64,000 nucleotides of DNA from Natronolimnobius baerhuensis (GTDB lineage Archaea; Halobacteriota; Halobacteria; Halobacteriales; Natrialbaceae), in contig NZ_MWPH01000002.1 of the NCBI RefSeq assembly GCF_002177135.1, forward strand, positions 248,001 to 312,000. Reading direction: 5' to 3'. Both the position numbers and the translations under genes were made by a program. Numbering within the stretch: position 1 is the stretch's first letter; every line of letters begins with the position of its first letter. Below are positions 1 to 64,000 of this stretch, in pieces. The notes beneath the pieces were generated by a model. It was given only the letters and a program-made list of their open reading frames with translations. It made no database searches and was not told where the DNA came from.

Positions 1-257
1 TCGCAGAAGGGCAGTACTCGCCGCTTGCCCGGCCGCTCTTTTTCTACTTTAATCACGCCTCCCTCGAGGAGGAACCGGACCTTATCGGCTCGTTTGCCCG
101 CTTCTACATCAACAACCAGCATCAGTTCGCCGAGGAGGTCGGCTTCTACCGGGCGCCCGACGAGCACATCGTCGAGAACCACGACCAACTCGAGTCGGTG
201 CTCGAAGAGATCGGCGAAGACCCCGATGACCTCACCGTCGAGCGACAGGATCCCTGA
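1..257 (+). CDS. pstS: phosphate ABC transporter substrate-binding protein, C-terminal part
   Basis: This is an open frame running in from the left edge and ending with TGA at 255-257; its start lies outside the window. The 84 visible residues contain ARPLFFYFNH near the start and end in an acidic tail. A conserved Y-P-L-x-R-P-L-F-type stretch of this kind is typical near the C-terminus of PstS phosphate-binding lipoproteins. PstS captures phosphate outside the membrane and delivers it to PstC/PstA. The identification rests mainly on its position 33 bp before pstC in the canonical pstSCAB-phoU order, so confidence is good but limited by truncation. Confidence 0.85.
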   Translation, partial: AEGQYSPLARPLFFYFNHASLEEEPDLIGSFARFYINNQHQFAEEVGFYRAPDEHIVENHDQLESVLEEIGEDPDDLTVERQDP

Positions 258-290
258 CGCGGCCGCTGAACAGTTCACCAATCCATACCC

Positions 291-1367
291 ATGAGTACAG
301 AACCACAATCAGGGTCGGGAATTTCCGGCGACGACAGCCTCGAGGCCGCCCACGAGAAAAACAGACGCGTCCGGCGGGCGTTGTTCGGCTGTGCGGCGAT
401 TACCGTGGTGACGACGGTCGCCATCTTCCTGGTCCTGTTCGATAACGCAGCACAGTACTTCTTCGGCGCACGAATCAGCGAGGCACTGTTCGATGGTGAT
501 TCGTTCATCCGAACGATCACGTTTACCGAGTTCCTCACTGGGACGCGGTGGGCACCTGACCACTCCACGCCGGCCCACGGAGTCCTCCCAATCGTCTGGG
601 GGACGCTGGCGATCACAATCGGTGCCGGCATGGTCTCGATCCCGATTGGCACCGCGACGGCGCTGTACCTCTCCGAGTATGCGACGACAGGAACCCGGAA
701 CCGACTCAAACCGATACTCGAGATCCTCGCGGGGATCCCAACCATCGTCTACGGCTACTTTGCCATCTCGTTTCTCACGCCGGTACTCGTCGACGGTATC
801 GCGACGTACCTCGTCAATCCGGTGGGCCAAGGACTCGACTCAGTGAGCCATCTCGCACCGGGGCTGCTCGAGCCGCTGGCCGCGGGTATGATGGGCGCAA
901 GCGTCGGTCGCTACAGCATGCTCGCGGGAATTCTCGTCGTCGGGACGATGACGATCCCGATGGTCTCCTCGATCAGCGAAGACGCCATGCAGGCGGTGCC
1001 CGATGAGCTTCGAAACGGCGCGTACGCCCTCGGTGCGACGAAGTATCAGGTTTCACTGCGAATCGTCCTGCCGGCGGCGGTCTCTGGGATATTCGCCTCA
1101 TACATCCTCGCGCTTTCGCGAGCCATCGGCGAGACGATGGCTGTCACGATGGCCGCAGGGTTCAACGCGAAGTTGACCGCGAACCCGTTCGACGAGATTA
1201 TGACGATGACGGCCTATCTCGTCTCGATGGCTCGCGGAACGACTGCAGTTGGGACCATCGAGTATCAGAGCCTGTTCGCCGTCGGCTTACTGTTGTTCAT
1301 ACTGACGCTTTCGATGAACGTGCTCAATGACTTGCTGAAACGGCGATTCCAGGAGGAGTACCGATGA
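291..1367 (+). CDS. pstC: phosphate ABC transporter permease PstC
   Basis: PstC is one of the two membrane subunits of the high-affinity phosphate importer. The 358-residue product has an N-terminal hydrophobic segment (about residues 28-48), then five or more membrane segments. The cytoplasmic EAA loop that docks on PstB is visible around residues 224-262 (DAMQAVPDELRNGAYALGAT). Length is slightly above the bacterial norm because of the polar N-terminus. The ATG at 291 follows the pstS stop by 33 bp, and the stop overlaps the pstA start (ATGA), indicating one operon with translational coupling. Confidence 0.96.
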   Translation: MSTEPQSGSGISGDDSLEAAHEKNRRVRRALFGCAAITVVTTVAIFLVLFDNAAQYFFGARISEALFDGDSFIRTITFTEFLTGTRWAPDHSTPAHGVLPIVWGTLAITIGAGMVSIPIGTATALYLSEYATTGTRNRLKPILEILAGIPTIVYGYFAISFLTPVLVDGIATYLVNPVGQGLDSVSHLAPGLLEPLAAGMMGASVGRYSMLAGILVVGTMTIPMVSSISEDAMQAVPDELRNGAYALGATKYQVSLRIVLPAAVSGIFASYILALSRAIGETMAVTMAAGFNAKLTANPFDEIMTMTAYLVSMARGTTAVGTIEYQSLFAVGLLLFILTLSMNVLNDLLKRRFQEEYR

Positions 1368-2284
1368 GTACGAAACGAGCTGGCGAGTTCCTTTCCGACA
1401 TCGACCTGCGCCGCGAGAAGTTCCGCAACCGCGTCTTCCACGGGCTGCTCGTCGCGGCGTCGCTGTTCGGACTCGTCATGCTGGTGTTGTTGATCGCGGA
1501 CGTGATCTGGCAGTCCGCACAGGCATTGCTGAACTACGATATCGACTTGTGGAACTTCCTCACGGCCACGTCGTCCTCCCGGGCCGGACAGGCTGGTTTC
1601 GGGGCGTCGATCATCGCCTCGCTCTGGCTGATGGTGCTGACAGCCGGTATGGCGTTCGTCATCGCCGTCGGCTGTGCACTCTACCTCGTCGAGTACGCCC
1701 CCGAAAACCGGACGACCAGACTGATCGAGGCGAACCTCGCGAACCTCGCCGGGGTCCCCTCTATTGTCTATGGGCTGCTCGTGCTCGCGCTGATCGTCAA
1801 CGACGCAGGCATGGGGTCGATCATCCTCGCCGGTGCCATCGCGCTCGCGCTGCTCGTCGTTCCGATCATCATCGTCGCCTCAATCGAATCAATCCGCGCG
1901 GTACCCGAAAGTGTCCGCGACGGCTCCTACGCCATGGGCGCAACGAAGTGGCAAACCGTTCGCCAAGTCGTGCTCCCGAAGGCGATGCCCGGCATCCTGA
2001 CCGGGACGATCCTCGCACTCGCTCGCGCAATCGGCGAAACGGCACCCCTGATCATGGTCGGTACAATGCTTCACGCGACGCGCTATCCCTCGGGCCCGTT
2101 CGCATCGTTCAGCGCGATGCCGACCCAGATCTACAACTGGACCTACCAGGCTGACCGGATGTTCAACGGGCTGGCGGCGCTTGGCATCGTTGTCTTGCTC
2201 ACGTTCCTAGTCGGAATGTACGCTCTCGCGGGCTACCTACGGAAGCGATACGAAACAGACGGCGGCTCAATTAGCAATGTCTAA
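1364..2284 (+). CDS. pstA: phosphate ABC transporter permease PstA
   Basis: PstA is the second membrane subunit of the phosphate importer. The 306-residue protein has six hydrophobic segments and an EAA loop around residues 174-214 ([20 protein letters not shown]) closely resembling that of PstC. The start overlaps the pstC stop by 4 bp and the end overlaps the pstB start by 8 bp, so the three subunits are made from one message. Nothing unusual was seen. Confidence 0.96.
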
Positions 2285-3173
2285 GCACACCACACACAAT
2301 CCGACTGACGAATCGACAGCCGAAGCAACGAGCGGATCGAACAGCCCGCCGGAAAACGCACTCATCGAAACGGATGTAACCGTTGGGAGCGACTCGAGTC
2401 GCACCACTGGACGCGCCGACACAATCGTCAGCGCGGAGGGGCTAGACGTCTACTACGACGATGACCAGGCGCTCACAGACGTCACAATTGAGATTCCAGA
2501 ACATCGTGTGACGGCCATGATCGGTCCCTCGGGCTGTGGGAAGTCGACGTTCCTGCGCTCGATCAACCGGATGAACGACCGCATTCCGGCCGCGCGCATC
2601 GATGGGGACCTCTACTTCCGCGAGAAGAACGTCTACGATGATGACGTCGATCCCGTCGCGTTGCGCCGGAAGATCGGGCAAGTGTTCCAGTCGCCAAATC
2701 CGTTCCCGAAGTCGATCTACGACAACGTCGCGTACGGCCTGCGAATCCAGGGAACAGCCGACGAGGTGGACCTCGACGCTGCAGTCGAGCGCGCACTTCG
2801 CGGGGCCGCGCTGTGGGACGAAGTCAAGGACCAACTCGACTCGAGCGGACTTGATCTCTCGGGCGGCCAACAACAGCGCCTCTGTATTGCTCGCGCCATC
2901 GCACCAGATCCGGAAGTGCTGTTGATGGACGAACCAACCTCGGCACTCGATCCCGTCGCCGCCTCGAAAATCGAGGATCTCATCGCCGATCTGGCCGAGG
3001 AGTACACCGTCATCATTGTCACCCACAACATGCAACAGGCGGCCCGCATCTCCGATAACACGGCCGTCTTTCTCACCGGTGGCACGCTCGTTGAATACGA
3101 CGACACAGCGACGATCTTCGAAAACCCCGCAGATGACCGCGTCGAAGACTATATCACCGGAAAATTTGGATAA
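2277..3173 (+). CDS. pstB: phosphate ABC transporter ATP-binding protein PstB
   Basis: PstB is the ATPase that powers phosphate import. In the 298-residue product the Walker A motif GPSGCGKST is at 83-91, the signature LSGGQ at 194-198 and Walker B LLMDEP at 215-220, followed by the H-loop histidine in [11 protein letters not shown]. The first about 50 residues are a polar, low-complexity extension absent from bacterial PstB; an internal start near residue 50 would give a standard-length protein, but the ATG at 2277 overlaps pstA as expected for the operon. phoU follows 2 bp after the stop. Confidence 0.96.
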
Positions 3174-3175
3174 CG

Positions 3176-3835
3176 ATGGCCAGAACGGACTACCAACACC
3201 AACTCGAGCAACTCTGTGAATCCGTCCTCGAACTGAGCGACCTCGTCTGCCAGCGACTCCGTCGCGCACTCGAGGCGTACGGACGAAACGATACGGCACT
3301 GGCCGAACGAGTCATCACGGGCGATCACGCGATCAACCAGTTGTACCTCGAGATCGAGGGCGACTGTATCGATCTGCTGGCGTTACAGCAGCCGGTTGCC
3401 AGCGACCTTCGCCTGATCGCTTCCTCGTTCAAAATCATCACCGACCTCGAGCGAGTCGGCGACCTCGCTGTGAACCTCGCCGAGTACACCCAACGGACAA
3501 CATCGGATCGGTACGCCGAGATCGACATCACGCGGATCGGCGAAAAAACGATTCAGTTGGTCGAAGACGCGATGCAGGCGTATGCGAGGGGCAACAGCGA
3601 TGCAACACACGATATTGCTGCCCGAGACGACGAAATCGATACCCACTGTGAACAAGCGAGTCGACAGGTCGTCCGTGGCCTCGTCGACGCTGATGGCAGT
3701 GACGACACACTCCTCGAGGACGTCTCACAAATGCTGTTGACGATTCGCGACCTCGAGCGCGTCGGCGACCACGCGGTCAATATCGCAGCGCGAACGCTGT
3801 ATATGGTCGAAAACGACGAGTCATTAATCTACTGA
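3176..3835 (+). CDS. phoU: phosphate signalling protein PhoU
   Basis: PhoU is a cytoplasmic helical-bundle protein that restrains Pst activity and phosphate signalling. The 219-residue product contains two PhoU repeats, each marked by the characteristic helix D-L-E-R-V-G-D-x-A-V-N (about residues 87-98 and 190-202). Acidic metal-binding residues of the repeats are visible. It is the last gene of the pst operon, 2 bp after pstB. Classical PhoR/PhoB partners are not nearby; haloarchaea regulate this operon differently. Confidence 0.96.
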   Translation: MARTDYQHQLEQLCESVLELSDLVCQRLRRALEAYGRNDTALAERVITGDHAINQLYLEIEGDCIDLLALQQPVASDLRLIASSFKIITDLERVGDLAVNLAEYTQRTTSDRYAEIDITRIGEKTIQLVEDAMQAYARGNSDATHDIAARDDEIDTHCEQASRQVVRGLVDADGSDDTLLEDVSQMLLTIRDLERVGDHAVNIAARTLYMVENDESLIY

Positions 3836-3908
3836 CGCAAGTGGACAGTAACGCAGAGACAGCACCTGATACGATGTACTGACGGCTCGGCTTGCTAGAC
3901 TCGAGCGA

Positions 3909-4442
3909 TCAGTCGCCGTCCATCAGTGGCGCTTTTAGATGTGCAACGTCGATAATCAGCGTGTTTGTCGTGTTGTCGCTGTCGACGATGATCCCGGCGA
4001 CAACGAGATTCGAAAGCGGCGTTGGGCCGATGATAACCTCGTCGCCCTTGGAGACGTTCTGAATGGATCGCTGGAATCGAACGTGTGCCCGACAGAGATC
4101 CGGGTGGTGGACGCTCGTAAAGTCGATTTCGTCGACGGTCGTATCCACGCGCTCATACTGCTGTGCGAAGACGACCGTTTCTGCATCCTCGAGTTGTGAC
4201 CGATCCAGTACGTCGAAGGCGGCCTCTGTCGGCTTGTAGCCGCCTCGAGGGCCGGGAATCCCTTCGACGAGTTGGAGTGATTTCAGCGATTGCATCTGAT
4301 TCCGAAGTGTGCCGGAATCACGGTCGAGGGAATTTGCAAGCGTTTCGGCAGTCACTGGCTCCGAGGACTGTTGATACTTGTTGACTAATGTCACAAGCGT
4401 CCGTCGTTGCCGATTCGTCAGATCGATCTGGCTCAGAGACAT
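3909..4442 (-). CDS. winged-helix transcriptional regulator (Rrf2-like), paralogue of 59111-59650
   Basis: This 177-residue protein has an N-terminal winged helix (about residues 8-78; recognition region DSGTLRNQMQSLKSL, wing GGYKPT) and a C-terminal domain with the motif HHPDLC (112-117). The effector is unknown. It is clearly homologous along its whole length to the protein encoded at 59111-59650 (LQLVEG-PGP-GGYKPT, VHHP-LCRA and IGPTPLS-LV are shared). It is convergent with phoU. Two perfect inverted repeats lie 8-41 bp upstream of its start, suggesting autoregulation. Rrf2 membership is an approximate family assignment; what it controls is not known. Confidence 0.8.
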   Translation of the reverse strand: MSLSQIDLTNRQRRTLVTLVNKYQQSSEPVTAETLANSLDRDSGTLRNQMQSLKSLQLVEGIPGPRGGYKPTEAAFDVLDRSQLEDAETVVFAQQYERVDTTVDEIDFTSVHHPDLCRAHVRFQRSIQNVSKGDEVIIGPTPLSNLVVAGIIVDSDNTTNTLIIDVAHLKAPLMDGD

Positions 4443-4449
4443 TACTAAC

Positions 4450-4468
4450 GAACACTTGGGTCGTGTTC
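4450..4468. promoter_or_regulatory. inverted repeat GAACAC-N7-GTGTTC upstream of the regulator
   Basis: A perfect 6-bp inverted repeat with a 7-bp spacer begins 8 bp before the start codon (4442, minus strand) of the winged-helix regulator. An AT-rich box (ATTATTTATC, minus strand, about 4502-4511) lies further upstream, so the repeat would sit at or just after the transcription start. The position suits an autoregulatory operator. Confidence 0.5.
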
Positions 4469-4469
4469 T

Positions 4470-4483
4470 CCATAGGTCTATGG
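4470..4483. promoter_or_regulatory. inverted repeat CCATAG-GT-CTATGG
   Basis: A second perfect inverted repeat (6-bp arms, 2-bp spacer) lies 1 bp beyond the first one and upstream of the same regulator. Two different dyads side by side suggest either two proteins or two binding modes. No copy was found before the paralogue at 59650. Confidence 0.5.
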
Positions 4484-4624
4484 ATCACCGCATGCAAACC
4501 CATGATAAATAATGCAGTTTTGGCGACTATGTGTGTACGAAAGCAGGGATTCGCCATCGAGCCGTAATGGTCGTCAGCTGACGGATAATCTCTCGAGCGG
4601 GCCACAGCGAGGCAGTCCAGTCGA

Positions 4625-4780
4625 TCACCGGTTGTACCACATCATGGCGCTCCCGGATAGCGCGACCATCAGAATCGCCCAGACGAGCCAGATCACCACC
4701 TCATCGAATGCGTACGCGACGGCAAGCGTCACCAGATAGCCGCCCAGCAACGCGACCGTCCCACGCTCCGTCCGATCCAT
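4625..4780 (-). CDS. small membrane protein, 51 residues
   Basis: The reading frame starts with ATG at 4780, only 2 bp after the stop of the XRE-type regulator, and ends with TGA at 4625-4627. The product has two hydrophobic segments (about residues 9-24 and 28-46, VVIWLVWAILMVALSGSAMM) separated by an acidic turn, and ends in WYNR. Such two-segment microproteins are common in haloarchaea. Its tight coupling to the regulator suggests co-expression. Function unknown. Confidence 0.75.
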   Translation of the reverse strand: MDRTERGTVALLGGYLVTLAVAYAFDEVVIWLVWAILMVALSGSAMMWYNR

Positions 4781-4782
4781 CG

Positions 4783-5493
4783 TTACTCGAGTGAGACAAG
4801 TCGGTCAAGGAGGTCCTCGAGTGGGACCGTCGTCGTCGCGAGTGCGTAGCCATCGATTCGGGCGAGTTGCTGGGCGTGTTCCCAGAGTTCGTCCTCCTCG
4901 AGGCCGTGCAAGATGACGGCGTTCGGCGTCGGGTTGAGCACACGCAGGGCAATCCCAACGCCCTCGCCGCGGGTGACGTTCGTAAAGACGAGCACACGAT
5001 TCGTACTCTGGCCGTAGAGTCGGAAGAACTCCTCACTCGAGAGGCGCGTGATCGCTTCGATGCTGTCGACGACAGTGTGGCCGCTGACATGGTCGGTATC
5101 GCCTGTCGTGACGCTCGTCGCCTCGAGTTCATCGTGCAGGCGCGAAAGCGGGATCGAGGTCGCATACTCGCGCAGATCGAGGACGACATCGCTGTCGAAG
5201 CCGGCCGACAGGACGCGTCCGTACTGTCGGATGCGGTCGCCGCCGCGGCGTTCGTCGATGGCGAGCAGACCCTCGACCAGTCGGCCGACGACGCCGATGC
5301 CCGGACTCTCTCGGCGGCCGCTCTCGTAGTCGGAGATGACCGACGAGGAGACCTCGAGTTCTGCCGCCAGATCCGTCTGTGAGACGTCGAAATCAGTTCG
5401 CCACTTGCGCAACGTGGCTCCAGGGTCGTCACTGAGCGTGATTTCGCCCGCAATCTTCTCCGCGAGTTCGCGCTTTGGCCCACGTCCGCTCAT
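4783..5493 (-). CDS. XRE-type helix-turn-helix regulator with C-terminal ligand-like domain
   Basis: The 236-residue protein has a lambda-repressor-like HTH at about residues 26-60 (LRKWRTDFDVSQTDLAAELE, then SSSVISDYESGRR). A domain of about 150 residues of mixed alpha/beta character follows (about 90-236). It includes VLVFTNVTRGEGVGIALRVLNP and resembles a haloarchaeal sensor domain of unknown ligand. It is the first gene of a two-gene unit with the 51-residue membrane protein. The targets are not known. Confidence 0.85.
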   Translation of the reverse strand: MSGRGPKRELAEKIAGEITLSDDPGATLRKWRTDFDVSQTDLAAELEVSSSVISDYESGRRESPGIGVVGRLVEGLLAIDERRGGDRIRQYGRVLSAGFDSDVVLDLREYATSIPLSRLHDELEATSVTTGDTDHVSGHTVVDSIEAITRLSSEEFFRLYGQSTNRVLVFTNVTRGEGVGIALRVLNPTPNAVILHGLEEDELWEHAQQLARIDGYALATTTVPLEDLLDRLVSLE

Positions 5494-5583
5494 ATGCGTC
5501 GGTTGCCCGGTCGAGTCAAGTAGCTACCGGATACTGGCCACAGATATGCCGCTGATACCACCGGGTTGACGCTCCGTTTCGCC

Positions 5584-6351
5584 TCAGTCGTTCGCCTCGC
5601 CGGTCGACGCTCCCGGATCGGTCGTCTCGACTCGCTCGAGAATCCACTCGATTGCGTCATCGACGGCCGCTGCCTCGGTTCCGGAGACACGAATCCGACC
5701 CGGCCGTGTCTCACCGCGTGGATAGCTTCCAACGTCGACGTCGAACCGCTCGCTCACGCCCTCGAGCACGTCGTGTAAGGCACCTTCCGGCGCTGGCGTG
5801 TAGATCGTGCGTGCAGTGGCGGTCCCGTCGAACTCAGCCTCGACCGCGTGAAACATCGCTTTCATCTCGTCCGGAATCCCCGCAAAGACGTAGACGTCGT
5901 CGACCACACAGCCCGGTGCCCACGCCTCCTCGACGACGAGTGGTATCGCACCCGCAGGCAGCGAGGCCGCCGCCTCGAGATCGATCTCGAGGTCGTACTC
6001 AGCAACCAGTTCCGGGTTCTCCTCGCGGAAGATGGCCGCCTTCTCGAGGAGTCCGTCGTGGATCGAGTCATCGACGACGAGGTCGCGGTTCAGGCCGTCC
6101 GCAACGCCTTCGACGGTGACGTCGTCCGGCGTGCCGCCGATGCCGCCGGTGACGATGATGGCGTCGAACGCGTCATCTGCGTGCCAGCGCGCGACGTAGT
6201 CGGCAATGAGGTCGCGCTCGTCGGGAATCGTCAGAATCCGCGTGACGGTGCTGCCGCGGTCGGTGAGTTGACTCGCCAGCCAGGCAGCGTTCGTGTTGGT
6301 CGTCGTTCCGGCCAGCAGTTCGTCGCCGACGGTGATGATCGCGACGTTCAT
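5584..6351 (-). CDS. CinA/MoaB-type molybdopterin-binding-fold protein
   Basis: The 255-residue product starts MNVAIITVGDELLAG, the signature of the CinA N-terminal (MoCF-biosynthesis/MogA-like) domain, and continues with GGIGGTPDDVT (about residues 67-77), the conserved nucleotide-binding loop. The C-terminal amidohydrolase domain of bacterial CinA is absent, as usual for archaeal members. Homologues act as ADP-ribose or nucleotide pyrophosphatases in pyridine nucleotide salvage, or are molybdopterin-like; the exact substrate cannot be read here. It is followed by the M48-like gene's 3' end region with 24 bp between. Confidence 0.88.
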   Translation of the reverse strand: MNVAIITVGDELLAGTTTNTNAAWLASQLTDRGSTVTRILTIPDERDLIADYVARWHADDAFDAIIVTGGIGGTPDDVTVEGVADGLNRDLVVDDSIHDGLLEKAAIFREENPELVAEYDLEIDLEAAASLPAGAIPLVVEEAWAPGCVVDDVYVFAGIPDEMKAMFHAVEAEFDGTATARTIYTPAPEGALHDVLEGVSERFDVDVGSYPRGETRPGRIRVSGTEAAAVDDAIEWILERVETTDPGASTGEAND

Positions 6352-6375
6352 AGCAGTTGTTGGAAGCGCGGTTAG

Positions 6376-7497
6376 TTAGCCGTGGTGCTCGTCGCTGCCA
6401 GCCTCGAGCCCCTCGCGTTCACGGAGGCGGGCGATTCGCGCTGCAAGCGGCGGGCGTGTCGACAGCCAGTTCCGGTCATCGGGGTCGCCAAGATCGACGC
6501 CCGCGGCCGTCGCGCCCCGCTCGAACGCATCAGCGAGTGTTGTGGCTCCAACTCGCTCGGCGGCACGCGTATCGGTATACCAGCGAACGCGCCGAGCAAA
6601 CGCGAATACAGCAATGACGAGTACGGCAGTCGTCCCTGCCCCGGCGAGCAGCGATATCGAGCCGCCCACGCCAGCGAGCAGCGGTGCGGTCGCGCAAACG
6701 AAGAGTGACCCAATGAGTACTGTCCAATAGTGCACCGCCTGCTCGCGAGTGGCTGCAAGCATTCCTACCAGCGTCTCATCCTCGAGCGAGGTGAGTGCGG
6801 CCTCGCCGACGAATAGGACGCGGCCGCCGGGAGCGCCGACCAGATCGACAGTCACGTATTGGTCGCCGCCCTCGAGGATGCGGAGAGCACGTGGCTCGAG
6901 ATTCACACGCTCGAGCAGGGGTGAGAGCCGTTCACGCTCAGCGTCGGTGGGGGCTCGAGTGCTGCCTGTCAGTGTCTGGACGACAGGGGATGCGATCCAG
7001 AGTGCAACAACAAACGCGAGCAGAATCGCAACGATGCCACCCGTCCCGGCACGGATCGCCGGGCCGGTGAACGCAACAAACAGAAAGACGATTGCCAATA
7101 TGACCGCGAGATACCGGCCATACCGTCGACCAGCACGCCACGGTGATTCAATGCCGGGAAATTCAGGATACCGACGTCCGAGACCGGCTATCGTGGTTGC
7201 GCCGACAACGCCCGCTGCGAGTCCGCTAACGAGCGCTCCGGTGATGCTCTCGAGTACTCCGTCACCCTCGAGCGTCGTCGTCACTTCCAGCCCCGCGGGA
7301 ATGAAAACCCAACTCGCGATACCCACAATGGCTGCCAGTGACACGGCGAGGAGGGTTGCGCCTCGAGCGGCGGTCTCGTCGTCGCTGTGGCGAGCGAACA
7401 GTCCGTACAACGAGCCGACGACGAAGGAAACGCCTGCAGCGAGTGCCAGCACACCCACAAGAGCGAGCCAGAAGACGGCGGTTGCGAGGAGGGACAT
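6376..7497 (-). CDS. M48-like integral membrane protein lacking the HExxH zinc motif
   Basis: The product (about 373 residues) has an overall HtpX/Ste24-like layout: several N-terminal membrane segments, a soluble stretch with EPRALRILEGGDQYVTVDLVGAPGGRVLFVGEAAL, then LEDETLVGMLAATREQAVHYW where active M48 peptidases carry HELGH, two further membrane helices, and a C-terminal RPPLAARIARLRE region matching the family's substrate-side tail. The HExxH is absent, so proteolysis is unlikely. The ATG at 7497 is preferred over 7530 because a TATA-like box (TTATAA) ends only 7 bp before 7530. Confidence 0.8.
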   Translation of the reverse strand: MSLLATAVFWLALVGVLALAAGVSFVVGSLYGLFARHSDDETAARGATLLAVSLAAIVGIASWVFIPAGLEVTTTLEGDGVLESITGALVSGLAAGVVGATTIAGLGRRYPEFPGIESPWRAGRRYGRYLAVILAIVFLFVAFTGPAIRAGTGGIVAILLAFVVALWIASPVVQTLTGSTRAPTDAERERLSPLLERVNLEPRALRILEGGDQYVTVDLVGAPGGRVLFVGEAALTSLEDETLVGMLAATREQAVHYWTVLIGSLFVCATAPLLAGVGGSISLLAGAGTTAVLVIAVFAFARRVRWYTDTRAAERVGATTLADAFERGATAAGVDLGDPDDRNWLSTRPPLAARIARLREREGLEAGSDEHHG

Positions 7498-7535
7498 ACA
7501 CGCTGTTCTATCAATCACTCCAAACAACATTTCGG

Positions 7536-7542
7536 TTATAAG
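7536..7542 (-). promoter_or_regulatory. TATA-like box that decides the start of the M48-like gene
   Basis: On the minus strand CTTATAACC lies about 40 bp before the ATG at 7497 and about 10 bp before the alternative ATG at 7530. Archaeal transcription starts about 25 bp downstream of this element, that is near 7512, so translation must begin at 7497. Confidence 0.45.
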
Positions 7543-7556
7543 ACAGGAGCGAATCC

Positions 7557-8156
7557 TCAGATAAGGAGTTGCACGTCCGACTCGGCCATGTGCTGGAGTG
7601 CCGTTGCCGCGCCGACGCCCGTGGTGACGCCGTCGTAGAAGTCATCCTCATCGTAGTCCATCAGTTCGACGGTCATCTGACAGGCCTGGAGTTCGACGCC
7701 TTGCTCGAGCGAGAGGTCGATTAGATCCTCAATGGTTGGCGTGCCGTTCTCGTCGATTTTCTTCGCCATCATGCGCGTGGCCATCCGGTCCATGCCAGGG
7801 AGTGCCGCGAGGAGGTTCGGCATCGGCATGTTCGGGTTGCCGACAGCACTCAGTTTGAGGTTTGTCGATTTCTCCTCGTGGAGGATGTCCAGCCCCCAGA
7901 ACGTATGGAAGACGATGACTTCCCAGTCGAACGCCGCCGCGGTACTCGCGAGGATCAACGGCGGGTACGCCATATCGAACGTCCCCTGCGTGGCGACGAT
8001 GGTCATCTTCTTCCCGTCGTCATCCTCCCCGGCGTCTGCGAGTGACGCCTCGAGTTCGTCGACGCGCTCGCGCAGCGCCTGCAGTTCGGCCGGATCAACC
8101 TCGTCGCTCCCGGCCGAGTGTGCGTCCGTGTCGTCGGCTGGCGTATCTGTACTCAT
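7557..8156 (-). CDS. DsrE/DsrF-like sulfur-relay protein
   Basis: The 199-residue protein has a disordered acidic N-terminus (1-50, with a short predicted coiled coil ALRERVDELEASLAD) and a DsrE2-like domain. That domain runs from TIVATQGTFDMAYPPLILAS through VFHTFWGLDIL to the conserved cysteine Cys159 in LQACQMTVELM. In this family the cysteine carries persulfide sulfur between TusA-like carriers and enzymes. It sits 1 bp downstream of tusA in the same orientation, so the two are almost certainly co-transcribed and work together. Confidence 0.9.
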   Translation of the reverse strand: MSTDTPADDTDAHSAGSDEVDPAELQALRERVDELEASLADAGEDDDGKKMTIVATQGTFDMAYPPLILASTAAAFDWEVIVFHTFWGLDILHEEKSTNLKLSAVGNPNMPMPNLLAALPGMDRMATRMMAKKIDENGTPTIEDLIDLSLEQGVELQACQMTVELMDYDEDDFYDGVTTGVGAATALQHMAESDVQLLI

Positions 8157-8157
8157 C

Positions 8158-8403
8158 TTAGTCCGTCTTCGTCACGTAGTGGGTGTACAGGTCGTCGGAT
8201 TCGACCTGCTCGAGCAGGTCGACGCCGTCGGTCCCCTCGGCCCATCCTCGAATGTCGCTCATGCTCCCCGAGTCCGTCGCCACAACCTCGAGGACGTCAC
8301 CACTCTCGAGGTCGTCGATGGCCTGTTTCGCCTTGACGATTGGCATCGGGCAAGACTGTCCTTTAACGTCGAGCGTCTCCGTGATATCGTAGTCTGCACT
8401 CAT
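8158..8403 (-). CDS. tusA: TusA-family sulfur carrier
   Basis: An 81-residue protein with the diagnostic CPMPIVKAK motif (Cys18, the persulfide-carrying residue) and the usual beta-alpha-beta-alpha-beta-beta length. TusA proteins transfer sulfane sulfur for tRNA thiolation, molybdenum cofactor sulfuration or sulfur oxidation. It precedes the DsrE-like gene by 1 bp. Its upstream region contains candidate operators shared with other genes of the island (see 8435-8483). Confidence 0.94.
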   Translation of the reverse strand: MSADYDITETLDVKGQSCPMPIVKAKQAIDDLESGDVLEVVATDSGSMSDIRGWAEGTDGVDLLEQVESDDLYTHYVTKTD

Positions 8404-8434
8404 AGTAAAATCGGCTCTGTATTGGAGCTACTAC

Positions 8435-8483
8435 ACAATATACTCTGTACCATCAAAAGGATATCGGTCATTGCACAGTATCC
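8435..8483. promoter_or_regulatory. shared ACAATAT / ATTGCACARTATCC elements upstream of tusA
   Basis: ACACAATATACT lies at 8433-8444, and ATTGCACAGTATCC at 8470-8483. The second differs at one of 14 positions from ATTGCACAATATCC at 10813-10826, upstream of the island's HTH gene. They are 32-80 bp upstream of the tusA start on the minus strand. They are read as candidate binding sites for the local regulator. Confidence 0.45.
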
Positions 8484-8656
8484 AAACATCCAGAGATACC
8501 TTACAGCGTAGTCGGCCAGCGTTCAGACTTTCAAAGAGCTACTAGACGCCGTTATCCCGAAACACGGGCTGTCCAATATTGTCTCTTTCTGACATTCATA
8601 CACGAACGATCATCGAGGAATAGGGTACCAAGTAACGGCGACCAGCTCGAGACTGG

Positions 8657-9094
8657 TTAGCTGTGCGTGGCGATCAAGCGCTCGAGCGTTGTCCGGTCCT
8701 GTGCACCGACCATGCGTTCGACCGGCTCGCCGTCAGCGTAGAGCACCAGTGTCGGGACGCTGCGTGCGCCGAGTTGTTGGGCCAATCGCTGGTGGGCGTC
8801 CACGTCGACTTTCGCGACTGCGGCTTCGGTTTCCGCCGCCAGCGCCTCGAGTGTCGGCTCGAGCATCTGGCAGGGGCCACACCAGTCGGCGTAGCAATCG
8901 ACGAGGACGACGTCGTCGGTCGAGACAACCTCCTCGAGATGGGCTTGGCCAGTGATCTGGATTGGTTCCGCTGGGGTCTGTCTGTTGCCATCGTTACTGT
9001 TGCCGTCATCGAGTGTTCCGTTCTCGAGGCGCGCTCGAAGTTTCCGTTCTTTCTGCTCGCGAATGCGTTGACGTTCGTCCTGTGAATCGCTCAT
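8657..9094 (-). CDS. thioredoxin-family protein
   Basis: The 145-residue product has a charged N-terminal extension (1-45) and one thioredoxin domain with active site WCGPC (71-75), preceded by VVLVDCYAD and followed by the cis-Pro region SVPTLVLYADG. The ATG at 9094 (MSDSQDERQR) is chosen because upstream codons lack acidic haloarchaeal composition and a 13-bp inverted repeat lies at 9134-9146. It probably reduces persulfides or disulfides formed by the neighbouring sulfur-transfer proteins. It is transcribed separately from tusA (about 250 bp away). Confidence 0.92.
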   Translation of the reverse strand: MSDSQDERQRIREQKERKLRARLENGTLDDGNSNDGNRQTPAEPIQITGQAHLEEVVSTDDVVLVDCYADWCGPCQMLEPTLEALAAETEAAVAKVDVDAHQRLAQQLGARSVPTLVLYADGEPVERMVGAQDRTTLERLIATHS

Positions 9095-9133
9095 AGACTC
9101 TGTTCGACCTCGGAGAGCATAATAGTTGTGTAG

Positions 9134-9146
9134 TATTGTCGCAATA
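9134..9146. promoter_or_regulatory. inverted repeat TATTG-TCG-CAATA
   Basis: A perfect 5-3-5 dyad 40 bp upstream of the thioredoxin start. It shares the ATTG/CAAT half-sites with ATTG-CA-CAAT at 10813-10822 and with CAATATTG at 8574-8581. It is a candidate operator of the sulfur island. Confidence 0.45.
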
Positions 9147-9354
9147 TGGCCGAAGCGATACGTCCAGTCGTGAAGACGGTCAGTTTGGGCGTTCCATCCA
9201 CTGTCCCGTCGTATTCTGACAACATCCATCTCAAGAAACACCCCGGAAACTGCAGTGTTTCTGGTCGTACTTCTCTCACAGATCACGGAATTGCTTCCTG
9301 CAGACCGTCTCAGGCAACGACTTTAAGAATCCACATCCACTTATATTGTCTCTA

Positions 9355-10473
9355 ATGAGCAATAACGACATCGAGCCAGCGACCCTCGCACAGCGTCTCG
9401 ACGACAAGGATGACCTGTTTCTCCTCGACGTCCGCAACGAAGCCGACTACGAGGAGTGGCAGATCGAGGACAGCACCAACATCCCCATCTACGACGAACT
9501 CCTCGAGCACGACTTCTCGACGCTCGAGTCCCGACTCGAGGACCTCCCCTCGAAGCAAGAAATCGTCACGATCTGTGTCGCCGGGATCACGTCCGCGCGT
9601 GCCGCCGAGTTCCTTCGCGATCAGGGCTTCGACGCGAAGTCGGTCGATGATGGCATGAATGGGTGGGGGCGCGTCCATCGCCAGTACGACGTCGATGCGA
9701 CTGACGGCGTCGTTCAGATCGTCCGCCCGGGAACTGGCTGTGTCTCGTATCTCGTCTTCGATGCCGGCGAGGCCGTCGTCGTCGATCCGAGCCAGTACAT
9801 CGACCAGTACCTGAACGCGGCCGACGAGCGTGACCTCGAGATTACGGGCGTGATCGACACCCACGCCCACGCGGACCACGTCTCAGGCGCGCGACGACTC
9901 GCTGGTGAACTCGACGTGCCGTATTACCTCCACGGCGATGACGCTGGCGACCTCGAACACCTTTCCCAACTCGCGGATGGAGACTCGATTTCGGTCGGCG
10001 AGCGCTCACTCGAGGTCCAGCATACACCGGGACACACGCCGGGCAGCGTCTCGCTTCAGTTCGGCAATGCACTGCTGTCGGGCGACACCCTCTTTCTGCG
10101 TAGCGTCGGCCGACCCGATCTCGAGGACGGCGACGAAGACGCAATCCGAACGGCTGCGAACGACCTCTTCGCCAGCCTCGAGTGGGTGACGGAACTTCCG
10201 GACGAGACCGTCGTGCTCCCCGGTCACTTTAGCGACGAGTCGGTCCGACCGGTTACGACCGACCTCGGGGAGTTGCGAGCGGAAACGACCAACGAACTGC
10301 TGAGTTATGTCGCAGACGGCGACGAGGAGTCGTTCGTCGAGACCATTGTCGACAGTCTGGCCGACGAACCGGCGAACTACAACGAGATCAAGCAGATCAA
10401 CTGGGGGAAGACCCAGCCCGGCGGCGACGTCGAAGAACTCGAGTTGGGACCGAACAACTGCGCTGCGAACTGA
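9355..10473 (+). CDS. rhodanese-metallo-beta-lactamase fusion (ETHE1-like persulfide enzyme)
   Basis: The 372-residue protein has an N-terminal rhodanese domain (about 8-112) with active-site loop CVAGITS (Cys74). Its metallo-beta-lactamase domain (about 118-345) carries HAHADH at 170-175, HTPGHTPGS at 223-231 and the metal Asp in SGDT. The pattern LFLRSVGRPDLE is typical of the ETHE1/persulfide dioxygenase branch, which oxidises persulfide sulfur to sulfite; the rhodanese domain would hand over sulfane sulfur. The ATG at 9355 is preferred to the TTG at 9346: a TTTAAG box at 9322-9327 gives a leaderless transcript. Confidence 0.93.
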   Translation: MSNNDIEPATLAQRLDDKDDLFLLDVRNEADYEEWQIEDSTNIPIYDELLEHDFSTLESRLEDLPSKQEIVTICVAGITSARAAEFLRDQGFDAKSVDDGMNGWGRVHRQYDVDATDGVVQIVRPGTGCVSYLVFDAGEAVVVDPSQYIDQYLNAADERDLEITGVIDTHAHADHVSGARRLAGELDVPYYLHGDDAGDLEHLSQLADGDSISVGERSLEVQHTPGHTPGSVSLQFGNALLSGDTLFLRSVGRPDLEDGDEDAIRTAANDLFASLEWVTELPDETVVLPGHFSDESVRPVTTDLGELRAETTNELLSYVADGDEESFVETIVDSLADEPANYNEIKQINWGKTQPGGDVEELELGPNNCAAN

Positions 10474-10541
10474 ATCTGCGATCTGCGACCGCGGTTTCGT
10501 GTTCCCGAAGACGTATTGGGGTTCCGTCCGTCCCGTCGCCT

Positions 10542-10763
10542 ATGGGTTCGGAGCGTGCCTCACGCCGGTCGTTGCTTGGCCTCGCTGGCGTGGCAAGTCT
10601 CTGCTGTCTCGCACCCGGTGCGGCCGCCGTTGCAGGCGGTGGTGTGGCAGCTGGTGCCGGTGCAGGACTCGGGCAGGTGCTCGTGACCGTCGCGACGCTG
10701 GCTGGTATCGGACTTGTCGTTCGCTGGCGAACGGGCTGTGCAGGATGCGATGAACGTCGGTAA
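10542..10763 (+). CDS. small MerT-like membrane protein
   Basis: The 73-residue product has an Arg-rich N-terminus and one hydrophobic segment with a Cys-Cys pair (ASLCCLAPGAAAVAGGG, about 18-34). A second segment (about 44-60) follows, and it ends with CAGCDERR, a CxxC pair. A vicinal Cys pair in the first helix plus a terminal CxxC resembles a shortened MerT/MerC-type thiophilic-metal or sulfur-species transporter. It lies 68 bp downstream of the persulfide enzyme and probably belongs to the same unit. The transport role is inference. Confidence 0.65.
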   Translation: MGSERASRRSLLGLAGVASLCCLAPGAAAVAGGGVAAGAGAGLGQVLVTVATLAGIGLVVRWRTGCAGCDERR

Positions 10764-10812
10764 TTCTCGGCGAAAATCGGTGCATGACCGGCCCTCTCAC
10801 CTGTGCACCGTG

Positions 10813-10826
10813 ATTGCACAATATCC
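10813..10826. promoter_or_regulatory. ATTGCACAATATCC element upstream of the HTH gene
   Basis: This 14-mer contains the dyad ATTG-CA-CAAT and lies immediately upstream of a TATA-like box (CTTATAG, about 10834-10840), about 45 bp before the regulator's start. A near-identical copy is upstream of tusA at 8470-8483. The location next to the BRE/TATA suits a regulator contacting the basal promoter. Confidence 0.5.
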
Positions 10827-10868
10827 ACATAACCCTTATAGCGGTGCGACGAGTAGTGAGAGATAGTA

Positions 10869-11273
10869 ATGGCACAATCGATGGCAGAACTGCTCCAGCA
10901 GGACATGGAGTGTGAAGGACTGTTGGAGTGTATCCACGGACTCAAGCAACTCGATAAAGACTGCTTCCGCGTGATGGTCGAGAGTGAGGAGCCACTCACG
11001 ATTGACGAAGTCGCCGAGCGCGTCGACCGCGAGCGCTCGACGGCCTATCGGTCGATCCAGCGGCTACTCCAGAGTGGCTTCATCCAGAAAGAACAGATCA
11101 ACTACGATCAGGGCGGGTACTACCACGTCTACTATCCGACCGACCCGAACCAGATCGCAAATCAGATGCAGCGAACGCTCAACGATTGGTACGCGAAGAT
11201 GGGACAGCTCATCCAAGAGTTCGAAGACAAGTACGACCACGTCGAGGAGTCGCCGGCCGCTGTCGAAAGTTAA
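10869..11273 (+). CDS. TrmB/MarR-like winged-helix regulator of the sulfur island
   Basis: The 134-residue protein has a conserved N-terminus with two cysteines (MECEGLLEC, about 13-21), a winged helix (about 32-95; VAERVDRERSTAYRSIQRLL, then the wing QGGYYHVYYP) and a C-terminal helix (about 100-125) suitable for dimerisation. The N-terminal cysteines in a regulator beside persulfide genes suggest thiol or persulfide sensing, which is inference. Its own promoter carries the shared ATTG/CAAT element, consistent with autoregulation. Confidence 0.85.
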   Translation: MAQSMAELLQQDMECEGLLECIHGLKQLDKDCFRVMVESEEPLTIDEVAERVDRERSTAYRSIQRLLQSGFIQKEQINYDQGGYYHVYYPTDPNQIANQMQRTLNDWYAKMGQLIQEFEDKYDHVEESPAAVES

Positions 11274-11471
11274 TTTTCCGCCACGTTTTGAGTCGTCGTC
11301 TCGACTCGAGTATCGCCTTCAGTAGTGATCGTTCCGCTAGCTATTGGTTCGTTGGGAGAATCTCTCGCTTGCCCTTCTGACTCATCAGTTAGCGGTTCGG
11401 AGCTGTTGAGCTGTCACGACCCACCCCAGAAGTATAAATACACCCCTGATATCATGGGTCGTTTATTGAAA

Positions 11472-11490
11472 TTTCCTGATAAATAGGAAA
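11472..11490. promoter_or_regulatory. inverted repeat TTTCCT-N7-AGGAAA upstream of nirK
   Basis: A perfect 6-7-6 dyad centred about 60 bp upstream of the nirK start, in an unusually AT-rich stretch (11410-11540). It shares the 6-7-6 geometry with the next site, 10 bp further on. Confidence 0.55.
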
Positions 11491-11500
11491 CGCCTCTCGA

Positions 11501-11519
11501 GTATATATTCCTAATATAC
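11501..11519. promoter_or_regulatory. inverted repeat GTATAT-N7-ATATAC overlapping the nirK TATA region
   Basis: A second 6-7-6 dyad, 22-40 bp upstream of the nirK ATG. It overlaps the most likely TATA box (TAATATAC, 11512-11519). Both dyads contain TCCT in or next to the spacer. A regulator here could block or recruit TBP/TFB. Confidence 0.5.
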
Positions 11520-11540
11520 CTTATATTAGATAGAGCCCTA

Positions 11541-12641
11541 ATGACTCACTCAGCCACCATTGACCGACGGCGCATGCTACAGGTACTCGGCGCAACGGGC
11601 GCCGCTGCGATTGCAGGCTGTATAGCGACTGAGAACACCGCTCCCGACGAGGGTAACGGATCGTCCGCTGACGAGATCGACGACGGACTCCCTGCCGCCG
11701 AATCGGTCGACGTCGACAGTGTCCTTGCCGACCCCACTGACATCCCGGCCCCAGTCGATTGGGACGAGCCACGCGAGCACGACATCACCATCGAGTGTAC
11801 GGAACACATCGCCGAAATCGAGCCAGGTGTCACCTTCCACTTCATGACGTTCGAGGGGCAGGTTCCCGGTCCGATGGTTCGCGTCCGCGAAGGTGACACG
11901 GTCAACCTCACGTTCCGCGTCCCTGAGGAATCGAACATGTACGCACATAACATCGACTTCCACGCGGTATACGGCCCTGGTGGTGGCGCCGAACACACCA
12001 CGCTCCGCCCCGGCGACGAGGAAGCGACCATCAGCGCCAGGATGGACTACGCAGGTTCCCACATCTACCACTGTGCCGTTCCCAACATGGATCACCACAT
12101 CAGTGCGGGAATGTTCGGAGCCATCCTCGTCGAACCCAAAGACGGACTCCCCGAGGTCGACCGCGAACTCTACCTCGGCCAGCACGAACTCTACACCGAC
12201 GGCGACACCGGCGAAGAAGGCCACCACTCGTACGATTTCGACGCTGGTGCCGCCGAGGACCCGACGTACGTCCTCTTCAACGGGGAAGCGTACGGCCTCA
12301 CCGAAGACGGCACGCACGGACCAATGCACGCCGAAGTCGGCGAAACGGTTCGCCTTCACTTCGCCAACGGAGGCCCCAACCTCCTCAGTTCCGTCCACCC
12401 CATCGGGAACGTCTTCAGTCGTCTCTACCGCGATGGCGACCTCCTGAGCGATCCCGCACGGAACGTCGAAACGACGCCCGTCGCACCCGGGACAGTTACC
12501 ATGGCTGAAATGGAGATGAAAGTCCCCGGTCCCGTGAAAATCGTCGATCACGCGCTCTCACGAGCCGGACGGAAAGGCGCTCTCGCCGTCATCGACGTCG
12601 ACGGCGAAGCAAACCCCGACATCTACAACCCCGATGCCTGA
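11541..12641 (+). CDS. nirK: copper-containing nitrite reductase
   Basis: NirK reduces nitrite to nitric oxide outside the cytoplasmic membrane in denitrification. The 366-residue precursor has a Tat signal with lipobox (RRRM at 9-12, ATGAAAIAGC ending at Cys27), so it is probably an exported lipoprotein. Two cupredoxin domains follow. Type 1 copper ligands: His136, Cys178, His186, Met191. Type 2 ligands: His141, His177, His337. Catalytic pair: Asp139 and His286. No nitric oxide reductase or NirK partner is adjacent, and the gene ends 10 bp before a truncated vapC duplicate, suggesting that it was inserted here. Confidence 0.95.
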   Translation: MTHSATIDRRRMLQVLGATGAAAIAGCIATENTAPDEGNGSSADEIDDGLPAAESVDVDSVLADPTDIPAPVDWDEPREHDITIECTEHIAEIEPGVTFHFMTFEGQVPGPMVRVREGDTVNLTFRVPEESNMYAHNIDFHAVYGPGGGAEHTTLRPGDEEATISARMDYAGSHIYHCAVPNMDHHISAGMFGAILVEPKDGLPEVDRELYLGQHELYTDGDTGEEGHHSYDFDAGAAEDPTYVLFNGEAYGLTEDGTHGPMHAEVGETVRLHFANGGPNLLSSVHPIGNVFSRLYRDGDLLSDPARNVETTPVAPGTVTMAEMEMKVPGPVKIVDHALSRAGRKGALAVIDVDGEANPDIYNPDA

Positions 12642-12644
12642 GCG

Positions 12645-12980
12645 TTGGGCCACTGGCTCGGCGGCCTCGCCGAGTCGGTGTTCCGAGAGCACCGCGACGA
12701 GTTATCGACACCGCAGTTCACGCTCATCGAACTCCTGCTGGTCGCCTACCGCGAGGAACGTGATACCGAGCGCGTCGTCACAAACGCCGCCAGCCTCGTC
12801 GAGGTACGCGGTGACGTGGAAACAGTTGTTGCGGCGTCGACGTACGTGGAAGACCACGGGTTCACACCGTTCGACGCACTGCGCCTCGTTGAATCGAACG
12901 GAGAGACTATCATCTCGAGAGATAACACATACGAGGACGTTACGTCCTGTCTCGACCTGACATCGGTCCTCGAAGAGTAG
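12645..12980 (+). pseudogene. decapitated vapC (PIN toxin) copy
   Basis: The frame matches the intact VapC at 13430-13804 without a gap from DWLGE to the stop (constant offset of 824 bp), with roughly 85% identical residues by eye. It has lost its first about 16 codons, including the PIN-domain aspartate equivalent to Asp6, and has no antitoxin gene in front; upstream is directly the nirK stop. The only start is a TTG at 12645. The frame is still open, so a short protein could be made, but nuclease activity is unlikely. Confidence 0.85.
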
Positions 12981-13038
12981 CGTCCGCAATCACTAAACGC
13001 GACTCGCCCCAACCCGTATCCAATGACCGACTGGACCG
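12652..13038 (+). repeat. segmental duplication, copy A (vapC 3' part to start of rfcL)
   Basis: This segment of about 387 bp is repeated at 13476-13863. It covers the vapC tail, the intergenic region (CGCAATCMCTAAACGCGACTC shared) and the first five codons of rfcL (ATGACCGACTGGACC here, ATGAGCGACTGGACC in the intact gene). After 13038 similarity stops and the rfcL copy closes after 17 codons. Confidence 0.9.
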
Positions 13039-13198
13039 TGCAGTCGAACAAATACGATATAGATTCAATGAACTGAGAACGTCGGATATCCGTCGTCGGC
13101 TGCTCATGAAAGCAGAGACAACTCCGACAAGCGGACGTGGAATGGGTATCCACCTATATCGGGGAACGCTTTTACTTTCGCCCACCGTACACCGAGGT

Positions 13199-13426
13199 AT
13201 GTCAGACGTAGCGCTTGACGACCGTGGCCGTCTCACGCTCCCGAAGGAGGTCCGAGAGCGATACGGGGACCGATATCACGTCGTTCAACTTTCCGACGGT
13301 GTTAAATTGGTTCCCGTCGCCGACGACCCACTCGAGGCCCTTAGGGACGAATTCGAGGACGTCGAAAAATCGGCAGACGAACTCCGTGAAGAGGCGCGCA
13401 ATGCAGCGCTCGATGGGGCCGGATGA
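13199..13426 (+). CDS. vapB: AbrB-family antitoxin (VapB type)
   Basis: A 75-residue protein with a SpoVT/AbrB swapped-hairpin DNA-binding motif at the N-terminus (ALDDRGRLTLPKEVRERYG) and an acidic helical tail (about 42-72) that would wrap the toxin. The ATG at 13199 is favoured because a TATA-like run (CTTTTACTTT) lies about 27 bp upstream, giving a leaderless transcript, and the upstream codons are not conserved in type. It is 3 bp before vapC, forming a typical type II toxin-antitoxin pair. Confidence 0.88.
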   Translation: MSDVALDDRGRLTLPKEVRERYGDRYHVVQLSDGVKLVPVADDPLEALRDEFEDVEKSADELREEARNAALDGAG

Positions 13427-13429
13427 TAG

Positions 13430-13804
13430 ATGTATGCGGAAACCGACTTCCTTCTCGCACTGATTAAGGACGATGACTGGCTCGGCGAGGCTGCCGAGTC
13501 GGCATACCGGGAACACCGTGACGAGTTGTGGACATCACAGTTCACGCTCATCGAACTCCTGATGGTCGCCTACCGGGAGGAACGTGATACCGAACGCGTT
13601 GTTTCGAACGCCGCCAACCTCGTCGAGGTACGCGGTGACGTGGAGACGGTCGTTACGGCGGCGACGTACGTGGAAGACCACGGGTTTACACCGTTCGACG
13701 CACTTCATCTCGTGGAATCGAACGGCGACACCATTGTCTCGAGCGACGACACGTATGCAGATGTTACGTCCCGTCTCGACCTGAAGTCGGTCACCGAGGA
13801 GTGA
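13430..13804 (+). CDS. vapC: PIN-domain ribonuclease toxin (VapC)
   Basis: The 124-residue PIN domain has the acidic metal-binding residues Asp6 (ETDFLLAL), Glu42 (TLIELL), Asp90 (TPFDALHL) and Asp106/107. VapC toxins cut RNA and are held inactive by VapB, encoded 3 bp upstream. It is the intact counterpart of the truncated copy at 12645-12980. It is followed 43 bp later by rfcL. Confidence 0.9.
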   Translation: MYAETDFLLALIKDDDWLGEAAESAYREHRDELWTSQFTLIELLMVAYREERDTERVVSNAANLVEVRGDVETVVTAATYVEDHGFTPFDALHLVESNGDTIVSSDDTYADVTSRLDLKSVTEE

Positions 13805-13863
13805 CGCTCCGCAATCCCTAAACGCGACTCGAACCAATCACCTCTCAATGAGCGACTGGACCG
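13476..13863 (+). repeat. segmental duplication, copy B (intact vapC tail to start of rfcL)
   Basis: Counterpart of 12652-13038. This copy retains full-length vapC upstream and a complete rfcL downstream, so it is the functional and presumably original arrangement. Only one single-base indel separates the copies, in the intergenic part. Confidence 0.9.
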
Positions 13864-15359
13864 AGACGTACCGGCCGACGACGCTGTCGGAGGTACGCGG
13901 GAACAACAAAGCCCGCGACAAACTCGAGGAGTGGGCACAAACCTGGGACGACCACGAGGATGCGGTGATCGTCCACGGTAGTCCCGGCGTGGGAAAGACC
14001 TCGGCGGCCCACGCGCTGGCCAACGACATGGGCTGGCCGGTAATGGAACTCAACGCCAGTGACGACCGGCAGGCGGACGTCATCGAGCGGGTTGCCGGCG
14101 AAGCCGCAAAAAGCGGCACGCTCACCGCGGGCGGCGCTGGTCGCCGGCTCGTGATTTTGGACGAGGCAGACAATTTCCACGGCAACGCAGACTACGGCGG
14201 CTCTCGAGAGGTCACGCGAGTCGTCAAGGACGCAAACCAGCCAATCGTCCTCGTCGCAAACGAGTTCTACGACATGAGCAAGTCGCTGCGTAATAACTGC
14301 GAGACAATCGAGTTCCGAGACGTCTCCAAGCGCTCGATTGTCCCCGTGTTGCGGGATATCTGTCGCCGCGAGGGGATCGAGTACGAGGACGCCGCCCTCG
14401 AGAAAATTGCGGACGCGACGAGTGGCGACCTGCGCTCGGCAGTCAACGATCTGCAGGCGGTCGCCGACGACGCCGAGCGCCTGACCGTAGAGGACGTCGT
14501 CACGGGCGACCGGGATACGACGGAAGGGATCTTCGAGTTTCTCGATACGGTGATCAAAAACGAGGATGCACAGGGCGCACTCCATGCCTCCTACGACGTC
14601 GACGAGAACCCCGACGAGATGTTGAACTGGATCGAAGACAACGTCCCGAAGGATTACCACGGCGCAGAACTGGCCGACGCCTATGGATACCTCGCGAACG
14701 CTGACCGTTGGCTCGGTCGCGTGCGCTCGAGTCAGAACTACTCGTACTGGCGGTACGCGACGGACAACATGACCGCCGGTGTCGCGGCCTCGCGTCGCGA
14801 ACCGAAAGGCGGGTGGACGCGCTACGGTCCGCCGAGTTACTGGTCGAAACTCGGCCGCAGCAAGGGGACTCGGAACACGCGCGATGGGATCGCCGAACGC
14901 ATCGCCGAACGAGAAGGGACGAGCGTGGCGACGGCTCGCCGCGAGATTCTGCCCTACCTGTCGGCGATGACTCACCACTGCAAGAATCGCGAGCTCACCC
15001 TGCAGATGGCCGCCACCTACGACTTAGACGAGTCGGAGGTCTCGTTTATCACCGGCAGCGGCAAAGACACGAACAAAGTCCAATCAATCGTCGCGGACGC
15101 CGAGGAGAAACAGGCCGAACTCGCCGTCGAACACTCCGGCTCTGCGTTCTTCAATACCGGCGACACCGAGGACTCGAGCGCGGACGACGGGTCTGCCGAC
15201 CCCGACGAAACCGATGACGAGGCCGACGGGCAGGCGACGCTTGCAGCCTCGAGTGGGTCAACGGACGACGGAGTCGACGACGACTCGAGTGAGCCAGAAC
15301 CGGAGCCGGAACCGACTGAACCGGACGAGGATCAGTCGGGCCTGAGCGACTTCATGTAG
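13848..15359 (+). CDS. rfcL: replication factor C large subunit (clamp loader)
   Basis: RfcL with RfcS loads the PCNA sliding clamp. The 503-residue product begins with the RFC box (WTETYRPTTLSEVRGN), has Walker A GSPGVGKT at 44-51 and Walker B LVILDEADN at about 101-109, and a helical collar domain. The last about 100 residues are highly acidic and disordered, typical of halophiles, ending in QSGLSDFM, a degenerate PCNA-interacting peptide. The first five codons are duplicated upstream at 13023-13037. Confidence 0.96.
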   Translation: MSDWTETYRPTTLSEVRGNNKARDKLEEWAQTWDDHEDAVIVHGSPGVGKTSAAHALANDMGWPVMELNASDDRQADVIERVAGEAAKSGTLTAGGAGRRLVILDEADNFHGNADYGGSREVTRVVKDANQPIVLVANEFYDMSKSLRNNCETIEFRDVSKRSIVPVLRDICRREGIEYEDAALEKIADATSGDLRSAVNDLQAVADDAERLTVEDVVTGDRDTTEGIFEFLDTVIKNEDAQGALHASYDVDENPDEMLNWIEDNVPKDYHGAELADAYGYLANADRWLGRVRSSQNYSYWRYATDNMTAGVAASRREPKGGWTRYGPPSYWSKLGRSKGTRNTRDGIAERIAEREGTSVATARREILPYLSAMTHHCKNRELTLQMAATYDLDESEVSFITGSGKDTNKVQSIVADAEEKQAELAVEHSGSAFFNTGDTEDSSADDGSADPDETDDEADGQATLAASSGSTDDGVDDDSSEPEPEPEPTEPDEDQSGLSDFM

Positions 15360-15407
15360 TCAAGTCGGCTCACGAGGGCCGTAGTACCGGCGAACGTGGC
15401 CGCTCGC

Positions 15408-15626
15408 TTACCGCAGTTTTGGCTGATACTGACCCTGATTGCTGTTCGAATCCCGTTGAAGGTATTGGCGAAGAAGGAATCGCGCGCCGACGTAGAGCGC
15501 ACCGAGCAGAATCGGTGTGACGATCACGGCGGTGAGAATGAACGGCTCCATCAGTTCAGCCATTTGCTCGTATCCGACGAGCCCGTTCAAAATCGGGGTC
15601 GCGGCTTCGATCAGACCTGTAGCCAT
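15408..15626 (-). CDS. small single-pass membrane protein
   Basis: A 72-residue product with a central hydrophobic helix (about 28-50, PFILTAVIVTPILLGALYVG) and a basic, Gln/Asn-rich C-terminus (LRQYLQRDSNSNQGQYQPKLR). It is convergent with rfcL. An AT-rich stretch (minus strand AAAACATATAGTAG, about 15640-15655) would serve as a promoter. No family recognised. Confidence 0.7.
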   Translation of the reverse strand: MATGLIEAATPILNGLVGYEQMAELMEPFILTAVIVTPILLGALYVGARFLLRQYLQRDSNSNQGQYQPKLR

Positions 15627-15698
15627 ATTGGTAATTCATAACACACTACTATATGTTTTTGGACTATCTGCTCCAGCCGACCTATCCGGGTAGCAGTC

Positions 15699-16412
15699 TC
15701 AGTCGGAGACACCCGCAACTCGCTCGAGGAACTCACTCGAGAGGGCCTCAACAACCCCGTCCGAAAGCGTTTCTGGATTACCCTCGAGTGGCGGCACCGT
15801 CTCAACAGAATAGCCAGTCATGCGCTCGATTTCGGCGGGATTCGTCCGCTCCGCGAGCGTGTCGCCTACGTACTCGTTACAGACGAGGCCGACAACGTCG
15901 ATGCCGCGGCGCTCGAGCGCGTCGACCGTGAGCGCGGTGTGATTGAGCGTGCCCAGTCCCGAACGAGTGACGACGACGGCGCTGGCCTCGAGGTCGGAAA
16001 CGAGGTCGATTACCTCGCGGTCGCCGGCGAGTGGAACACGGAGGCCGCCGATTCCTTCGACGAACGCGCGTTCAGCCCGCTCACACTCGTCCCGGCAGGC
16101 TGCCAGTATTTCCTCGTAGGAGAGCTGTTCGTCGGCAATCTCAGCTGCGACGCGAGGCGCGAGCGCCGGCTCGAGATACCGTGAACACGTCGCCGCGTCG
16201 CTGTCGCCACAGGCCTCGGCGACGAACGCCGCATCGTCGTCAGGCGGGTGACCCGTCTGGGCGGGTTTGATCGCTCGAGCGTCGAGTCCCAGTGCTCGAG
16301 CGTGTCGCGTGAGCGCCGCAGTCAGAACGGTTTTGCCGACGCCGGTTCCGGTTCCGACGACGGCGACCGGTGAAATGGCGTCGCTCGAGTGTTCGCCGTT
16401 GCTCTCTGCCAT
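15699..16412 (-). CDS. bioD: dethiobiotin synthetase
   Basis: BioD closes the ureido ring of 7,8-diaminopelargonate with CO2 and ATP. The 237-residue protein has the P-loop GTGTGVGKT at 20-28, the conserved K-P-x-Q-T-G (AIKPAQTGHP) at about 49-58, and FVEGIGGLRVPL. It starts 2 bp after bioF and ends the biotin operon. Confidence 0.95.
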   Translation of the reverse strand: MAESNGEHSSDAISPVAVVGTGTGVGKTVLTAALTRHARALGLDARAIKPAQTGHPPDDDAAFVAEACGDSDAATCSRYLEPALAPRVAAEIADEQLSYEEILAACRDECERAERAFVEGIGGLRVPLAGDREVIDLVSDLEASAVVVTRSGLGTLNHTALTVDALERRGIDVVGLVCNEYVGDTLAERTNPAEIERMTGYSVETVPPLEGNPETLSDGVVEALSSEFLERVAGVSD

Positions 16413-16414
16413 CG

Positions 16415-17686
16415 TTATAGCAGTCCGAGTTCGTCCCCAACCGTTCGAAACGCCTCGAGGCAGGCTACGATATCTGCTTGATCGTGTGTCGCAAGCGGCG
16501 TCACGCGAAGGCGACTTGTGCCCTCCGGAACAGATGGCGGGCGAATCGCGGGGGCGACGATACCGCGTTCGCGCAGCCCCGCGGCGAGTGCGAGCGCGCC
16601 AGTGCGCTCACCAACGATCACCGGCAGAATCTGGGAATCACCGGGCACGTCGAACCCCATCGTCTCGAGGCCGTCCCGGAGGTGGCTGACGTTCTCCCAG
16701 AGACGTTCGCGGGCGTCGGTATGTCGCGCGAGGTGTAACGCCTCGCTGGCTGTCGCGGCGGCCGGCGGCGTGAGCCCGGTCGAAAAGACGAACGAGCGGG
16801 CGTCGTTTACCAGACACTCGATCAAGGCGTTACTCCCGGCGACGTAGCCACCCTGACTGGCGAGTGCCTTCGAGAGTGTCCCCATCTGGATCTGGACGCG
16901 ATCCTCGAGGCCTTCGGCCTGGACGACGCCACCGCCGTCGACGTAGAGCCCGGTCGCGTGGGCCTCGTCGACCATGACCCAGGCACCGAACTCCTCGGCG
17001 AGGTCACAGATCGAAACAAGTGGGGCAACGGTGCCATCCATGCTGAAGACGGTATCGGTGACGATGAGCCAGGATTCGTCCGCCTCGGACGCGCTCTCGG
17101 AACGCGCCTCGAGTTTTGAGCGAAGGTCGGGAACGTTGCGGTGCTCGTAGACGACCGCTTCTGCGTTCGAGAGTCGACAGCCATCGATCAGACTCGCGTG
17201 ATTCAGTTCATCCGAGAAGATAACGTCGGGCTCGAGAGCTGTAATCGTTCCCACGTTGGCTGCGTATCCCGAGGGAAACGCCAGCGCGCGCTCGGCCGAT
17301 TTCGTCTCGGCGAGCAGGCGCTCGAGGTCGCGATGAACCATCGTATCGCCGGTGACGAGACGGCTCGCACCCGCGCCTGTACCGACGGTGGCAGCCGCCT
17401 GTCTGGCCGCATCCTGGACGCGCTGGTCGGCCGTCAGCCCCAAATAGTTGTTCGAACCGAACACCAGCGCCTCATCGGCGTCGAGAACCGGTAACTCGCT
17501 CCCAGAGGCCGCAGCGAAGTAGCCTCGCTCGGCAACCCGGTCGACGGGCGACAGCGTTCGTTTCAGTTCGCGTTCCTCGAGCGTGGAGCGCCGATTCTCG
17601 AGGTCGAACCCGCGATCTTCCATTCGCGTGAAGGAAGTCATTGCCGTGGTATCACTTTCACGGTTCTCGTTCGTCGATGGAGGCAT
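16415..17686 (-). CDS. bioF: 8-amino-7-oxononanoate synthase
   Basis: BioF condenses pimeloyl thioester with alanine to give KAPA, using pyridoxal phosphate. Motifs visible are GSNNYLGLT, the PLP-ring motif VDEAHATG and the Schiff-base lysine in GTLSKALASQGGY (Lys273 from the chosen ATG). A GTG at 17701 directly follows the preceding gene's TGA (TGAGTG), and could also be the start; the ATG at 17686 gives 423 residues. The N-terminus before EDRGFDLENRR is variable. Confidence 0.94.
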   Translation of the reverse strand: MPPSTNENRESDTTAMTSFTRMEDRGFDLENRRSTLEERELKRTLSPVDRVAERGYFAAASGSELPVLDADEALVFGSNNYLGLTADQRVQDAARQAAATVGTGAGASRLVTGDTMVHRDLERLLAETKSAERALAFPSGYAANVGTITALEPDVIFSDELNHASLIDGCRLSNAEAVVYEHRNVPDLRSKLEARSESASEADESWLIVTDTVFSMDGTVAPLVSICDLAEEFGAWVMVDEAHATGLYVDGGGVVQAEGLEDRVQIQMGTLSKALASQGGYVAGSNALIECLVNDARSFVFSTGLTPPAAATASEALHLARHTDARERLWENVSHLRDGLETMGFDVPGDSQILPVIVGERTGALALAAGLRERGIVAPAIRPPSVPEGTSRLRVTPLATHDQADIVACLEAFRTVGDELGLL

Positions 17687-17701
17687 GGACACACGGGTCA
17701 C

Positions 17702-18769
17702 TCAGAACCGAGGAAGCAACTCCGCCGGGCCGAAGACGCCGTATTCGCCGTTTCGATTCCGCCGCACACCGGCTTTGAGGTAGCCCAGTGCGGGGCCGTT
17801 GACGTTCGCCTCCATGCTCGTCTCATCGCCCAACTCGAACGTGTTCGTCGCCCGCTCGCCGTCGAACGTCCGACCGGTCACCGACACCGTAGTCGTCGTC
17901 GGTTTTTCGTCGCTGCGAACGTCGAGGATGCCGCCGACGGTCACATCAGCAGCGTCACAGATCCCCGCGCGCTCGAGGAGCACATCGTCTGCGTGTTCCA
18001 TGTCCTCGAACTCGAGGACGCCGTCGTGGTCGTCGATGATCGCCTCGATGTCGGCGTCGGCGAGGTCGCGCGCGGTCTCGATGTCGTATCCTGGCAGGTG
18101 TGCAATGTCCTCGCGGACGGTCCCCCGGTTATCCTCGTAGCCCGACTTCAGGCCGACGCCCCACCAGATGTCGACGGACTCGACCTCGACGAACGAGTGG
18201 GCGGCGAGCGCGGCCGCGCCGGTGAGAAAGCCCGGCGTCGCGCCCGCCCCGCAGATGAACGTGATTCCGGCATCCTCGAGTGCGTCGCGTCGGTCCTCGA
18301 GCATGCCGATCACGCGCGAGCGTTTGAGCACGTCGATCAGGACGCCCGAGTAGCCGGCCTCGATGAAGCGATCTGCCGTTCGCGGGATGAAGTCGTGTTC
18401 GTAGTTCGGCAGGGCAAGCAACACGGCATCAATCTCTGCGCCCGCATCGATGATCGCCTGAATCGGCTCGTCGGTTGCGACCGCCTGCTCGGAGGCGACG
18501 ACGCCGCGCTGGGTGCCGTGCTGCTTGACACCAGAACCGCCGCTCGTGGCCGTGTCACCGCCATCCGTGGCCACGTCATCGAGGCCACTATCGATATTCC
18601 CCTCCGTCGCCGCCAGCAGTTCCTCGACCGCCAGTCCGTCAGCGTCGAGTGCGACGCCGTGGCGGTCACACGCCGCGACCGGCGTCAACGCCGCCTTGTG
18701 CTGGCTGACCTCGAGTGCTCGTCGTCCGATACCACCGGTTCCGAGTACGGCAAATGTAATTTCGTGCAT
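17702..18769 (-). CDS. bioU: BioU-like NAD(P)-dependent protein of the biotin operon
   Basis: The 355-residue protein starts with a Rossmann motif (FAVLGTGGIGRRALE, about 6-20) and resembles saccharopine/homospermidine-type dehydrogenases. It lies between bioB and bioF in an operon without bioA. The known alternative to BioA is BioU, a single-turnover enzyme that donates the amino group of its own lysine to KAPA. Lys149 in LIDVLKRSRV is the best candidate for that lysine, judged by context only. A low-complexity Gly/Thr insert (about 62-92) interrupts the Rossmann fold. ATG 18769 is 19 bp after bioB. Confidence 0.75.
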   Translation of the reverse strand: MHEITFAVLGTGGIGRRALEVSQHKAALTPVAACDRHGVALDADGLAVEELLAATEGNIDSGLDDVATDGGDTATSGGSGVKQHGTQRGVVASEQAVATDEPIQAIIDAGAEIDAVLLALPNYEHDFIPRTADRFIEAGYSGVLIDVLKRSRVIGMLEDRRDALEDAGITFICGAGATPGFLTGAAALAAHSFVEVESVDIWWGVGLKSGYEDNRGTVREDIAHLPGYDIETARDLADADIEAIIDDHDGVLEFEDMEHADDVLLERAGICDAADVTVGGILDVRSDEKPTTTTVSVTGRTFDGERATNTFELGDETSMEANVNGPALGYLKAGVRRNRNGEYGVFGPAELLPRF

Positions 18770-18788
18770 GGTACTCTGTTCTAATGGT

Positions 18789-19886
18789 TCAGTCGTCACT
18801 CGACTCTGCGGTCGCGCTCGTCGCAGCCATCTCGTCCTGTCTCTCGTGGCGTCGTTTCACGGCCTCGGGGTCGAACTCATTGACCGACCGATTCGGCTCG
18901 AGGCCCGCGCGCTCGATGATCTCGAGGTCTTCGGCGGGCGATTGGCCCTCTGTCGTGAGATAGTCGCCAGTAAGGAGGCCGTCCGCGCCGGCCTCGAGGG
19001 GCAGGTGCTGTTCGTCGGGTGCAAGATTGACCTCGCGGCCGCCGGTGAGTCGGACTCGCGACTCCGGATGAAGGAGTTTGTACACCGCGACTGTTTTGAT
19101 AATCTCCTCGCGAGTGATCTCGACGCCCTGCTCGGCCAGCGGCGTCCCGGGAACGGGATTGAGGACGTTCACCGGCAGCGACGAGATGCCGATCTCCTGG
19201 AGCGCCACGGCGGCCTCGACGCGATCCGTCGGCGTCTCGCCCATCCCGAGGATGACGCCGGCACAGAGGTCCATCCCGGCGTCTTTGGCCACCTCGAGGG
19301 TCTTCACTCGGTCGTCGAAACTGTGCGTCTCGACAATTTCCGGGAAGTACCGCGGCGAGGTTTCGATGTTGTGATTGTAGTGTTCGATTCCCTCGGCGGC
19401 CAGTATCTCGGCTTCCTCTTCGGTGAGAATCCCCAGCGAGGCGTCGACCTCGAGGTCGCACTCGTCGCGAACGAGGCGAATCGACTCGAGGACTTCTTCC
19501 CACTCCTCTGGTCTGTGTTCTTTCGAGACGCCTTTCTCGGCGACGACGATTCCGAAACGCTGTGCGCCGTCGGCTTCGGCGCGTTTTGCGGCCTCGAGAA
19601 TTGTTTCGGGGCCGAGAAAATCGTAGGTGTCGATGCCGGTGTCGAAATGGACCGACTGCGCACAGAAGCCACAGTCTTCGGCGCAGTTACCCGCTTTCGC
19701 GTTGACAATCGAGCACGCATCGACGGTGCCATCGCCGAACTGCTCGCGAACCACACCGCCGGCCTCAGCGAGTGCCTCGACGGGTTGGGCGAGCAGCGCC
19801 ACCCCATCGGTCCGGTCGAGGCGTTTCCCGGCGAGTACGCGCTCGAGGGCGTCGTCAACTGTCGGATTCCCAGTCTCGTAAACCAT
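18789..19886 (-). CDS. bioB: biotin synthase (radical SAM)
   Basis: BioB inserts sulfur into dethiobiotin. The 365-residue product has the radical-SAM cluster motif CxxxCxxC at Cys68, Cys72 and Cys75 (NCAEDCGFCAQS), plus NHNIETSPRYF and ILGMGET, conserved in BioB. The acidic C-terminal tail beyond about residue 340 is halophilic. It is the first gene of bioB-bioU-bioF-bioD; an AT box (ATTATACA, minus strand, about 19910) lies near -25. Confidence 0.96.
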   Translation of the reverse strand: MVYETGNPTVDDALERVLAGKRLDRTDGVALLAQPVEALAEAGGVVREQFGDGTVDACSIVNAKAGNCAEDCGFCAQSVHFDTGIDTYDFLGPETILEAAKRAEADGAQRFGIVVAEKGVSKEHRPEEWEEVLESIRLVRDECDLEVDASLGILTEEEAEILAAEGIEHYNHNIETSPRYFPEIVETHSFDDRVKTLEVAKDAGMDLCAGVILGMGETPTDRVEAAVALQEIGISSLPVNVLNPVPGTPLAEQGVEITREEIIKTVAVYKLLHPESRVRLTGGREVNLAPDEQHLPLEAGADGLLTGDYLTTEGQSPAEDLEIIERAGLEPNRSVNEFDPEAVKRRHERQDEMAATSATAESSDD

Positions 19887-20125
19887 AGTTTCTAGGCATG
19901 TTGACGAGTGTATAATAGTTACGAAGGCTACGTGTTCGTTCGCGAGTCACTACTCGAACGACTGTCGGACGATCAAAAGTGACGCCAGTAAAGCAGAAAC
20001 TCGAGTTTTCAAACAGTTGGTCACCATCGGACGACGACCCGGCCGTTACGCTCATATAGAAAACTACTAATGATGCGTGAGTGATAAAATTCCAAAACTT
20101 AATTACATGGGATTATGTACCTCCT

Positions 20126-20944
20126 ATGAGTGAGTCCATGACCGATAGTACGATTGGGGAGCATTCGGGCGACAGCGGGTTCGATGTCGGGGCAAGCGCC
20201 GACGACCTCTTTGGGGCAATCGCAGACGAACAGCACGCGTCGTCGGCCGTCGACCAGGGCACGGCCCGACCACCGACCAGTGACGCTAAATCGTCGACAG
20301 CCAGTGACGCCGACGCCGGTACTGGCGGTGTCGAAGATCAGACCGCAGCAAGCGTCTTCGGCCAACTCAAAGCCGATACCGACACCGTAGAGCAGACGAG
20401 TGATGACGTCCTCGAGGGCGAGACACCGGAAGACATCATCGCAAGCGCTGACGAACCGGTCGACGAACCCGACTCGACCATCGACGACGCGTTGCTCGCC
20501 GACGAGGACGAACTCGAGGAACTCCTCCTTACAGGGCGGACGAAAGACGAGGAGTTCCTCTGGGTCGATCCAGATGGCGTGGCCGACGCCGAAAGCGAGA
20601 CGGTCGACTCGGAGACGGACCAGTCAGACGCCGAGAGCGAGACAGTCGGTACGGACGAGGCGGCAACACCCGAAGCGATGACAGCCGAAATCCTCGAAGA
20701 CGATGGCAAGTCGGCGACTGCGAGCGACTCAGAGACAGACGACAGCGACACGACTAGCAGTACGTCCCCGATTTCCGACTCGGAACCGGATACTCCCGAA
20801 TCGATCCCCTCACTTGAGGCCACTCGAGCCGACGAACCCGCCTCGAGTGACGCTGACCCAGCCACAGACGCAGACTCCGAAGACGACTCGTCTTCGAAGC
20901 CCGGCTTCATCCGGCGCGTCCTCGGTGCCCTCTCTCCGTTTTAG
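20126..20944 (+). CDS. highly acidic, mostly disordered protein
   Basis: The 272-residue product is dominated by Asp, Glu, Ser and Thr, with low predicted order. Three short islands look structured: DDLFGAIADEQ (about 26-36), ELEELLLTGRTKDEEFLWVDPDG (about 129-151) and a basic C-terminal helix ending SKPGFIRRVLGALSPF. The last could be an amphipathic anchor or docking helix. The ATG at 20126 is preferred to 20081: TTAATTA at 20099-20105 is about 25 bp upstream. No family recognised; it stands alone between the bio and suc operons. Confidence 0.75.
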   Translation: MSESMTDSTIGEHSGDSGFDVGASADDLFGAIADEQHASSAVDQGTARPPTSDAKSSTASDADAGTGGVEDQTAASVFGQLKADTDTVEQTSDDVLEGETPEDIIASADEPVDEPDSTIDDALLADEDELEELLLTGRTKDEEFLWVDPDGVADAESETVDSETDQSDAESETVGTDEAATPEAMTAEILEDDGKSATASDSETDDSDTTSSTSPISDSEPDTPESIPSLEATRADEPASSDADPATDADSEDDSSSKPGFIRRVLGALSPF

Positions 20945-21093
20945 TTGTTCGCCCACGTCTCCGGTCATGGACATCGCGGATTCGTTCGTTTTGAGTGCTC
21001 GTCAGAAGGCTCTCTGGAGATGTCTCTATCTCGAGGACGTCTGTAGAACTGAAACACGCGAGCGAAAACGGTGCTTGCTGCGTGTCGGCTCCG

Positions 21094-21966
21094 TTAGCCG
21101 AGGAACTCTTCGATGTGGTCAGCGACTTCTTCCGGCGTGTCGCCGACAGGGACGCCGGCGTCGTTGAGCGCCGAAATCTTGCTTTCGGCGGTGCCGGTTC
21201 CGGAGCCGGAGACGATTGCGCCGGCGTGGCCCATGCGCTTTCCTGGCGGCGCCGTTCGGCCGGCGATGAAGCCAGCGACGGGCGTGTCGACGTGTTCGTC
21301 GATGAACGCGGCGGCTTCCTCTTCGTCTTCGCCACCGATCTCACCGCACATGACGATAGCGTCGGTTTCGTCGTCGTTCTCGAAGAGTTCGAGGGCGTCG
21401 ACGAAGTCGGTGCCGATGATCGGGTCGCCACCGATACCGATGGCGGTGGTCTGCCCGATGCCACGGTTGGTCAGGTTATCGACGACCTGGTAGGTCAGCG
21501 TCCCGGAACGCGAGACGAGACCGACGTTACCATCCGAGAAGATGTTGCCGGGAAGAATACCGAGTTTGGCCTCGCCGGGCGTGATGAGGCCAGGACAGTT
21601 CGGACCGATGAGTCGCGTATCGGTCTCGGAAAGGCGCTTGTTGACGCGCGCCATGTCCTGTGTCGGAATACCTTCCGTAATCGCGACGGCGAGGTCGAGA
21701 TCCGTATCGAGTGCCTCGAAGACGGCATCGCCCGCGAACGCTGGCGGGACAAAGATGACCGACGTGTCGGCGTTCTCCTCTTCGACGGCCTCGTGGACCG
21801 TATCGTAGACGGGAACGCCGGCGGCTTCCTGCCCGCCCTTGCCGGGGACCGCACCGGCGACGACGTTCGTGCCGTACTCCATCATCTGTTCGGCGTGGAA
21901 CTTTCCTTCCCCACCGGTGATGCCCTGTACCACGACGCGCGTGTCGTCGTCGACTAGTACGCTCAT
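21094..21966 (-). CDS. sucD: succinate-CoA ligase alpha subunit
   Basis: SucD carries the phosphohistidine of succinyl-CoA synthetase in the TCA cycle. The 290-residue protein has the CoA-binding N-terminal Rossmann domain ([14 protein letters not shown]) and the active-site histidine His247 in [12 protein letters not shown]. Its start overlaps the sucC stop by 1 bp (TAATG). Confidence 0.97.
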
Positions 21967-23117
21967 TATTCGTTCACCTCGTCAGCGTATGCAACAGACC
22001 GCTGAACCGCATCCTCGAGGGTCTGTTCGACCGTCACGAGGTCCTCGTTGAGAATCTCCATTCCCTCTTCCCAGTTGGTCCCCGCCAGTCGAACGACGAC
22101 CGGCTTTGGAATCTCGTCGAACTGCTCGAGTGCTTCGTTGATCCCCTTGGCGACCTCGTCGCCGCGGGTGATGCCGCCGAAGATGTTGAAGACGACCGAG
22201 TCGACGTTCTCGTCGGAGAACACCATATCGAGCGCGTTCGCGATCCGGTCGGCTTTCGCACCGCCACCGACGTCGAGGAAGTTCGCTGGCTCGCCGCCGT
22301 AGTGGTCGACGAGGTCGAGCGTGGTCATGACGAGACCGGCACCGTTGCCGATGATCCCGACGTTGCCCTCGAGACGGACGTAATCGAAGTTGTATTCGTC
22401 AGCCTTTTGCTCGAGATCGTCGCCGGTGCTTGCGGCTTCCGCTTCCATTTCAGCCAGTTCAGGCTGGCGGAAGAGTGCGTCCTCGTCGATGTTCATCACG
22501 GCGTCAGCCGCGATGACCTCGTTATCCGAGGTGACCATCAGCGGGTTAATCTCGGTGTCGGAGGCGTCGCGGTTGGCCCAGAGTTCGTAGAGCGTCGTCA
22601 GGACACTCGAGACGTCGCGGGCGACCGACTGGTCAACACCAGCGTCGTAGACGGCCTTGCGGGCCTGGTATGGGTGCATCCCGAAGGATGGATCGATGTG
22701 TTCCTGTGCGATTGCATCAGGATCTTCCTCGGCGACTTCCTCGATGTTGACGCCACCTTTGGTCGAGACCATCGCGACGGGTTTGCCCTCGCCGCGGTCC
22801 ATCGTGATCCCGACGTAGAGTTCGTCCACGAAGTCGACTGCTTCCTCGACGAGGACCTGTCCGACGTGGTAGCCCTTGAGGTCCATGCCGAGAATGTCCT
22901 CGGCTGCCTCGCGAGCCTCCTCGGCGTCATCGACGAGTTTGATACCGCCGGCCTTGCCCCGGCCGCCGACCTGTACCTGCGCTTTGACTGCGACTGGATA
23001 CCCGATCTCATCTGCCGCGGCAACGACGCCGTCGACGTCAGAGGCGAGCTGTGATGCCGGCGTCGGAACCCCAGCATCGGCGAAGACCTCCTTCGCCTGA
23101 TACTCGTGTAATTTCAT
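21966..23117 (-). CDS. sucC: succinate-CoA ligase beta subunit
   Basis: SucC provides the ATP-grasp nucleotide site. The chosen ATG at 23117 gives 383 residues beginning [18 protein letters not shown], the invariant family start. [14 protein letters not shown] and [13 protein letters not shown] are visible. A TTTAAG-like box (minus strand, about 23143-23149) lies about 28 bp upstream, supporting a leaderless start. Operon order is sucC-sucD. Confidence 0.97.
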
Positions 23118-23602
23118 GCCATTCGAAGGGGCGTTCCGACCTTGCTTAAATCCTGCCAGTTTCCACTCGCGAGCGGAATCCATCGACGTGCATGAACTTC
23201 GGTGAGGAAACTGCTGAGACACTACTTCAGCAAGCCAGAGATTTCTGCTGAATCAAAACTATGCAACCGTGGTACGCGCCCAGTCGTCGAAGTTTGTCCA
23301 CAAGGTACCCAGATGAGGACTCGAATCAACAGTTTTCTTGTGAAGTCACATTCGCCGTTTACCTGTCGGATATCGTCGCTGCGTGCCAAATAAATCACGA
23401 AAGACCATCCAATTTATCGCCACCCATGGCCACCGACCGAAGGGTTTGACTCGAGCGCGCGCGTAGGGTCTTCCGACTCGCTCGAGATGGGGACGGGACT
23501 ACAGACACGCGCCGGTCCCCCAGCATCGCCCGTACACGACCGCGTCGGCACCCACCATCCGATGTCACATTCGTCTCCACCCTACTCGGAGGCTGGCCCG
23601 CG
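23118..23602. other. 485-bp intergenic region between sucC and the UbiA-type gene
   Basis: The sucC promoter lies at the left end. A dyad TTCAGCA-N13-TGCTGAA occurs at 23226-23252. The part at 23200-23400 has lower GC and several stop codons in all frames. It could be remnant DNA, but no transposase or protein family could be recognised. Confidence 0.5.
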
Positions 23603-24478
23603 GTGACGACCACCCACGCACAGTCGCGAGCGCACCGCTGGCGTTCATCGCTCGAGACGATCTGTCGCGTGCTGGTCCACAGCAACCTCTTTATCTCACT
23701 GGCGACGATGAGCGTCGTCGTCACGACAGTCGTGCTGGCGGACCTGCCACTCGAGCCGATTCCGCTGTTTATCGTCTTCGGCGCGACCCTGTTCGTCTAC
23801 ACCGTCAACCGATTTACCGACCTCGAGGAGGACGAAGAAAACGTCCCGGATCGAGCGGCGTTTACGAAACGCTACGGGCGGCTGTTGTTGGGAATCGGCA
23901 TCTGTTGTTATCTCGGTGCGATTGGCGCTGCGGTCGTCCTGGGGGTGCCGGGTGCGATTTATTTGTTGTTGCCACTCGTCGCCGCGGTGTTGTACTCCGT
24001 CGGCGGGATCAAGCGACTCTTGCTCGTCAAGAACCTCTTCGTCGGCGTCGCCTGGGGGTTGCTCCCGCTGGGTGTTGGCTACTACTACAACAGTCTCTGG
24101 ACGCCAGAAATCCTGTTTCTCGCGGGGTACATGACCGCGATGATCACGATTGCAGCCGTCATCTTCGATATCAAAGACATCGAAGGCGACCGTGCAGAAG
24201 GGATTGCAACGGTGCCGAACACGGTCGGCGTTCCGTGGACACGACGGCTGTCACAGGCAGGGAACGTCGTCGTCGTCGCAACGGCGGTTCTCGTCATCGT
24301 CACAACGACTGCGCTCTCGAGTGTGTTCCTCGTTGTCCTCGCGATGAACGCCTACGTCGCCTGCTACATTCCCTTCGCGACCGCTGAGCGCGGGCCGCTG
24401 TTCTACGGGTTCGTCGTCGACGGCGAACACGTTTTTCTCGCCGCACTCGTTATCGCCCTCGAGTTCGTGCTCTGGTAG
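23603..24478 (+). CDS. UbiA-family prenyltransferase
   Basis: A 291-residue integral membrane protein with about eight hydrophobic segments. The two UbiA aspartate motifs are present: NRFTDLEED (69-77, first loop) and DIKDIEGD (189-196, second loop), which bind Mg-prenyl diphosphate. Candidate products are menaquinone, haem or archaeal lipid intermediates; the aromatic or lipid acceptor cannot be told. The start is GTG at 23603; it stands alone. Confidence 0.88.
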   Translation: MTTTHAQSRAHRWRSSLETICRVLVHSNLFISLATMSVVVTTVVLADLPLEPIPLFIVFGATLFVYTVNRFTDLEEDEENVPDRAAFTKRYGRLLLGIGICCYLGAIGAAVVLGVPGAIYLLLPLVAAVLYSVGGIKRLLLVKNLFVGVAWGLLPLGVGYYYNSLWTPEILFLAGYMTAMITIAAVIFDIKDIEGDRAEGIATVPNTVGVPWTRRLSQAGNVVVVATAVLVIVTTTALSSVFLVVLAMNAYVACYIPFATAERGPLFYGFVVDGEHVFLAALVIALEFVLW

Positions 24479-24511
24479 GGAGTCGTCGGCTCGAGGCCAT
24501 CACCTGGCTAC

Positions 24512-24739
24512 TTAGTCACGGTCCGTTTCGCCCCAGTCACACTCCTGGCACTTCCAGCCGGTGACCAGTTCCGTGATCGATGGCATGTACGTCACCTCGA
24601 GCACGTCACCGCCGCAGTCGGGACAGTCCCGATCAGCGTCGGTCATCGAGTCGGTTTCCATGACGCTGTCGTCCTCGATCAGTTCCGCGAGTTTCTGCGC
24701 TGTGACCATTCGTCCCTGAACGACGCGATTCTCGCTCAC
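24512..24739 (-). CDS. small zinc-ribbon protein (DUF5795 type)
   Basis: The 75-residue product has an N-terminal helix (VVQGRMVTAQKLAELIEDD) and two zinc knuckles, CPDCGG and CQECDW, in the second half. A haloarchaeal family of this layout is annotated DUF5795; function is unknown. The start is GTG at 24739. It is convergent with the UbiA gene. Confidence 0.8.
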   Translation of the reverse strand: MSENRVVQGRMVTAQKLAELIEDDSVMETDSMTDADRDCPDCGGDVLEVTYMPSITELVTGWKCQECDWGETDRD

Positions 24740-24932
24740 ACGACTCTGTCCGACCGCAACCCTCCTAAGAGTGCCGGAGGCGAGAGCCGACAGCTGTCTA
24801 TGGTCTGTCCCGACACCAACATAGTGCGGTGAAAGCGACCGTCTTCAAAACAGATAAATACGGATTCTCAGCACTCGAGAGTCGTCTCTATAGGTGGGGC
24901 GGCCTGTAGCTGCGGGCACAATGGTATAGGGT

Positions 24933-24950
24933 CGCTCCCACGTAGGAGCG
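24933..24950. promoter_or_regulatory. inverted repeat CGCTCC-CACGTA-GGAGCG
   Basis: A perfect 6-6-6 dyad ends 2 bp before the ATG at 24953. It lies between a TATA-like GGTATAGG (24923-24930) and the start codon. If the transcript is leaderless it covers the core promoter and would act as a repressor site; otherwise it would form a hairpin in a short leader. Confidence 0.5.
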
Positions 24951-24952
24951 GT

Positions 24953-25270
24953 ATGGAAACGCGATGGGTGACGGTCGACGGCGTTCGAATCGAACTGCCA
25001 ACCGACTGTACGGCAGGCCAGTTGCGGGAGGCGCTGCACAAACCCGACGAGACGGTGCTGGTCGCTGTTGCCGGTGATCTCGTCTCGGTCGTTCACAACG
25101 ATGATCAGCAACTTGCGGAGATGGTCGCCGGCTGCGCTGAGACGTACTACTTTACACACAGCGACGAACCCAGTCGAAACGAGGTGCTGTCAGCCCCGGA
25201 TATCGAACGGGCAGTCGCCGATCCAGTTGGCGACGAAACCACGTTCCAGCGGCCAGGGATTGACCACTGA
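24953..25270 (+). CDS. conserved haloarchaeal hypothetical protein
   Basis: A 105-residue soluble acidic protein. The first half (VTVDGVRIELPTDCTAGQLREALHKPDETVLVAVAGDLVSVV) suggests a ubiquitin-like beta-grasp fold. HNDDQQLAEMVAG and a tail ending FQRPGIDH follow. A ubiquitin-like role is speculative; there is no C-terminal Gly-Gly. A dyad directly upstream suggests that it is regulated on its own. Confidence 0.7.
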   Translation: METRWVTVDGVRIELPTDCTAGQLREALHKPDETVLVAVAGDLVSVVHNDDQQLAEMVAGCAETYYFTHSDEPSRNEVLSAPDIERAVADPVGDETTFQRPGIDH

Positions 25271-25567
25271 GACGGATTGCCGTACCGATGGACGCGCAGG
25301 CGCTGCCTGGTCGAGGGTGTGCCGAAACTGGCGGACAGGAAATCGTCTGAGCGTGCCCTCGAACGAGCCAGACCCCATCGCCGGATATCCTCGTTCGAAT
25401 TCGAACGCCGCCGCCCGGATTTTCGCGGTTGCGGTTCCCCGAACGGCTCCTCGAACGCGTAGTGCGGAGTTGCCACTCACTGTAACAGGGAGACAGCACT
25501 CGAGGGCTATCCTGATCCACGCCCTGGTCCCACCCCCGTCCGCTCGAGACGGACGGACAATCGTGAA

Positions 25568-25819
25568 TCAGTTAACCGAGAGTGTGGTCTCGTCTTCGGT
25601 GAAGACAATCTCGATATCGTGGCCCGCATACGGGAACTCGATGCGTCCCGTTCGTGGCGCACCAGTTGTAGTTGGACTAAACACCGCCGTCAATGCATCG
25701 GGATCAACGGCGTCAAACAGCGGCGGCAGGTCAGTCGGGTCAGTATCACGCTTTGTGGCGACTGCGGTAACGATCTGTTCGGAGAGATTGGTATTGTCTG
25801 TCTCGAGCATCCGCGTCAT
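25568..25819 (-). CDS. HalOD1-type output domain protein
   Basis: The 83-residue product matches the haloarchaeal HalOD1 output domain pattern (VATKRDTDPTDLPPLFDAVDPDALTAVF, then GRIEFPYAGHDIEIVF). The domain is often found with sensor histidine kinases or alone, and its partner is unknown. ATG 25819 is favoured over GTG 25837: TTATTAAC (minus strand, about 25844-25851) lies at the expected distance. Confidence 0.85.
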   Translation of the reverse strand: MTRMLETDNTNLSEQIVTAVATKRDTDPTDLPPLFDAVDPDALTAVFSPTTTGAPRTGRIEFPYAGHDIEIVFTEDETTLSVN

Positions 25820-26150
25820 TGCTACGTAGGGCCACACTCCGCGGTTAATAAGTTACGGAACTCGAGTGGATATAGTAACGGGTAAACACAGAGAATAGAT
25901 TATTTATGTTTTGGTCGACAAACTCATGTAAGTGCCACTATCGACAATTATTTTTCGATGTGATTTATATGACCGTCCAGAAATATAGCTATCAAGCCAT
26001 CCATTCTGCCAGTCCATACACTGAATTCGGATTACTTCCCATGTCTTTCAGTTTCCGTGACGTGTCTGTGGAACAAGAGAGTGACGTCACGCACGCGTGT
26101 GCATCTCTGCAACCCCAACTGCTTTTCAGGGCCGCGACATTGTCCGTCAC
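25820..26150. other. AT-rich 331-bp intergenic region
   Basis: This region is clearly lower in GC than its neighbours between about 25840 and 26040. It holds the HalOD1 promoter on the left and, on the right, two palindromes listed separately. An open frame at 25906-26154 has codon and amino-acid use unlike haloarchaeal proteins and is not called. Confidence 0.5.
26081..26099. promoter_or_regulatory. paired palindromes GTGACGTCAC and CACGCGTG
   Basis: A perfect 10-bp palindrome (26081-26090) and a perfect 8-bp palindrome (26092-26099) are separated by one base, about 52-70 bp upstream of the aldo/keto reductase start. Candidate operators; no regulator is adjacent. Confidence 0.4.
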
Positions 26151-26990
26151 ATGACGCTCAATGACGTCGACGCAATCGACTCGACACTGTGTCCAACCGC
26201 AAATGGCATGCCGATGCTCGGACTCGGTACGTGGCAAGCCAGCGGCGACGACTGTACCAATGCCGTCCGGACAGCCCTCGAGTGTGGCTATCGACACATC
26301 GACACCGCACAGGGCTACGACAACGAAGACGCCGTTGGCGCAGGCATCGCACAGTCTGACGTCGACCGCGACGACGTGTTTCTCGCAACGAAAGTCTCGA
26401 GTTCGAATCTCTCTCATGAGGACGTCCTCGAGACGACGCGCGACAGTCTCGACCGGCTCGGTGTGGAGTCAATCGACCTGCTGTACGTCCACTGGCCCTC
26501 GCGCACGTACGACCCCGAAGGGACGCTCTCGGCGTTCTCCCAGTTGTACGACGAGGGACTGATCGAAAACGTCGGCGTCAGTAACTTCGAACCCGACCAA
26601 CTCGAGCAAGCGGTCGATCTCTGTGATGCGCCGATTCTGGCAAATCAGGTCGAGTGCCATCCGCTGTTGCCACAGGAGCACATCCGCGAGGCCTGTGCGA
26701 ACCACGATATCGAGGTCGTTGCCTACAGCCCGCTCGCCCGCGGCTCGATTGTCGATCAGCCCGAAATTCAAGACGTTGCAGCCAAACACGACGTCACCGA
26801 AATTCAGGTGAGCCTCGCGTGGCTGCGCGAAAAAGGAATTACCGCGATTCCGAAATCGGTCACGCCAGAGCACATTCGCGACAACTGGCGGTCGCTGACG
26901 CTCGACCTCGAGAGCGAGGATGTCGCGCAGATCGATGCAATTGACGAGACCAGCCGCGAAATCGACCCGGACTACGCCCCCTGGAACTAA
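26151..26990 (+). CDS. aldo/keto reductase
   Basis: A 279-residue NAD(P)H-dependent carbonyl reductase of the 2,5-diketogluconate reductase type. The catalytic tetrad is visible: Asp51 (RHIDTAQGY), Tyr56, Lys81 (FLATKVSS) and His114 (LYVHWPS), with the cofactor motif AIPKSVTPEHIRDN near the end. The ATG at 26151 gives the standard length; the longer GTG frame from 26097 adds an atypical extension. Substrate unknown. Confidence 0.94.
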   Translation: MTLNDVDAIDSTLCPTANGMPMLGLGTWQASGDDCTNAVRTALECGYRHIDTAQGYDNEDAVGAGIAQSDVDRDDVFLATKVSSSNLSHEDVLETTRDSLDRLGVESIDLLYVHWPSRTYDPEGTLSAFSQLYDEGLIENVGVSNFEPDQLEQAVDLCDAPILANQVECHPLLPQEHIREACANHDIEVVAYSPLARGSIVDQPEIQDVAAKHDVTEIQVSLAWLREKGITAIPKSVTPEHIRDNWRSLTLDLESEDVAQIDAIDETSREIDPDYAPWN

Positions 26991-27111
26991 GAACCCGCCG
27001 CTCGAGGCCGGGAAATCTCTGCTTACTCGATTGTGACCGCAATTTCGGTGACGTGTTGTCGGTGCTGAAAGAGAAGGAAAGTTTACGGTACACCGGCAGT
27101 TTGGCTTGCGT

Positions 27112-27882
27112 ATGTCTACCCGCACACGGAATCGTGGCGGTGGTGGGATCGTCGGCGCGGTTAAGACCGACTTACAGCGGTTACACGGAGCTTGGATGGA
27201 GATCGTCTTCCCCAGGCAACGCGGCCGCGGCCACTCCGTCATGGGCAAGTGGGAGCCAGAAACGCTTCCACAGAAAATCGGCTACCGTCTCTGGAGCATC
27301 CTCGGAACGATTGGACTGCTCCTCATGTATCCCCTGACCGTCGTCGGACTGGGGACGCGCTACTACGCATCAAAACTCGACTCAACACGGACGCGACTCG
27401 GCATCGCGGGCGTCACCGGTATGGCGCTGGTGGGCTGGGGACTGCTCACGCTCATCTGGGGCGCGATGTCCTACATGGAGCAAGTCGACATTCCGGTCGA
27501 ATCCGTCATCGCCGTCGCCGCCGCAAGCGGTGTTGCGACGCTGTCGGCCGCAATCGCCTCGCTGTTCGCCAAAGTCGGCGGGCGCATCACGACCGTGGTC
27601 TTCGCCTATCCCTTCGGGATGACCGCGCTGTTCCTCCCGCCGGTCGTCGCCGCACTCGTCACGCCCGCCCTCGAGCCCTACGTCCTCGAGCCGAGCTATC
27701 AGTTCGCCGCCTGGCTGCTCGCGAACCCGCTTGCGATTGGCGGCATCAACGAGTACCTCTGGGCGAACTTCGAACTCGAGGGGGCGGCCTACGCGGCGAT
27801 GTGGATCGGTTTCTCGTTCGTCCTCGGATGGTTCCTCGGCATCCTCGTCTCGCTGGCGAATCTGGTTCGCCCGTCGAACTAA
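27112..27882 (+). CDS. multi-pass membrane protein, haloarchaeal
   Basis: The 256-residue product has a polar, basic N-terminus (to about residue 55, with MGKWEPETLPQKIGYRLWS) and about five or six hydrophobic segments (about 58-78, 98-120, 127-150, 158-180, 195-215 and 228-248). There are no catalytic motifs. Codon use is typical of the region. No family recognised. Confidence 0.78.
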   Translation: MSTRTRNRGGGGIVGAVKTDLQRLHGAWMEIVFPRQRGRGHSVMGKWEPETLPQKIGYRLWSILGTIGLLLMYPLTVVGLGTRYYASKLDSTRTRLGIAGVTGMALVGWGLLTLIWGAMSYMEQVDIPVESVIAVAAASGVATLSAAIASLFAKVGGRITTVVFAYPFGMTALFLPPVVAALVTPALEPYVLEPSYQFAAWLLANPLAIGGINEYLWANFELEGAAYAAMWIGFSFVLGWFLGILVSLANLVRPSN

Positions 27883-27952
27883 CCGAAGACGTTCGGCCTC
27901 GAGACCGTCTGGTTTCCAAATATAATTACTCGAGGACGCCGAAGCGCCTGGT

Positions 27953-28162
27953 ATGGCACTTGACCTCCCGAAAATGCTCGCGGCGTTCGTTGCAGTACTG
28001 GTCGTCGGCGTCGGCGCGCTGTTTGCCTTGCCGGAACTGACGCCGATGGCACCGATGACGACGCAGACGATCATGATGATGGTCCTGCCGTCGATGGCGA
28101 TCTTCGGTGCGATCATGCTCGCAATCGGCGTCAAACACGGCGAGTACCGCGCGACGAACTGA
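27953..28162 (+). CDS. small two-helix membrane protein
   Basis: A 69-residue product with two hydrophobic helices (about 8-27 and 40-60). They are separated by the Met/Thr-rich MAPMTTQTIMMMV, and the protein ends KHGEYRATN. Similar short proteins are widespread in haloarchaea without known function. A TATA-like AATATAATT (27917-27925) is upstream. Confidence 0.75.
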   Translation: MALDLPKMLAAFVAVLVVGVGALFALPELTPMAPMTTQTIMMMVLPSMAIFGAIMLAIGVKHGEYRATN

Positions 28163-28172
28163 GCGACTGTGG

Positions 28173-28178
28173 TTTTTT
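28173..28178 (+). terminator. T-run downstream of the small membrane gene
   Basis: GGTTTTTTGC follows the stop codon at 28162 by about 10 bp. Archaeal RNA polymerase terminates on short T-runs of this kind. The opposite-strand gene ends at 28195, so this is also the end of a convergent pair. Confidence 0.35.
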
Positions 28179-28194
28179 GCGGCGTGGATTGGCG

Positions 28195-28764
28195 TTACTG
28201 TGGGCTCGCCGCGCTGGATGCGCTGCGTCGTTGCAGCCCGGCAAGCCCGAGCAAGTACGAACTGAAGAGGATGAAAAACCAGGTGTCAGCCCACGTCCCG
28301 TAGCCGTACTCGGACATCGTTGCCATCGCCGCGATGAAGACGAGAACACCTGCGCTGGTTAGCAGCCGGGCATTGACGACCTGGTCGCCGTTCATCACGT
28401 TGCGAGCAGTCACGCCAGCCATTCCGCCGAGCAAAACGTACAGCCCGAGGAGTACACCGGAAACCAGTGCTCCGACCGGCGTCAGCGTGCTCTCGAGGCC
28501 CACACCAATGAGCAGCGCTGAACCGACGCTGTAGCCGACGACTGGCCCGCAGACGAATGCACCGAGAGCGGCGAGTCCGGATCGAGCGTCCCTCTCGAGG
28601 CCGATCCGATCCCCAACACAATAGCAGCCGACACCCACGGCGACGACGCCGATCCAGGCGACGGTCCAACTGGCCTCGAGCCAGTTCCAGAACGGGTTCG
28701 CCGAGCCGAGCGCAACGGCGGCTTCACCGAGACGCACGACAAACGCGAGCAGCGCCGTCGCCAT
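28195..28764 (-). CDS. multi-pass membrane protein
   Basis: From ATG 28764 the product has 189 residues and about six hydrophobic helices, with short polar links (GDRIGLERDARSG, ARNVMNGDQVVNARLL). Upstream in-frame codons are not membrane-protein-like and are left out. Unknown function; no motif beyond Gly-rich helices. Confidence 0.75.
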   Translation of the reverse strand: MATALLAFVVRLGEAAVALGSANPFWNWLEASWTVAWIGVVAVGVGCYCVGDRIGLERDARSGLAALGAFVCGPVVGYSVGSALLIGVGLESTLTPVGALVSGVLLGLYVLLGGMAGVTARNVMNGDQVVNARLLTSAGVLVFIAAMATMSEYGYGTWADTWFFILFSSYLLGLAGLQRRSASSAASPQ

Positions 28765-28908
28765 GAACAGTCTTCGGTACACGCACGAACTGTCTGAACG
28801 TAATGTATAGTAGCTGCCGATTCGCGAAAGCGCTGGCGCTGACTGAGAGTATGAACGCAAAAACGCAAACCCGCGTGAATCAATCACTGAGGCGTTGACG
28901 CCTCGAGT

Positions 28909-29880
28909 CTACATGTAACCGAGGTCGCGCAGGCGCTCCATCAGGTCCTCTTTGTCCTGGGCGCGGCCTGCGCGCTCGGTCGTCTCCTCGAGATTCTGCA
29001 GCCATGCCGGGTCCTCTTCGGTCTTTTCGGTGCTGATCTCGCTGCCGAGCGAGCGGAAGCCTTCCCAGTACTTCGGCGAGACTGGGGTGTCCGCAGGCTC
29101 GAGGTCGTCCGGAAGGTCGTCTTTGCTTTCGGGGACGTAGCCTTCCTCGGGGAACGCATCGACCGTATCGGGAACGACGAAGTCCCAGAAGGCCTCCCAG
29201 ACCGCGGCCTCGTCGAACTGCAGGATGGGCTGGACGCGGTCGTGGGGCGGGTAGATGTCCGGGTCGTGGCGCTCCGAGAAGAACGTCTCGTCGGCGCGTG
29301 CTTCCTGTTCGTCCCAGCGGACGCCCGAGAGGATGCCATCAATGTCGTGCTCCTCGAGTGCGTCGTTGAGCGCGACGGTCTTCAACAGGTGGTTGCCAGC
29401 GTAGGTGTCGAGCAGGAACGGGAAGGTGTCTTCGTCGTACTCGAGGATGTTCTCGACGTGGTGCTGGTTGTGGTCGTCGAGGTCCGCGATTGGGATGTCG
29501 TCGCCCGGCTCGAGACCGTTTTCATCGACGTACTGGCCGATGTCCTCGTTGCGCGCGTAGACGACCTCGAGATCCCACTCGTCGGCCCAGGAGTCGACGA
29601 AATCGTGGATCTCGTCGAAGTGCTGGTAGTGGTCAATGAAGATTGCGGGTGGCACCTCGAGATCGAAGCGCTCGGCGACCTGCGTCACGAAGTACAGCAC
29701 GAGCGTCGAGTCCTTTCCGCCGGTCCACATCACGGCCGGGTTCTCGTACTGCTCGAGACCCTGTCGCGTGACCTCGATGGCCTTTTCGATCTTGTCGTTG
29801 ATGTGTGGATAGTCCGCGGGGTCTTCGCCGGTACCATCGTCGTAGTCGACGTCGACGTAGTCGGGGAAGTTCTCCGTCAT
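28909..29880 (-). CDS. PP-loop protein related to CysD/PAPS reductase, cysteine-free
   Basis: The 323-residue protein has the PP-loop ATP-pyrophosphatase motif TGGKDS at 53-58. Next come PPAIFIDHYQHFDEIHDFVD, SGVRWDEQEARADETFF, and YWEGFRSLGSE near the C-terminus, like the R-x-R-S-L-G region of the CysD subunit of ATP sulfurylase. The whole sequence has no cysteine, so it lacks the catalytic Cys and cluster ligands of PAPS/APS reductases. A CysD-like adenylyl transfer or nucleotide-dependent role is more likely than sulfonucleotide reduction. No cysN is adjacent. Confidence 0.85.
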   Translation of the reverse strand: MTENFPDYVDVDYDDGTGEDPADYPHINDKIEKAIEVTRQGLEQYENPAVMWTGGKDSTLVLYFVTQVAERFDLEVPPAIFIDHYQHFDEIHDFVDSWADEWDLEVVYARNEDIGQYVDENGLEPGDDIPIADLDDHNQHHVENILEYDEDTFPFLLDTYAGNHLLKTVALNDALEEHDIDGILSGVRWDEQEARADETFFSERHDPDIYPPHDRVQPILQFDEAAVWEAFWDFVVPDTVDAFPEEGYVPESKDDLPDDLEPADTPVSPKYWEGFRSLGSEISTEKTEEDPAWLQNLEETTERAGRAQDKEDLMERLRDLGYM

Positions 29881-29885
29881 TTCGT

Positions 29886-29903
29886 GTAATTACATATAAT
29901 TAC
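29886..29903. promoter_or_regulatory. inverted repeat GTAATTA-CATA-TAATTAC
   Basis: A perfect 7-4-7 dyad starts 6 bp upstream of the PP-loop gene's ATG and ends just before its TTTAAG box (minus strand, 29908-29913). Placed between TATA and the leaderless start, it fits a repressor operator. Confidence 0.6.
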
Positions 29904-30215
29904 CTCACTTAAACCCTTTGGGGGAGCGGAAACCTCTGACGGAATTCGCGACGAGAAAACAGACACGGCTACTTGCCCGGGAGGACGGCTGTCGGCTGCC
30001 GGGCGAAAATCATCGAACGGCCGGTTGCTGTGCCGTGGTGGTGTCTGTGACGTGTCCTCGAGTTCTGCTCTGCCTACGGAGTCCGTGAAACGCCGGCCAG
30101 TCGACCATCGATTCGTCGCGAAATCCCCATCACAGCCCGCACAGTGGAAGCGGCAACATTAGGGAGGACCACAACTCGAGATTATCTCGACGAGACGCTG
30201 TGTCGTCCTCCAGTG
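29904..30215. other. intergenic region between the PP-loop gene and the epimerase
   Basis: The left edge contains the PP-loop gene promoter. A GC-rich dyad GCCCGG-N18-CCGGGC lies at 29975-30004. Frames across the rest are shadows or short; no RNA gene was recognised. Confidence 0.4.
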
Positions 30216-31325
30216 TCAGTCGAGCGACGGCGCTTTGATCCGTTGCTCTGGGTCGACGGCCTCGAGTTCGTCCTGTAGCAGGGCAACGATCCGGTCGCTG
30301 GCCGAGCCGTCGCCATAGGGTTGCGGGCGCGGATCCAGTTCCCAGTCGGTGACCAGCGCCTCGCGGATCAAGTCCGTATTCGGCCCGACGAGTTGGTTCC
30401 AGCCACAGTCGACCGTCTCCGTCCACTCGGTTTCCTCGCGCATGGTGAGACAGCGCGTCCCGAGGAAGAACGCCTCCTTCTGGACGCCGCCGGAATCCGT
30501 TGCGACTCGCTCTGCGCCGTCGAGTAGGCGCACGAAATCGAGATAGCCAAGGGGTTCGACGATCTCGAGTTCCTCGTTCGCGCGCTCCCAGAGCCCGTAC
30601 GACTCGAGGCAGTCGACCGTCCGCGGGTGCGCAGGGAAGACAACCGGCAGCGGTGCGCTCGCGAGGCCGTCCAGAATCGCCTCGAGATTGTCCCGGTCGT
30701 CCGTGTTGCTCGCCCGGTGGACCGTCGTCAGGATGAACTCGTCGTCGGTGAGGCCGAGGTCCTCGAGAATCGTTGTGCTCTCTCGTGCGCGCTCGCGTGC
30801 GGCGAGGATTGCATCGTACATCACGTCGCCCGTCCAGTGGACGCCGTCGACGATGCCCTCGTTTGCGAGCGCCTCGACTGCGGCTTTGCTTGGCGCGAAG
30901 CACATATCCGAGGCGTGGTCCGTCAGAATCCGGTTGATCTCCTCGGGCATGTCGCGATTGCCACTTCGCAGTCCGGCTTCGACGTGGGCGACGACCACGT
31001 CGCGCTTCGAGCCGACGATTGCGCCGGCGAGCGTCGAGTTGGTGTCGCCGTAGAGCAAGATGGCGTCGGGGTCGGTCTCCTCGATAACCGGCTCGAGTTC
31101 GGCGATCATCCGCGCTGTCTGGCGGCCGTGGGTGTCGGATTCGACGCCGAGGTTGTACTCGGGTTCGGGGATATCGAGTTCGTCGAAGAAGACGTCGGAC
31201 ATCTCCTTGTCGTAGTGTTGGCCCGTATGAACCAGCACCTCCTCGCCCACGTCGCGGAGCTTTCGAGACACAGTCGCGGCTTTGATGAACTGCGGGCGCG
31301 CGCCGACGACCGAACAGACCCGCAT
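30216..31325 (-). CDS. wecB: UDP-N-acetylglucosamine 2-epimerase (non-hydrolysing)
   Basis: WecB converts UDP-GlcNAc to UDP-ManNAc for surface glycans. From ATG 31325 the product has 369 residues beginning MRVCSVVGARPQFIKAATVS. It has the family motifs TGQHYDKEMS, YGDTNSTLAGA, HVEAGLRSGNRDMPEEINR and TDSGGVQKEAFFLG. The start overlaps the DUF354 gene's stop (TGATG), so the two are translationally coupled. Confidence 0.95.
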   Translation of the reverse strand: MRVCSVVGARPQFIKAATVSRKLRDVGEEVLVHTGQHYDKEMSDVFFDELDIPEPEYNLGVESDTHGRQTARMIAELEPVIEETDPDAILLYGDTNSTLAGAIVGSKRDVVVAHVEAGLRSGNRDMPEEINRILTDHASDMCFAPSKAAVEALANEGIVDGVHWTGDVMYDAILAARERARESTTILEDLGLTDDEFILTTVHRASNTDDRDNLEAILDGLASAPLPVVFPAHPRTVDCLESYGLWERANEELEIVEPLGYLDFVRLLDGAERVATDSGGVQKEAFFLGTRCLTMREETEWTETVDCGWNQLVGPNTDLIREALVTDWELDPRPQPYGDGSASDRIVALLQDELEAVDPEQRIKAPSLD

Positions 31326-32407
31326 CAGTTGACCCCCCGTGGCGAGAGGTTGACTTGAACCGGCTCGGTACTCGTCTCGCTGTACGCCAGTGCAACGTCC
31401 GAAATAACGTCCGTGAGATTCACCATGTCTTCGACGTAGTCGTTTCGCCGCTGCTCCCACCGCTCGGGAGCCGAATCATCCGCAAGCAGTTCCTGTGAGC
31501 GTTCTAGCACTGCCTCGAATTCTCCGATGTTCTCGACGAGACCCTCCTTCTCGAGTTCGACGAAGTTACCCATGTCGTCCTCGCCGACGAAGGAGTTCGA
31601 ACGGAGCGCGGGCGTGCCAAGCAGCGCCGCCTCGGTGATCATCGTCTGCGTGTCCGCGACCAGTAGATCGGCCTCGTTGAGCGCGTCGTGCATTCGCGCC
31701 GGGTGGAGATCGAATTTCCGCGCCGGTAGGTCATCGTACTCGAGATCCCCGCCCTCGTCCGAGACGAAAATCGTGGCGTACTCTGCGAGTTCCGAGAGGA
31801 GTTGTCGGCGCTGCTCAAGGGAAAAGCCCTGTCGTCCCACGTCGTGGTGGCCGTTGAAGGCGTTGAATCGGACGATGGCATAGGATTCGTCCGGTTCGAC
31901 GCCGAGGTCGTCACGAACCGACTTGTTGGCCTCGAAGACGTCGGGATGGAGATACGCCGATTCTTTGAAACCCTCAAACTCGTAGTGTTTCGCGCCGAGG
32001 TCCTTCTGGAACGCAGCGGGCGTCAGAAACGCCTGGACGAACGGCCGAGAGACGACGTGATCGAGCGACGGCTCGGAGTCAAGCACGGCGATTGCCGGCG
32101 TCCGTGTGATCGTCCCCGTATAGGCCGCATAGGGTCCGATCCCGAAGATTACGTCCGGATCGAACTCCCGGGCCTGCCGGCCGATTGTCGCCAGATGCGC
32201 CGGCAGTTCCCAGGCCAGCGAGTGCAACGATTCCGAGCGATCACCGTAGGTCTCGTAGGGCACGTCGTGATATGAGAGCAGCGTTTCGGTGAACTCGTCG
32301 TTACGCGCGAGAACGAGCACATCGTGTCCATCATCCTCGAGTCGGTTGACCGTGTGTTTGTACAGATGGACGTGTGCCGGCGTGTTATTAAAGAAGAGAC
32401 AGCGCAC
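31325..32407 (-). CDS. DUF354 family glycosyltransferase-like protein
   Basis: A 360-residue GT-B-like protein without signal or membrane segment. It starts MRCLFFNNTPAHVHLYKHTV and contains FGIGPYAAYTGTI, ARMHDALNEADLLVADTQTMITEAALLGTPAL and GNFVELEKEGLV, typical of the archaeal/bacterial DUF354 family. It is coupled to wecB, which suggests a role in using or making UDP-ManNAc-type sugars for a surface polymer or glycoprotein. The reaction is not established. Confidence 0.88.
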   Translation of the reverse strand: MRCLFFNNTPAHVHLYKHTVNRLEDDGHDVLVLARNDEFTETLLSYHDVPYETYGDRSESLHSLAWELPAHLATIGRQAREFDPDVIFGIGPYAAYTGTITRTPAIAVLDSEPSLDHVVSRPFVQAFLTPAAFQKDLGAKHYEFEGFKESAYLHPDVFEANKSVRDDLGVEPDESYAIVRFNAFNGHHDVGRQGFSLEQRRQLLSELAEYATIFVSDEGGDLEYDDLPARKFDLHPARMHDALNEADLLVADTQTMITEAALLGTPALRSNSFVGEDDMGNFVELEKEGLVENIGEFEAVLERSQELLADDSAPERWEQRRNDYVEDMVNLTDVISDVALAYSETSTEPVQVNLSPRGVN

Positions 32408-32803
32408 GTCGTATCACCTCGTAGCTCATGACACCTACACCTTCCAACACGCGCTATATCGTTATCAGCGTGCTACTGGGAGCAGCGACGATAGTTCGCT
32501 CGAGGCGCTGTGACGCCGGTCGGTTTTTCGTCGCGTAACGGTTCGATTGTCGACAGCGTTTGCGCCATCAATACCGTATTGGGCCACCGTACAGTCGAAA
32601 TGGACTGCTACCTGCCTGTTGTCACTCACTACTGCAGGCGGCGCCTCCATAGGCCAGCCGTACGCCTCGCTTGCACCCGTGGGGACGTCCCATTCTTCTC
32701 TACGGACTCCCCGCCGACGCCATCGCTGATCAAAAACAGTGTTCTCACTCGAGAACGAATGAGTGTGGCGTCTGGAGAGACACCAGAACCAGTCGATGCG
32801 GTG
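32408..32803. other. 396-bp intergenic region
   Basis: It holds the promoter of the DUF354-wecB pair (AT-rich around 32450-32470) and the 3' side of the next minus-strand gene. An open frame from 32510 overlaps that gene antisense and looks non-coding. Nothing else seen. Confidence 0.4.
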
Positions 32804-33385
32804 TTAGTCGCTGATGAACTTGTTATCGCGCCAGTTGACACCGCCGTCGCCGGAGCCGTGGTCGCGTGGCCCCTCGACGACCTCGATGTCGGCCGGGCGT
32901 GGTTCGCCGTCGACAATCCGGGTCGCCTCGAGCGTGCCGCCGTGTTCCGAAATGGCGGTTAGCGTGCCCTTTTCGGCGGCTTCTGCGATTGTACAGAGCA
33001 CGAGGAACATCTCGTACTGGAGCAAGGAGTTCTGGAGCACGGTCTCGCGGTCGCCTTTGAACGCGGCGAACTCGACGAGTTCGGACTCAATCTCCTCTTC
33101 TTCCTCTTCGTCCCAGCTAAAGGACTGACGGCGCTCGTCGGGATCTTCCTCGTACACCCGGTTTTCGGTCACGCTGGCTTTCAACTGTGCCGTCGGCGTG
33201 TATTTACTGACCGACTGGTCTTCAGCCACGGCTTTCAGGATGAGGGTGTTGTTTCGCCGCGTGATCTCCACATCGTTGATCCCCTCTGGATACTTCGCTT
33301 CGTCGATATGCTCTCGAAGGTCTTCGAGGGGCAGTTCGAGCGTCGAATGCAGCCGATAAACGTGTCTGGAATCCTCTGTTGACAT
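32804..33385 (-). CDS. conserved haloarchaeal protein, unknown function
   Basis: The 193-residue soluble acidic product has an N-terminal beta-rich part (HVYRLHSTLELPLEDLREHIDEAKYPEG, then DVEITRRNNTLILKA), a run of Glu (about 93-98) and a helical part (ELVEFAAFKGDRETVLQNSLLQYEMFLVLCTIAEAAEKG). The C-terminus is polar. I believe it is a haloarchaea-wide family, but no activity can be assigned. Its promoter may be CTTATATGA (about 33435-33443). Confidence 0.75.
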   Translation of the reverse strand: MSTEDSRHVYRLHSTLELPLEDLREHIDEAKYPEGINDVEITRRNNTLILKAVAEDQSVSKYTPTAQLKASVTENRVYEEDPDERRQSFSWDEEEEEEIESELVEFAAFKGDRETVLQNSLLQYEMFLVLCTIAEAAEKGTLTAISEHGGTLEATRIVDGEPRPADIEVVEGPRDHGSGDGGVNWRDNKFISD

Positions 33386-33618
33386 AGTGGGAAGGTTGCG
33401 GCGACGGTCGCTTGGTTGTGAATACGTGGGCGTGACTTATATGATCTGCTATTAAATGCGTCGCCTTTGACTACGGATAAATTTAAGTCTCCCTTCGTAG
33501 TGTGTTTTTCTCTCGAGGGCCAGTACCTGCCACACAAGCGATATTGGGGTCACTGGAATTACGTCTCAAATCGAATATTTGACTGAGAACCGCGAGAATC
33601 CGCACAGGTGCGCGCGGA

Positions 33619-33963
33619 CTACTCCGCGTTCAGCGTCTCGCCGAGTTCGTCGCGTTCGTCGAGTTCCTCGAGAATGTCCGACCCACCGACGAACTCGCCA
33701 TCGACGTAGGTCTGTGGAATCGTCTCCCAGCCGCTGTGTTCGTTGAGTGCCGTTCGATACTCATCGAGCGACTCGAGGACGTCGACCGTTTCGTACTCGT
33801 CGCGATGGTGGTCAATCAGGCCGAGTGCCTTGCGGGAGTAACCACACTGGGGCATGAGCGCAGTGCCTTTCATGAACAGCACGATCTCGTTCTCCTCGAG
33901 AACCTGTTCGACTTCTTCGGTGACTTCGTCCTGATCGAGACCCTGGTTCGGTGGGAAGTCCAT
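33619..33963 (-). CDS. monothiol glutaredoxin
   Basis: A 114-residue CGFS-type glutaredoxin with active site PQCGYSRKAL (Cys40), then the cis-Pro TIPQTYVDGEFVGGSDIL that binds glutathione-like thiols. The Phe-to-Tyr change (CGYS) is mild. Such proteins carry or transfer Fe-S clusters. Haloarchaea use gamma-glutamylcysteine, whose synthase gene is at 52289. ATG 33963 gives the family start; a longer frame from 34041 abuts the methyltransferase stop. Confidence 0.92.
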   Translation of the reverse strand: MDFPPNQGLDQDEVTEEVEQVLEENEIVLFMKGTALMPQCGYSRKALGLIDHHRDEYETVDVLESLDEYRTALNEHSGWETIPQTYVDGEFVGGSDILEELDERDELGETLNAE

Positions 33964-34041
33964 ACCCACCTGTATGGACGTCAGAGGGATAGACTTTGCG
34001 TCGTCACCATCCGATGTCTCGCCTCGGTATGCGTGACTCAC

Positions 34042-34674
34042 TCAGTAGTCCTTGAGTCGCGCGAGAAATACCGTCCAGTGTGCGTCCTCGTCGGCGAGTT
34101 CGTCGCCGACCAGCCACTCGTCGCAGATGTCGAAGCCAGCGTTCCGTAACTGCTCGCGCGTCCGCTCTGCACCAGCGATATGCCACTGCATTTCGACGCC
34201 GCTCTCGAGCCAGTCCGGATTCGTCCCCTGCCAGTCGTTGGTCCCCTCGGTCATGAGCACGAATCCGTCCGGACGCAGCACGCGCGCGAACTCGTCGATG
34301 ACCGCCTGATGATCGTCTTTCGGGACGTGAATCACCGAGTGAAACGCCGTGACGGCATCGAACGCGTTCGTTTCGACTGGCAGCGCCGTCATGTCGCCGC
34401 GGGCGAGCGACACGCCGGCTGTGGCCTCACGTGCAAACCGCAGTTGCTCGCGCGACAGATCGATGCCGAGCGTCTCGAGTTGCGGCTCATCGGTCAGACA
34501 CTCTAGGACCGGCTCTCCCTGCCCACAGCCAACATCGAGCAGCCGTCCGGACTCCGGGAGGCGCTCGAGAAGTCCCTCGAGTAGTTCGCCTTCTCGGTCA
34601 TCGGGGTCGCGCTCGGTGGCGTAGGTCTCTGCCAGGCCGTCGTAGCCCCGACGAACGACGTTTTTGTCGACCAT
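34042..34674 (-). CDS. class I SAM-dependent methyltransferase
   Basis: A 210-residue methyltransferase with motif I LLDVGCGQGEPVLE (45-58), an acidic motif II (LGIDLSREQL) and DAVTAFHSVIHVPKDDHQAVIDEFARVLRPDG, typical of the methyltransferase-11 group. Substrate unknown. It is directly upstream of the glutaredoxin gene. Confidence 0.92.
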   Translation of the reverse strand: MVDKNVVRRGYDGLAETYATERDPDDREGELLEGLLERLPESGRLLDVGCGQGEPVLECLTDEPQLETLGIDLSREQLRFAREATAGVSLARGDMTALPVETNAFDAVTAFHSVIHVPKDDHQAVIDEFARVLRPDGFVLMTEGTNDWQGTNPDWLESGVEMQWHIAGAERTREQLRNAGFDICDEWLVGDELADEDAHWTVFLARLKDY

Positions 34675-34740
34675 ACGATGTGTTCGGACACCTGCCTGTT
34701 AGGCGTTTGTGTCGTGTATGGAGAACTAACATAGAACACG

Positions 34741-34968
34741 CTAGGACCGGAGCCACCGATACAGCCCAACTGCACCGATACCCGCGATAACGAGCCAGCC
34801 CGCAACGGCCAGGGCCGCCAAAACTGGTGCGCCGGCCCCTGGACCCGGTAAACGTGATCCCGTGCCCTCGAGCAGGCCCAGCCAGCGAGCACCGAAGATG
34901 GCGACGGCTAGCAGACAGATGAGGAGCACTCGCGTGCGAAGGTGTCGTTTGTACGCCTCGAGGCTCAT
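34741..34968 (-). CDS. small two-helix membrane protein
   Basis: From ATG 34968 the product has 75 residues: a basic start (MSLEAYKRHLRTRV), a helix (about 14-32), a Gly/Pro linker and a second helix (about 47-69). The longer frame upstream is antisense to the YeeE gene and is rejected. Function unknown; it lies 40 bp downstream of the YeeE/YedE pair. Confidence 0.7.
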   Translation of the reverse strand: MSLEAYKRHLRTRVLLICLLAVAIFGARWLGLLEGTGSRLPGPGAGAPVLAALAVAGWLVIAGIGAVGLYRWLRS

Positions 34969-35008
34969 TTGGTCAGCGATACGACGGTCGTGACAAAAAG
35001 CCGCCCGG

Positions 35009-35476
35009 TCAGTCGGCCGCCGTGGCCGGGGCGTCCTCGTCAGCGCGACTCGAGCGGACGAAGCCCTGGATGTACGCGCCGACGAACATGCCGGCGATGC
35101 CGTAGAGGATGAAGATGTTTCCGACGCCGAGGCTCGCGTAGGCTGCGCCGGGACAGATGCCCGACAGCCCCCAGCCGACGCCGAAGATGCCGCCACCGAG
35201 GACGACGTTCCTATCGAGGGTCTTCAGCCGACGGGCGTAGACGCTCCCGGTCAGGGGTGCGCGTTCTCGGAACAGTCCGATGCCGAAGAAGGTGATGCCC
35301 GTGATGACCGCCGCACCACCCATGACGAACAGCAGGCCGAAGTCATCGAAGTTCAGGAAGTTGATCACGACCTCGGGCTGGGCCATGTGGCTGAACCCGA
35401 GTCCGAAGCCGAAGATCAGGCCGCCGACGAACACCAGCGGCATGAACAGCGGGTGCTGTTCGTGTTCGGCACTCAT
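35009..35476 (-). CDS. YeeE/YedE-type transporter half, C-terminal unit
   Basis: A 155-residue membrane protein with four helices and the motif GLSGICPGAAYASLG (one conserved Cys). YeeE/YedE (TsuA) proteins carry thiosulfate or other sulfur species by cysteine relay. Here the usually single protein is split into two genes overlapping by 4 bp (ATGA). The acidic tail is halophilic. Confidence 0.9.
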   Translation of the reverse strand: MSAEHEQHPLFMPLVFVGGLIFGFGLGFSHMAQPEVVINFLNFDDFGLLFVMGGAAVITGITFFGIGLFRERAPLTGSVYARRLKTLDRNVVLGGGIFGVGWGLSGICPGAAYASLGVGNIFILYGIAGMFVGAYIQGFVRSSRADEDAPATAAD

Positions 35477-36039
35477 GGACTCACCCCCAGTGCCGCAACC
35501 AGTTGTGCCACGCCGATTGCCACCAACAGGAAGGTCGCGACGCCGACGAACGACGCACTCGAGGCCGAGCCAACGCCACAGACGCCGTGGCCGGAGGTAC
35601 AGCCCTTCCCGACGCGGGTGCCAATCCCGATTAGAATGCCGCCGAGGAACAGCCGCCAGGGCTGGACATCGGTCAGCCAGAGCGTGATCCCGCCGACATC
35701 GTACAGTTGGCCGGTCGTGGCGGGCTGGTAGAGCCCGCTCGAGACGAGGCCGGACTGGAAGGTTAGCGCGTAGACGGCCGCGCCCGCGACGATGCCGAGC
35801 GTGAAGACGACGCGCCAGTCACGCGAAGGACGATACTGTTGGAAGCGCGAAAGACTCGAGCCGTACGAGAGCGTCGACTCGAGGAAGGTACTCGCGCCAG
35901 CGGCGATACCAGTGCCGAAGTAGATCACGGCGGTTCCCAGCCCGACGAGGAGGCCACCGACCGCGTAGTGGCTCACCCCGTTGGGGAACAACTCCGCCGC
36001 CAGTCCGACGACCAGCGAGAGCTGCAGTGTTGCAGTCAT
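35473..36039 (-). CDS. YeeE/YedE-type transporter half, N-terminal unit
   Basis: A 188-residue membrane protein with five or six helices and the motif GKGCTSGHGVCGVGSAS, containing the Cys residues expected in the sulfur path. It precedes and overlaps the second half, so both should form one transporter. It may feed sulfane sulfur to the TusA/DsrE system at 7.5-11 kb, but no shared regulatory site was found. Confidence 0.9.
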   Translation of the reverse strand: MTATLQLSLVVGLAAELFPNGVSHYAVGGLLVGLGTAVIYFGTGIAAGASTFLESTLSYGSSLSRFQQYRPSRDWRVVFTLGIVAGAAVYALTFQSGLVSSGLYQPATTGQLYDVGGITLWLTDVQPWRLFLGGILIGIGTRVGKGCTSGHGVCGVGSASSASFVGVATFLLVAIGVAQLVAALGVSP

Positions 36040-36134
36040 TATACACGCAAAGGAATCGTCTGCCTATCAATGCTCCCCACGCGGGGAAACTTGTGCATAT
36101 CTCGGATATCCGTCTACGCTGGCGGCCCGGCCAA

Positions 36135-36932
36135 CTAATCGGCTGCCGTCGGCGTTGTCAGCACCTCGAGTTTCTCGGCGGCGTAGCCGAAGACGTCACG
36201 GTAGCCGTTGGACGACATGAGAACCGGGTAAAACGACTCTTTGGCGACCTGTTTCTTACCGTCGGCTGCGGCGAACGGATCGCCGGGTGTGACTTCGGTG
36301 AAGTTGTCGACGAACACTTCGTAGGTGTCGGCATCGTCCTTGCGGATCACGTCAGTGAGTCGGTAGACGGGCAGATCGCGGTGCATCGTATCACCGGGCA
36401 GAGCACCGACAGCGGTCAGGAACGCTCGAGTGAGCCGGTCGGCGTTCTGGGCAGCCGTTTCCGACCCCTGGAGGCCACACTCGACCTCGAGCGTCCTGAC
36501 TTCGGTAAAGAGTCGTCCCTCCGCGAAGTCGCTCGTTTCGACCATCGCCGCGACCGGGAGCTGTGGGATGATCGTCTGTGCGGTCTCGCTGACGCCGTTG
36601 ACGATTGCAAACGGCTCCGCGTGGCTCTGCGTCGAGTGCATCGAAAAGGTGAGACAGCCCTCGAGTTCCTCGACAAGTTGGTGGGCTAACTGTCCTTCGT
36701 GCGTCTGTGCATCCGGGTTACCGGGGAACGCGCGATTCAAGTCTTCGTCGACGAACCGAACCTGTCGCTCGAGTGCCTTCTCGTTGACAACGACGAGTTT
36801 GACAGGGCGTTCGACGGTCGGGCGCTCGTCTAAGAGCCGTTCGACGGCGCGAACGCCACACGGTTCGTCGCCGTGAACTCCTGCAACGACGGCGATCTCT
36901 GGCGTTCCCGACCCGAGCTGTGCAACTTTCAT
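36135..36932 (-). CDS. succinylglutamate desuccinylase/aspartoacylase-family zinc hydrolase
   Basis: A 265-residue carboxypeptidase-like protein. Zinc ligands are His20 and Glu23 (GVHGDEPCG) and His99 (TFSMHSTQS); DLNRAFPG (65-72) supplies the substrate-binding Arg, and LEVECGLQG the catalytic Glu. The family deacylates N-acyl amino acids; the natural substrate here is unknown. Confidence 0.92.
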   Translation of the reverse strand: MKVAQLGSGTPEIAVVAGVHGDEPCGVRAVERLLDERPTVERPVKLVVVNEKALERQVRFVDEDLNRAFPGNPDAQTHEGQLAHQLVEELEGCLTFSMHSTQSHAEPFAIVNGVSETAQTIIPQLPVAAMVETSDFAEGRLFTEVRTLEVECGLQGSETAAQNADRLTRAFLTAVGALPGDTMHRDLPVYRLTDVIRKDDADTYEVFVDNFTEVTPGDPFAAADGKKQVAKESFYPVLMSSNGYRDVFGYAAEKLEVLTTPTAAD

Positions 36933-37033
36933 AGACTACGTAACGGCCTGGGACGCAAAAGGCCGTTCGGTTTCTCACACGGTCAGGAAACCTTGTGTGT
37001 TATTAGCACACGGATTATCGAACAGCGAGGCGC

Positions 37034-37525
37034 TCACTCCTCGAGTGCGTGGATGTACTCGTAGTCGACCGCCCGACCAGGCGGGCGCTCGCCATCGAGC
37101 AGGATCTGCCAGTCGTCGACGCGCGAGGGGTCCTCGAGTGCATTTGTCAGCATCGTTCGAACCTCGAGGACATCGACGCCGTAGTAGTCCGTGGGCACAC
37201 CCTGGAAGTACTGGAGCGCGGTCTCGAAAAGCGAGCGCATGCCGTCGTCGTTCTCGAAGTCGATCCGTTTGTACGTGCCGGCGGCGACCTGGACCATCCC
37301 GTGGAGGAAGGCGCTTTCCTCGCTGCCGCGGCCGTAATTGTACCACTCGAGTTCGAAGCAGTCGTGGCTCTCGTGGTACGCCCCGTCGTTGAACAGTCGG
37401 ACGCCGTGGACGATTGCCTGCCGGAGCGTCGCGTGGTTCCAGCGCTCGTCAGCCTCGAGCCACCCCGCGGGCGTCTGTCCCCGCGGCGGCGGGTTGACGC
37501 TTGGGTCGCTGGTGTGGTCGTCCAT
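37034..37525 (-). CDS. DUF309 family protein
   Basis: A 163-residue helical protein with the DUF309 signature [22 protein letters not shown], then [14 protein letters not shown]. The H-E-x-H-D/E-x-x-E-x-x-W-type residues suggest a metal site, but no activity is known. ATG 37525 is used; upstream codons are basic and not haloarchaeal in character. Confidence 0.88.
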
Positions 37526-37662
37526 ACCGGGATATTGTGGTGCCTGACGGGTATACTGTTCGCTGTCTGGCCGACTCGTGGTGCTCGCCGCTCGAGGCGT
37601 ATATAATGCGACCACCGGTGCAGGGCAAGCACTACGACAGCGCGCACTCGGTCCTCGAGTGA

Positions 37663-37803
37663 ATGCACCATCCCGACGGCAACTGTCGAACGTGTGGCGA
37701 GCGCCTGTACGAACACATCGAGGGCGACTACCAGTGTCTCAACTGCGAGCGTCGTTACGAGCGCACAGGGATCGAGTTTGGTGGGCGCGTTTCGTCGGCG
37801 TAA
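37663..37803 (+). CDS. zinc-ribbon microprotein, 46 residues
   Basis: ATG 37663 to TAA 37801-37803. The product has two CxxC knuckles (CRTCGE and CLNCER) 18 residues apart and ends [13 protein letters not shown]. It is preceded by a TATA box (GCGTATATAATG, about 37598-37609). HVO-type zinc-finger microproteins of this size are known in haloarchaea and affect stress or biofilm traits; the specific role is unknown. Confidence 0.78.
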
Positions 37804-37868
37804 GCACGGAACAGTGACAGCGGAAAATCGCAGAGTATTCAAGCAATTACCTCCAATCACTACTCGCG

Positions 37869-37951
37869 TGCGAGGGTAGCCAAGCGGCCAACGGCGGCGG
37901 ACTCAAGATCCGCTCGTGTAGACGTTCGTGGGTTCGATTCCCTCCCCTCGC
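37869..37951 (+). tRNA. tRNA-Leu (CAA)
   Basis: An 83-nt class II tRNA. The acceptor GCGAGGG (37869-37875) pairs with CCCTCGC (37944-37950), with discriminator A. The anticodon stem GCGGA/TCCGC encloses loop CTCAAGA, anticodon CAA. The long variable arm is TCGTGTAGACG-like and the T loop TTCGATT. One T-T mismatch in the T stem was noticed. CCA is not encoded. No intron. Confidence 0.95.
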
Positions 37952-37983
37952 ATCGCATGCGGCGCAACCACGTCGCACGATGC

Positions 37984-38009
37984 GGAAGATCAGCACGGAG
38001 CGATCTTCC
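37984..38009 (+). other. hairpin GGAAGATC-N10-GATCTTCC after the tRNA
   Basis: A perfect 8-bp stem with a 10-nt loop 33 bp after the tRNA, followed by CCCTCGCA (38008-38015), an 8-bp repeat of the tRNA 3' end. It could be a processing or termination structure, or a remnant attachment site. Confidence 0.4.
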
Positions 38010-38164
38010 CTCGCAACACTTCTGTCCCAATACAAATTCCGAGTAGCGCTGCCGACGGGTTCTGTCCAGTACAGCCGTTGTGGCTCGCGATACGCTACCA
38101 GACTCACACGACAGCCGATCAGTATGGTCTCGGGTTTATCTCTATGGGTGTTGTTAGCACACCA

Positions 38165-38584
38165 ATGTCACACTCGCGTTCACCCGAACAGACTGTCGAG
38201 CGATTTCTGCAGGCGATGAACGATCACGACCTCGAGGCGTTGCTCTCGTGTTTCCACGAGGACTATCGGAGCGAGACACCGGCCCATCCCGAACGGTCGT
38301 TTACCGGACGCGAACAGGTTCGGGAGAACTGGATACAAATGTTCGATACGACACCGGATCTGTCCGTCGAGTTTCCACGAACGACAATCGATGGCGACAC
38401 GGCCTGGATCGAACTGCGAATGCACGGCAGGCAGACCGACGGCGAGGAGTTAGATGTCCGCGGCGTCGTCATCAAGGGCATTCCGGACGGCCAAATCGAG
38501 TGGGGACGGATTTACTTAGAACCCGTTCAACAGACGGCCGACGTGTCCTGGGAAGAGATTTACGCGGGCGAGGATGACACGTGA
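38165..38584 (+). CDS. NTF2/SnoaL-like protein
   Basis: A 139-residue cone-fold protein (VERFLQAMNDHDLEALLSCFHEDYRSETP at the start, then REQVRENWIQMF). Members are hydrolases, isomerases or binding proteins; the pocket residues do not identify a substrate. The ATG at 38165 has a TTTATCTC box about 27 bp upstream. Confidence 0.88.
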   Translation: MSHSRSPEQTVERFLQAMNDHDLEALLSCFHEDYRSETPAHPERSFTGREQVRENWIQMFDTTPDLSVEFPRTTIDGDTAWIELRMHGRQTDGEELDVRGVVIKGIPDGQIEWGRIYLEPVQQTADVSWEEIYAGEDDT

Positions 38585-38820
38585 TCGATCTCCGCGATCT
38601 CTATTGTGGTCGTTCTTGGAACGAGTGATACACAAATTACAATGCCTTCCTGCGATTTGGGGTGCAGTAATCCCGCTATCGGTAGATCGCTCGAGCATGC
38701 AGACGAACACCGACGGACAGAGTCGCCACGAAGCGTAGTGAGCCGTCGTACTCGAGGAGAAAACATATACTGAGACAGTGAGAACGCCGACAGCAACGGC
38801 GCGCGTTGTAGACCGAGTAG

Positions 38821-40347
38821 ATGACAGGGGGCCAATCAGAGACTACGAACGACAGATCGACCCGCACTCGAGCGGCGGGACGGGCAATTCGGTCGGCAAT
38901 GCGGACGCGACTCGGAATCGACCTGCGCGCACTCGCTGCGTTCCGCATCGCACTCGGCGCAATTGTCCTCGCCGATCTACTGTTTATTCGACTGCCGGGA
39001 CTGCGGACGTTCTACACTGATCAGGGGACACTGCCTCGAGACGTGCTCGCACAGTCGTTTCCGACGTTCGAGACGCTGTCGGTGCACGCGCTGTCGGGGT
39101 CGCTCTGGGTGCAGACGCTACTGATCGCGGTGGCCGCGATTGCAGCTGGCTGTCTACTTGTCGGCTATCGCACCCGACTCGCGACGGGCGTGTCCGCGGT
39201 GTTGCTCGCGTCGTTGTTCGCGCGCAATCCATACGTGCTCAACGGCGGCGATACGATCATGCTCTCCGTGCTGGCTCTCGGCCTCTTCCTCCCGCTTGGC
39301 GCTCGCTGGTCACTCGACGCACACCGTTGTGGCGGCCGACAAACGGAGTGCCGAACGGACCGCGTCTGTACCGTCGCGACCGCAGTTATCCTCGTTCACT
39401 TCGTGGGCATCTACGCGGTCAACGGCGTGCTCAAATTTCGAAGCGACTCGTGGATGACCGGCACGGCCGTCCAGCGGATTTTCCACCTCGAGCAGTACGT
39501 CGTCCTCGTCGGGCCGTTCCTGACGGAGTTTTCGGCGCTGCTCACCGCGGCGAACTTGGCCTGGGTCGCGCTTTTGACTGTCTCACCACTCCTGATACTT
39601 GCGACAGGGCGGCTTCGCCTCGCGCTCGCGGGCGCGTTTATCTGTGCTCAACTCGGGCTGGGCGTGACGATGCGCCTCGGCGCGTTCCCGTTCGTCATGG
39701 TCGCCATCCTGCTGTTGTACCTTCCACCGGAGGTTTGGGACCGACTCGAGGACGCCCTCGAGACGTACGTTCCGGCGCGCTACCGTGCGCTCGAGTCGAT
39801 ACCGATGATAGAGAGGCCGACGAGTTCAGCGCGCATACCAGCACCAATCCGTCGCGCCGGGCGCATCGCTGTGGCCGTGGCGCTCATTTGTGGGCTCGTC
39901 GCCGTGTTGAGTTGGCAGGCAGTTGCACTTGGCTTTCTCGAGACGCCGGAGCCAGCCTCGGCGGCGCTCGAGGACGATATCGAGGGCGCAAGTTGGGCGT
40001 TCTTCGCGCCGAACCCGCCCGAGGGCTACTGGTGGTACGCCTGGGAGGCAGACCTCGAATCCGGCGAGACGGTCGGGACGCTCACCGACGAGTCGGGTGC
40101 GATTGATCGACCGCCGGACGCCGCCGACCGCTATCCGTCCGTGCTCTGGAAGCGCTACGGGTCGGAACTGCGGTACGCCCCTGCCTCGCAGTACGAGCCA
40201 CTGGCTGCGTACTACTGCGAGCAGGTGACGATGAACGCCGATTCGACTCCGGAGATGGTGACCGTCTTCAAACTCGAGCAGCCAGTCGACGCCGACGGGC
40301 CGACAGGCGGTCTCGAGGTCGACGACCGCCTCGAGTACGTATGCTAA
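38821..40347 (+). CDS. HTTM-domain membrane protein (gamma-carboxylase-like)
   Basis: The 508-residue product has at least eight helices between residues 35 and 310 with the HTTM pattern (LRALAAFRIALGAIVLADLLF, YTDQGTLPRD, ARNPYVLNGGDTIM, VGIYAVNGVLKFRSDSWM). A further helix at about 340-370 precedes an acidic exported domain of about 140 residues. HTTM proteins are distant relatives of vitamin K-dependent gamma-carboxylase; in archaea the substrate is unknown. Confidence 0.88.
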   Translation: MTGGQSETTNDRSTRTRAAGRAIRSAMRTRLGIDLRALAAFRIALGAIVLADLLFIRLPGLRTFYTDQGTLPRDVLAQSFPTFETLSVHALSGSLWVQTLLIAVAAIAAGCLLVGYRTRLATGVSAVLLASLFARNPYVLNGGDTIMLSVLALGLFLPLGARWSLDAHRCGGRQTECRTDRVCTVATAVILVHFVGIYAVNGVLKFRSDSWMTGTAVQRIFHLEQYVVLVGPFLTEFSALLTAANLAWVALLTVSPLLILATGRLRLALAGAFICAQLGLGVTMRLGAFPFVMVAILLLYLPPEVWDRLEDALETYVPARYRALESIPMIERPTSSARIPAPIRRAGRIAVAVALICGLVAVLSWQAVALGFLETPEPASAALEDDIEGASWAFFAPNPPEGYWWYAWEADLESGETVGTLTDESGAIDRPPDAADRYPSVLWKRYGSELRYAPASQYEPLAAYYCEQVTMNADSTPEMVTVFKLEQPVDADGPTGGLEVDDRLEYVC

Positions 40348-40400
40348 TTGTTCCCATCGTGAATCGCTAGGTCTTTTCACCCCCGAGTCGCAGTGAGGGC

Positions 40401-41219
40401 ATGAGCGAACGCGACGATACCGAGCGACGGGCGACCGTCGCACTCGAGGCGGCCGAAGCGGGTGCCGAGATTGCACTCGAGTCCTTCCGGGGCGAACTGG
40501 ATATCGACTACAAAGACGGGAAGACGGACGTCGTCACCCAGAGCGACCGAGATGCACAGGAGCGGGTCATCGAGATCCTCGGCGAAACGTTCCCAGACGA
40601 CCCGGTCGTCGGCGAGGAAGAGGACGCGCTCAAGCAGGTGCCCGCGGAGGGGCCGGCCTGGATCGTCGACCCCATCGACGGCACAAACAACTACGTCGAC
40701 GGCGTGCGGGCGTTCGGAACGGCCGTCGCAGCCGTCGTCGACGCCGAACCGGTCGCCGCGGCGACGGTCTGTCCCGCGCTGTCGGATACGTATCGAATGG
40801 GTCCCGAGGGCGCGTTCCGAAACGGCGAGTCGCTCGCGGTAAGTGACTGTACCGACCCGGAAGCGGGACACGCCTGTCCGACGTTCTGGTGGAACTTCGA
40901 CGACCGCGACGAGTACGCCGCCGCGACGCGCGCGCTCGTCGACCGATTCGGCGATATCCGTCGCTACGGCTGTGCCCAACTCGAGCTTGGCCTCCTCGCC
41001 GCGGGCGCACTCGAGGGCGTCGTCACGAACAAGCAGGCGAACCCGTGGGATACGGTCGCTGGCGTCGCCCTGATTCGGGCGGCAGGCGGGCGCGTAACCG
41101 ACCTCGAGGGCGAGCGCTGGCGACACGATAGCCACGGGTTAGTGGCCTCGAACGGCGCAATTCACGAGGATGTGCTCGAGGCTGCACGGGAGATCGAAAC
41201 GGAAACGGAGACAGCGTAG
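40401..41219 (+). CDS. inositol monophosphatase/FBPase-family phosphatase
   Basis: The 272-residue protein has the Mg-binding motifs of the family: GEEE at 71-74 and WIVDPIDGTNNYV at 87-99, and WDTVAGVALIRAAGG near the C-terminus. Archaeal members dephosphorylate inositol phosphate, fructose-1,6-bisphosphate or both. The substrate cannot be read. Confidence 0.94.
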   Translation: MSERDDTERRATVALEAAEAGAEIALESFRGELDIDYKDGKTDVVTQSDRDAQERVIEILGETFPDDPVVGEEEDALKQVPAEGPAWIVDPIDGTNNYVDGVRAFGTAVAAVVDAEPVAAATVCPALSDTYRMGPEGAFRNGESLAVSDCTDPEAGHACPTFWWNFDDRDEYAAATRALVDRFGDIRRYGCAQLELGLLAAGALEGVVTNKQANPWDTVAGVALIRAAGGRVTDLEGERWRHDSHGLVASNGAIHEDVLEAAREIETETETA

Positions 41220-41276
41220 TTTCGGTACCTGCAGAAAACCGGAAACGGTAAGCGGCCACCGTTCGGCCTTTCGATC

Positions 41277-42404
41277 ATGTACGAGTATATCGAACGGTAC
41301 GGCCCTGAGCGCGTCTGGGCCGCGACCGTCCTCGTCCTCGCTGCGGGGGTAGCGCTTGCAGCGTTCCTGTTCCCCAATCGCGTCTATGTTGATCTCATCT
41401 GGCAGTACTATTGGGGTCCCGTTGTCGCAGACGCCCACGGCTGGGGCGAAATCGCCTGGGCCGGCGGCGAACAAATCCACGCTGCCGAGGCCGGCCCCGA
41501 TGACGGACCGTTCGCCGAACCCGGCTACACGTTCGTCTCCTACGCCGGCTACATCCCGACGCTGATCCTCGGCGTCATCGGGATAATCTTCCTGATTCAG
41601 CGCCTCGAGATCGAGCGCTACCGTGCGGGCTTTTACGGGCTGTTCCCGTTCATGCTCTTTGGCGGCGCCCTGCGCGTCGTCGAAGACGTCAACGTCGCGG
41701 CCTACCGCGACACCGGCGAACTCGCAATCGAACTCCCCTGGTCGGGCTTTCTGATTAGTCCGCTGATCTACTTCGTCGTCTTCATCATCGCCGCGATTGC
41801 CGTCACCGTCTCGGTCTGGCTCGAGCGCGAGGAGTACGTCTCGGGCTATGAGTACCCGCTGTTTGGGATCGGGACGGCCCTGCTCGCAGTGACAGTTGGC
41901 TACCTCGGCTACACGGCCGCGGTCCACGAGTACGCAACCTTCTATCCGTATCTGCTGGTGACCACACTTGTCGGCGCGACGCTCTCGACGGCTATCGTCT
42001 GGTATCTGATCGTCAAACTCGCACCAGGTCTCAATCGCGGGACGCGGTACATGGGAGTGGTCGTCATCTGGGCACACGCCGTCGACGGCGTCGCAAACGT
42101 CATCGGTCTCGACTGGGCGGTCGCCTTCGGCCACGCGAACAACCTCGTGCCGAAACATCCGGTCAACGCGGCGATTGTGGACATCACCGGGTCAGCGCTG
42201 CCACCGGAAATCGTCGACATCACCGGTGCAGCCTGGCCGTTCTTGCTGGTGAAACTCCTGGCTGCCGTCGTCGTCATCTGGATCTTCAACGAGGAGGTCT
42301 TCGAGGACAGCCCCCGGTATGCGATCTTGCTGATGATCACCGTCGTCGCCGTCGGCCTCGGCCCCGGAACGCGGGATATGCTCCGAGCCACGTTCGGCGT
42401 CTAA
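41277..42404 (+). CDS. DUF63 family membrane protein
   Basis: A 375-residue multi-pass protein (about nine helices) with [21 protein letters not shown] near the start, [14 protein letters not shown] and [13 protein letters not shown], the conserved parts of the archaeal DUF63 family. Function unknown. It is 57 bp after the phosphatase in the same orientation. Confidence 0.9.
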
Positions 42405-42483
42405 GCTCGACTCGAGCGATTCGACTCTCTTTTCGGCACTGGTCGGACGATACTCGCGGTGAAACGAGCGACGAGGACGGCAC

Positions 42484-44019
42484 TCAGTCCGTCCAGTAGG
42501 CTTTCGTCAGCAACACGAGCACCGGGAAGAGCTCGAGGCGGCCGATCCACATGAAGCCGATCATGAGCAGCTTCGAACTCACCGGGAACTCACCGTAGCC
42601 GCCCATCGGGCCGGTGACTTCAGCCAGCCCCGGTCCGATGTTGCCGAGTGTCGCAATTGATGCGCTGATCACATCGAGCAACTCGAGGTCGAGTCCGACC
42701 CGTGCTGCATCGAGTGCGAACAGTCCAACGCCAGCGAAGAAGATCACGACGTACAACAACGTAAACGCGTAGATTCCGCGAATCGCATCTTCGTCGAGGG
42801 CGCGTCCGTTCATCCGAACCGGTCGAACCGCTTCGGGGTGAATCGTCGTAAACACCTCACGCCGGAGCGATTTGAGGATCACGAGCCAGCGGAGAACCTT
42901 GATTCCGCCGCCGGTCGACCCCGTCGAGCCCCCGATAAACATCGCGAACAACAGCAGGCCCTTCGCGGGGCCACTCCAGGCATCGAAGTCCATGTTCGCG
43001 TAGCCAGTCGAGTTGATCAGCGACGCGATCTGAAACGCCGCGTATCGCGCAGATTGCTCGAGGTTGCCCCCGATCTGGCCGGTCTGGGGCGTCTCGAGGG
43101 CGGAGACGAACAGGACGACGGTCGTGACGACGGTCAGCACGGAGGTCGCCCCGAGGTAGAGTCGGAACTCGTTGTCCCGAAGCAGCGACCGGGCGTTGCC
43201 GGAGATGACGTACCACCAGAGGACGAAGTTGACGCCGGCGGCGAACATGAACGGGATAACGAGCCACTGCACGAGTGGTGAGAACGCCTCCATGCTGCGT
43301 GCTTCCGGCGAGAAACCGCCTGTTGGAAGGGTTGTAAAGCCGTGGGCAATAGCATTGTAGAGGTCCATATTTGGCGCGTAGCCGAGCAGATGGAGGCTGT
43401 ACAACAGCGTAATGTACACGACTGTCAGCGCGACGTAGGCAATCCAGAGCACGCGAGCTGTCTCGGCGATATGTGGCGTCAGCTTCGAGACACCCGGGCC
43501 GGGTGTTTCAGCTTTCATCAACTGCGCCCCACCGACGGCCATCTGGGACAGAATCGCGACTGCGAGGACGATAATCCCCATTCCGCCGAGCCACTGCGTG
43601 AGCTGGCGCCACATCATAATCGACCGCGAGTGGGTATCGAAGGAAATGTCGTCCATAACCGTTGCTCCGGTCGTTGTAAAGCCGCTCATGCTCTCGAACA
43701 GCGCGTTGATCGGCTGGGCAACGGCACCGTTGCCTGCCAGTACGTACGGCAGCGCGCCGAACACCGCTGCGAACAGCCAGGTCAGCGCGACGACGAGAAA
43801 CGCCTCTCGAGCACCCGGCTCCGGCTCTGACTCGAGTTGTCGAAGAAGGACGCCAAAGCCAGCAGTGACCACCATCGCGGTAACGAATACCCACAGATCC
43901 GTCCCGCCGTAGACGAGTGCGACGAGAATCGGGACGACGAACGACACTGACAGCAGTACCAGTAACGTCCCGACGAGACTCAATCCGGCCCGCCAGTCGA
44001 CGTGTACGTGTCGTCGCAC
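42484..44019 (-). CDS. trkH: Trk potassium uptake membrane subunit
   Basis: TrkH is the pore of the K+ uptake system that haloarchaea need for their high internal KCl. The 511-residue product has four P-loop repeats with the selectivity Gly residues (SGFTTTGATVM, FTTLPTGGFSP, NSTGYANMDF, ATLGNIGPG). The start is GTG 44019, directly after the trkA stop (TGAGTG), the same junction as between the bioU-like gene and bioF. Confidence 0.95.
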   Translation of the reverse strand: MRRHVHVDWRAGLSLVGTLLVLLSVSFVVPILVALVYGGTDLWVFVTAMVVTAGFGVLLRQLESEPEPGAREAFLVVALTWLFAAVFGALPYVLAGNGAVAQPINALFESMSGFTTTGATVMDDISFDTHSRSIMMWRQLTQWLGGMGIIVLAVAILSQMAVGGAQLMKAETPGPGVSKLTPHIAETARVLWIAYVALTVVYITLLYSLHLLGYAPNMDLYNAIAHGFTTLPTGGFSPEARSMEAFSPLVQWLVIPFMFAAGVNFVLWWYVISGNARSLLRDNEFRLYLGATSVLTVVTTVVLFVSALETPQTGQIGGNLEQSARYAAFQIASLINSTGYANMDFDAWSGPAKGLLLFAMFIGGSTGSTGGGIKVLRWLVILKSLRREVFTTIHPEAVRPVRMNGRALDEDAIRGIYAFTLLYVVIFFAGVGLFALDAARVGLDLELLDVISASIATLGNIGPGLAEVTGPMGGYGEFPVSSKLLMIGFMWIGRLELFPVLVLLTKAYWTD

Positions 44020-45354
44020 TCAGATCGCCTCGATTACCGCCTCGAGAACGGCTGCATCGACGAAGACGACGATGTGGTCGCCTGGCTGAACCACGGTTCC
44101 CCCACGAGGTGTGATGAGTTCCCCTCGTCGAGAAATCGCCCCGATGACGACGCCGTCCGGAAGGTCAGTCACGGCCTCAACAATCGGCGTACCAGCAAGC
44201 ACACTCTCGCTGGTGACCTCGAATTCGATGACCTCTGCCCGGTCGTGTTCGAGCATCGCGACTTTCTCCGTGTGATCAGCGCGGGTAAACCGGACGATCT
44301 CTTCGGAAGTTTCCTCACGCGGATTGATCGCCACGTCGACGCCGACGGTTTCGAACAGTTCGGCATACTCGAGGTTCTCGATAACGGCAACGGTTCGACC
44401 GACACCGAGTCGGCGCGCAAGCAACGACACCAGCAGGTTCTTCTCGTCGCCGTCGAGCGCCGCAATGACCAGATCGGCCTCATCGATGTGTTCTCGAGCG
44501 AGAAACTCGACATCGGTCGCGTCACTCTCGAGAACCATCGTGTTCGGGAGTTTTTCTGCGACCGTTCTGGCGCGGTCGTGGTCCTGTTCGATCAGCCGTG
44601 GCTGGTAGCCGTGTTCTTCGAACTCGCGGGCAGCCTGAAAGCCAATCTCACTGGCACCGACGATGACGATTTCGTTGCCGTTGTCCGCCATTGCCGGGAC
44701 GATATCTCTCGCAAACTCGGTGACGGAACTCGAACTCCCGATGACGACGACGCGGTCTCCAGCCTGGAGGACGGTCTCACCAGTCGCGACGATCAGTTCC
44801 TCCTCGCGGAAGACACCAGCGAACGTCAGCGAGTCGTACTGGTCGGCCTCGTGGACGGTCGACCCCGCAACTGGGCTCTCGGCGTCGATTTCAAACTCCG
44901 CCATTCGGACGAGTCCGCCGACGAACGTATCCACATCCTGTGTCGCCGGCAGGTCCGTGATTCGCGTGATCGCTCGAGCAGTCAATAGATCCGTACAGAC
45001 CATGAAATCGACGCCGAATGCGCCCTGTGACCCCTCCCAGGTCTCGAGGAGCGTTCGTTGCCTGACGCGGGCGATTGTGAAGGCGTCACTGACTGTTTTG
45101 GCCGTGCCACAGATGACGACGTTTGCCTCGTCGTGGTCCGTACAGGCGATGACGAGATCAGCGCGCTCAACACCGGCTTCCACGAGTGTTGTGCGTTCGG
45201 TGCCATCGCCCTGAATGGCGAGTACGTCGTGTGAGTAGGTGACCTCCTCGATGATGGTCGGATCACGGTCGATGACAACGACATCGTGAGACTGCTCGAG
45301 ATTGTGCGCGATTGTGCGGCCGACTTCGCCAGCACCGACAATGACTACACGCAT
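44020..45354 (-). CDS. trkA: Trk potassium uptake regulatory subunit
   Basis: TrkA gates TrkH in response to NAD(H)/ATP. The 444-residue protein has two RCK units, each with a Rossmann Gly motif (VVIVGAGEVGRTIA at 3-16; IVIVGASEIGFQAA in the middle) and a TrkA-C domain. It follows the permease-UspA gene by 46 bp and precedes trkH without a gap. Confidence 0.96.
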   Translation of the reverse strand: MRVVIVGAGEVGRTIAHNLEQSHDVVVIDRDPTIIEEVTYSHDVLAIQGDGTERTTLVEAGVERADLVIACTDHDEANVVICGTAKTVSDAFTIARVRQRTLLETWEGSQGAFGVDFMVCTDLLTARAITRITDLPATQDVDTFVGGLVRMAEFEIDAESPVAGSTVHEADQYDSLTFAGVFREEELIVATGETVLQAGDRVVVIGSSSSVTEFARDIVPAMADNGNEIVIVGASEIGFQAAREFEEHGYQPRLIEQDHDRARTVAEKLPNTMVLESDATDVEFLAREHIDEADLVIAALDGDEKNLLVSLLARRLGVGRTVAVIENLEYAELFETVGVDVAINPREETSEEIVRFTRADHTEKVAMLEHDRAEVIEFEVTSESVLAGTPIVEAVTDLPDGVVIGAISRRGELITPRGGTVVQPGDHIVVFVDAAVLEAVIEAI

Positions 45355-45400
45355 CGACTGTCACCTACGCTCTGTTGCCTTGTAAGGAGTTGCGTTACGG

Positions 45401-47695
45401 TCATGCACTTCCCTCCAATCGCTGGATGAGCGCCTGTCGAAGCGTTCGTGGCGAGCGCTGCTCGCCGCGAGCCATCAGGACTGTCCCGTCACTCGCCTCG
45501 ACAAGTTGCTCGGGAATCGTGCCGTACAGAGCCTGTGCAACCGGACTCGTTCCCGTCGCACCGACACAGACCGTGTCGTAGGACGCGGCGGCTGTGATGA
45601 GTCGTTCCCGAACACCATCGGAATCTGCGATGATCACCCGTGGCTCGTACTCGTCCGGCTCGAGACCGACTTCGTCTGCGACAGCTTCGATTGCCTGTTC
45701 GCCAACGACCACCGGATCGATCTCGTCGTCGTCCGACGCAGCCTGTACGTTCAACAGTGTGAGCGTACTTTCGGGGAACGCTCGAGACAGTTCGCGAGCA
45801 CGCTGTGCAGACACGGGTGCGTTCGGACCGCTCCCGGCGAGCGTGACGATCTCGCCCGGCGATTCGCTCGGCTGCTTGACGAGTGTCACGTCACAGGGTG
45901 CGCGCTCGAGGAGCGGGTCGATTGTCGACCCAAAGAGCACGTCACGGCGGCGGCGTTCACCAGCCCAGCCGAGCAACGCGTGATCTGCGTCTTCGTCTTC
46001 GATAACGGAACGCAACGTCTCGCCTGCGTTACGGCCGACGATTGCACGCGTCCGAACACCGACATCGAGGTCCGACGCAGCGTCGCGAGCGTTCTCGAGG
46101 AGGGTTTGCTGGTTTCCGATTCGTTCTTCCTCGAGTTCGATCTGGGCGGGTGAGGTCTGGGGCGGGACCTCCATCACGTTTATCGCGACGATTTCCCCTG
46201 GCCGATCCCGACTTGCGGCACTTGCTGCGGCGTATCTGATGAGCGTCCGCTCCGTTTTCGGATTCGAAACGGGAACGACAACGCGATAGACGTCGTCCGC
46301 TCTGTCTTCGGATTCGGTTGGTGCAACCGCCTCGCCGATGAGTGTCGTCGAAATCGCCTGTTCTTTCGCGTAGAACTGATACCAACCCATGCCGACGACG
46401 ATCACGCCAAGGCCGATCAACTGGACTGTTCGTCCCATCTGGGTCATGACTGCGACACAGGCGACGAAGCCGAGGGCCGGGGCGACTGGATAGAGGACCG
46501 AAGGGATGCGAAAGTCTGGCTCGTACTCCGCAGGATCAGCACGCCGCAAAACGACGACGGCGATGTGGACGAGTGCGTACGTGATCAGGAACATAAAGCT
46601 CGCCACATCAGCGAGTGTGTCGATTGGCAGCGGGCTGGCGATGAGTACGAGGATGACGGCCCCAGTTGCGAGGATCGCTCGGTACGGCGTCTGATATCGG
46701 TCGTGGATCTGGTTGAGCCAGTTCGTCAGAACCTGATCTCGTCCCATCGCGAAATTGACGCGGGCAGCAGAGAGAATCGATGCGTTCGCCGAGGAAACCG
46801 TCGCCAAGATGGCACCGGCGATCATGACGAGCGAACCCACCGTCGCGAACTCGAGGGTGTAGTCAGCGAGTGTGAGCGAGCCGAACGTGCCGGCAGCCGT
46901 TGCGGCAACGTCGGCGACGGGAATGTTCGATGCGGCAAGCTCCGGGACGGGAAGGGTCCCCGTACTCACCAACATGACGAGGACGTAGAGGATCGTCGGC
47001 GTGACGACGGCTGCGATCATCGAGAGTGGAAGATTTCGACCGGGGTCTTTGATCTCTTCGGCGCTGGTCGCGATTACCTCGAAGCCGATGAAGGTCACGA
47101 AGACGGTGCCGGCAGTCGCGGCGACGACTGTCCAGTTCTCGCCTTCGCGGACGAACGGATCGAGTAGCCCGGTGTCGATGTTCAACAGGCCGACGAGGAT
47201 GAACGCCAGTATGAGCGCGACCAGAACAGTGACGATGACGTTCTGAAGCGACCCGGTCTCTTTGACGCCGCGGTAATTGATGCCGACGAGCACCGACGCC
47301 ATCACCAATCCGGCGAGGACGACCGCCAGTGCATCAGATGGCTGCCCCAATAAATACTGGCCGAACCCAAGCATGTAGAACGCCGTTGCAAACATCAGCC
47401 CGGCCCACATCCCCCAGCCAACGATTGTGCCGAAAAAGCTCCCAAGCGCGTGATTGATGTAGTAGTAACTTCCGCCCGCTCGAGGCATTCCCGTCGCCAA
47501 CTCCGAGAGTGAGAGTGCCGCAAGCAACGCGACGACACCCCCAATTACGAACGAGATCATGCTCGCCGGTCCGGCGTCCGCAGCGACGATACCAGGCAGA
47601 ACGAAGATTCCCGCACCGATCATCGTCCCTAGCCCCAGAGTGTAAGCCTCGAGGAAGCCGAGGTCGCGGGCAAGTTCTGTTTCACCGTCTGTCAC
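45401..47695 (-). CDS. APC-family amino acid permease fused to two UspA domains
   Basis: The 764-residue protein starts with about 12 membrane helices (to about residue 440; GTMIGAGIFVLPGI is the APC substrate-binding turn). It continues with two cytoplasmic universal-stress-protein domains (about 470-615 and 635-755), which usually bind ATP or nucleotides. Start GTG 47695. It is the first gene of a probable operon with trkA and trkH, suggesting coordinated solute and potassium uptake. The substrate is not known. Confidence 0.92.
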   Translation of the reverse strand: MTDGETELARDLGFLEAYTLGLGTMIGAGIFVLPGIVAADAGPASMISFVIGGVVALLAALSLSELATGMPRAGGSYYYINHALGSFFGTIVGWGMWAGLMFATAFYMLGFGQYLLGQPSDALAVVLAGLVMASVLVGINYRGVKETGSLQNVIVTVLVALILAFILVGLLNIDTGLLDPFVREGENWTVVAATAGTVFVTFIGFEVIATSAEEIKDPGRNLPLSMIAAVVTPTILYVLVMLVSTGTLPVPELAASNIPVADVAATAAGTFGSLTLADYTLEFATVGSLVMIAGAILATVSSANASILSAARVNFAMGRDQVLTNWLNQIHDRYQTPYRAILATGAVILVLIASPLPIDTLADVASFMFLITYALVHIAVVVLRRADPAEYEPDFRIPSVLYPVAPALGFVACVAVMTQMGRTVQLIGLGVIVVGMGWYQFYAKEQAISTTLIGEAVAPTESEDRADDVYRVVVPVSNPKTERTLIRYAAASAASRDRPGEIVAINVMEVPPQTSPAQIELEEERIGNQQTLLENARDAASDLDVGVRTRAIVGRNAGETLRSVIEDEDADHALLGWAGERRRRDVLFGSTIDPLLERAPCDVTLVKQPSESPGEIVTLAGSGPNAPVSAQRARELSRAFPESTLTLLNVQAASDDDEIDPVVVGEQAIEAVADEVGLEPDEYEPRVIIADSDGVRERLITAAASYDTVCVGATGTSPVAQALYGTIPEQLVEASDGTVLMARGEQRSPRTLRQALIQRLEGSA

Positions 47696-48181
47696 GGTAG
47701 ACCACCGGCGAACGTCGCCAACGACCGTTGGTCATACTGCCGGACAACAGTCAGTACCACTGTTCGACCGAACGAGGGGTCGAAAGTCTGTGACTCGTTC
47801 TCTCCGGCAGTAGCAGTCACATCGTCCGTCGCCGTCTCTCGGTTCATCGCCGTCGGCTACTGTATCAGAATATATAAATCCGCCGACTCTATTTTCGATG
47901 GAGAAATATATTGCCAATATATTATCGAAAGTGAAACGGAACTCCCATAGGATATTCTTTGGAAAACCATTGTCTGAGAAAGCACAGAGCCGCTCGTCAA
48001 CGGATATTATTTCATATCAGACATTTCTTTCGAATCCCAAGCGAAACACCCTCGAGCGATAAACAAACCAGTTAAGGGGGAGGTCCCGTTTCGGTTTGGT
48101 ATACAGACCGGACCGTGAGTCAAGCGTCTACCATATCACTATGAAAGGGACACAAGTGTCAGTAAGAGATAAGCAGACGGG
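47696..48181. other. 486-bp AT-rich divergent intergenic region
   Basis: It separates two divergent permease-UspA genes. The middle (about 47860-48020) is strikingly AT-rich. It contains the nested repeat at 47893-47930, a TATA-like TTAAGG (about 48073) for the right gene, a short dyad and an 18-codon leader frame at 48141. Confidence 0.6.
47893..47930. promoter_or_regulatory. nested dyad TTTCGAT...ATCGAAA enclosing AATATATT-GCC-AATATATT
   Basis: Two self-palindromic 8-mers AATATATT (47905-47912 and 47916-47923) with a 3-bp spacer lie inside a 7-bp inverted repeat. The structure is 200 bp upstream of the minus-strand permease, so it may be a distal operator or an origin-like unwinding element. 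Confidence 0.45.
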
Positions 48182-48197
48182 ATGGAGGACAGTATGA
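48141..48197 (+). other. 18-codon upstream reading frame ending at the permease start
   Basis: The frame opens at ATG 48141 and encodes MKGTQVSVRDKQTGWRTV. Its TGA (48195-48197) overlaps the ATG at 48194 (ATGA). A dyad GACAC-AA-GTGTC (48149-48160) lies inside it. This may be a leader peptide with coupled re-initiation, or chance. Confidence 0.35.
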
Positions 48198-50539
48198 GTG
48201 ACGAAGATCTCGCCAAAGACCTTGGGTTGATTTCGGCACTGGCAATCGGTATCGGGACGATGATCGGCGCAGGGATTTTCGTCCTGCCCGGTATCGCGGC
48301 CCAGGAGGCCGGACCGGTCGTCGTCATCTCCTTTATTATCGGCGGCGTGATCGCGATGATCAACGCCTTCTCGGTGAGCGAACTCGGGACGGCGATGCCG
48401 AAAGCCGGTGGCGCATACTACTACATCAACCGGGCGCTCGGCCCACTGTTCGGATCGATCTCCGGCATGGGTGACTGGATCGGCCTCGCCTTTGCGAGTG
48501 CGTTCTACGCCATCGGGTTCGGTGGCTACCTCGCCGACCTGCTCGACGGCGTCGTCGTCCCGGTTCCCGGCCTCGGTGAACTCGCACTCTTGCCAACCAT
48601 TGCACTCGGGCCGCTCGTACTCACCGACATTCAGATCGGTGCCGTCATCGCCGGCATCGCATTCGTCGGCGTCAACTACATCGGTGCAAAAGAAACCGGT
48701 GGCATCCAGACCGCCATCGTCACGATCTTACTCGGCCTGCTGACGATCTTCGCCATCATCGGCTTCTTCTCGTTCGACTGGGGCACCGTCGCCGCCGACG
48801 GCAGTTACATGCCCGAAGGAGCCGGCGCGATTCTCCCCGGCGCGGCGCTCGTCTTCGTCTCGTATCTCGGCTACGCGAAAATCGCGACCATCGGCGAGGA
48901 ACTCAAAAACCCCGGCCGAAATCTCCCAATCGCCATCATCGGCAGCGTCGCCATTGTGATGGTCATCTACGCCATCCTCGTCACGATCCTGCTGGGACTG
49001 ATTCCCCACGAGGAGTTCTTCCTCGAGACCGTCGAAGATGCACCGATGTCCTACGCCGCTGAAATCGTCTTCGACTACCAGCTTCCGGTCTTTGGCTTCG
49101 ACATTCCGCTGCTCGGTGCCGGCGTGACCTCGATTACCATCGCAGCGCTCTTAGCAACCGCCTCGAGTGCGAACGCCTCGATCCTGGCCTCGGCCCGGAT
49201 CAACTTCGCGATGGGCCGAGACAAGATCGTCTCGGACAAACTCAACGAGATTCACCCACGCTTTGCGACGCCGTACCGCTCGATTGCGGTCACCGGTGCC
49301 ATGATCATCGTCTTCATCATCGGCCTCGGCGAAACCGTCGAAATTCTCTCGAGTGCGGCGAGCGTCCTTCACCTCGTGGTGTATGCGCTGATCAACGCCT
49401 CGCTGATCGTCTTCCGCGAGACGAATCCGCCGGAGTACGACCCCGACTTCGAGGTACCGTTCTATCCGTTCTTGCCGATTGCCGGATTCTTCCTCTCGCT
49501 CGCGTTGGTGTACTTCATGAACAACAGGGCGACCCTGATCGCCGGCGCGTTCGTCGTCTTCGCGGTCGTCTGGTACTTCGCGTACGCCCGCTCGGAAACC
49601 GAACTCGAGGGGATCCTCGGAAACTACATTCTGGACCGCTCCGAGGAGATGCCCGACATTGCAGTGTCGGCGGCAAGCGCCGTCCAGCCGGAGGGCACCG
49701 ACGAGTACACGGTCGTCGTTCCCGTCTCGAACCCGCGAACTGAGTCGACGCTGCTCTCACTTGCGAGCGTTCTCGCGAAGGCAAACGACGGGCGCGTCAA
49801 GGCAGTCCACATCGTCGAGGTGCCGGACCAGACACCACTGCGTGAGGGCTCTGAACACATCCAGCGCATCGACGCGGAGTCACAGAAACTGATGTCGCAG
49901 GTGCGTGAGCGGACGGAAACCATGGACGTTCCAGTCGACGTCCGAACGGTCGTCTCCCACCGCTCCGTCGAGGAAGTGTTCGACGTTGCACGCCGTGACA
50001 ACGCAGACACCGTCGTCATGGGCTGGGGACCAGGCCGTTCGTGGTCCGCCGGCCGCGTCGAAGGGGCATTCGACGAACTCGCACACGACCTGCCGTGTGA
50101 CTTCCTCGTGTTCAACGACCGCGGCCTCGAGACCGAGCGCGTGCTGGTGCCGACTGCCGGTGGTCCCGACTCCGATCTGAGCGCCGAACTGGCACGCCAT
50201 CTGCGCGATCAGGTCGGCTCCGAGATCACGCTCTTGCACGTCGTCGACACCGAAGCCGACGGCGAGACTGGGAGGGAATTCCTCGAGACCTGGGCCGACG
50301 AGCACGACCTCGAGGATGCGTCGATCCGAATCGACACGTCCGGCGACGTGGAGGGTGCAATCGCCGCCGCAGCCGAGGAGCACACGCTGCTCGTTATCGG
50401 CGCGACAGAACGCGGGCTGCTCTCGCGGCTGTTCCGCGGCACGCTCGCCTATGACGTGGTCAACGACGTCGAGAGTTCGGTGATCATGGCCGAGCGTCCG
50501 ACCTCGCGGTCGCTGTGGGAGCGCCTGTTCGGTCGGTAA
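48194..50539 (+). CDS. APC-family amino acid permease fused to two UspA domains
   Basis: From ATG 48194 the product has 781 residues. It has about 12-14 helices (to about residue 465; GTMIGAGIFVLPGI again), then two UspA domains (about 500-635 and 640-765). It is similar in architecture and N-terminus to the divergent gene at 45401-47695. A slightly longer start exists at 48182. The ATGA overlap with the leader frame favours 48194. Substrate unknown; UspA domains suggest control by energy state. Confidence 0.92.
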   Translation: MSDEDLAKDLGLISALAIGIGTMIGAGIFVLPGIAAQEAGPVVVISFIIGGVIAMINAFSVSELGTAMPKAGGAYYYINRALGPLFGSISGMGDWIGLAFASAFYAIGFGGYLADLLDGVVVPVPGLGELALLPTIALGPLVLTDIQIGAVIAGIAFVGVNYIGAKETGGIQTAIVTILLGLLTIFAIIGFFSFDWGTVAADGSYMPEGAGAILPGAALVFVSYLGYAKIATIGEELKNPGRNLPIAIIGSVAIVMVIYAILVTILLGLIPHEEFFLETVEDAPMSYAAEIVFDYQLPVFGFDIPLLGAGVTSITIAALLATASSANASILASARINFAMGRDKIVSDKLNEIHPRFATPYRSIAVTGAMIIVFIIGLGETVEILSSAASVLHLVVYALINASLIVFRETNPPEYDPDFEVPFYPFLPIAGFFLSLALVYFMNNRATLIAGAFVVFAVVWYFAYARSETELEGILGNYILDRSEEMPDIAVSAASAVQPEGTDEYTVVVPVSNPRTESTLLSLASVLAKANDGRVKAVHIVEVPDQTPLREGSEHIQRIDAESQKLMSQVRERTETMDVPVDVRTVVSHRSVEEVFDVARRDNADTVVMGWGPGRSWSAGRVEGAFDELAHDLPCDFLVFNDRGLETERVLVPTAGGPDSDLSAELARHLRDQVGSEITLLHVVDTEADGETGREFLETWADEHDLEDASIRIDTSGDVEGAIAAAAEEHTLLVIGATERGLLSRLFRGTLAYDVVNDVESSVIMAERPTSRSLWERLFGR

Positions 50540-50607
50540 CACAGCACCAATACGACTCCTTCTCCGTTCGGGAACGCATATACCAGCCCGGTGACTACAC
50601 TCGAGGT

Positions 50608-51504
50608 ATGACCAAGCAGACGCCCGCCGATGCGGGCTGGTTCGCAGCGATTGACGGCGATCCCTCGAGCGACGACGCCCGAGACGCCGCCGCGACGGCG
50701 GTCCGAACTGGCTCGAGTCCCAGTCCCGAGAACTGGCCCGCGAACGCCCTCGAGAGTGGCTTCGTCGAATCGAAAGCGGACTACTACGACCAGTTGAAAG
50801 CGGCGACAACGACAGCGACGCGCACTGCTGTTCGCGAGCGCGAAGGGGCGGACGACCGCCAAATTGTCCACGCGATCCGAACGATGGACGACTGTGAGCG
50901 AACAGCGAACGAACTCGCCGAGCGCCTCGCCGAGTGGGGTGGCAGCGTTGACAGCGAGGCCGGAACGGGAATCGAGTACGCCCGGGAACTGGCCGCTCGA
51001 GACGACGTTCCACCCGAACAGGCGCGACTCGTCTCGCTGGCCGAGAACATTGTCTCGCTCGCGGACGAAGCCGACGACGTTCGCGAGTACGTCGAACAGC
51101 AGATGCCAAGCGTCGCGCCGAATCTCACCGCGCTCGCGGATCCAGTGCTTGGCGCGCGACTCCTCTCGCTGGCCGGCGGCCTCGAGGAACTCGCGAAGAA
51201 GCCAAGCGGCACGGTGCAGGTCCTCGGCGCGGAAGACGCGCTGTTCGCACATCTCCGAGGGCACGCTCCGTCGCCGAAACACGGGATCATCTACATGCAC
51301 GACGCAGTCCGGGGTACCCACCCCGACAATCGCGGCTCGGCGGCGCGAGCGGTTGCGGGTAAACTCACTATCGCCGCCCGCGTCGACCACTACTCGGGAG
51401 AGTTGAAACCCGAACTCGAGGCGGAACTCGTCGACCGAATCGAGACGATTCAGGCCCGGACCGTGGACGAAAGCGCCGGTGAGGGAGGTGAGTCCGATGA
51501 GTGA
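50608..51504 (+). CDS. NOP5/NOP56 family protein of C/D box RNPs
   Basis: NOP5 bridges L7Ae, guide RNA and fibrillarin for 2'-O-methylation of rRNA. The 298-residue protein has an N-terminal domain, a coiled-coil region (about 150-185) and the NOP domain (LGAEDALFAHLRGHAPSPKHGIIY, about 213-236). ATG 50608 is chosen as the family start. It overlaps flpA by 8 bp. Confidence 0.95.
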   Translation: MTKQTPADAGWFAAIDGDPSSDDARDAAATAVRTGSSPSPENWPANALESGFVESKADYYDQLKAATTTATRTAVREREGADDRQIVHAIRTMDDCERTANELAERLAEWGGSVDSEAGTGIEYARELAARDDVPPEQARLVSLAENIVSLADEADDVREYVEQQMPSVAPNLTALADPVLGARLLSLAGGLEELAKKPSGTVQVLGAEDALFAHLRGHAPSPKHGIIYMHDAVRGTHPDNRGSAARAVAGKLTIAARVDHYSGELKPELEAELVDRIETIQARTVDESAGEGGESDE

Positions 51505-52147
51505 GCCTGTACTTCCCGAAGGCGTCGAACGCCGCTCTATCGACGGCAACGAGCGACTCGCAACGCGGGGCGAGCCGGTGTACGGCGAGCCGACAGATGG
51601 CGAGTGGCGCGCCTGGAATCCGAACCGCTCCAAACTGGGCGCGATGCTCGAGTTGGGGATGGACACCGGCCTCGAAGGTGGCGACGACGAAACCGTCCTC
51701 TATCTCGGCGCGGCCAGCGGGACGACAGTCAGCCACGTCGCGGACTTCGCCGGCCCGACCTATGCCGTCGAGTTCGCTGCCCGGCCAGCGCGTGATCTGC
51801 TCGAGGCTGCGGACTCGCGCCCGCGACTCTTCCCGCTGCTCAAAGACGCCCGAAAGCCCGAGAGCTACGCCCACGTCGTCGAATCCGACGTAGACGTGCT
51901 CATACAGGACGTTGCAACCCGTGGGCAGGCACGCGTCGCCCTCGAGAACAAGCGATTCCTAGCTGAGGATGGCCGACTCCTGCTCGCGGTCAAGGCACGC
52001 AGCGAGGACGTAACCCGTGATCCGGGCGAGATTTTCGCTGAGGTACGGGACGCGCTTTCAGTTGCGGACGGCTACGAAATCCTCGAATCGGAGCGCCTCG
52101 AGGCCTACCACGCGGACCACCTGGGAATCGTCGCGCGGCCGCGATAG
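51497..52147 (+). CDS. flpA: fibrillarin-like rRNA/tRNA 2'-O-methyltransferase
   Basis: The 216-residue SAM methyltransferase begins in the expected way (RRSIDGNERLATRGEPVYGE) and has the motifs VLYLGAASGTTVSHVAD and YAVEFAARPARDLLEAA, plus DVLIQDVA. It forms the catalytic part of the C/D box RNP with NOP5, whose gene overlaps. Confidence 0.96.
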   Translation: MSEPVLPEGVERRSIDGNERLATRGEPVYGEPTDGEWRAWNPNRSKLGAMLELGMDTGLEGGDDETVLYLGAASGTTVSHVADFAGPTYAVEFAARPARDLLEAADSRPRLFPLLKDARKPESYAHVVESDVDVLIQDVATRGQARVALENKRFLAEDGRLLLAVKARSEDVTRDPGEIFAEVRDALSVADGYEILESERLEAYHADHLGIVARPR

Positions 52148-52288
52148 GGTGCAGAGACGGGGTGCCTCGAGTGCACTGGACGCTGATACCGACAGATGCG
52201 GATCGGTGTCACGTAATCGTACAGTGACTGCAACCCCACGCTGCCGACTCCAAACCGTATTTACTCCCGGCGACGAAAGCCCGTACTG

Positions 52289-53377
52289 ATGGAACGCGGG
52301 TCTCGAGAATCGTTTACGCGCATGGGGACGCTGGGCATCGAAGAGGAGTGTTTTATCGTCGACGAGCGCGGCCGCCCCACGAGCGGCACCGACGACCTGG
52401 TCTACGAACACGACCCACCCGAGATCCTCGAGGGCAAACTCGATCACGAACTGTTCACATTCGTCATCGAAACCCAGACGCCCCTGATCGAAGACCCGGG
52501 AAACGCCCGCGACGCGCTGCTCGAGATTCGACAGGCGTTGCTCACGCACGCCCACGACCACGGCTACGACATCGCTGCCGCTGGCTTGCACCCACTCGCG
52601 AAGTGGCGCGAACTCGAGCACGCCCAGAAGCCCCGTTATCAAGCGCAACTCGACCGAATCCAGTATCCACAGCATCGGAACACGACCGCGGGCGTCCACG
52701 TCCACGTCGGCGTCGACGACGCCGATAAGGCGGTCTGGATCGCCAACGAACTGCGGTGGTACGTCCCGATCATGCTCGCGCTGTCGGCTAATTCGCCCTA
52801 CTGGAACGGGTTCGACACCGGCCTCGAGTCCGCCCGCGCGAAGATTTTCGAGGCCTTACCGAACACCGGCATGCCGACCTATTTCGAGGACTTCGACGCG
52901 TTCGACCGATTCGAACGCCGCATGCTCGAGACCGAATCGATCAACGACCGGGGCGAACTCTGGTACGACGTACGTCCGCACACGGCCCACGGAACGGTCG
53001 AACTGCGCACGCCTGACGGGCAGGCAGACCCCGACATCGTGATGGCGTTCGTCGAGTACGCCCACGCACTCGTCGAGGCACTCGCCGAAGAGTACGACGA
53101 CGGCGCGTCGGGCTATGCCCAGACGCACCGCCGGGAACTGCTCGACGAACACAAGTGGCGCGCGATCCGCTACGGTCACGACGCTTCCCTGCTCGAGCGC
53201 GACATGGAGGGCACACTCGAGTTGGGCGAACTCGTCGACCGAGAGTGTGACCGTCTCGGTATCGACGGCATCAAAGACGTCTACGAGCGCGACAGCGGCG
53301 CCGAGAGACAGCGCCGGCTACTCGAGACGGAGGGACCGGACGCCCTCTGTGAGTCGCTGTTGCTCGAGGGCGAGTAG
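52289..53377 (+). CDS. gshA: glutamate-cysteine ligase (gamma-glutamylcysteine synthetase)
   Basis: The 362-residue ATP-dependent ligase starts [15 protein letters not shown] after a short leader and contains [17 protein letters not shown] and [16 protein letters not shown], the carboxylate-amine ligase signatures. Haloarchaea use gamma-glutamylcysteine as their main low-molecular-weight thiol. The thiol would serve glutaredoxin (33619) and persulfide chemistry. Confidence 0.93.
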
Positions 53378-53527
53378 GACGGTGGCAGGACAGAATGCGT
53401 GTATGGCGCAGTGATGATGTGGCGTCCTGCCGCATCTATTCGTAGTGGTGGCTCCTGCATAGCGGTGACGCCAAACCACGTTGGGATGGCCGAATTCGAG
53501 TGTCTCTCACGAGAACGTGACCAACGC

Positions 53528-54121
53528 TTACCCTAACAGGTATCGCAGCCACGGATTCTGCTGTACGATGTCCGACTGCTCGAGCGTCGCGTCGATACCG
53601 AGGATTCGACCGGCACCCCAGGCGGCGAGTCCGAACAGCAACAGCATGTAGACGAACGAGCTGTCGATAAAGAAGCCGTTCTCGACCGGGAAGCCGGCCA
53701 TCAGACCGTCCTGCCAGGCAGCAGTCCAGAAGAACAGCATCTGGACCGCACCCATCAACGCGGCGAATCGGAAGAACAGTCCGAACAGCAGTGCCAGCCC
53801 GATCAGGATCTGTCCGAAGATCACCATCGGATCAACGATAGTGGCGAGTTCTCCGAACCAGGCGAACAGCCCGGAAAGCGGGTTTGCATCCGCGACTGCG
53901 TTGTTCAGGTAGCCAGCCGACGACCACGCCAGCGGATCGCCCCAGCCGCCTTCGGCTAACTTCTCGAGGCCGGCTTGCAGGAACACCCAGGCCATGACGA
54001 GTCGAAGCCCGAAGATCGAGTATGCAAGCCAGGTTTCGGAGTAGTTGAACGAGACGTTGCTACCGAGTAGGTTCGCATCGAGCGTGCGTTCTGCCGGTTG
54101 TCGACCGCTTCCAGTTGCCAT
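53528..54121 (-). CDS. DoxX/DoxD-family membrane protein
   Basis: A 197-residue protein with four helices and the DoxX pattern (FGLRLVMAWVFLQAGLEKLAEGGW near the first helix, then FGQILIGLALLFGLFFRFAALMG). Relatives are thiosulfate:quinone oxidoreductase subunits or oxidative-stress membrane proteins. Function here is uncertain. Upstream repeats CACTCAC...GTGAGTG (54145-54185) frame its promoter. Confidence 0.88.
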   Translation of the reverse strand: MATGSGRQPAERTLDANLLGSNVSFNYSETWLAYSIFGLRLVMAWVFLQAGLEKLAEGGWGDPLAWSSAGYLNNAVADANPLSGLFAWFGELATIVDPMVIFGQILIGLALLFGLFFRFAALMGAVQMLFFWTAAWQDGLMAGFPVENGFFIDSSFVYMLLLFGLAAWGAGRILGIDATLEQSDIVQQNPWLRYLLG

Positions 54122-54421
54122 TGAAATTCCCCTCTAGTATGGCCCACTCACCATCTTCCCCTAAAGTGGGTGGGAATTGTGAGTGAGCCGGACTATCCTC
54201 AACAGTTAAGTGTTTGTGGTTAGAATCGAGCCGCTTCTGTCGACCGCTGCTGTGACTGGTCGCAGTCCAGTAGCCACTGGACCTCACAGCCCCCGTGATC
54301 ACACTGTTGGCCACCCTTGCAACCGCTACGGTGACTTCTATTGACCACCGCCGGTTCGCGCGCTCGCGCGTACACGCGAACCTTTATAGGTCGGTAGCGA
54401 CTACCCGGATACAGGTTTTGT
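54122..54421. other. 300-bp promoter region between doxX-like gene and gyrB
   Basis: It holds the DoxX promoter (left) and the gyrB promoter (right): CCTTTATAGG (54379-54388) followed by the dyad GGTAG-CGA-CTACC (54393-54405). No gene seen. Confidence 0.5.
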
Positions 54422-56353
54422 ATGTCCCAGGATAGCGAGTACGGCGCCGGACAAATCCAGGTTCTGGAAGGCCTGGAAGCCGTTCGGAAACGGCCGGCGA
54501 TGTACATCGGTTCTACCGATTCTCGAGGACTCCACCATCTCGTCTACGAAGTGGTGGACAACTCGATTGACGAGGCACTGGCTGGCTACTGCGACGAAAT
54601 TACCGTCACGATCCACGAGGACGAGTCGGTAAGCGTCACAGACGATGGCCGTGGGATTCCCGTCGACACCCACGAAGAGTACGACCGCCCGGCACTCGAG
54701 GTGATCCTGACGGTCCTCCACGCTGGTGGGAAATTCGACAACAAGTCCTACCAGGTCTCCGGCGGCCTCCACGGCGTCGGCGTGAGTGTTGTCAACGCGC
54801 TCTCGGAACGACTCGAGACACAAGTCAAACGCAACGGTTCGGTCTACAATCACGCCTTCGAGGCGGGCGAACCCGTTGGCGACATGGAGCAGGGTGGCTC
54901 GCTAGATGCCGACGACGGCACCGGGACCGAGATTCGGTTCTGGCCCGACGACGACATCTTCGAGGCCGATAGCTTCTCGTTCTCGACGCTGTCGAATCGC
55001 CTCCGCGAACTGGCCTTCCTCAACTCCGGCGTTCGGATCACGCTTTGTGACGAACGCGAGACGACCGACGAGGGCGAGTTCGTCTCGGAGACCTACGAGT
55101 ACAACGGCGGCATCCGCGAGTTCGTCGAGTATCTCAACGAGACGCGCTCGGCGATGCACGACGACATCATCTACTTCGAGGGCGAAGATCAGAACATCCA
55201 GGTCGAAGTCGCCCTGCAGGCCACTGAGGAACTACAGGGCTCGATCCATGCCTTCGCGAACAACATCAACACACGCGAAGGCGGCACCCACCTTACCGGC
55301 TTTAAGACCGCTCTTACGCGAACGATCAACGATTACGCCGGCGAGAACGACTTGCTCTCTGACCTCGAGGACAACCTCAAAGGCGAGGACATTCGCGAGG
55401 GACTGACGGCGGTCATCTCGATCAAACATCCGGACCCGCAATTCGAGGGCCAGACGAAGACGAAACTCGGCAACTCGGAGGTCCGCGGCATCGTCGAGAG
55501 TACGATGCACGAGGGACTTGGGACGTACTTCGAGGAACACCCAGACACCGCCCAGGCCATCGTCATGAAGGCCGTCGAAGCCGCGAAGGCCCGCATGGCC
55601 GCCCAGAAAGCAGAGGAGTTGACACGCCGCAAGTCGGCGCTCGACTCGACCTCGCTGCCGGGCAAACTCGCAGACTGCCAGACCAAAGATCCCGACGAAG
55701 CAGAGATTTTCATCGCAGAGGGTGACTCCGCGGGTGGCAGCGCCAAACAGGCCCGCAATCCGGAGTTCCAGGCCGTCCTCCCGATCAAAGGAAAGATCCT
55801 GAACGTCGAGAAACACCGACTGGATCGCATCCTCGAGAACGAGGAAATTCGAAACATGATCACCGCAATCGGCGCGGGGATCGGCGACGAGTTCGACGTT
55901 GAGGATGTCCGCTACAAGAAGATCGTGATGGCGACCGACGCCGACGTTGATGGGGCACACATCCGAACGCTCCTGCTGACGTTCTTTTATCGGCACATGC
56001 GCCCGCTGCTCGAGGGTGGCTACGTCTACGCGACTCAGCCGCCCCTGTATCGCATCCGCTACCGTGGGGAAACCTACGATGCGATGACTGACGCCGAACG
56101 CGACGAGATCGTCGAAGAGAAATGCGACGGCAACCCAACACAGGTCCAGCGATTCAAGGGACTTGGCGAGATGAACCCCGAACAGCTCTGGGAGACGACG
56201 ATGAATCCGGACAACCGCATTCTCAAGCAGATCACAATCGAGGACGCGGCTGCGGCGGACAAGATGTTCTCCGTGTTGATGGGCGACGCTGTCGAACCGC
56301 GAAAACAGTTCATCAAAGAGAATGCACCTGAAGCGGAGTGGATTGACATATGA
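54422..56353 (+). CDS. gyrB: DNA gyrase subunit B
   Basis: The ATPase subunit of gyrase, 643 residues. It has the GHKL site (EVVDNSIDEA, about 43-52; DDGRGIP, 74-80) and the TOPRIM EGDSAGGSAK at about 431-440. Halobacterial gyrase was acquired from bacteria and keeps DNA negatively supercoiled. gyrA follows after 13 bp. Confidence 0.98.
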   Translation: MSQDSEYGAGQIQVLEGLEAVRKRPAMYIGSTDSRGLHHLVYEVVDNSIDEALAGYCDEITVTIHEDESVSVTDDGRGIPVDTHEEYDRPALEVILTVLHAGGKFDNKSYQVSGGLHGVGVSVVNALSERLETQVKRNGSVYNHAFEAGEPVGDMEQGGSLDADDGTGTEIRFWPDDDIFEADSFSFSTLSNRLRELAFLNSGVRITLCDERETTDEGEFVSETYEYNGGIREFVEYLNETRSAMHDDIIYFEGEDQNIQVEVALQATEELQGSIHAFANNINTREGGTHLTGFKTALTRTINDYAGENDLLSDLEDNLKGEDIREGLTAVISIKHPDPQFEGQTKTKLGNSEVRGIVESTMHEGLGTYFEEHPDTAQAIVMKAVEAAKARMAAQKAEELTRRKSALDSTSLPGKLADCQTKDPDEAEIFIAEGDSAGGSAKQARNPEFQAVLPIKGKILNVEKHRLDRILENEEIRNMITAIGAGIGDEFDVEDVRYKKIVMATDADVDGAHIRTLLLTFFYRHMRPLLEGGYVYATQPPLYRIRYRGETYDAMTDAERDEIVEEKCDGNPTQVQRFKGLGEMNPEQLWETTMNPDNRILKQITIEDAAAADKMFSVLMGDAVEPRKQFIKENAPEAEWIDI

Positions 56354-56366
56354 GTGAGGTGAGTAC

Positions 56367-58862
56367 ATGAGTTCAGACGTCCCCGATTCAACTGACGTAC
56401 AGGCTCGAGCGGTCGAAAACGTCCGCATCGAAGACGAGATGGAACAGAGCTACATCGACTACGCGATGTCCGTCATCGCGGGTCGTGCGCTCCCACGCGT
56501 CGAAGACGGCCTCAAGCCCGTCCACCGGCGCATCCTCTATGCAATGCACGAGATGGGTGTCTCGAGTGGCTCGAGTCACCGCAAGTCCTCCTCGATTGTT
56601 GGGGAGACGATGGGTGATTATCACCCACACGGTGACAGCGCAATCTACGACACGCTCGTGCGGATGGCCCAGGATTTCTCGATGCGCTATCCGCTCGTGG
56701 ATGGCCAGGGGAACTTCGGGTCGATGGACGGCGATCCAGCAGCCGCCCAACGATACACAGAGGCTCGGATGTCGTCCATCTCCGAGGAACTGCTCGAGGA
56801 TATTGACAAGGACACCGTTGATTTCTCGGCGAACTACGACGACCGCCTACAGGAGCCGGACGTGCTGCCGGCGGCGTTCCCGAACCTGCTGGTCAACGGC
56901 TCGTCGGGGATCGCAGTCGGAATGTCGACGAACATCCCGCCGCACAACCTCGGCGAGATTATCGACGCGACAATCGAACTCATTGACAACCCCGACGCAA
57001 CCGTCGAGGATCTGATGGACCACGTCAAGGGGCCAGACTTCCCCACTGGTGCGAACATCGTCGGCCGCGATGCCATCTACTCGGCGTACAAGACCGGCCG
57101 CGGGCGCATCCGCGTCCGCGCCGAGTTCGAGGTCGAAGAGTGGCAAAACGGCCGCGAACGCATCGTCATCACGGAACTGCCCTACCAGTCCAACAAAGCT
57201 CGCCTCGTCGAACGCATCGCCGAGGACGTCACCGACGGCGAAATCGAGGGCATCTCCGACCTACGCGACGAGTCTGACCGCGACGGCGTCCGCGTCGTCG
57301 TCGAATGTACTCGTGGCGCAAACGTCGAGGTCGTCAAGAACAAACTGCTCGAGAACCATCTCGAGCGAACCTTCGGTGTCATCAACCTCGCGCTGGTCGA
57401 TGGCCAGCCACAGGTGCTCTCGCTCAAGGAAACGCTCGCAGAGTACGTTTCCCACCGCCGCGAAGTCGTTCGCCGACGCAGTGAGTACGACCTCACCGAA
57501 GCACAAGACCGCGCCCACATTCTCGAGGGCCGTCTGAAGGCCGTCGAGAACGCGGATAACGTGGTTGAACTGATTCGCAACAGCGAGACCCGCTCGGACG
57601 CAAAAGATGCGCTTCGAGAGGCCTATGACTTCTCGCAGGATCAGGCAGACCACATCGTTCGGATGCAACTGGGCAGTCTCACCTCGATGGAGACCGCCGA
57701 GATTGAAGACGAATACGAGGACGTACAGGCCGAAATCGAGCGCCTGAGTGCGATTCTCGACAGCGAGCAGGAACTGCTCTCGGTCATCAAAGACGAACTC
57801 CGCGAGATCAAAGCCGAGTACGACGACGACCGTCGGACCTCAATCATCGAAGATCAGGGGACGGTGACCCACGAAGACCTCATCCCAGAAGAGGAAGTCT
57901 TCGTCGTCATGACCGAAGACGACTACGTCAAGCGGATGCCGATTGAGGCCTTCGACCCCCAGGGTCGAGGGGGCAAAGGCATCATCGGCGCGGACGTCAA
58001 AGAGGGTGATCGTGTCACCACGGTGTTCCGAGCGAACACCCACGACTACCTGCTTTGCTTTACCAATCAGGGCAAAGTCTATCAGCTCAAAACCTACGAA
58101 ATCCCAGAAATGGGCCGGACCGCCCGCGGAAAATCCGCAGTCAACATCCTCGATCTCGACGCGAACGAGGATATTACTGCCATCGTCGACACTGACGCCC
58201 TCGAGTCCGATGAGTTCGTGACGATGGCCACCCGAAATGGCTACGTCAAGCGGACTGCAGGCGAGGAGTTCGAGAACATCCGAACGACTGGGATCATCGC
58301 TTCTGACCTCGAGGAGGGAGACGAACTCGTCGACGTCGAAGTGACCGATGGTTCGAACGACCTCGTGATCGGGACCGAACATGGGATGACGATCCGCTTC
58401 GACGAAGCCGAGGTGCGGTCGATGGGTCGAACCGCTCGCGGTGTCAACGGCATCAAACTCCAGGATGACGACGCAGTTGCCGGCCTCGTCGCGACCGACG
58501 AAGACGACGGCCAGGCGCTGTTGACCGTGACACAGAACGGGTACGGCAAACGGACCCGCCTCACCGAGTATCGAACCCAGTCGCGATACGGCAAGGGACT
58601 GATCGACATCAAGACGGGCGAGCGAAACGGCCCCGTCACGGCCGTCAAGGCCGTCGACGACGACGACGAGCTCGTGATGATGAGCGAGAGCGGCCAAATC
58701 GTCCGCACTCGAGTCGACGAGATTTCGACGGTCGGGCGCAACACGATGGGCGTAATCGTCATGGACGTCGAAACTGGCGATGCCGTCTCGAGCGTCGATG
58801 TGATTCCGGCAGCATCGGTAGTTGCGGACGACGATGCCGACGACGCGACCGACGAGAACTAG
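56367..58862 (+). CDS. gyrA: DNA gyrase subunit A
   Basis: The 831-residue breakage-rejoining subunit has catalytic Tyr130 ([10 protein letters not shown]) and the quinolone-pocket region [13 protein letters not shown] (83-95). Its C-terminal beta-pinwheel contains the GyrA box variant QGRGGKG (about residue 531), which wraps DNA. It ends with an acidic tail. It is co-transcribed with gyrB. Confidence 0.98.
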
Positions 58863-58882
58863 CGCGACTCTTTTCAGTGCGG

Positions 58883-58888
58883 TTTTTT
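58883..58888 (+). terminator. T-run after gyrA
   Basis: GGTTTTTTGC lies about 20 bp after the gyrA stop codon. It is a probable archaeal terminator. No hairpin is obvious. Confidence 0.4.
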
Positions 58889-59110
58889 GCTGTGATTGTG
58901 TGGTAGTGTTACAGAGTCACTGTTGTGACAGCAGTGTGTCTGGGACCGTCTACTGTCAGTCAGTATCGCCGAACTCCGCAGACGAGTCTCGAGTGTGGTG
59001 ATACACAGATACAGCAGTCCGATCAGTCAATCAGCGCGCCTGAGACAAAACCGACAACAGATCTGAGAAGAATCTCTGCCTCCGCGACGAGCGGTTGTTT
59101 CGAGACGCGA

Positions 59111-59650
59111 TCAGTGGTCAGGGGTTTCGCCTGGGCCTGGTGCAACCATATCCTCGATCCGAAGAATGAGGATATTGTTGGTGTCGTCTTTGCCATCGAG
59201 TCGCCCCTCGATGACCAGTTTCGACAGCGGCGTCGGGCCGACGGTGACGGCGTCGTCTTCGGAGATGCCGTCGATTGTGCCCTGAATGTGGATTTCCGCG
59301 CGGCAGAGTTCGGGGTGGTGGACGCTCGAGAGGTCGATCTCTTCGACGATAATGTCGTCGACGGATTCGCCTTCGTGCTCGAGTGGGACGGATGCCGGGT
59401 CATCCATCTGCTGGATCTCGAGGGCTTCGTAGGCTGCGGCGGTTGGTTTGTACCCACCCTTGGGACCGGGGACGCCCTCGACGAGTTGGAGGGCTTTCAG
59501 ACTCTGCATCTGATTGCGGATCGTTCCCGGGTTACGGTCGACCTGTGCGGCGATATCCTCACCTTTGATCGCGTCTTCGGACTCCTTGTGTAGATTCGTG
59601 AGTGCGCGGAGGATTTTCTTCTGACTCGGCGTCAGTTCAATTGATGACAT
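59111..59650 (-). CDS. winged-helix transcriptional regulator (Rrf2-like), paralogue of 3909-4442
   Basis: The 179-residue protein shares the full layout of the first regulator: winged helix (about 8-76; PGTIRNQMQSLKALQLVEG, GGYKPT), the motif HHPELC (111-116) and GPTPLSKLVI. Its promoter has TTTAAG (minus strand) about 26 bp before the ATG and no large inverted repeats, unlike its paralogue. It is convergent with gyrA. Confidence 0.82.
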   Translation of the reverse strand: MSSIELTPSQKKILRALTNLHKESEDAIKGEDIAAQVDRNPGTIRNQMQSLKALQLVEGVPGPKGGYKPTAAAYEALEIQQMDDPASVPLEHEGESVDDIIVEEIDLSSVHHPELCRAEIHIQGTIDGISEDDAVTVGPTPLSKLVIEGRLDGKDDTNNILILRIEDMVAPGPGETPDH

Positions 59651-59785
59651 AGTGAATTATTCGTATTTGGTTTCCTTAAACCCGACGGGTGAAGCCGAGC
59701 TACGGTTCGGATTATGATATCAGTAGCGGGAATAGTAAGGTGTTTCTTTTTGTTCTACGGGGGACAGTCACACACGGTCGTGCGG

Positions 59786-60715
59786 TTAGGCTGGGAAGAG
59801 CCAGCCCTCGAGAACGAGTTCGGTGAGGACGTCCTCGAGGATGAACATGAGGGCGAATCCGACCACGAACGTGGCAGCATTGATCCGTGTCAGGACGGCT
59901 TCGGCATCGAATCGAATGAGGTCAGCAACCTCGATGAGAACCTGCAAGATTGCACCGATTGCGATTGCAAAGAACAGGGCTGCAAGGAGATCTGACTGGG
60001 CGAAACTGCCGATCCAGCCACCGAGGATGACGGGGCCGCCCGCGATGACACCCATTGCGGCGAAGTGTCGAAGCGGCGGGGTTTCACGGTCGCGAGCGAC
60101 CGCGGCGACGACGGTTGGCCCTTCCATCACGTTGTGCATGATGAACGCGAGCATCAAGAGCAAGACCTGTGTTGGCTCATCGAGGACGAAGTAAGTCCCA
60201 ATACCAAGCCCCTCCCCGATGCTGTGGAGACCAAGTGCGAGGGCGACGAGATAGGCGACCTCGAGGCCGCTTTTATCCGTTGCGGCCATTTTTCGCTGTC
60301 GCCACGTGCTTGCGCCGTACATGACTGCGAAGGTCGCTCCGAAGCCGAGACCGACGAGGGCAATCCCTACCAGCGTGTGCTGGGAATCTGCGACATGCTC
60401 GAGGACGTCGCCAGCCATCTCAACGGCGATAAATACGAGGACACCGGCTGCAAGCGCCATGAACGCGTGCAGATATCGTGCCTCGAGATCGCGAATAAAT
60501 GGGAACCAGAGCATTCCGATAATGACAGGGATAACGCCTGCAATCGCGCCGATCACGGTGAGCATCCAGAGAATTTCGGCTGTGCTTGCATCTCCAGCCG
60601 TAAGCGCACCGAACGGTTCGGTGAAATAGAGCAACGCGAAGACGACGGCAAGAATACCCACTGGCCCAACTGCGAGAACCCATCGTGGGACCCGATCTAG
60701 CCATCGATCAGCCAT
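59786..60715 (-). CDS. ZIP-family metal transporter
   Basis: From ATG 60715 the protein has 309 residues and eight helices. The metal path is marked by HSIGEG (His164-Glu168) in one helix and HNVMEG (His194-Glu198) in the next, typical of ZupT/GufA-type ZIP importers for Zn, Mn or Fe. Two TTAG-CTAA dyads lie 50-106 bp upstream and a DtxR-family regulator gene is the next gene. That makes metal-repressed uptake likely. Confidence 0.93.
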   Translation of the reverse strand: MADRWLDRVPRWVLAVGPVGILAVVFALLYFTEPFGALTAGDASTAEILWMLTVIGAIAGVIPVIIGMLWFPFIRDLEARYLHAFMALAAGVLVFIAVEMAGDVLEHVADSQHTLVGIALVGLGFGATFAVMYGASTWRQRKMAATDKSGLEVAYLVALALGLHSIGEGLGIGTYFVLDEPTQVLLLMLAFIMHNVMEGPTVVAAVARDRETPPLRHFAAMGVIAGGPVILGGWIGSFAQSDLLAALFFAIAIGAILQVLIEVADLIRFDAEAVLTRINAATFVVGFALMFILEDVLTELVLEGWLFPA

Positions 60716-60764
60716 TGACTCGATCACCTCGAACTCCGAAACATCGACTACTCATTGAGTCAAG

Positions 60765-60780
60765 TTTAGATGGGGCTAAA
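60765..60780. promoter_or_regulatory. metal-regulator box TTTAG-N6-CTAAA
   Basis: A perfect inverted repeat 50 bp upstream of the ZIP start, just downstream of an AT box (minus strand ATATATG, 60781-60787). Its half-sites recur at 60807 and 61557. Confidence 0.65.
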
Positions 60781-60806
60781 CATATATCTTTTCAACCGAT
60801 TTTCGG

Positions 60807-60821
60807 TTAGACTGGATCTAA
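60807..60821. promoter_or_regulatory. second box TTAG-N7-CTAA
   Basis: TTAGACTGGATCTAA, with inner arms TTAGA/TCTAA, lies upstream of the first box, between the ZIP gene and the regulator's 3' end. It probably binds the same repressor cooperatively. Confidence 0.55.
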
Positions 60822-60867
60822 ACCTGCAGCTTTCGGAGAAGAACAGACAGTTGTTGTATACCAGTGG

Positions 60868-61548
60868 TTATTGCTCGAGTTCGGCTGGCCTGGAGACACG
60901 GACGTGGTGGGCAACGTCTTCGGGGAGCGAGACTGGCTCATCGTGGCCGGTTGCCCGTGCGGTGAGCATTCCGAACGGCGCAACTTCGATAATCTCGAGT
61001 TCGACACCGGGTTCGACGCCGTGGTCTGCGAGATACGAGAGAACGTCCGCATCGTGGTCAGCGACTTCCTCGACGATGACGGTCTCGCCCGCTTCGAACT
61101 CCATCATCGACTTCCCGTCCGTTCGTTTGGGCGGTTCGAGGTCGGCGCTCGGAATCGGTGCCCCGTGGGGGTCGACCTCCGTCTGGTCGAGTGCGTCTGC
61201 GACACGGGCCTCGAAGTTTTCGCTGATGTGGTGCTCGAGTCGGTCGGCTTCGTCGTGAACTTCCGACCAGTCGTAATCGAGATGTTCGGTGAGGTAGGCC
61301 TCGAGCAAGCGATGGTGTCGAACGACCTCGAGTGCAACCGTTTCGCCCTCGTCAGTGAGGGTAACACCACGGTATTTTTCACGGTCGACAAGGCTCCGGT
61401 CCTCGAGTTTGTCGAGCATGCTGGTCACGGTGGGCGACGTGACATCCAGTTCCTCGGCGATTTCGGAGGTTTTGATGCGGTCGTCTGTCGACCGCTGGAG
61501 CTGATAGATGATTTTGAGATAGTCTTCCATCACGTCGCTCAGCATCAT
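60868..61548 (-). CDS. DtxR-family metal-dependent regulator
   Basis: A 226-residue repressor: winged helix (1-65; DVTSPTVTSMLDKLEDRSLVDRE), metal-binding and dimer domain (70-125; HHRLLEAYLTEHLDYDWSEVHDEADRLEHHIS) and a C-terminal FeoA/SH3-like domain (about 150-226). Such proteins sense Mn or Fe. ATG 61548 is used rather than the upstream TTG. Its own promoter contains a third TTAG-N6-CTAA box. Confidence 0.93.
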   Translation of the reverse strand: MMLSDVMEDYLKIIYQLQRSTDDRIKTSEIAEELDVTSPTVTSMLDKLEDRSLVDREKYRGVTLTDEGETVALEVVRHHRLLEAYLTEHLDYDWSEVHDEADRLEHHISENFEARVADALDQTEVDPHGAPIPSADLEPPKRTDGKSMMEFEAGETVIVEEVADHDADVLSYLADHGVEPGVELEIIEVAPFGMLTARATGHDEPVSLPEDVAHHVRVSRPAELEQ

Positions 61549-61556
61549 AGACAATA

Positions 61557-61571
61557 TTTAGCCCTGTCTAA
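61557..61571. promoter_or_regulatory. third box TTTAG-N6-CTAA between the regulator and arginase genes
   Basis: It lies 9 bp before the regulator start and overlaps the promoter (TTTAGGG, minus strand, about 61572-61579). It is 91 bp upstream of arginase on the other strand. Autoregulation is likely, and control of arginase is possible. Confidence 0.55.
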
Positions 61572-61661
61572 CCCTAAATCTGTCGTCTATCGGAGCGTGG
61601 AACGGTCGTGGGTGTGATCGAGACCACTACGACCAAAGCAACCGGCCTCGTAGACACTAGT

Positions 61662-62582
61662 ATGACCGACCGTCTCCGAATTATCGGCGCGCCAATGGAC
61701 TACGGTGCAAATCGGCGTGGCGTCGACATGGGACCGTCTGCGATCCGATACGCCGGACTCAGTGACGAACTCGAGGCAGCCGGCGTCGCCACGGATGACG
61801 TGGGTGACTTACAAATTTCTCGAGCCGAAGAACTTGATCCCGACGACGACACTGCGGGTGTGGAGAACGCCAAGTTCCTCCCAGCAATCGAAGACGTCAG
61901 TACGCGTTTGGCTGACCGCGTTGCACAGACGCTCGCCGATGGGGAGTTCCCGCTCGTGGTCGGTGGCGATCACTCGATTTCGATTGGCTCGATAACTGGG
62001 TCCGCGCGGGACGCCGACCTCGGAGCGATCTGGTTCGATGCCCACGCCGACTTGAACACGCCCGCGACCTCGCCAAGTGGGAACGTCCATGGGATGCCAC
62101 TCGGCGCTGTTCTCGGACGCGGCGTCTTCGGCGACCTCGAGTGGGCACACGCACCCCAACTGCGTGAGGAATCCATCGCTTACGTCGGCCTCCGAAGCAT
62201 CGACGAGCGCGAACGGGAACTGGTTCAAGACAGCGAAATGACCGCCTTCACGATGTCAGATATCGACGAGCGCGGGATGACTACCGTCGTCGAAGACGCA
62301 CTCGAGGTCGCGACCGACGGGACGGACGGGGTGCACGTCAGCCTCGATCTCGACTGGATCGATCCCAAAGAAGCCCCCGGCGTCGGCACCCCCGTTCGCG
62401 GCGGCGTCACCTACCGAGAAGCTCATATGGCCCTCGAGACACTCTCGAAACATCACGACCGCAATGGCATCCTCCGATCCATGGACGTCGTCGAGGTGAA
62501 CCCGATTCTCGACGAAGCCAACGAGACGGCGACACTGGCTACTGAACTTACTGCAAGTGTGTTCGGGAAGCGAATTCTCTGA
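61662..62582 (+). CDS. arginase-family ureohydrolase, probably arginase
   Basis: A 306-residue Mn-dependent hydrolase with all metal ligands: GGDHS (His104), DAHAD (Asp126, His128, Asp130) and SLDLDWID (Asp229, Asp231). The loops SGNVHGMPL and KEAPGVGTP match arginase more than agmatinase. It makes urea and ornithine from arginine. ATG 61662 is chosen. It is next to a Mn/Fe regulator. Confidence 0.93.
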   Translation: MTDRLRIIGAPMDYGANRRGVDMGPSAIRYAGLSDELEAAGVATDDVGDLQISRAEELDPDDDTAGVENAKFLPAIEDVSTRLADRVAQTLADGEFPLVVGGDHSISIGSITGSARDADLGAIWFDAHADLNTPATSPSGNVHGMPLGAVLGRGVFGDLEWAHAPQLREESIAYVGLRSIDERERELVQDSEMTAFTMSDIDERGMTTVVEDALEVATDGTDGVHVSLDLDWIDPKEAPGVGTPVRGGVTYREAHMALETLSKHHDRNGILRSMDVVEVNPILDEANETATLATELTASVFGKRIL

Positions 62583-62675
62583 GTTCGAACTGCCAAAAGC
62601 GTGTTCAATGGTAACACGAATCGTGCGTGTACCGGTTCCAACACCTTTGTATCGGAGGGTTTCGGAGTATGACGT

Positions 62676-63845
62676 ATGACTGAAAACGTCGTCGTACTCG
62701 GTGCCGGATACGCTGGTGCTGGTGCGATATCGAAACTGCAGTCGGAACTCGACGACAACGCCCGACTCACGTGGATTGCCGACGTTGATTATCACCTCGT
62801 TCTTCACGAATCCCACCGCGCGATTCGTGATCCCGATGTTCGCTCGGACATTACGTTCCCCGTCAGCGACATCGCTGACCCCTCGACACGATTCATCCAG
62901 GACGAGGTCGTCGGAGTCGATGTCGACGAACAGGTCGTCGAACTCGCAGACAGCGACAGTGTTGACTACGACTATGTTCTCGTCGCACTCGGCACCCAGA
63001 CTGCCTACTACGGTATCCCCGGCCTCGAGGAGCACTCCCTGACGCTCAAGAGTCTCGACGACGCCCTCGAGATTCACGAGGCTATCGCAGACGCCAGCCA
63101 AGCAGCCACCCGCGGTGAACCCGCACAGGTCGTCATCGGTGGCGCTGGTCTCTCCGGCATCCAGACAGCAGGCGAAATCGCGGAGTTCCGCGACGAACAC
63201 CGCGCCCCAATCGACATCCACCTTGTCGAAGCACTCGAAGAAATCTTCCCCGGCAACGACCCCGAGATTCAGCAGGCACTTCGTGACTTGCTCGAGGACG
63301 CCGGCGTCCAGATCCACACGGACGACCCGATCACTGAAGCGAACGAAGACGTCATCGAGTTCGACGAGGGCGAACCACTCGATCACGACGTGCTCGTCTG
63401 GACCGGCGGCATTACGGGTCGCGACGCGATGGATGAAGTCGACCTCGAGAACGAACACAACCGCGTCACCACGGAAGCGAACTTCCAGACGTCGAACGAG
63501 CGCGTTTTTGCGGTGGGTGACTCCGCAATCGTCGATCAGGGTGACCAGCCAGCTCCACCAACCGCGCAGGCTGCCTGGCAGGCCGCCGACGTCGCCGGTG
63601 AGAACATCTCCCGTGCAATCGAGAACCGCCCGCTCAAGACCTGGGAGTACGAGGACAAAGGGACCGTCGTCTCCGTCGGTGACAAAGCCGTCGCCCACGA
63701 AGTCAAGCCAGCATTCGGCGTTTCGCTGCCTGTGGATACCTTCGGCGGCTTCGCCGCGAAGAACCTGAAAAAGATGATCGCGGCCAAGTGGATCGCCAGC
63801 ATTACCTCAGCGAATACGGCCCGTAAGTCTTGGTCGTCGCTGTAA
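62676..63845 (+). CDS. NADH dehydrogenase type II-like FAD oxidoreductase
   Basis: A 389-residue flavoprotein with an N-terminal FAD motif (VVVLGAGYAGAGA) and a second Rossmann site for NAD(P)H (VVIGGAGLSGIQTAGE). RVFAVGDSA contacts FAD, and the C-terminal amphipathic helix AKNLKKMIAAKWIASI suits membrane attachment. It would feed electrons to menaquinone without proton pumping. Sulfide:quinone reductase is less likely because the usual catalytic Cys residues are missing. Confidence 0.92.
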   Translation: MTENVVVLGAGYAGAGAISKLQSELDDNARLTWIADVDYHLVLHESHRAIRDPDVRSDITFPVSDIADPSTRFIQDEVVGVDVDEQVVELADSDSVDYDYVLVALGTQTAYYGIPGLEEHSLTLKSLDDALEIHEAIADASQAATRGEPAQVVIGGAGLSGIQTAGEIAEFRDEHRAPIDIHLVEALEEIFPGNDPEIQQALRDLLEDAGVQIHTDDPITEANEDVIEFDEGEPLDHDVLVWTGGITGRDAMDEVDLENEHNRVTTEANFQTSNERVFAVGDSAIVDQGDQPAPPTAQAAWQAADVAGENISRAIENRPLKTWEYEDKGTVVSVGDKAVAHEVKPAFGVSLPVDTFGGFAAKNLKKMIAAKWIASITSANTARKSWSSL

Positions 63846-63880
63846 TCGGCCGGACGGGTTAGTTTTTCTCTCTTTCGTAG

Positions 63881-64000
63881 CTACTCCTCGTCAGCGTCGG
63901 CTGTGTCGTCAGTGGCGTCGCCATCGCTCGAGTCGCCGCCCATCGGCTCGGCCGGCACACCCGCAACTGTCATCCCCGGTTCGACGTCGGTCGTGACCAG
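63881..64000 (-). CDS. hexapeptide-repeat acyltransferase, C-terminal end (partial)
   Basis: The last 39 codons of a minus-strand gene that continues beyond the window. LVTTDVEPGMTVAGVPAEPM is the end of a left-handed beta-helix acyltransferase (serine O-acetyltransferase, CysE-like, or a sugar acetyltransferase), followed by an acidic disordered tail. It cannot be named more precisely. Confidence 0.7.
   Translation of the reverse strand: MVTTDVEPGMTVAGVPAEPMGGDSSDGDATDDTADADEE

Follow-up and report, generated by a model that had tools for sequence, protein, structure and literature searches.

The protein encoded between bioB and bioF in the haloarchaeon Natronolimnobius baerhuensis, referred to here as X, is BioU, an assignment supported by homology, fold, a conserved lysine and histidine, operon context, the failure to find bioA, and the joint loss of bioU and bioD. 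By analogy with the Synechocystis enzyme, X very likely serves as an archaeal BioU in place of BioA and acts as proposed below. The gene lies in a window of 64,000 nucleotides, which is part of one contig of a 3.9 Mb genome that is 99.5% complete. A literature search of limited coverage found neither a report of a haloarchaeal BioU nor biochemistry on one.

Fold and Active Site of X

X is encoded on the minus strand (17702–18769) and comprises 355 residues from the ATG at 18769, which is kept as the start codon among relatives, or 365 residues with the upstream GTG at 18799. The best NCBIfam match of X is BioU (NF047886, 335 bits), and the only PDB sequences that it matches well are those of Slr0355, the BioU of Synechocystis PCC 6803 (phmmer E value of 3.4e-86 against 6k36 over the whole chain; 41–42% identity). 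A structure model of X (mean pLDDT of 82), for which 24 haloarchaeal sequences served as input, matches the five BioU structures (6ir4, 6k36, 6itd, 6k37, and 6k38) with a Foldseek TM score of 0.94 and rmsd values of 2.0–2.1 Å, whereas the next-ranked structure scores 0.55. The sequence match and the predicted fold bear out the proposal of a preliminary description of this DNA that X is BioU. The same description placed X among Rossmann proteins of saccharopine-dehydrogenase type; the Rossmann assignment stands, but the type was loosely drawn, as the nearest non-BioU folds are meso-diaminopimelate, D-amino-acid, and lysine dehydrogenases. These enzymes have the Rossmann fold and a related second domain in common with X, and differ from it in overall similarity (TM score of ~0.5, 12–17% identity).

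The lysine of the DVLKRS motif, residue 149 when numbered from the ATG and 159 from the upstream GTG (codon 18323–18325, minus strand), is the predicted sacrificial amino donor. It aligns with the catalytic Lys124 of Slr0355, both in the wild type and in the K124A entry 6itd, and its earlier nomination as the catalytic candidate thus falls on the counterpart of the residue that was mutated in that entry. Lys149 is invariant in the 24-sequence alignment, in all 62 haloarchaeal loci with a readable site (a frame-split copy, L061, is unreadable and was left out of the 62), and in 30 further loci. Similarly, His259 (codon 17993–17995, minus strand) aligns with His233 of BioU, the residue replaced in the H233A entry 6k38, and is invariant in the 24-sequence alignment. 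Alignment of the NAD(P)-binding site, which had also been suggested, shows that the GTGGIG motif at the N terminus of X is conserved, with Gly10, Gly12, Gly13, Ile14, and Gly15 invariant among the 24 sequences.

X therefore has the fold, the catalytic lysine and histidine, the NAD(P) motif, and the pathway step in common with Synechocystis BioU. The two differ in that X is archaeal, that its gene sits in a bioB-bioU-bioF-bioD cluster, that it scores below the NCBIfam equivalog cut-off, and that it contains a disordered acidic and Gly/Thr-rich loop. This loop, residues 60–84 (18518–18592, minus strand), is hypervariable in length among relatives and has pLDDT values below 50. Given its variable length and predicted disorder, it is a surface loop of no functional novelty, and the functional weight once placed on it as an unusual insert is unsupported. 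As for the cut-off, the 335 bits of X compare with 600 bits required for NF047886, a score reached in none of 391 haloarchaeal genomes; the cut-off is treated here as an annotation threshold and not as a biological defining feature.

Organization of the Biotin Operon

As the preliminary description had it, four adjoining genes on the minus strand form the run bioB-X-bioF-bioD (19886–15699 of the window). The first, bioB (18789–19886), encodes a biotin synthase of 365 residues from an ATG, with 342 bits to TIGR00433 (cut-off of 225) and the Pfam domains BATS and Radical_SAM. Downstream of bioU, bioF (16415–17623, minus strand) encodes 402 residues from a conserved ATG, with 400 bits to TIGR00858, and bioD (15699–16412, minus strand) encodes a dethiobiotin synthetase of 237 residues, with 105 bits to TIGR00347 (cut-off of 83.3). 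Relative to the curated NCBIfam cut-offs, bioB and bioD lie above and bioF narrowly below. The order bioB-bioU-bioF-bioD is shared by most of 63 haloarchaeal loci, a recurrence that argues against a chance arrangement, and also by four inspected regions of haloarchaeal plasmids (L122–L125). In a few of the 63 loci, only bioB and bioU are still adjacent; in genome G057, bioF and bioD lie ~295 kb from bioB-bioU.

Neighborhood clustering showed that the genes flanking the operon reflect local synteny, for example the replication factor C large subunit, sucCD, and a PIN/AbrB pair. In the window, a small AbrB-like gene and, after it, a PIN-domain-like gene (13106–13804, plus strand) resemble a toxin-antitoxin pair, as judged by eye. 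Among the other loci, Halorientalis salina carries bioB-bioU in two copies (L047 and L051), and in Haloterrigena sp. H1 the operon appears on two contigs (L042 and L043).

Upstream Elements and the Start of bioF

The open reading frame of bioF can be extended upstream to a GTG at 17701, which would place its start directly at the TGA of bioU, a coupling that had been regarded as unusual. This GTG is not conserved among relatives, whereas the ATG at 17623 is. In addition, a conserved 19-bp element, GAAYCGTGARAGTNAWANC, lies upstream of bioF (17648–17666, minus strand; one exact copy in this genome). All 50 copies that were measured, among them overlapping stretches of the same locus, place the element exactly 24 nucleotides before the bioF ATG. 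The same element precedes stand-alone bioF genes (L105, L129, and L134). The region between the element and the ATG contains a stop codon in at least four relatives and is therefore non-coding there. Judged from these sequence comparisons, the true start of bioF is very probably the ATG at 17623; the apparent TGA-GTG coupling is thus very probably an artefact of a mis-called start.

Upstream of bioB, a TATA-like box followed by a CGTYAAC motif (19900–19915, minus strand) is found at a near-fixed distance from the gene across haloarchaea. From its sequence and position, this element is a probable promoter and a possible operator, and the bioB leader looks short or absent. The upstream pattern TTATANNNTCGTYAAC has a single match in this genome; 25 relatives add one occurrence before bioB and two elsewhere, neither of the latter before biotin genes, and the motif was rejected as the mark of a wider biotin regulon. 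An Rfam search of 15000–21000 returned no known RNA.

Proposed Mechanism

For Synechocystis BioU, PMC12915131 describes a covalent conjugate, a carbamate product, and a single turnover, and the same three features are inferred for the haloarchaeal enzyme from that work. By analogy, X would bind 8-amino-7-oxononanoate (KAPA) supplied by BioF, and the amino group of Lys149 would form an imine with the keto group of KAPA. Reduction of the imine by NAD(P)H would then give a covalent BioU-diaminononanoate conjugate, to which CO2 would be added to form a carbamate. Finally, oxidation of the lysine side by NAD(P)+ would release the carbamate to BioD, and the amine would be lost from the enzyme.

Because a single turnover is costly, one may ask if X is a BioU that turns over repeatedly, with another donor restoring the lysine amine, in which case X would not act as a suicide enzyme in vivo. 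The score of the haloarchaeal family, well under the cyanobacterial equivalog cut-off, would leave room for such a mechanistic difference. However, the lysine and histidine are invariant, the fold is nearly identical to that of cyanobacterial BioU, and neighborhood clustering reveals no additional gene that is conserved in the operon and could regenerate the lysine. A multi-turnover BioU is accordingly unlikely, and the single-turnover scheme is the preferred reading.

Absence of BioA and Joint Loss of bioU and bioD

BioA, a DAPA synthase and PLP-dependent aminotransferase, occupies the same slot in the pathway as X and is unrelated to it in fold and chemistry. The preliminary description had raised the possibility of a bioA elsewhere in the genome; none was found in the 99.5% complete assembly. 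The genome encodes three class III aminotransferases, which score best as ArgD/LysJ, as an acetylornithine-type enzyme (460 residues), and as HemL. The BioA cut-off was likewise passed by no genome in a sample of 80 haloarchaea. Since haloarchaeal bioF and bioU also score under their own cut-offs, the lack of a BioA above its cut-off is weak evidence when taken alone, and the argument for the absence of bioA depends instead on the better-fitting families of the three aminotransferases.

A strong BioU match is present in 149 of 391 haloarchaeal genomes (~38%). In a search for BioU outside the haloarchaea, 10 of 247 genomes of the phylum match at an E value of 1e-30, and all 10 belong to the same order as the source organism of the window. 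Co-occurrence was examined in the 80-genome sample, composed of 40 BioU-positive and 40 BioU-negative genomes, as raw counts uncorrected for shared ancestry. Every BioU-positive genome contains bioB and bioF (40 of 40), and bioD is present in all 18 that were tested. Among the BioU-negative genomes, 32 of 40 lack bioB, the remaining eight, which have bioB, all lack bioD, and a complete set of bioB, bioF, and bioD occurs in none of the 40. Several of the BioU-negative genomes with bioB contain decaying operons. In genome G181, what remains between bioB and bioF is a broken C-terminal piece of bioU, and bioD is reduced to a scrap; in G214 and G100, an N-terminal piece of bioU is left. Such bioU remnants (L101, L102, and L106) lie in genomes that are likewise without bioD. 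These decaying operons, together with the genomes that have bioB without bioD, indicate that bioU disappears along with the step that consumes its product.

The remaining alternative casts X as a regulator or an unrelated Rossmann dehydrogenase and has DAPA come from one of the three class III aminotransferases. It could draw on the public labels of bioU in seven annotated plasmid records (transcriptional regulator in six, hypothetical protein in one) and on the unproven function of the 460-residue acetylornithine-type enzyme, but it is highly improbable, as the top structure and sequence matches of X are BioU alone, Pfam detects no DNA-binding domain in X, the aminotransferases score best in the families named above, and bioU and bioD are lost together.

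Source of the Pimeloyl Group

The preliminary description noted that no pimeloyl-forming gene is near the operon. In the genome as a whole, the search for pimeloyl genes covered BioW, which was not found. Neighborhood clustering likewise showed no conserved pimeloyl gene beside the operon. The biotin transporter BioY is present in the genome. BioW occurs in 3 of 391 haloarchaeal genomes. In genome G021, bioW (L117, 2889–3659, minus strand) is located between bioB and bioU, giving the order bioB-bioW-bioU-bioF-bioD. In G095, bioW (L114, 1858–2945, minus strand) stands on a separate contig, adjoining a truncated fragment of bioB. G375 has a similar bioW, likewise on a separate contig (L113).

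The bacterial BioC-BioH route requires a fatty-acid synthase, which haloarchaea are not known to possess. With this requirement and the presence of BioW in so few genomes, it is conceivable, if somewhat short of probable, that haloarchaea with the bioB-bioU-bioF-bioD operon make the pimeloyl precursor by a route without a known gene. The finding of BioU in haloarchaea sharpens the question of where the pimeloyl group originates.

Implications

The assignment of X as BioU corrects the label "transcriptional regulator" in public records, and it shows that the NCBIfam equivalog cut-off excludes all sampled haloarchaeal members of the family. From the co-occurrence and co-loss seen in the 80 genomes, DAPA formation appears to be the task of BioU in all haloarchaea that retain the complete set of late biotin genes. 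A suicide-type enzyme of vitamin biosynthesis, characterized so far in cyanobacteria, is now placed in a second domain of life, and haloarchaea that are culturable and genetically modifiable could allow single turnover to be tested in vivo.
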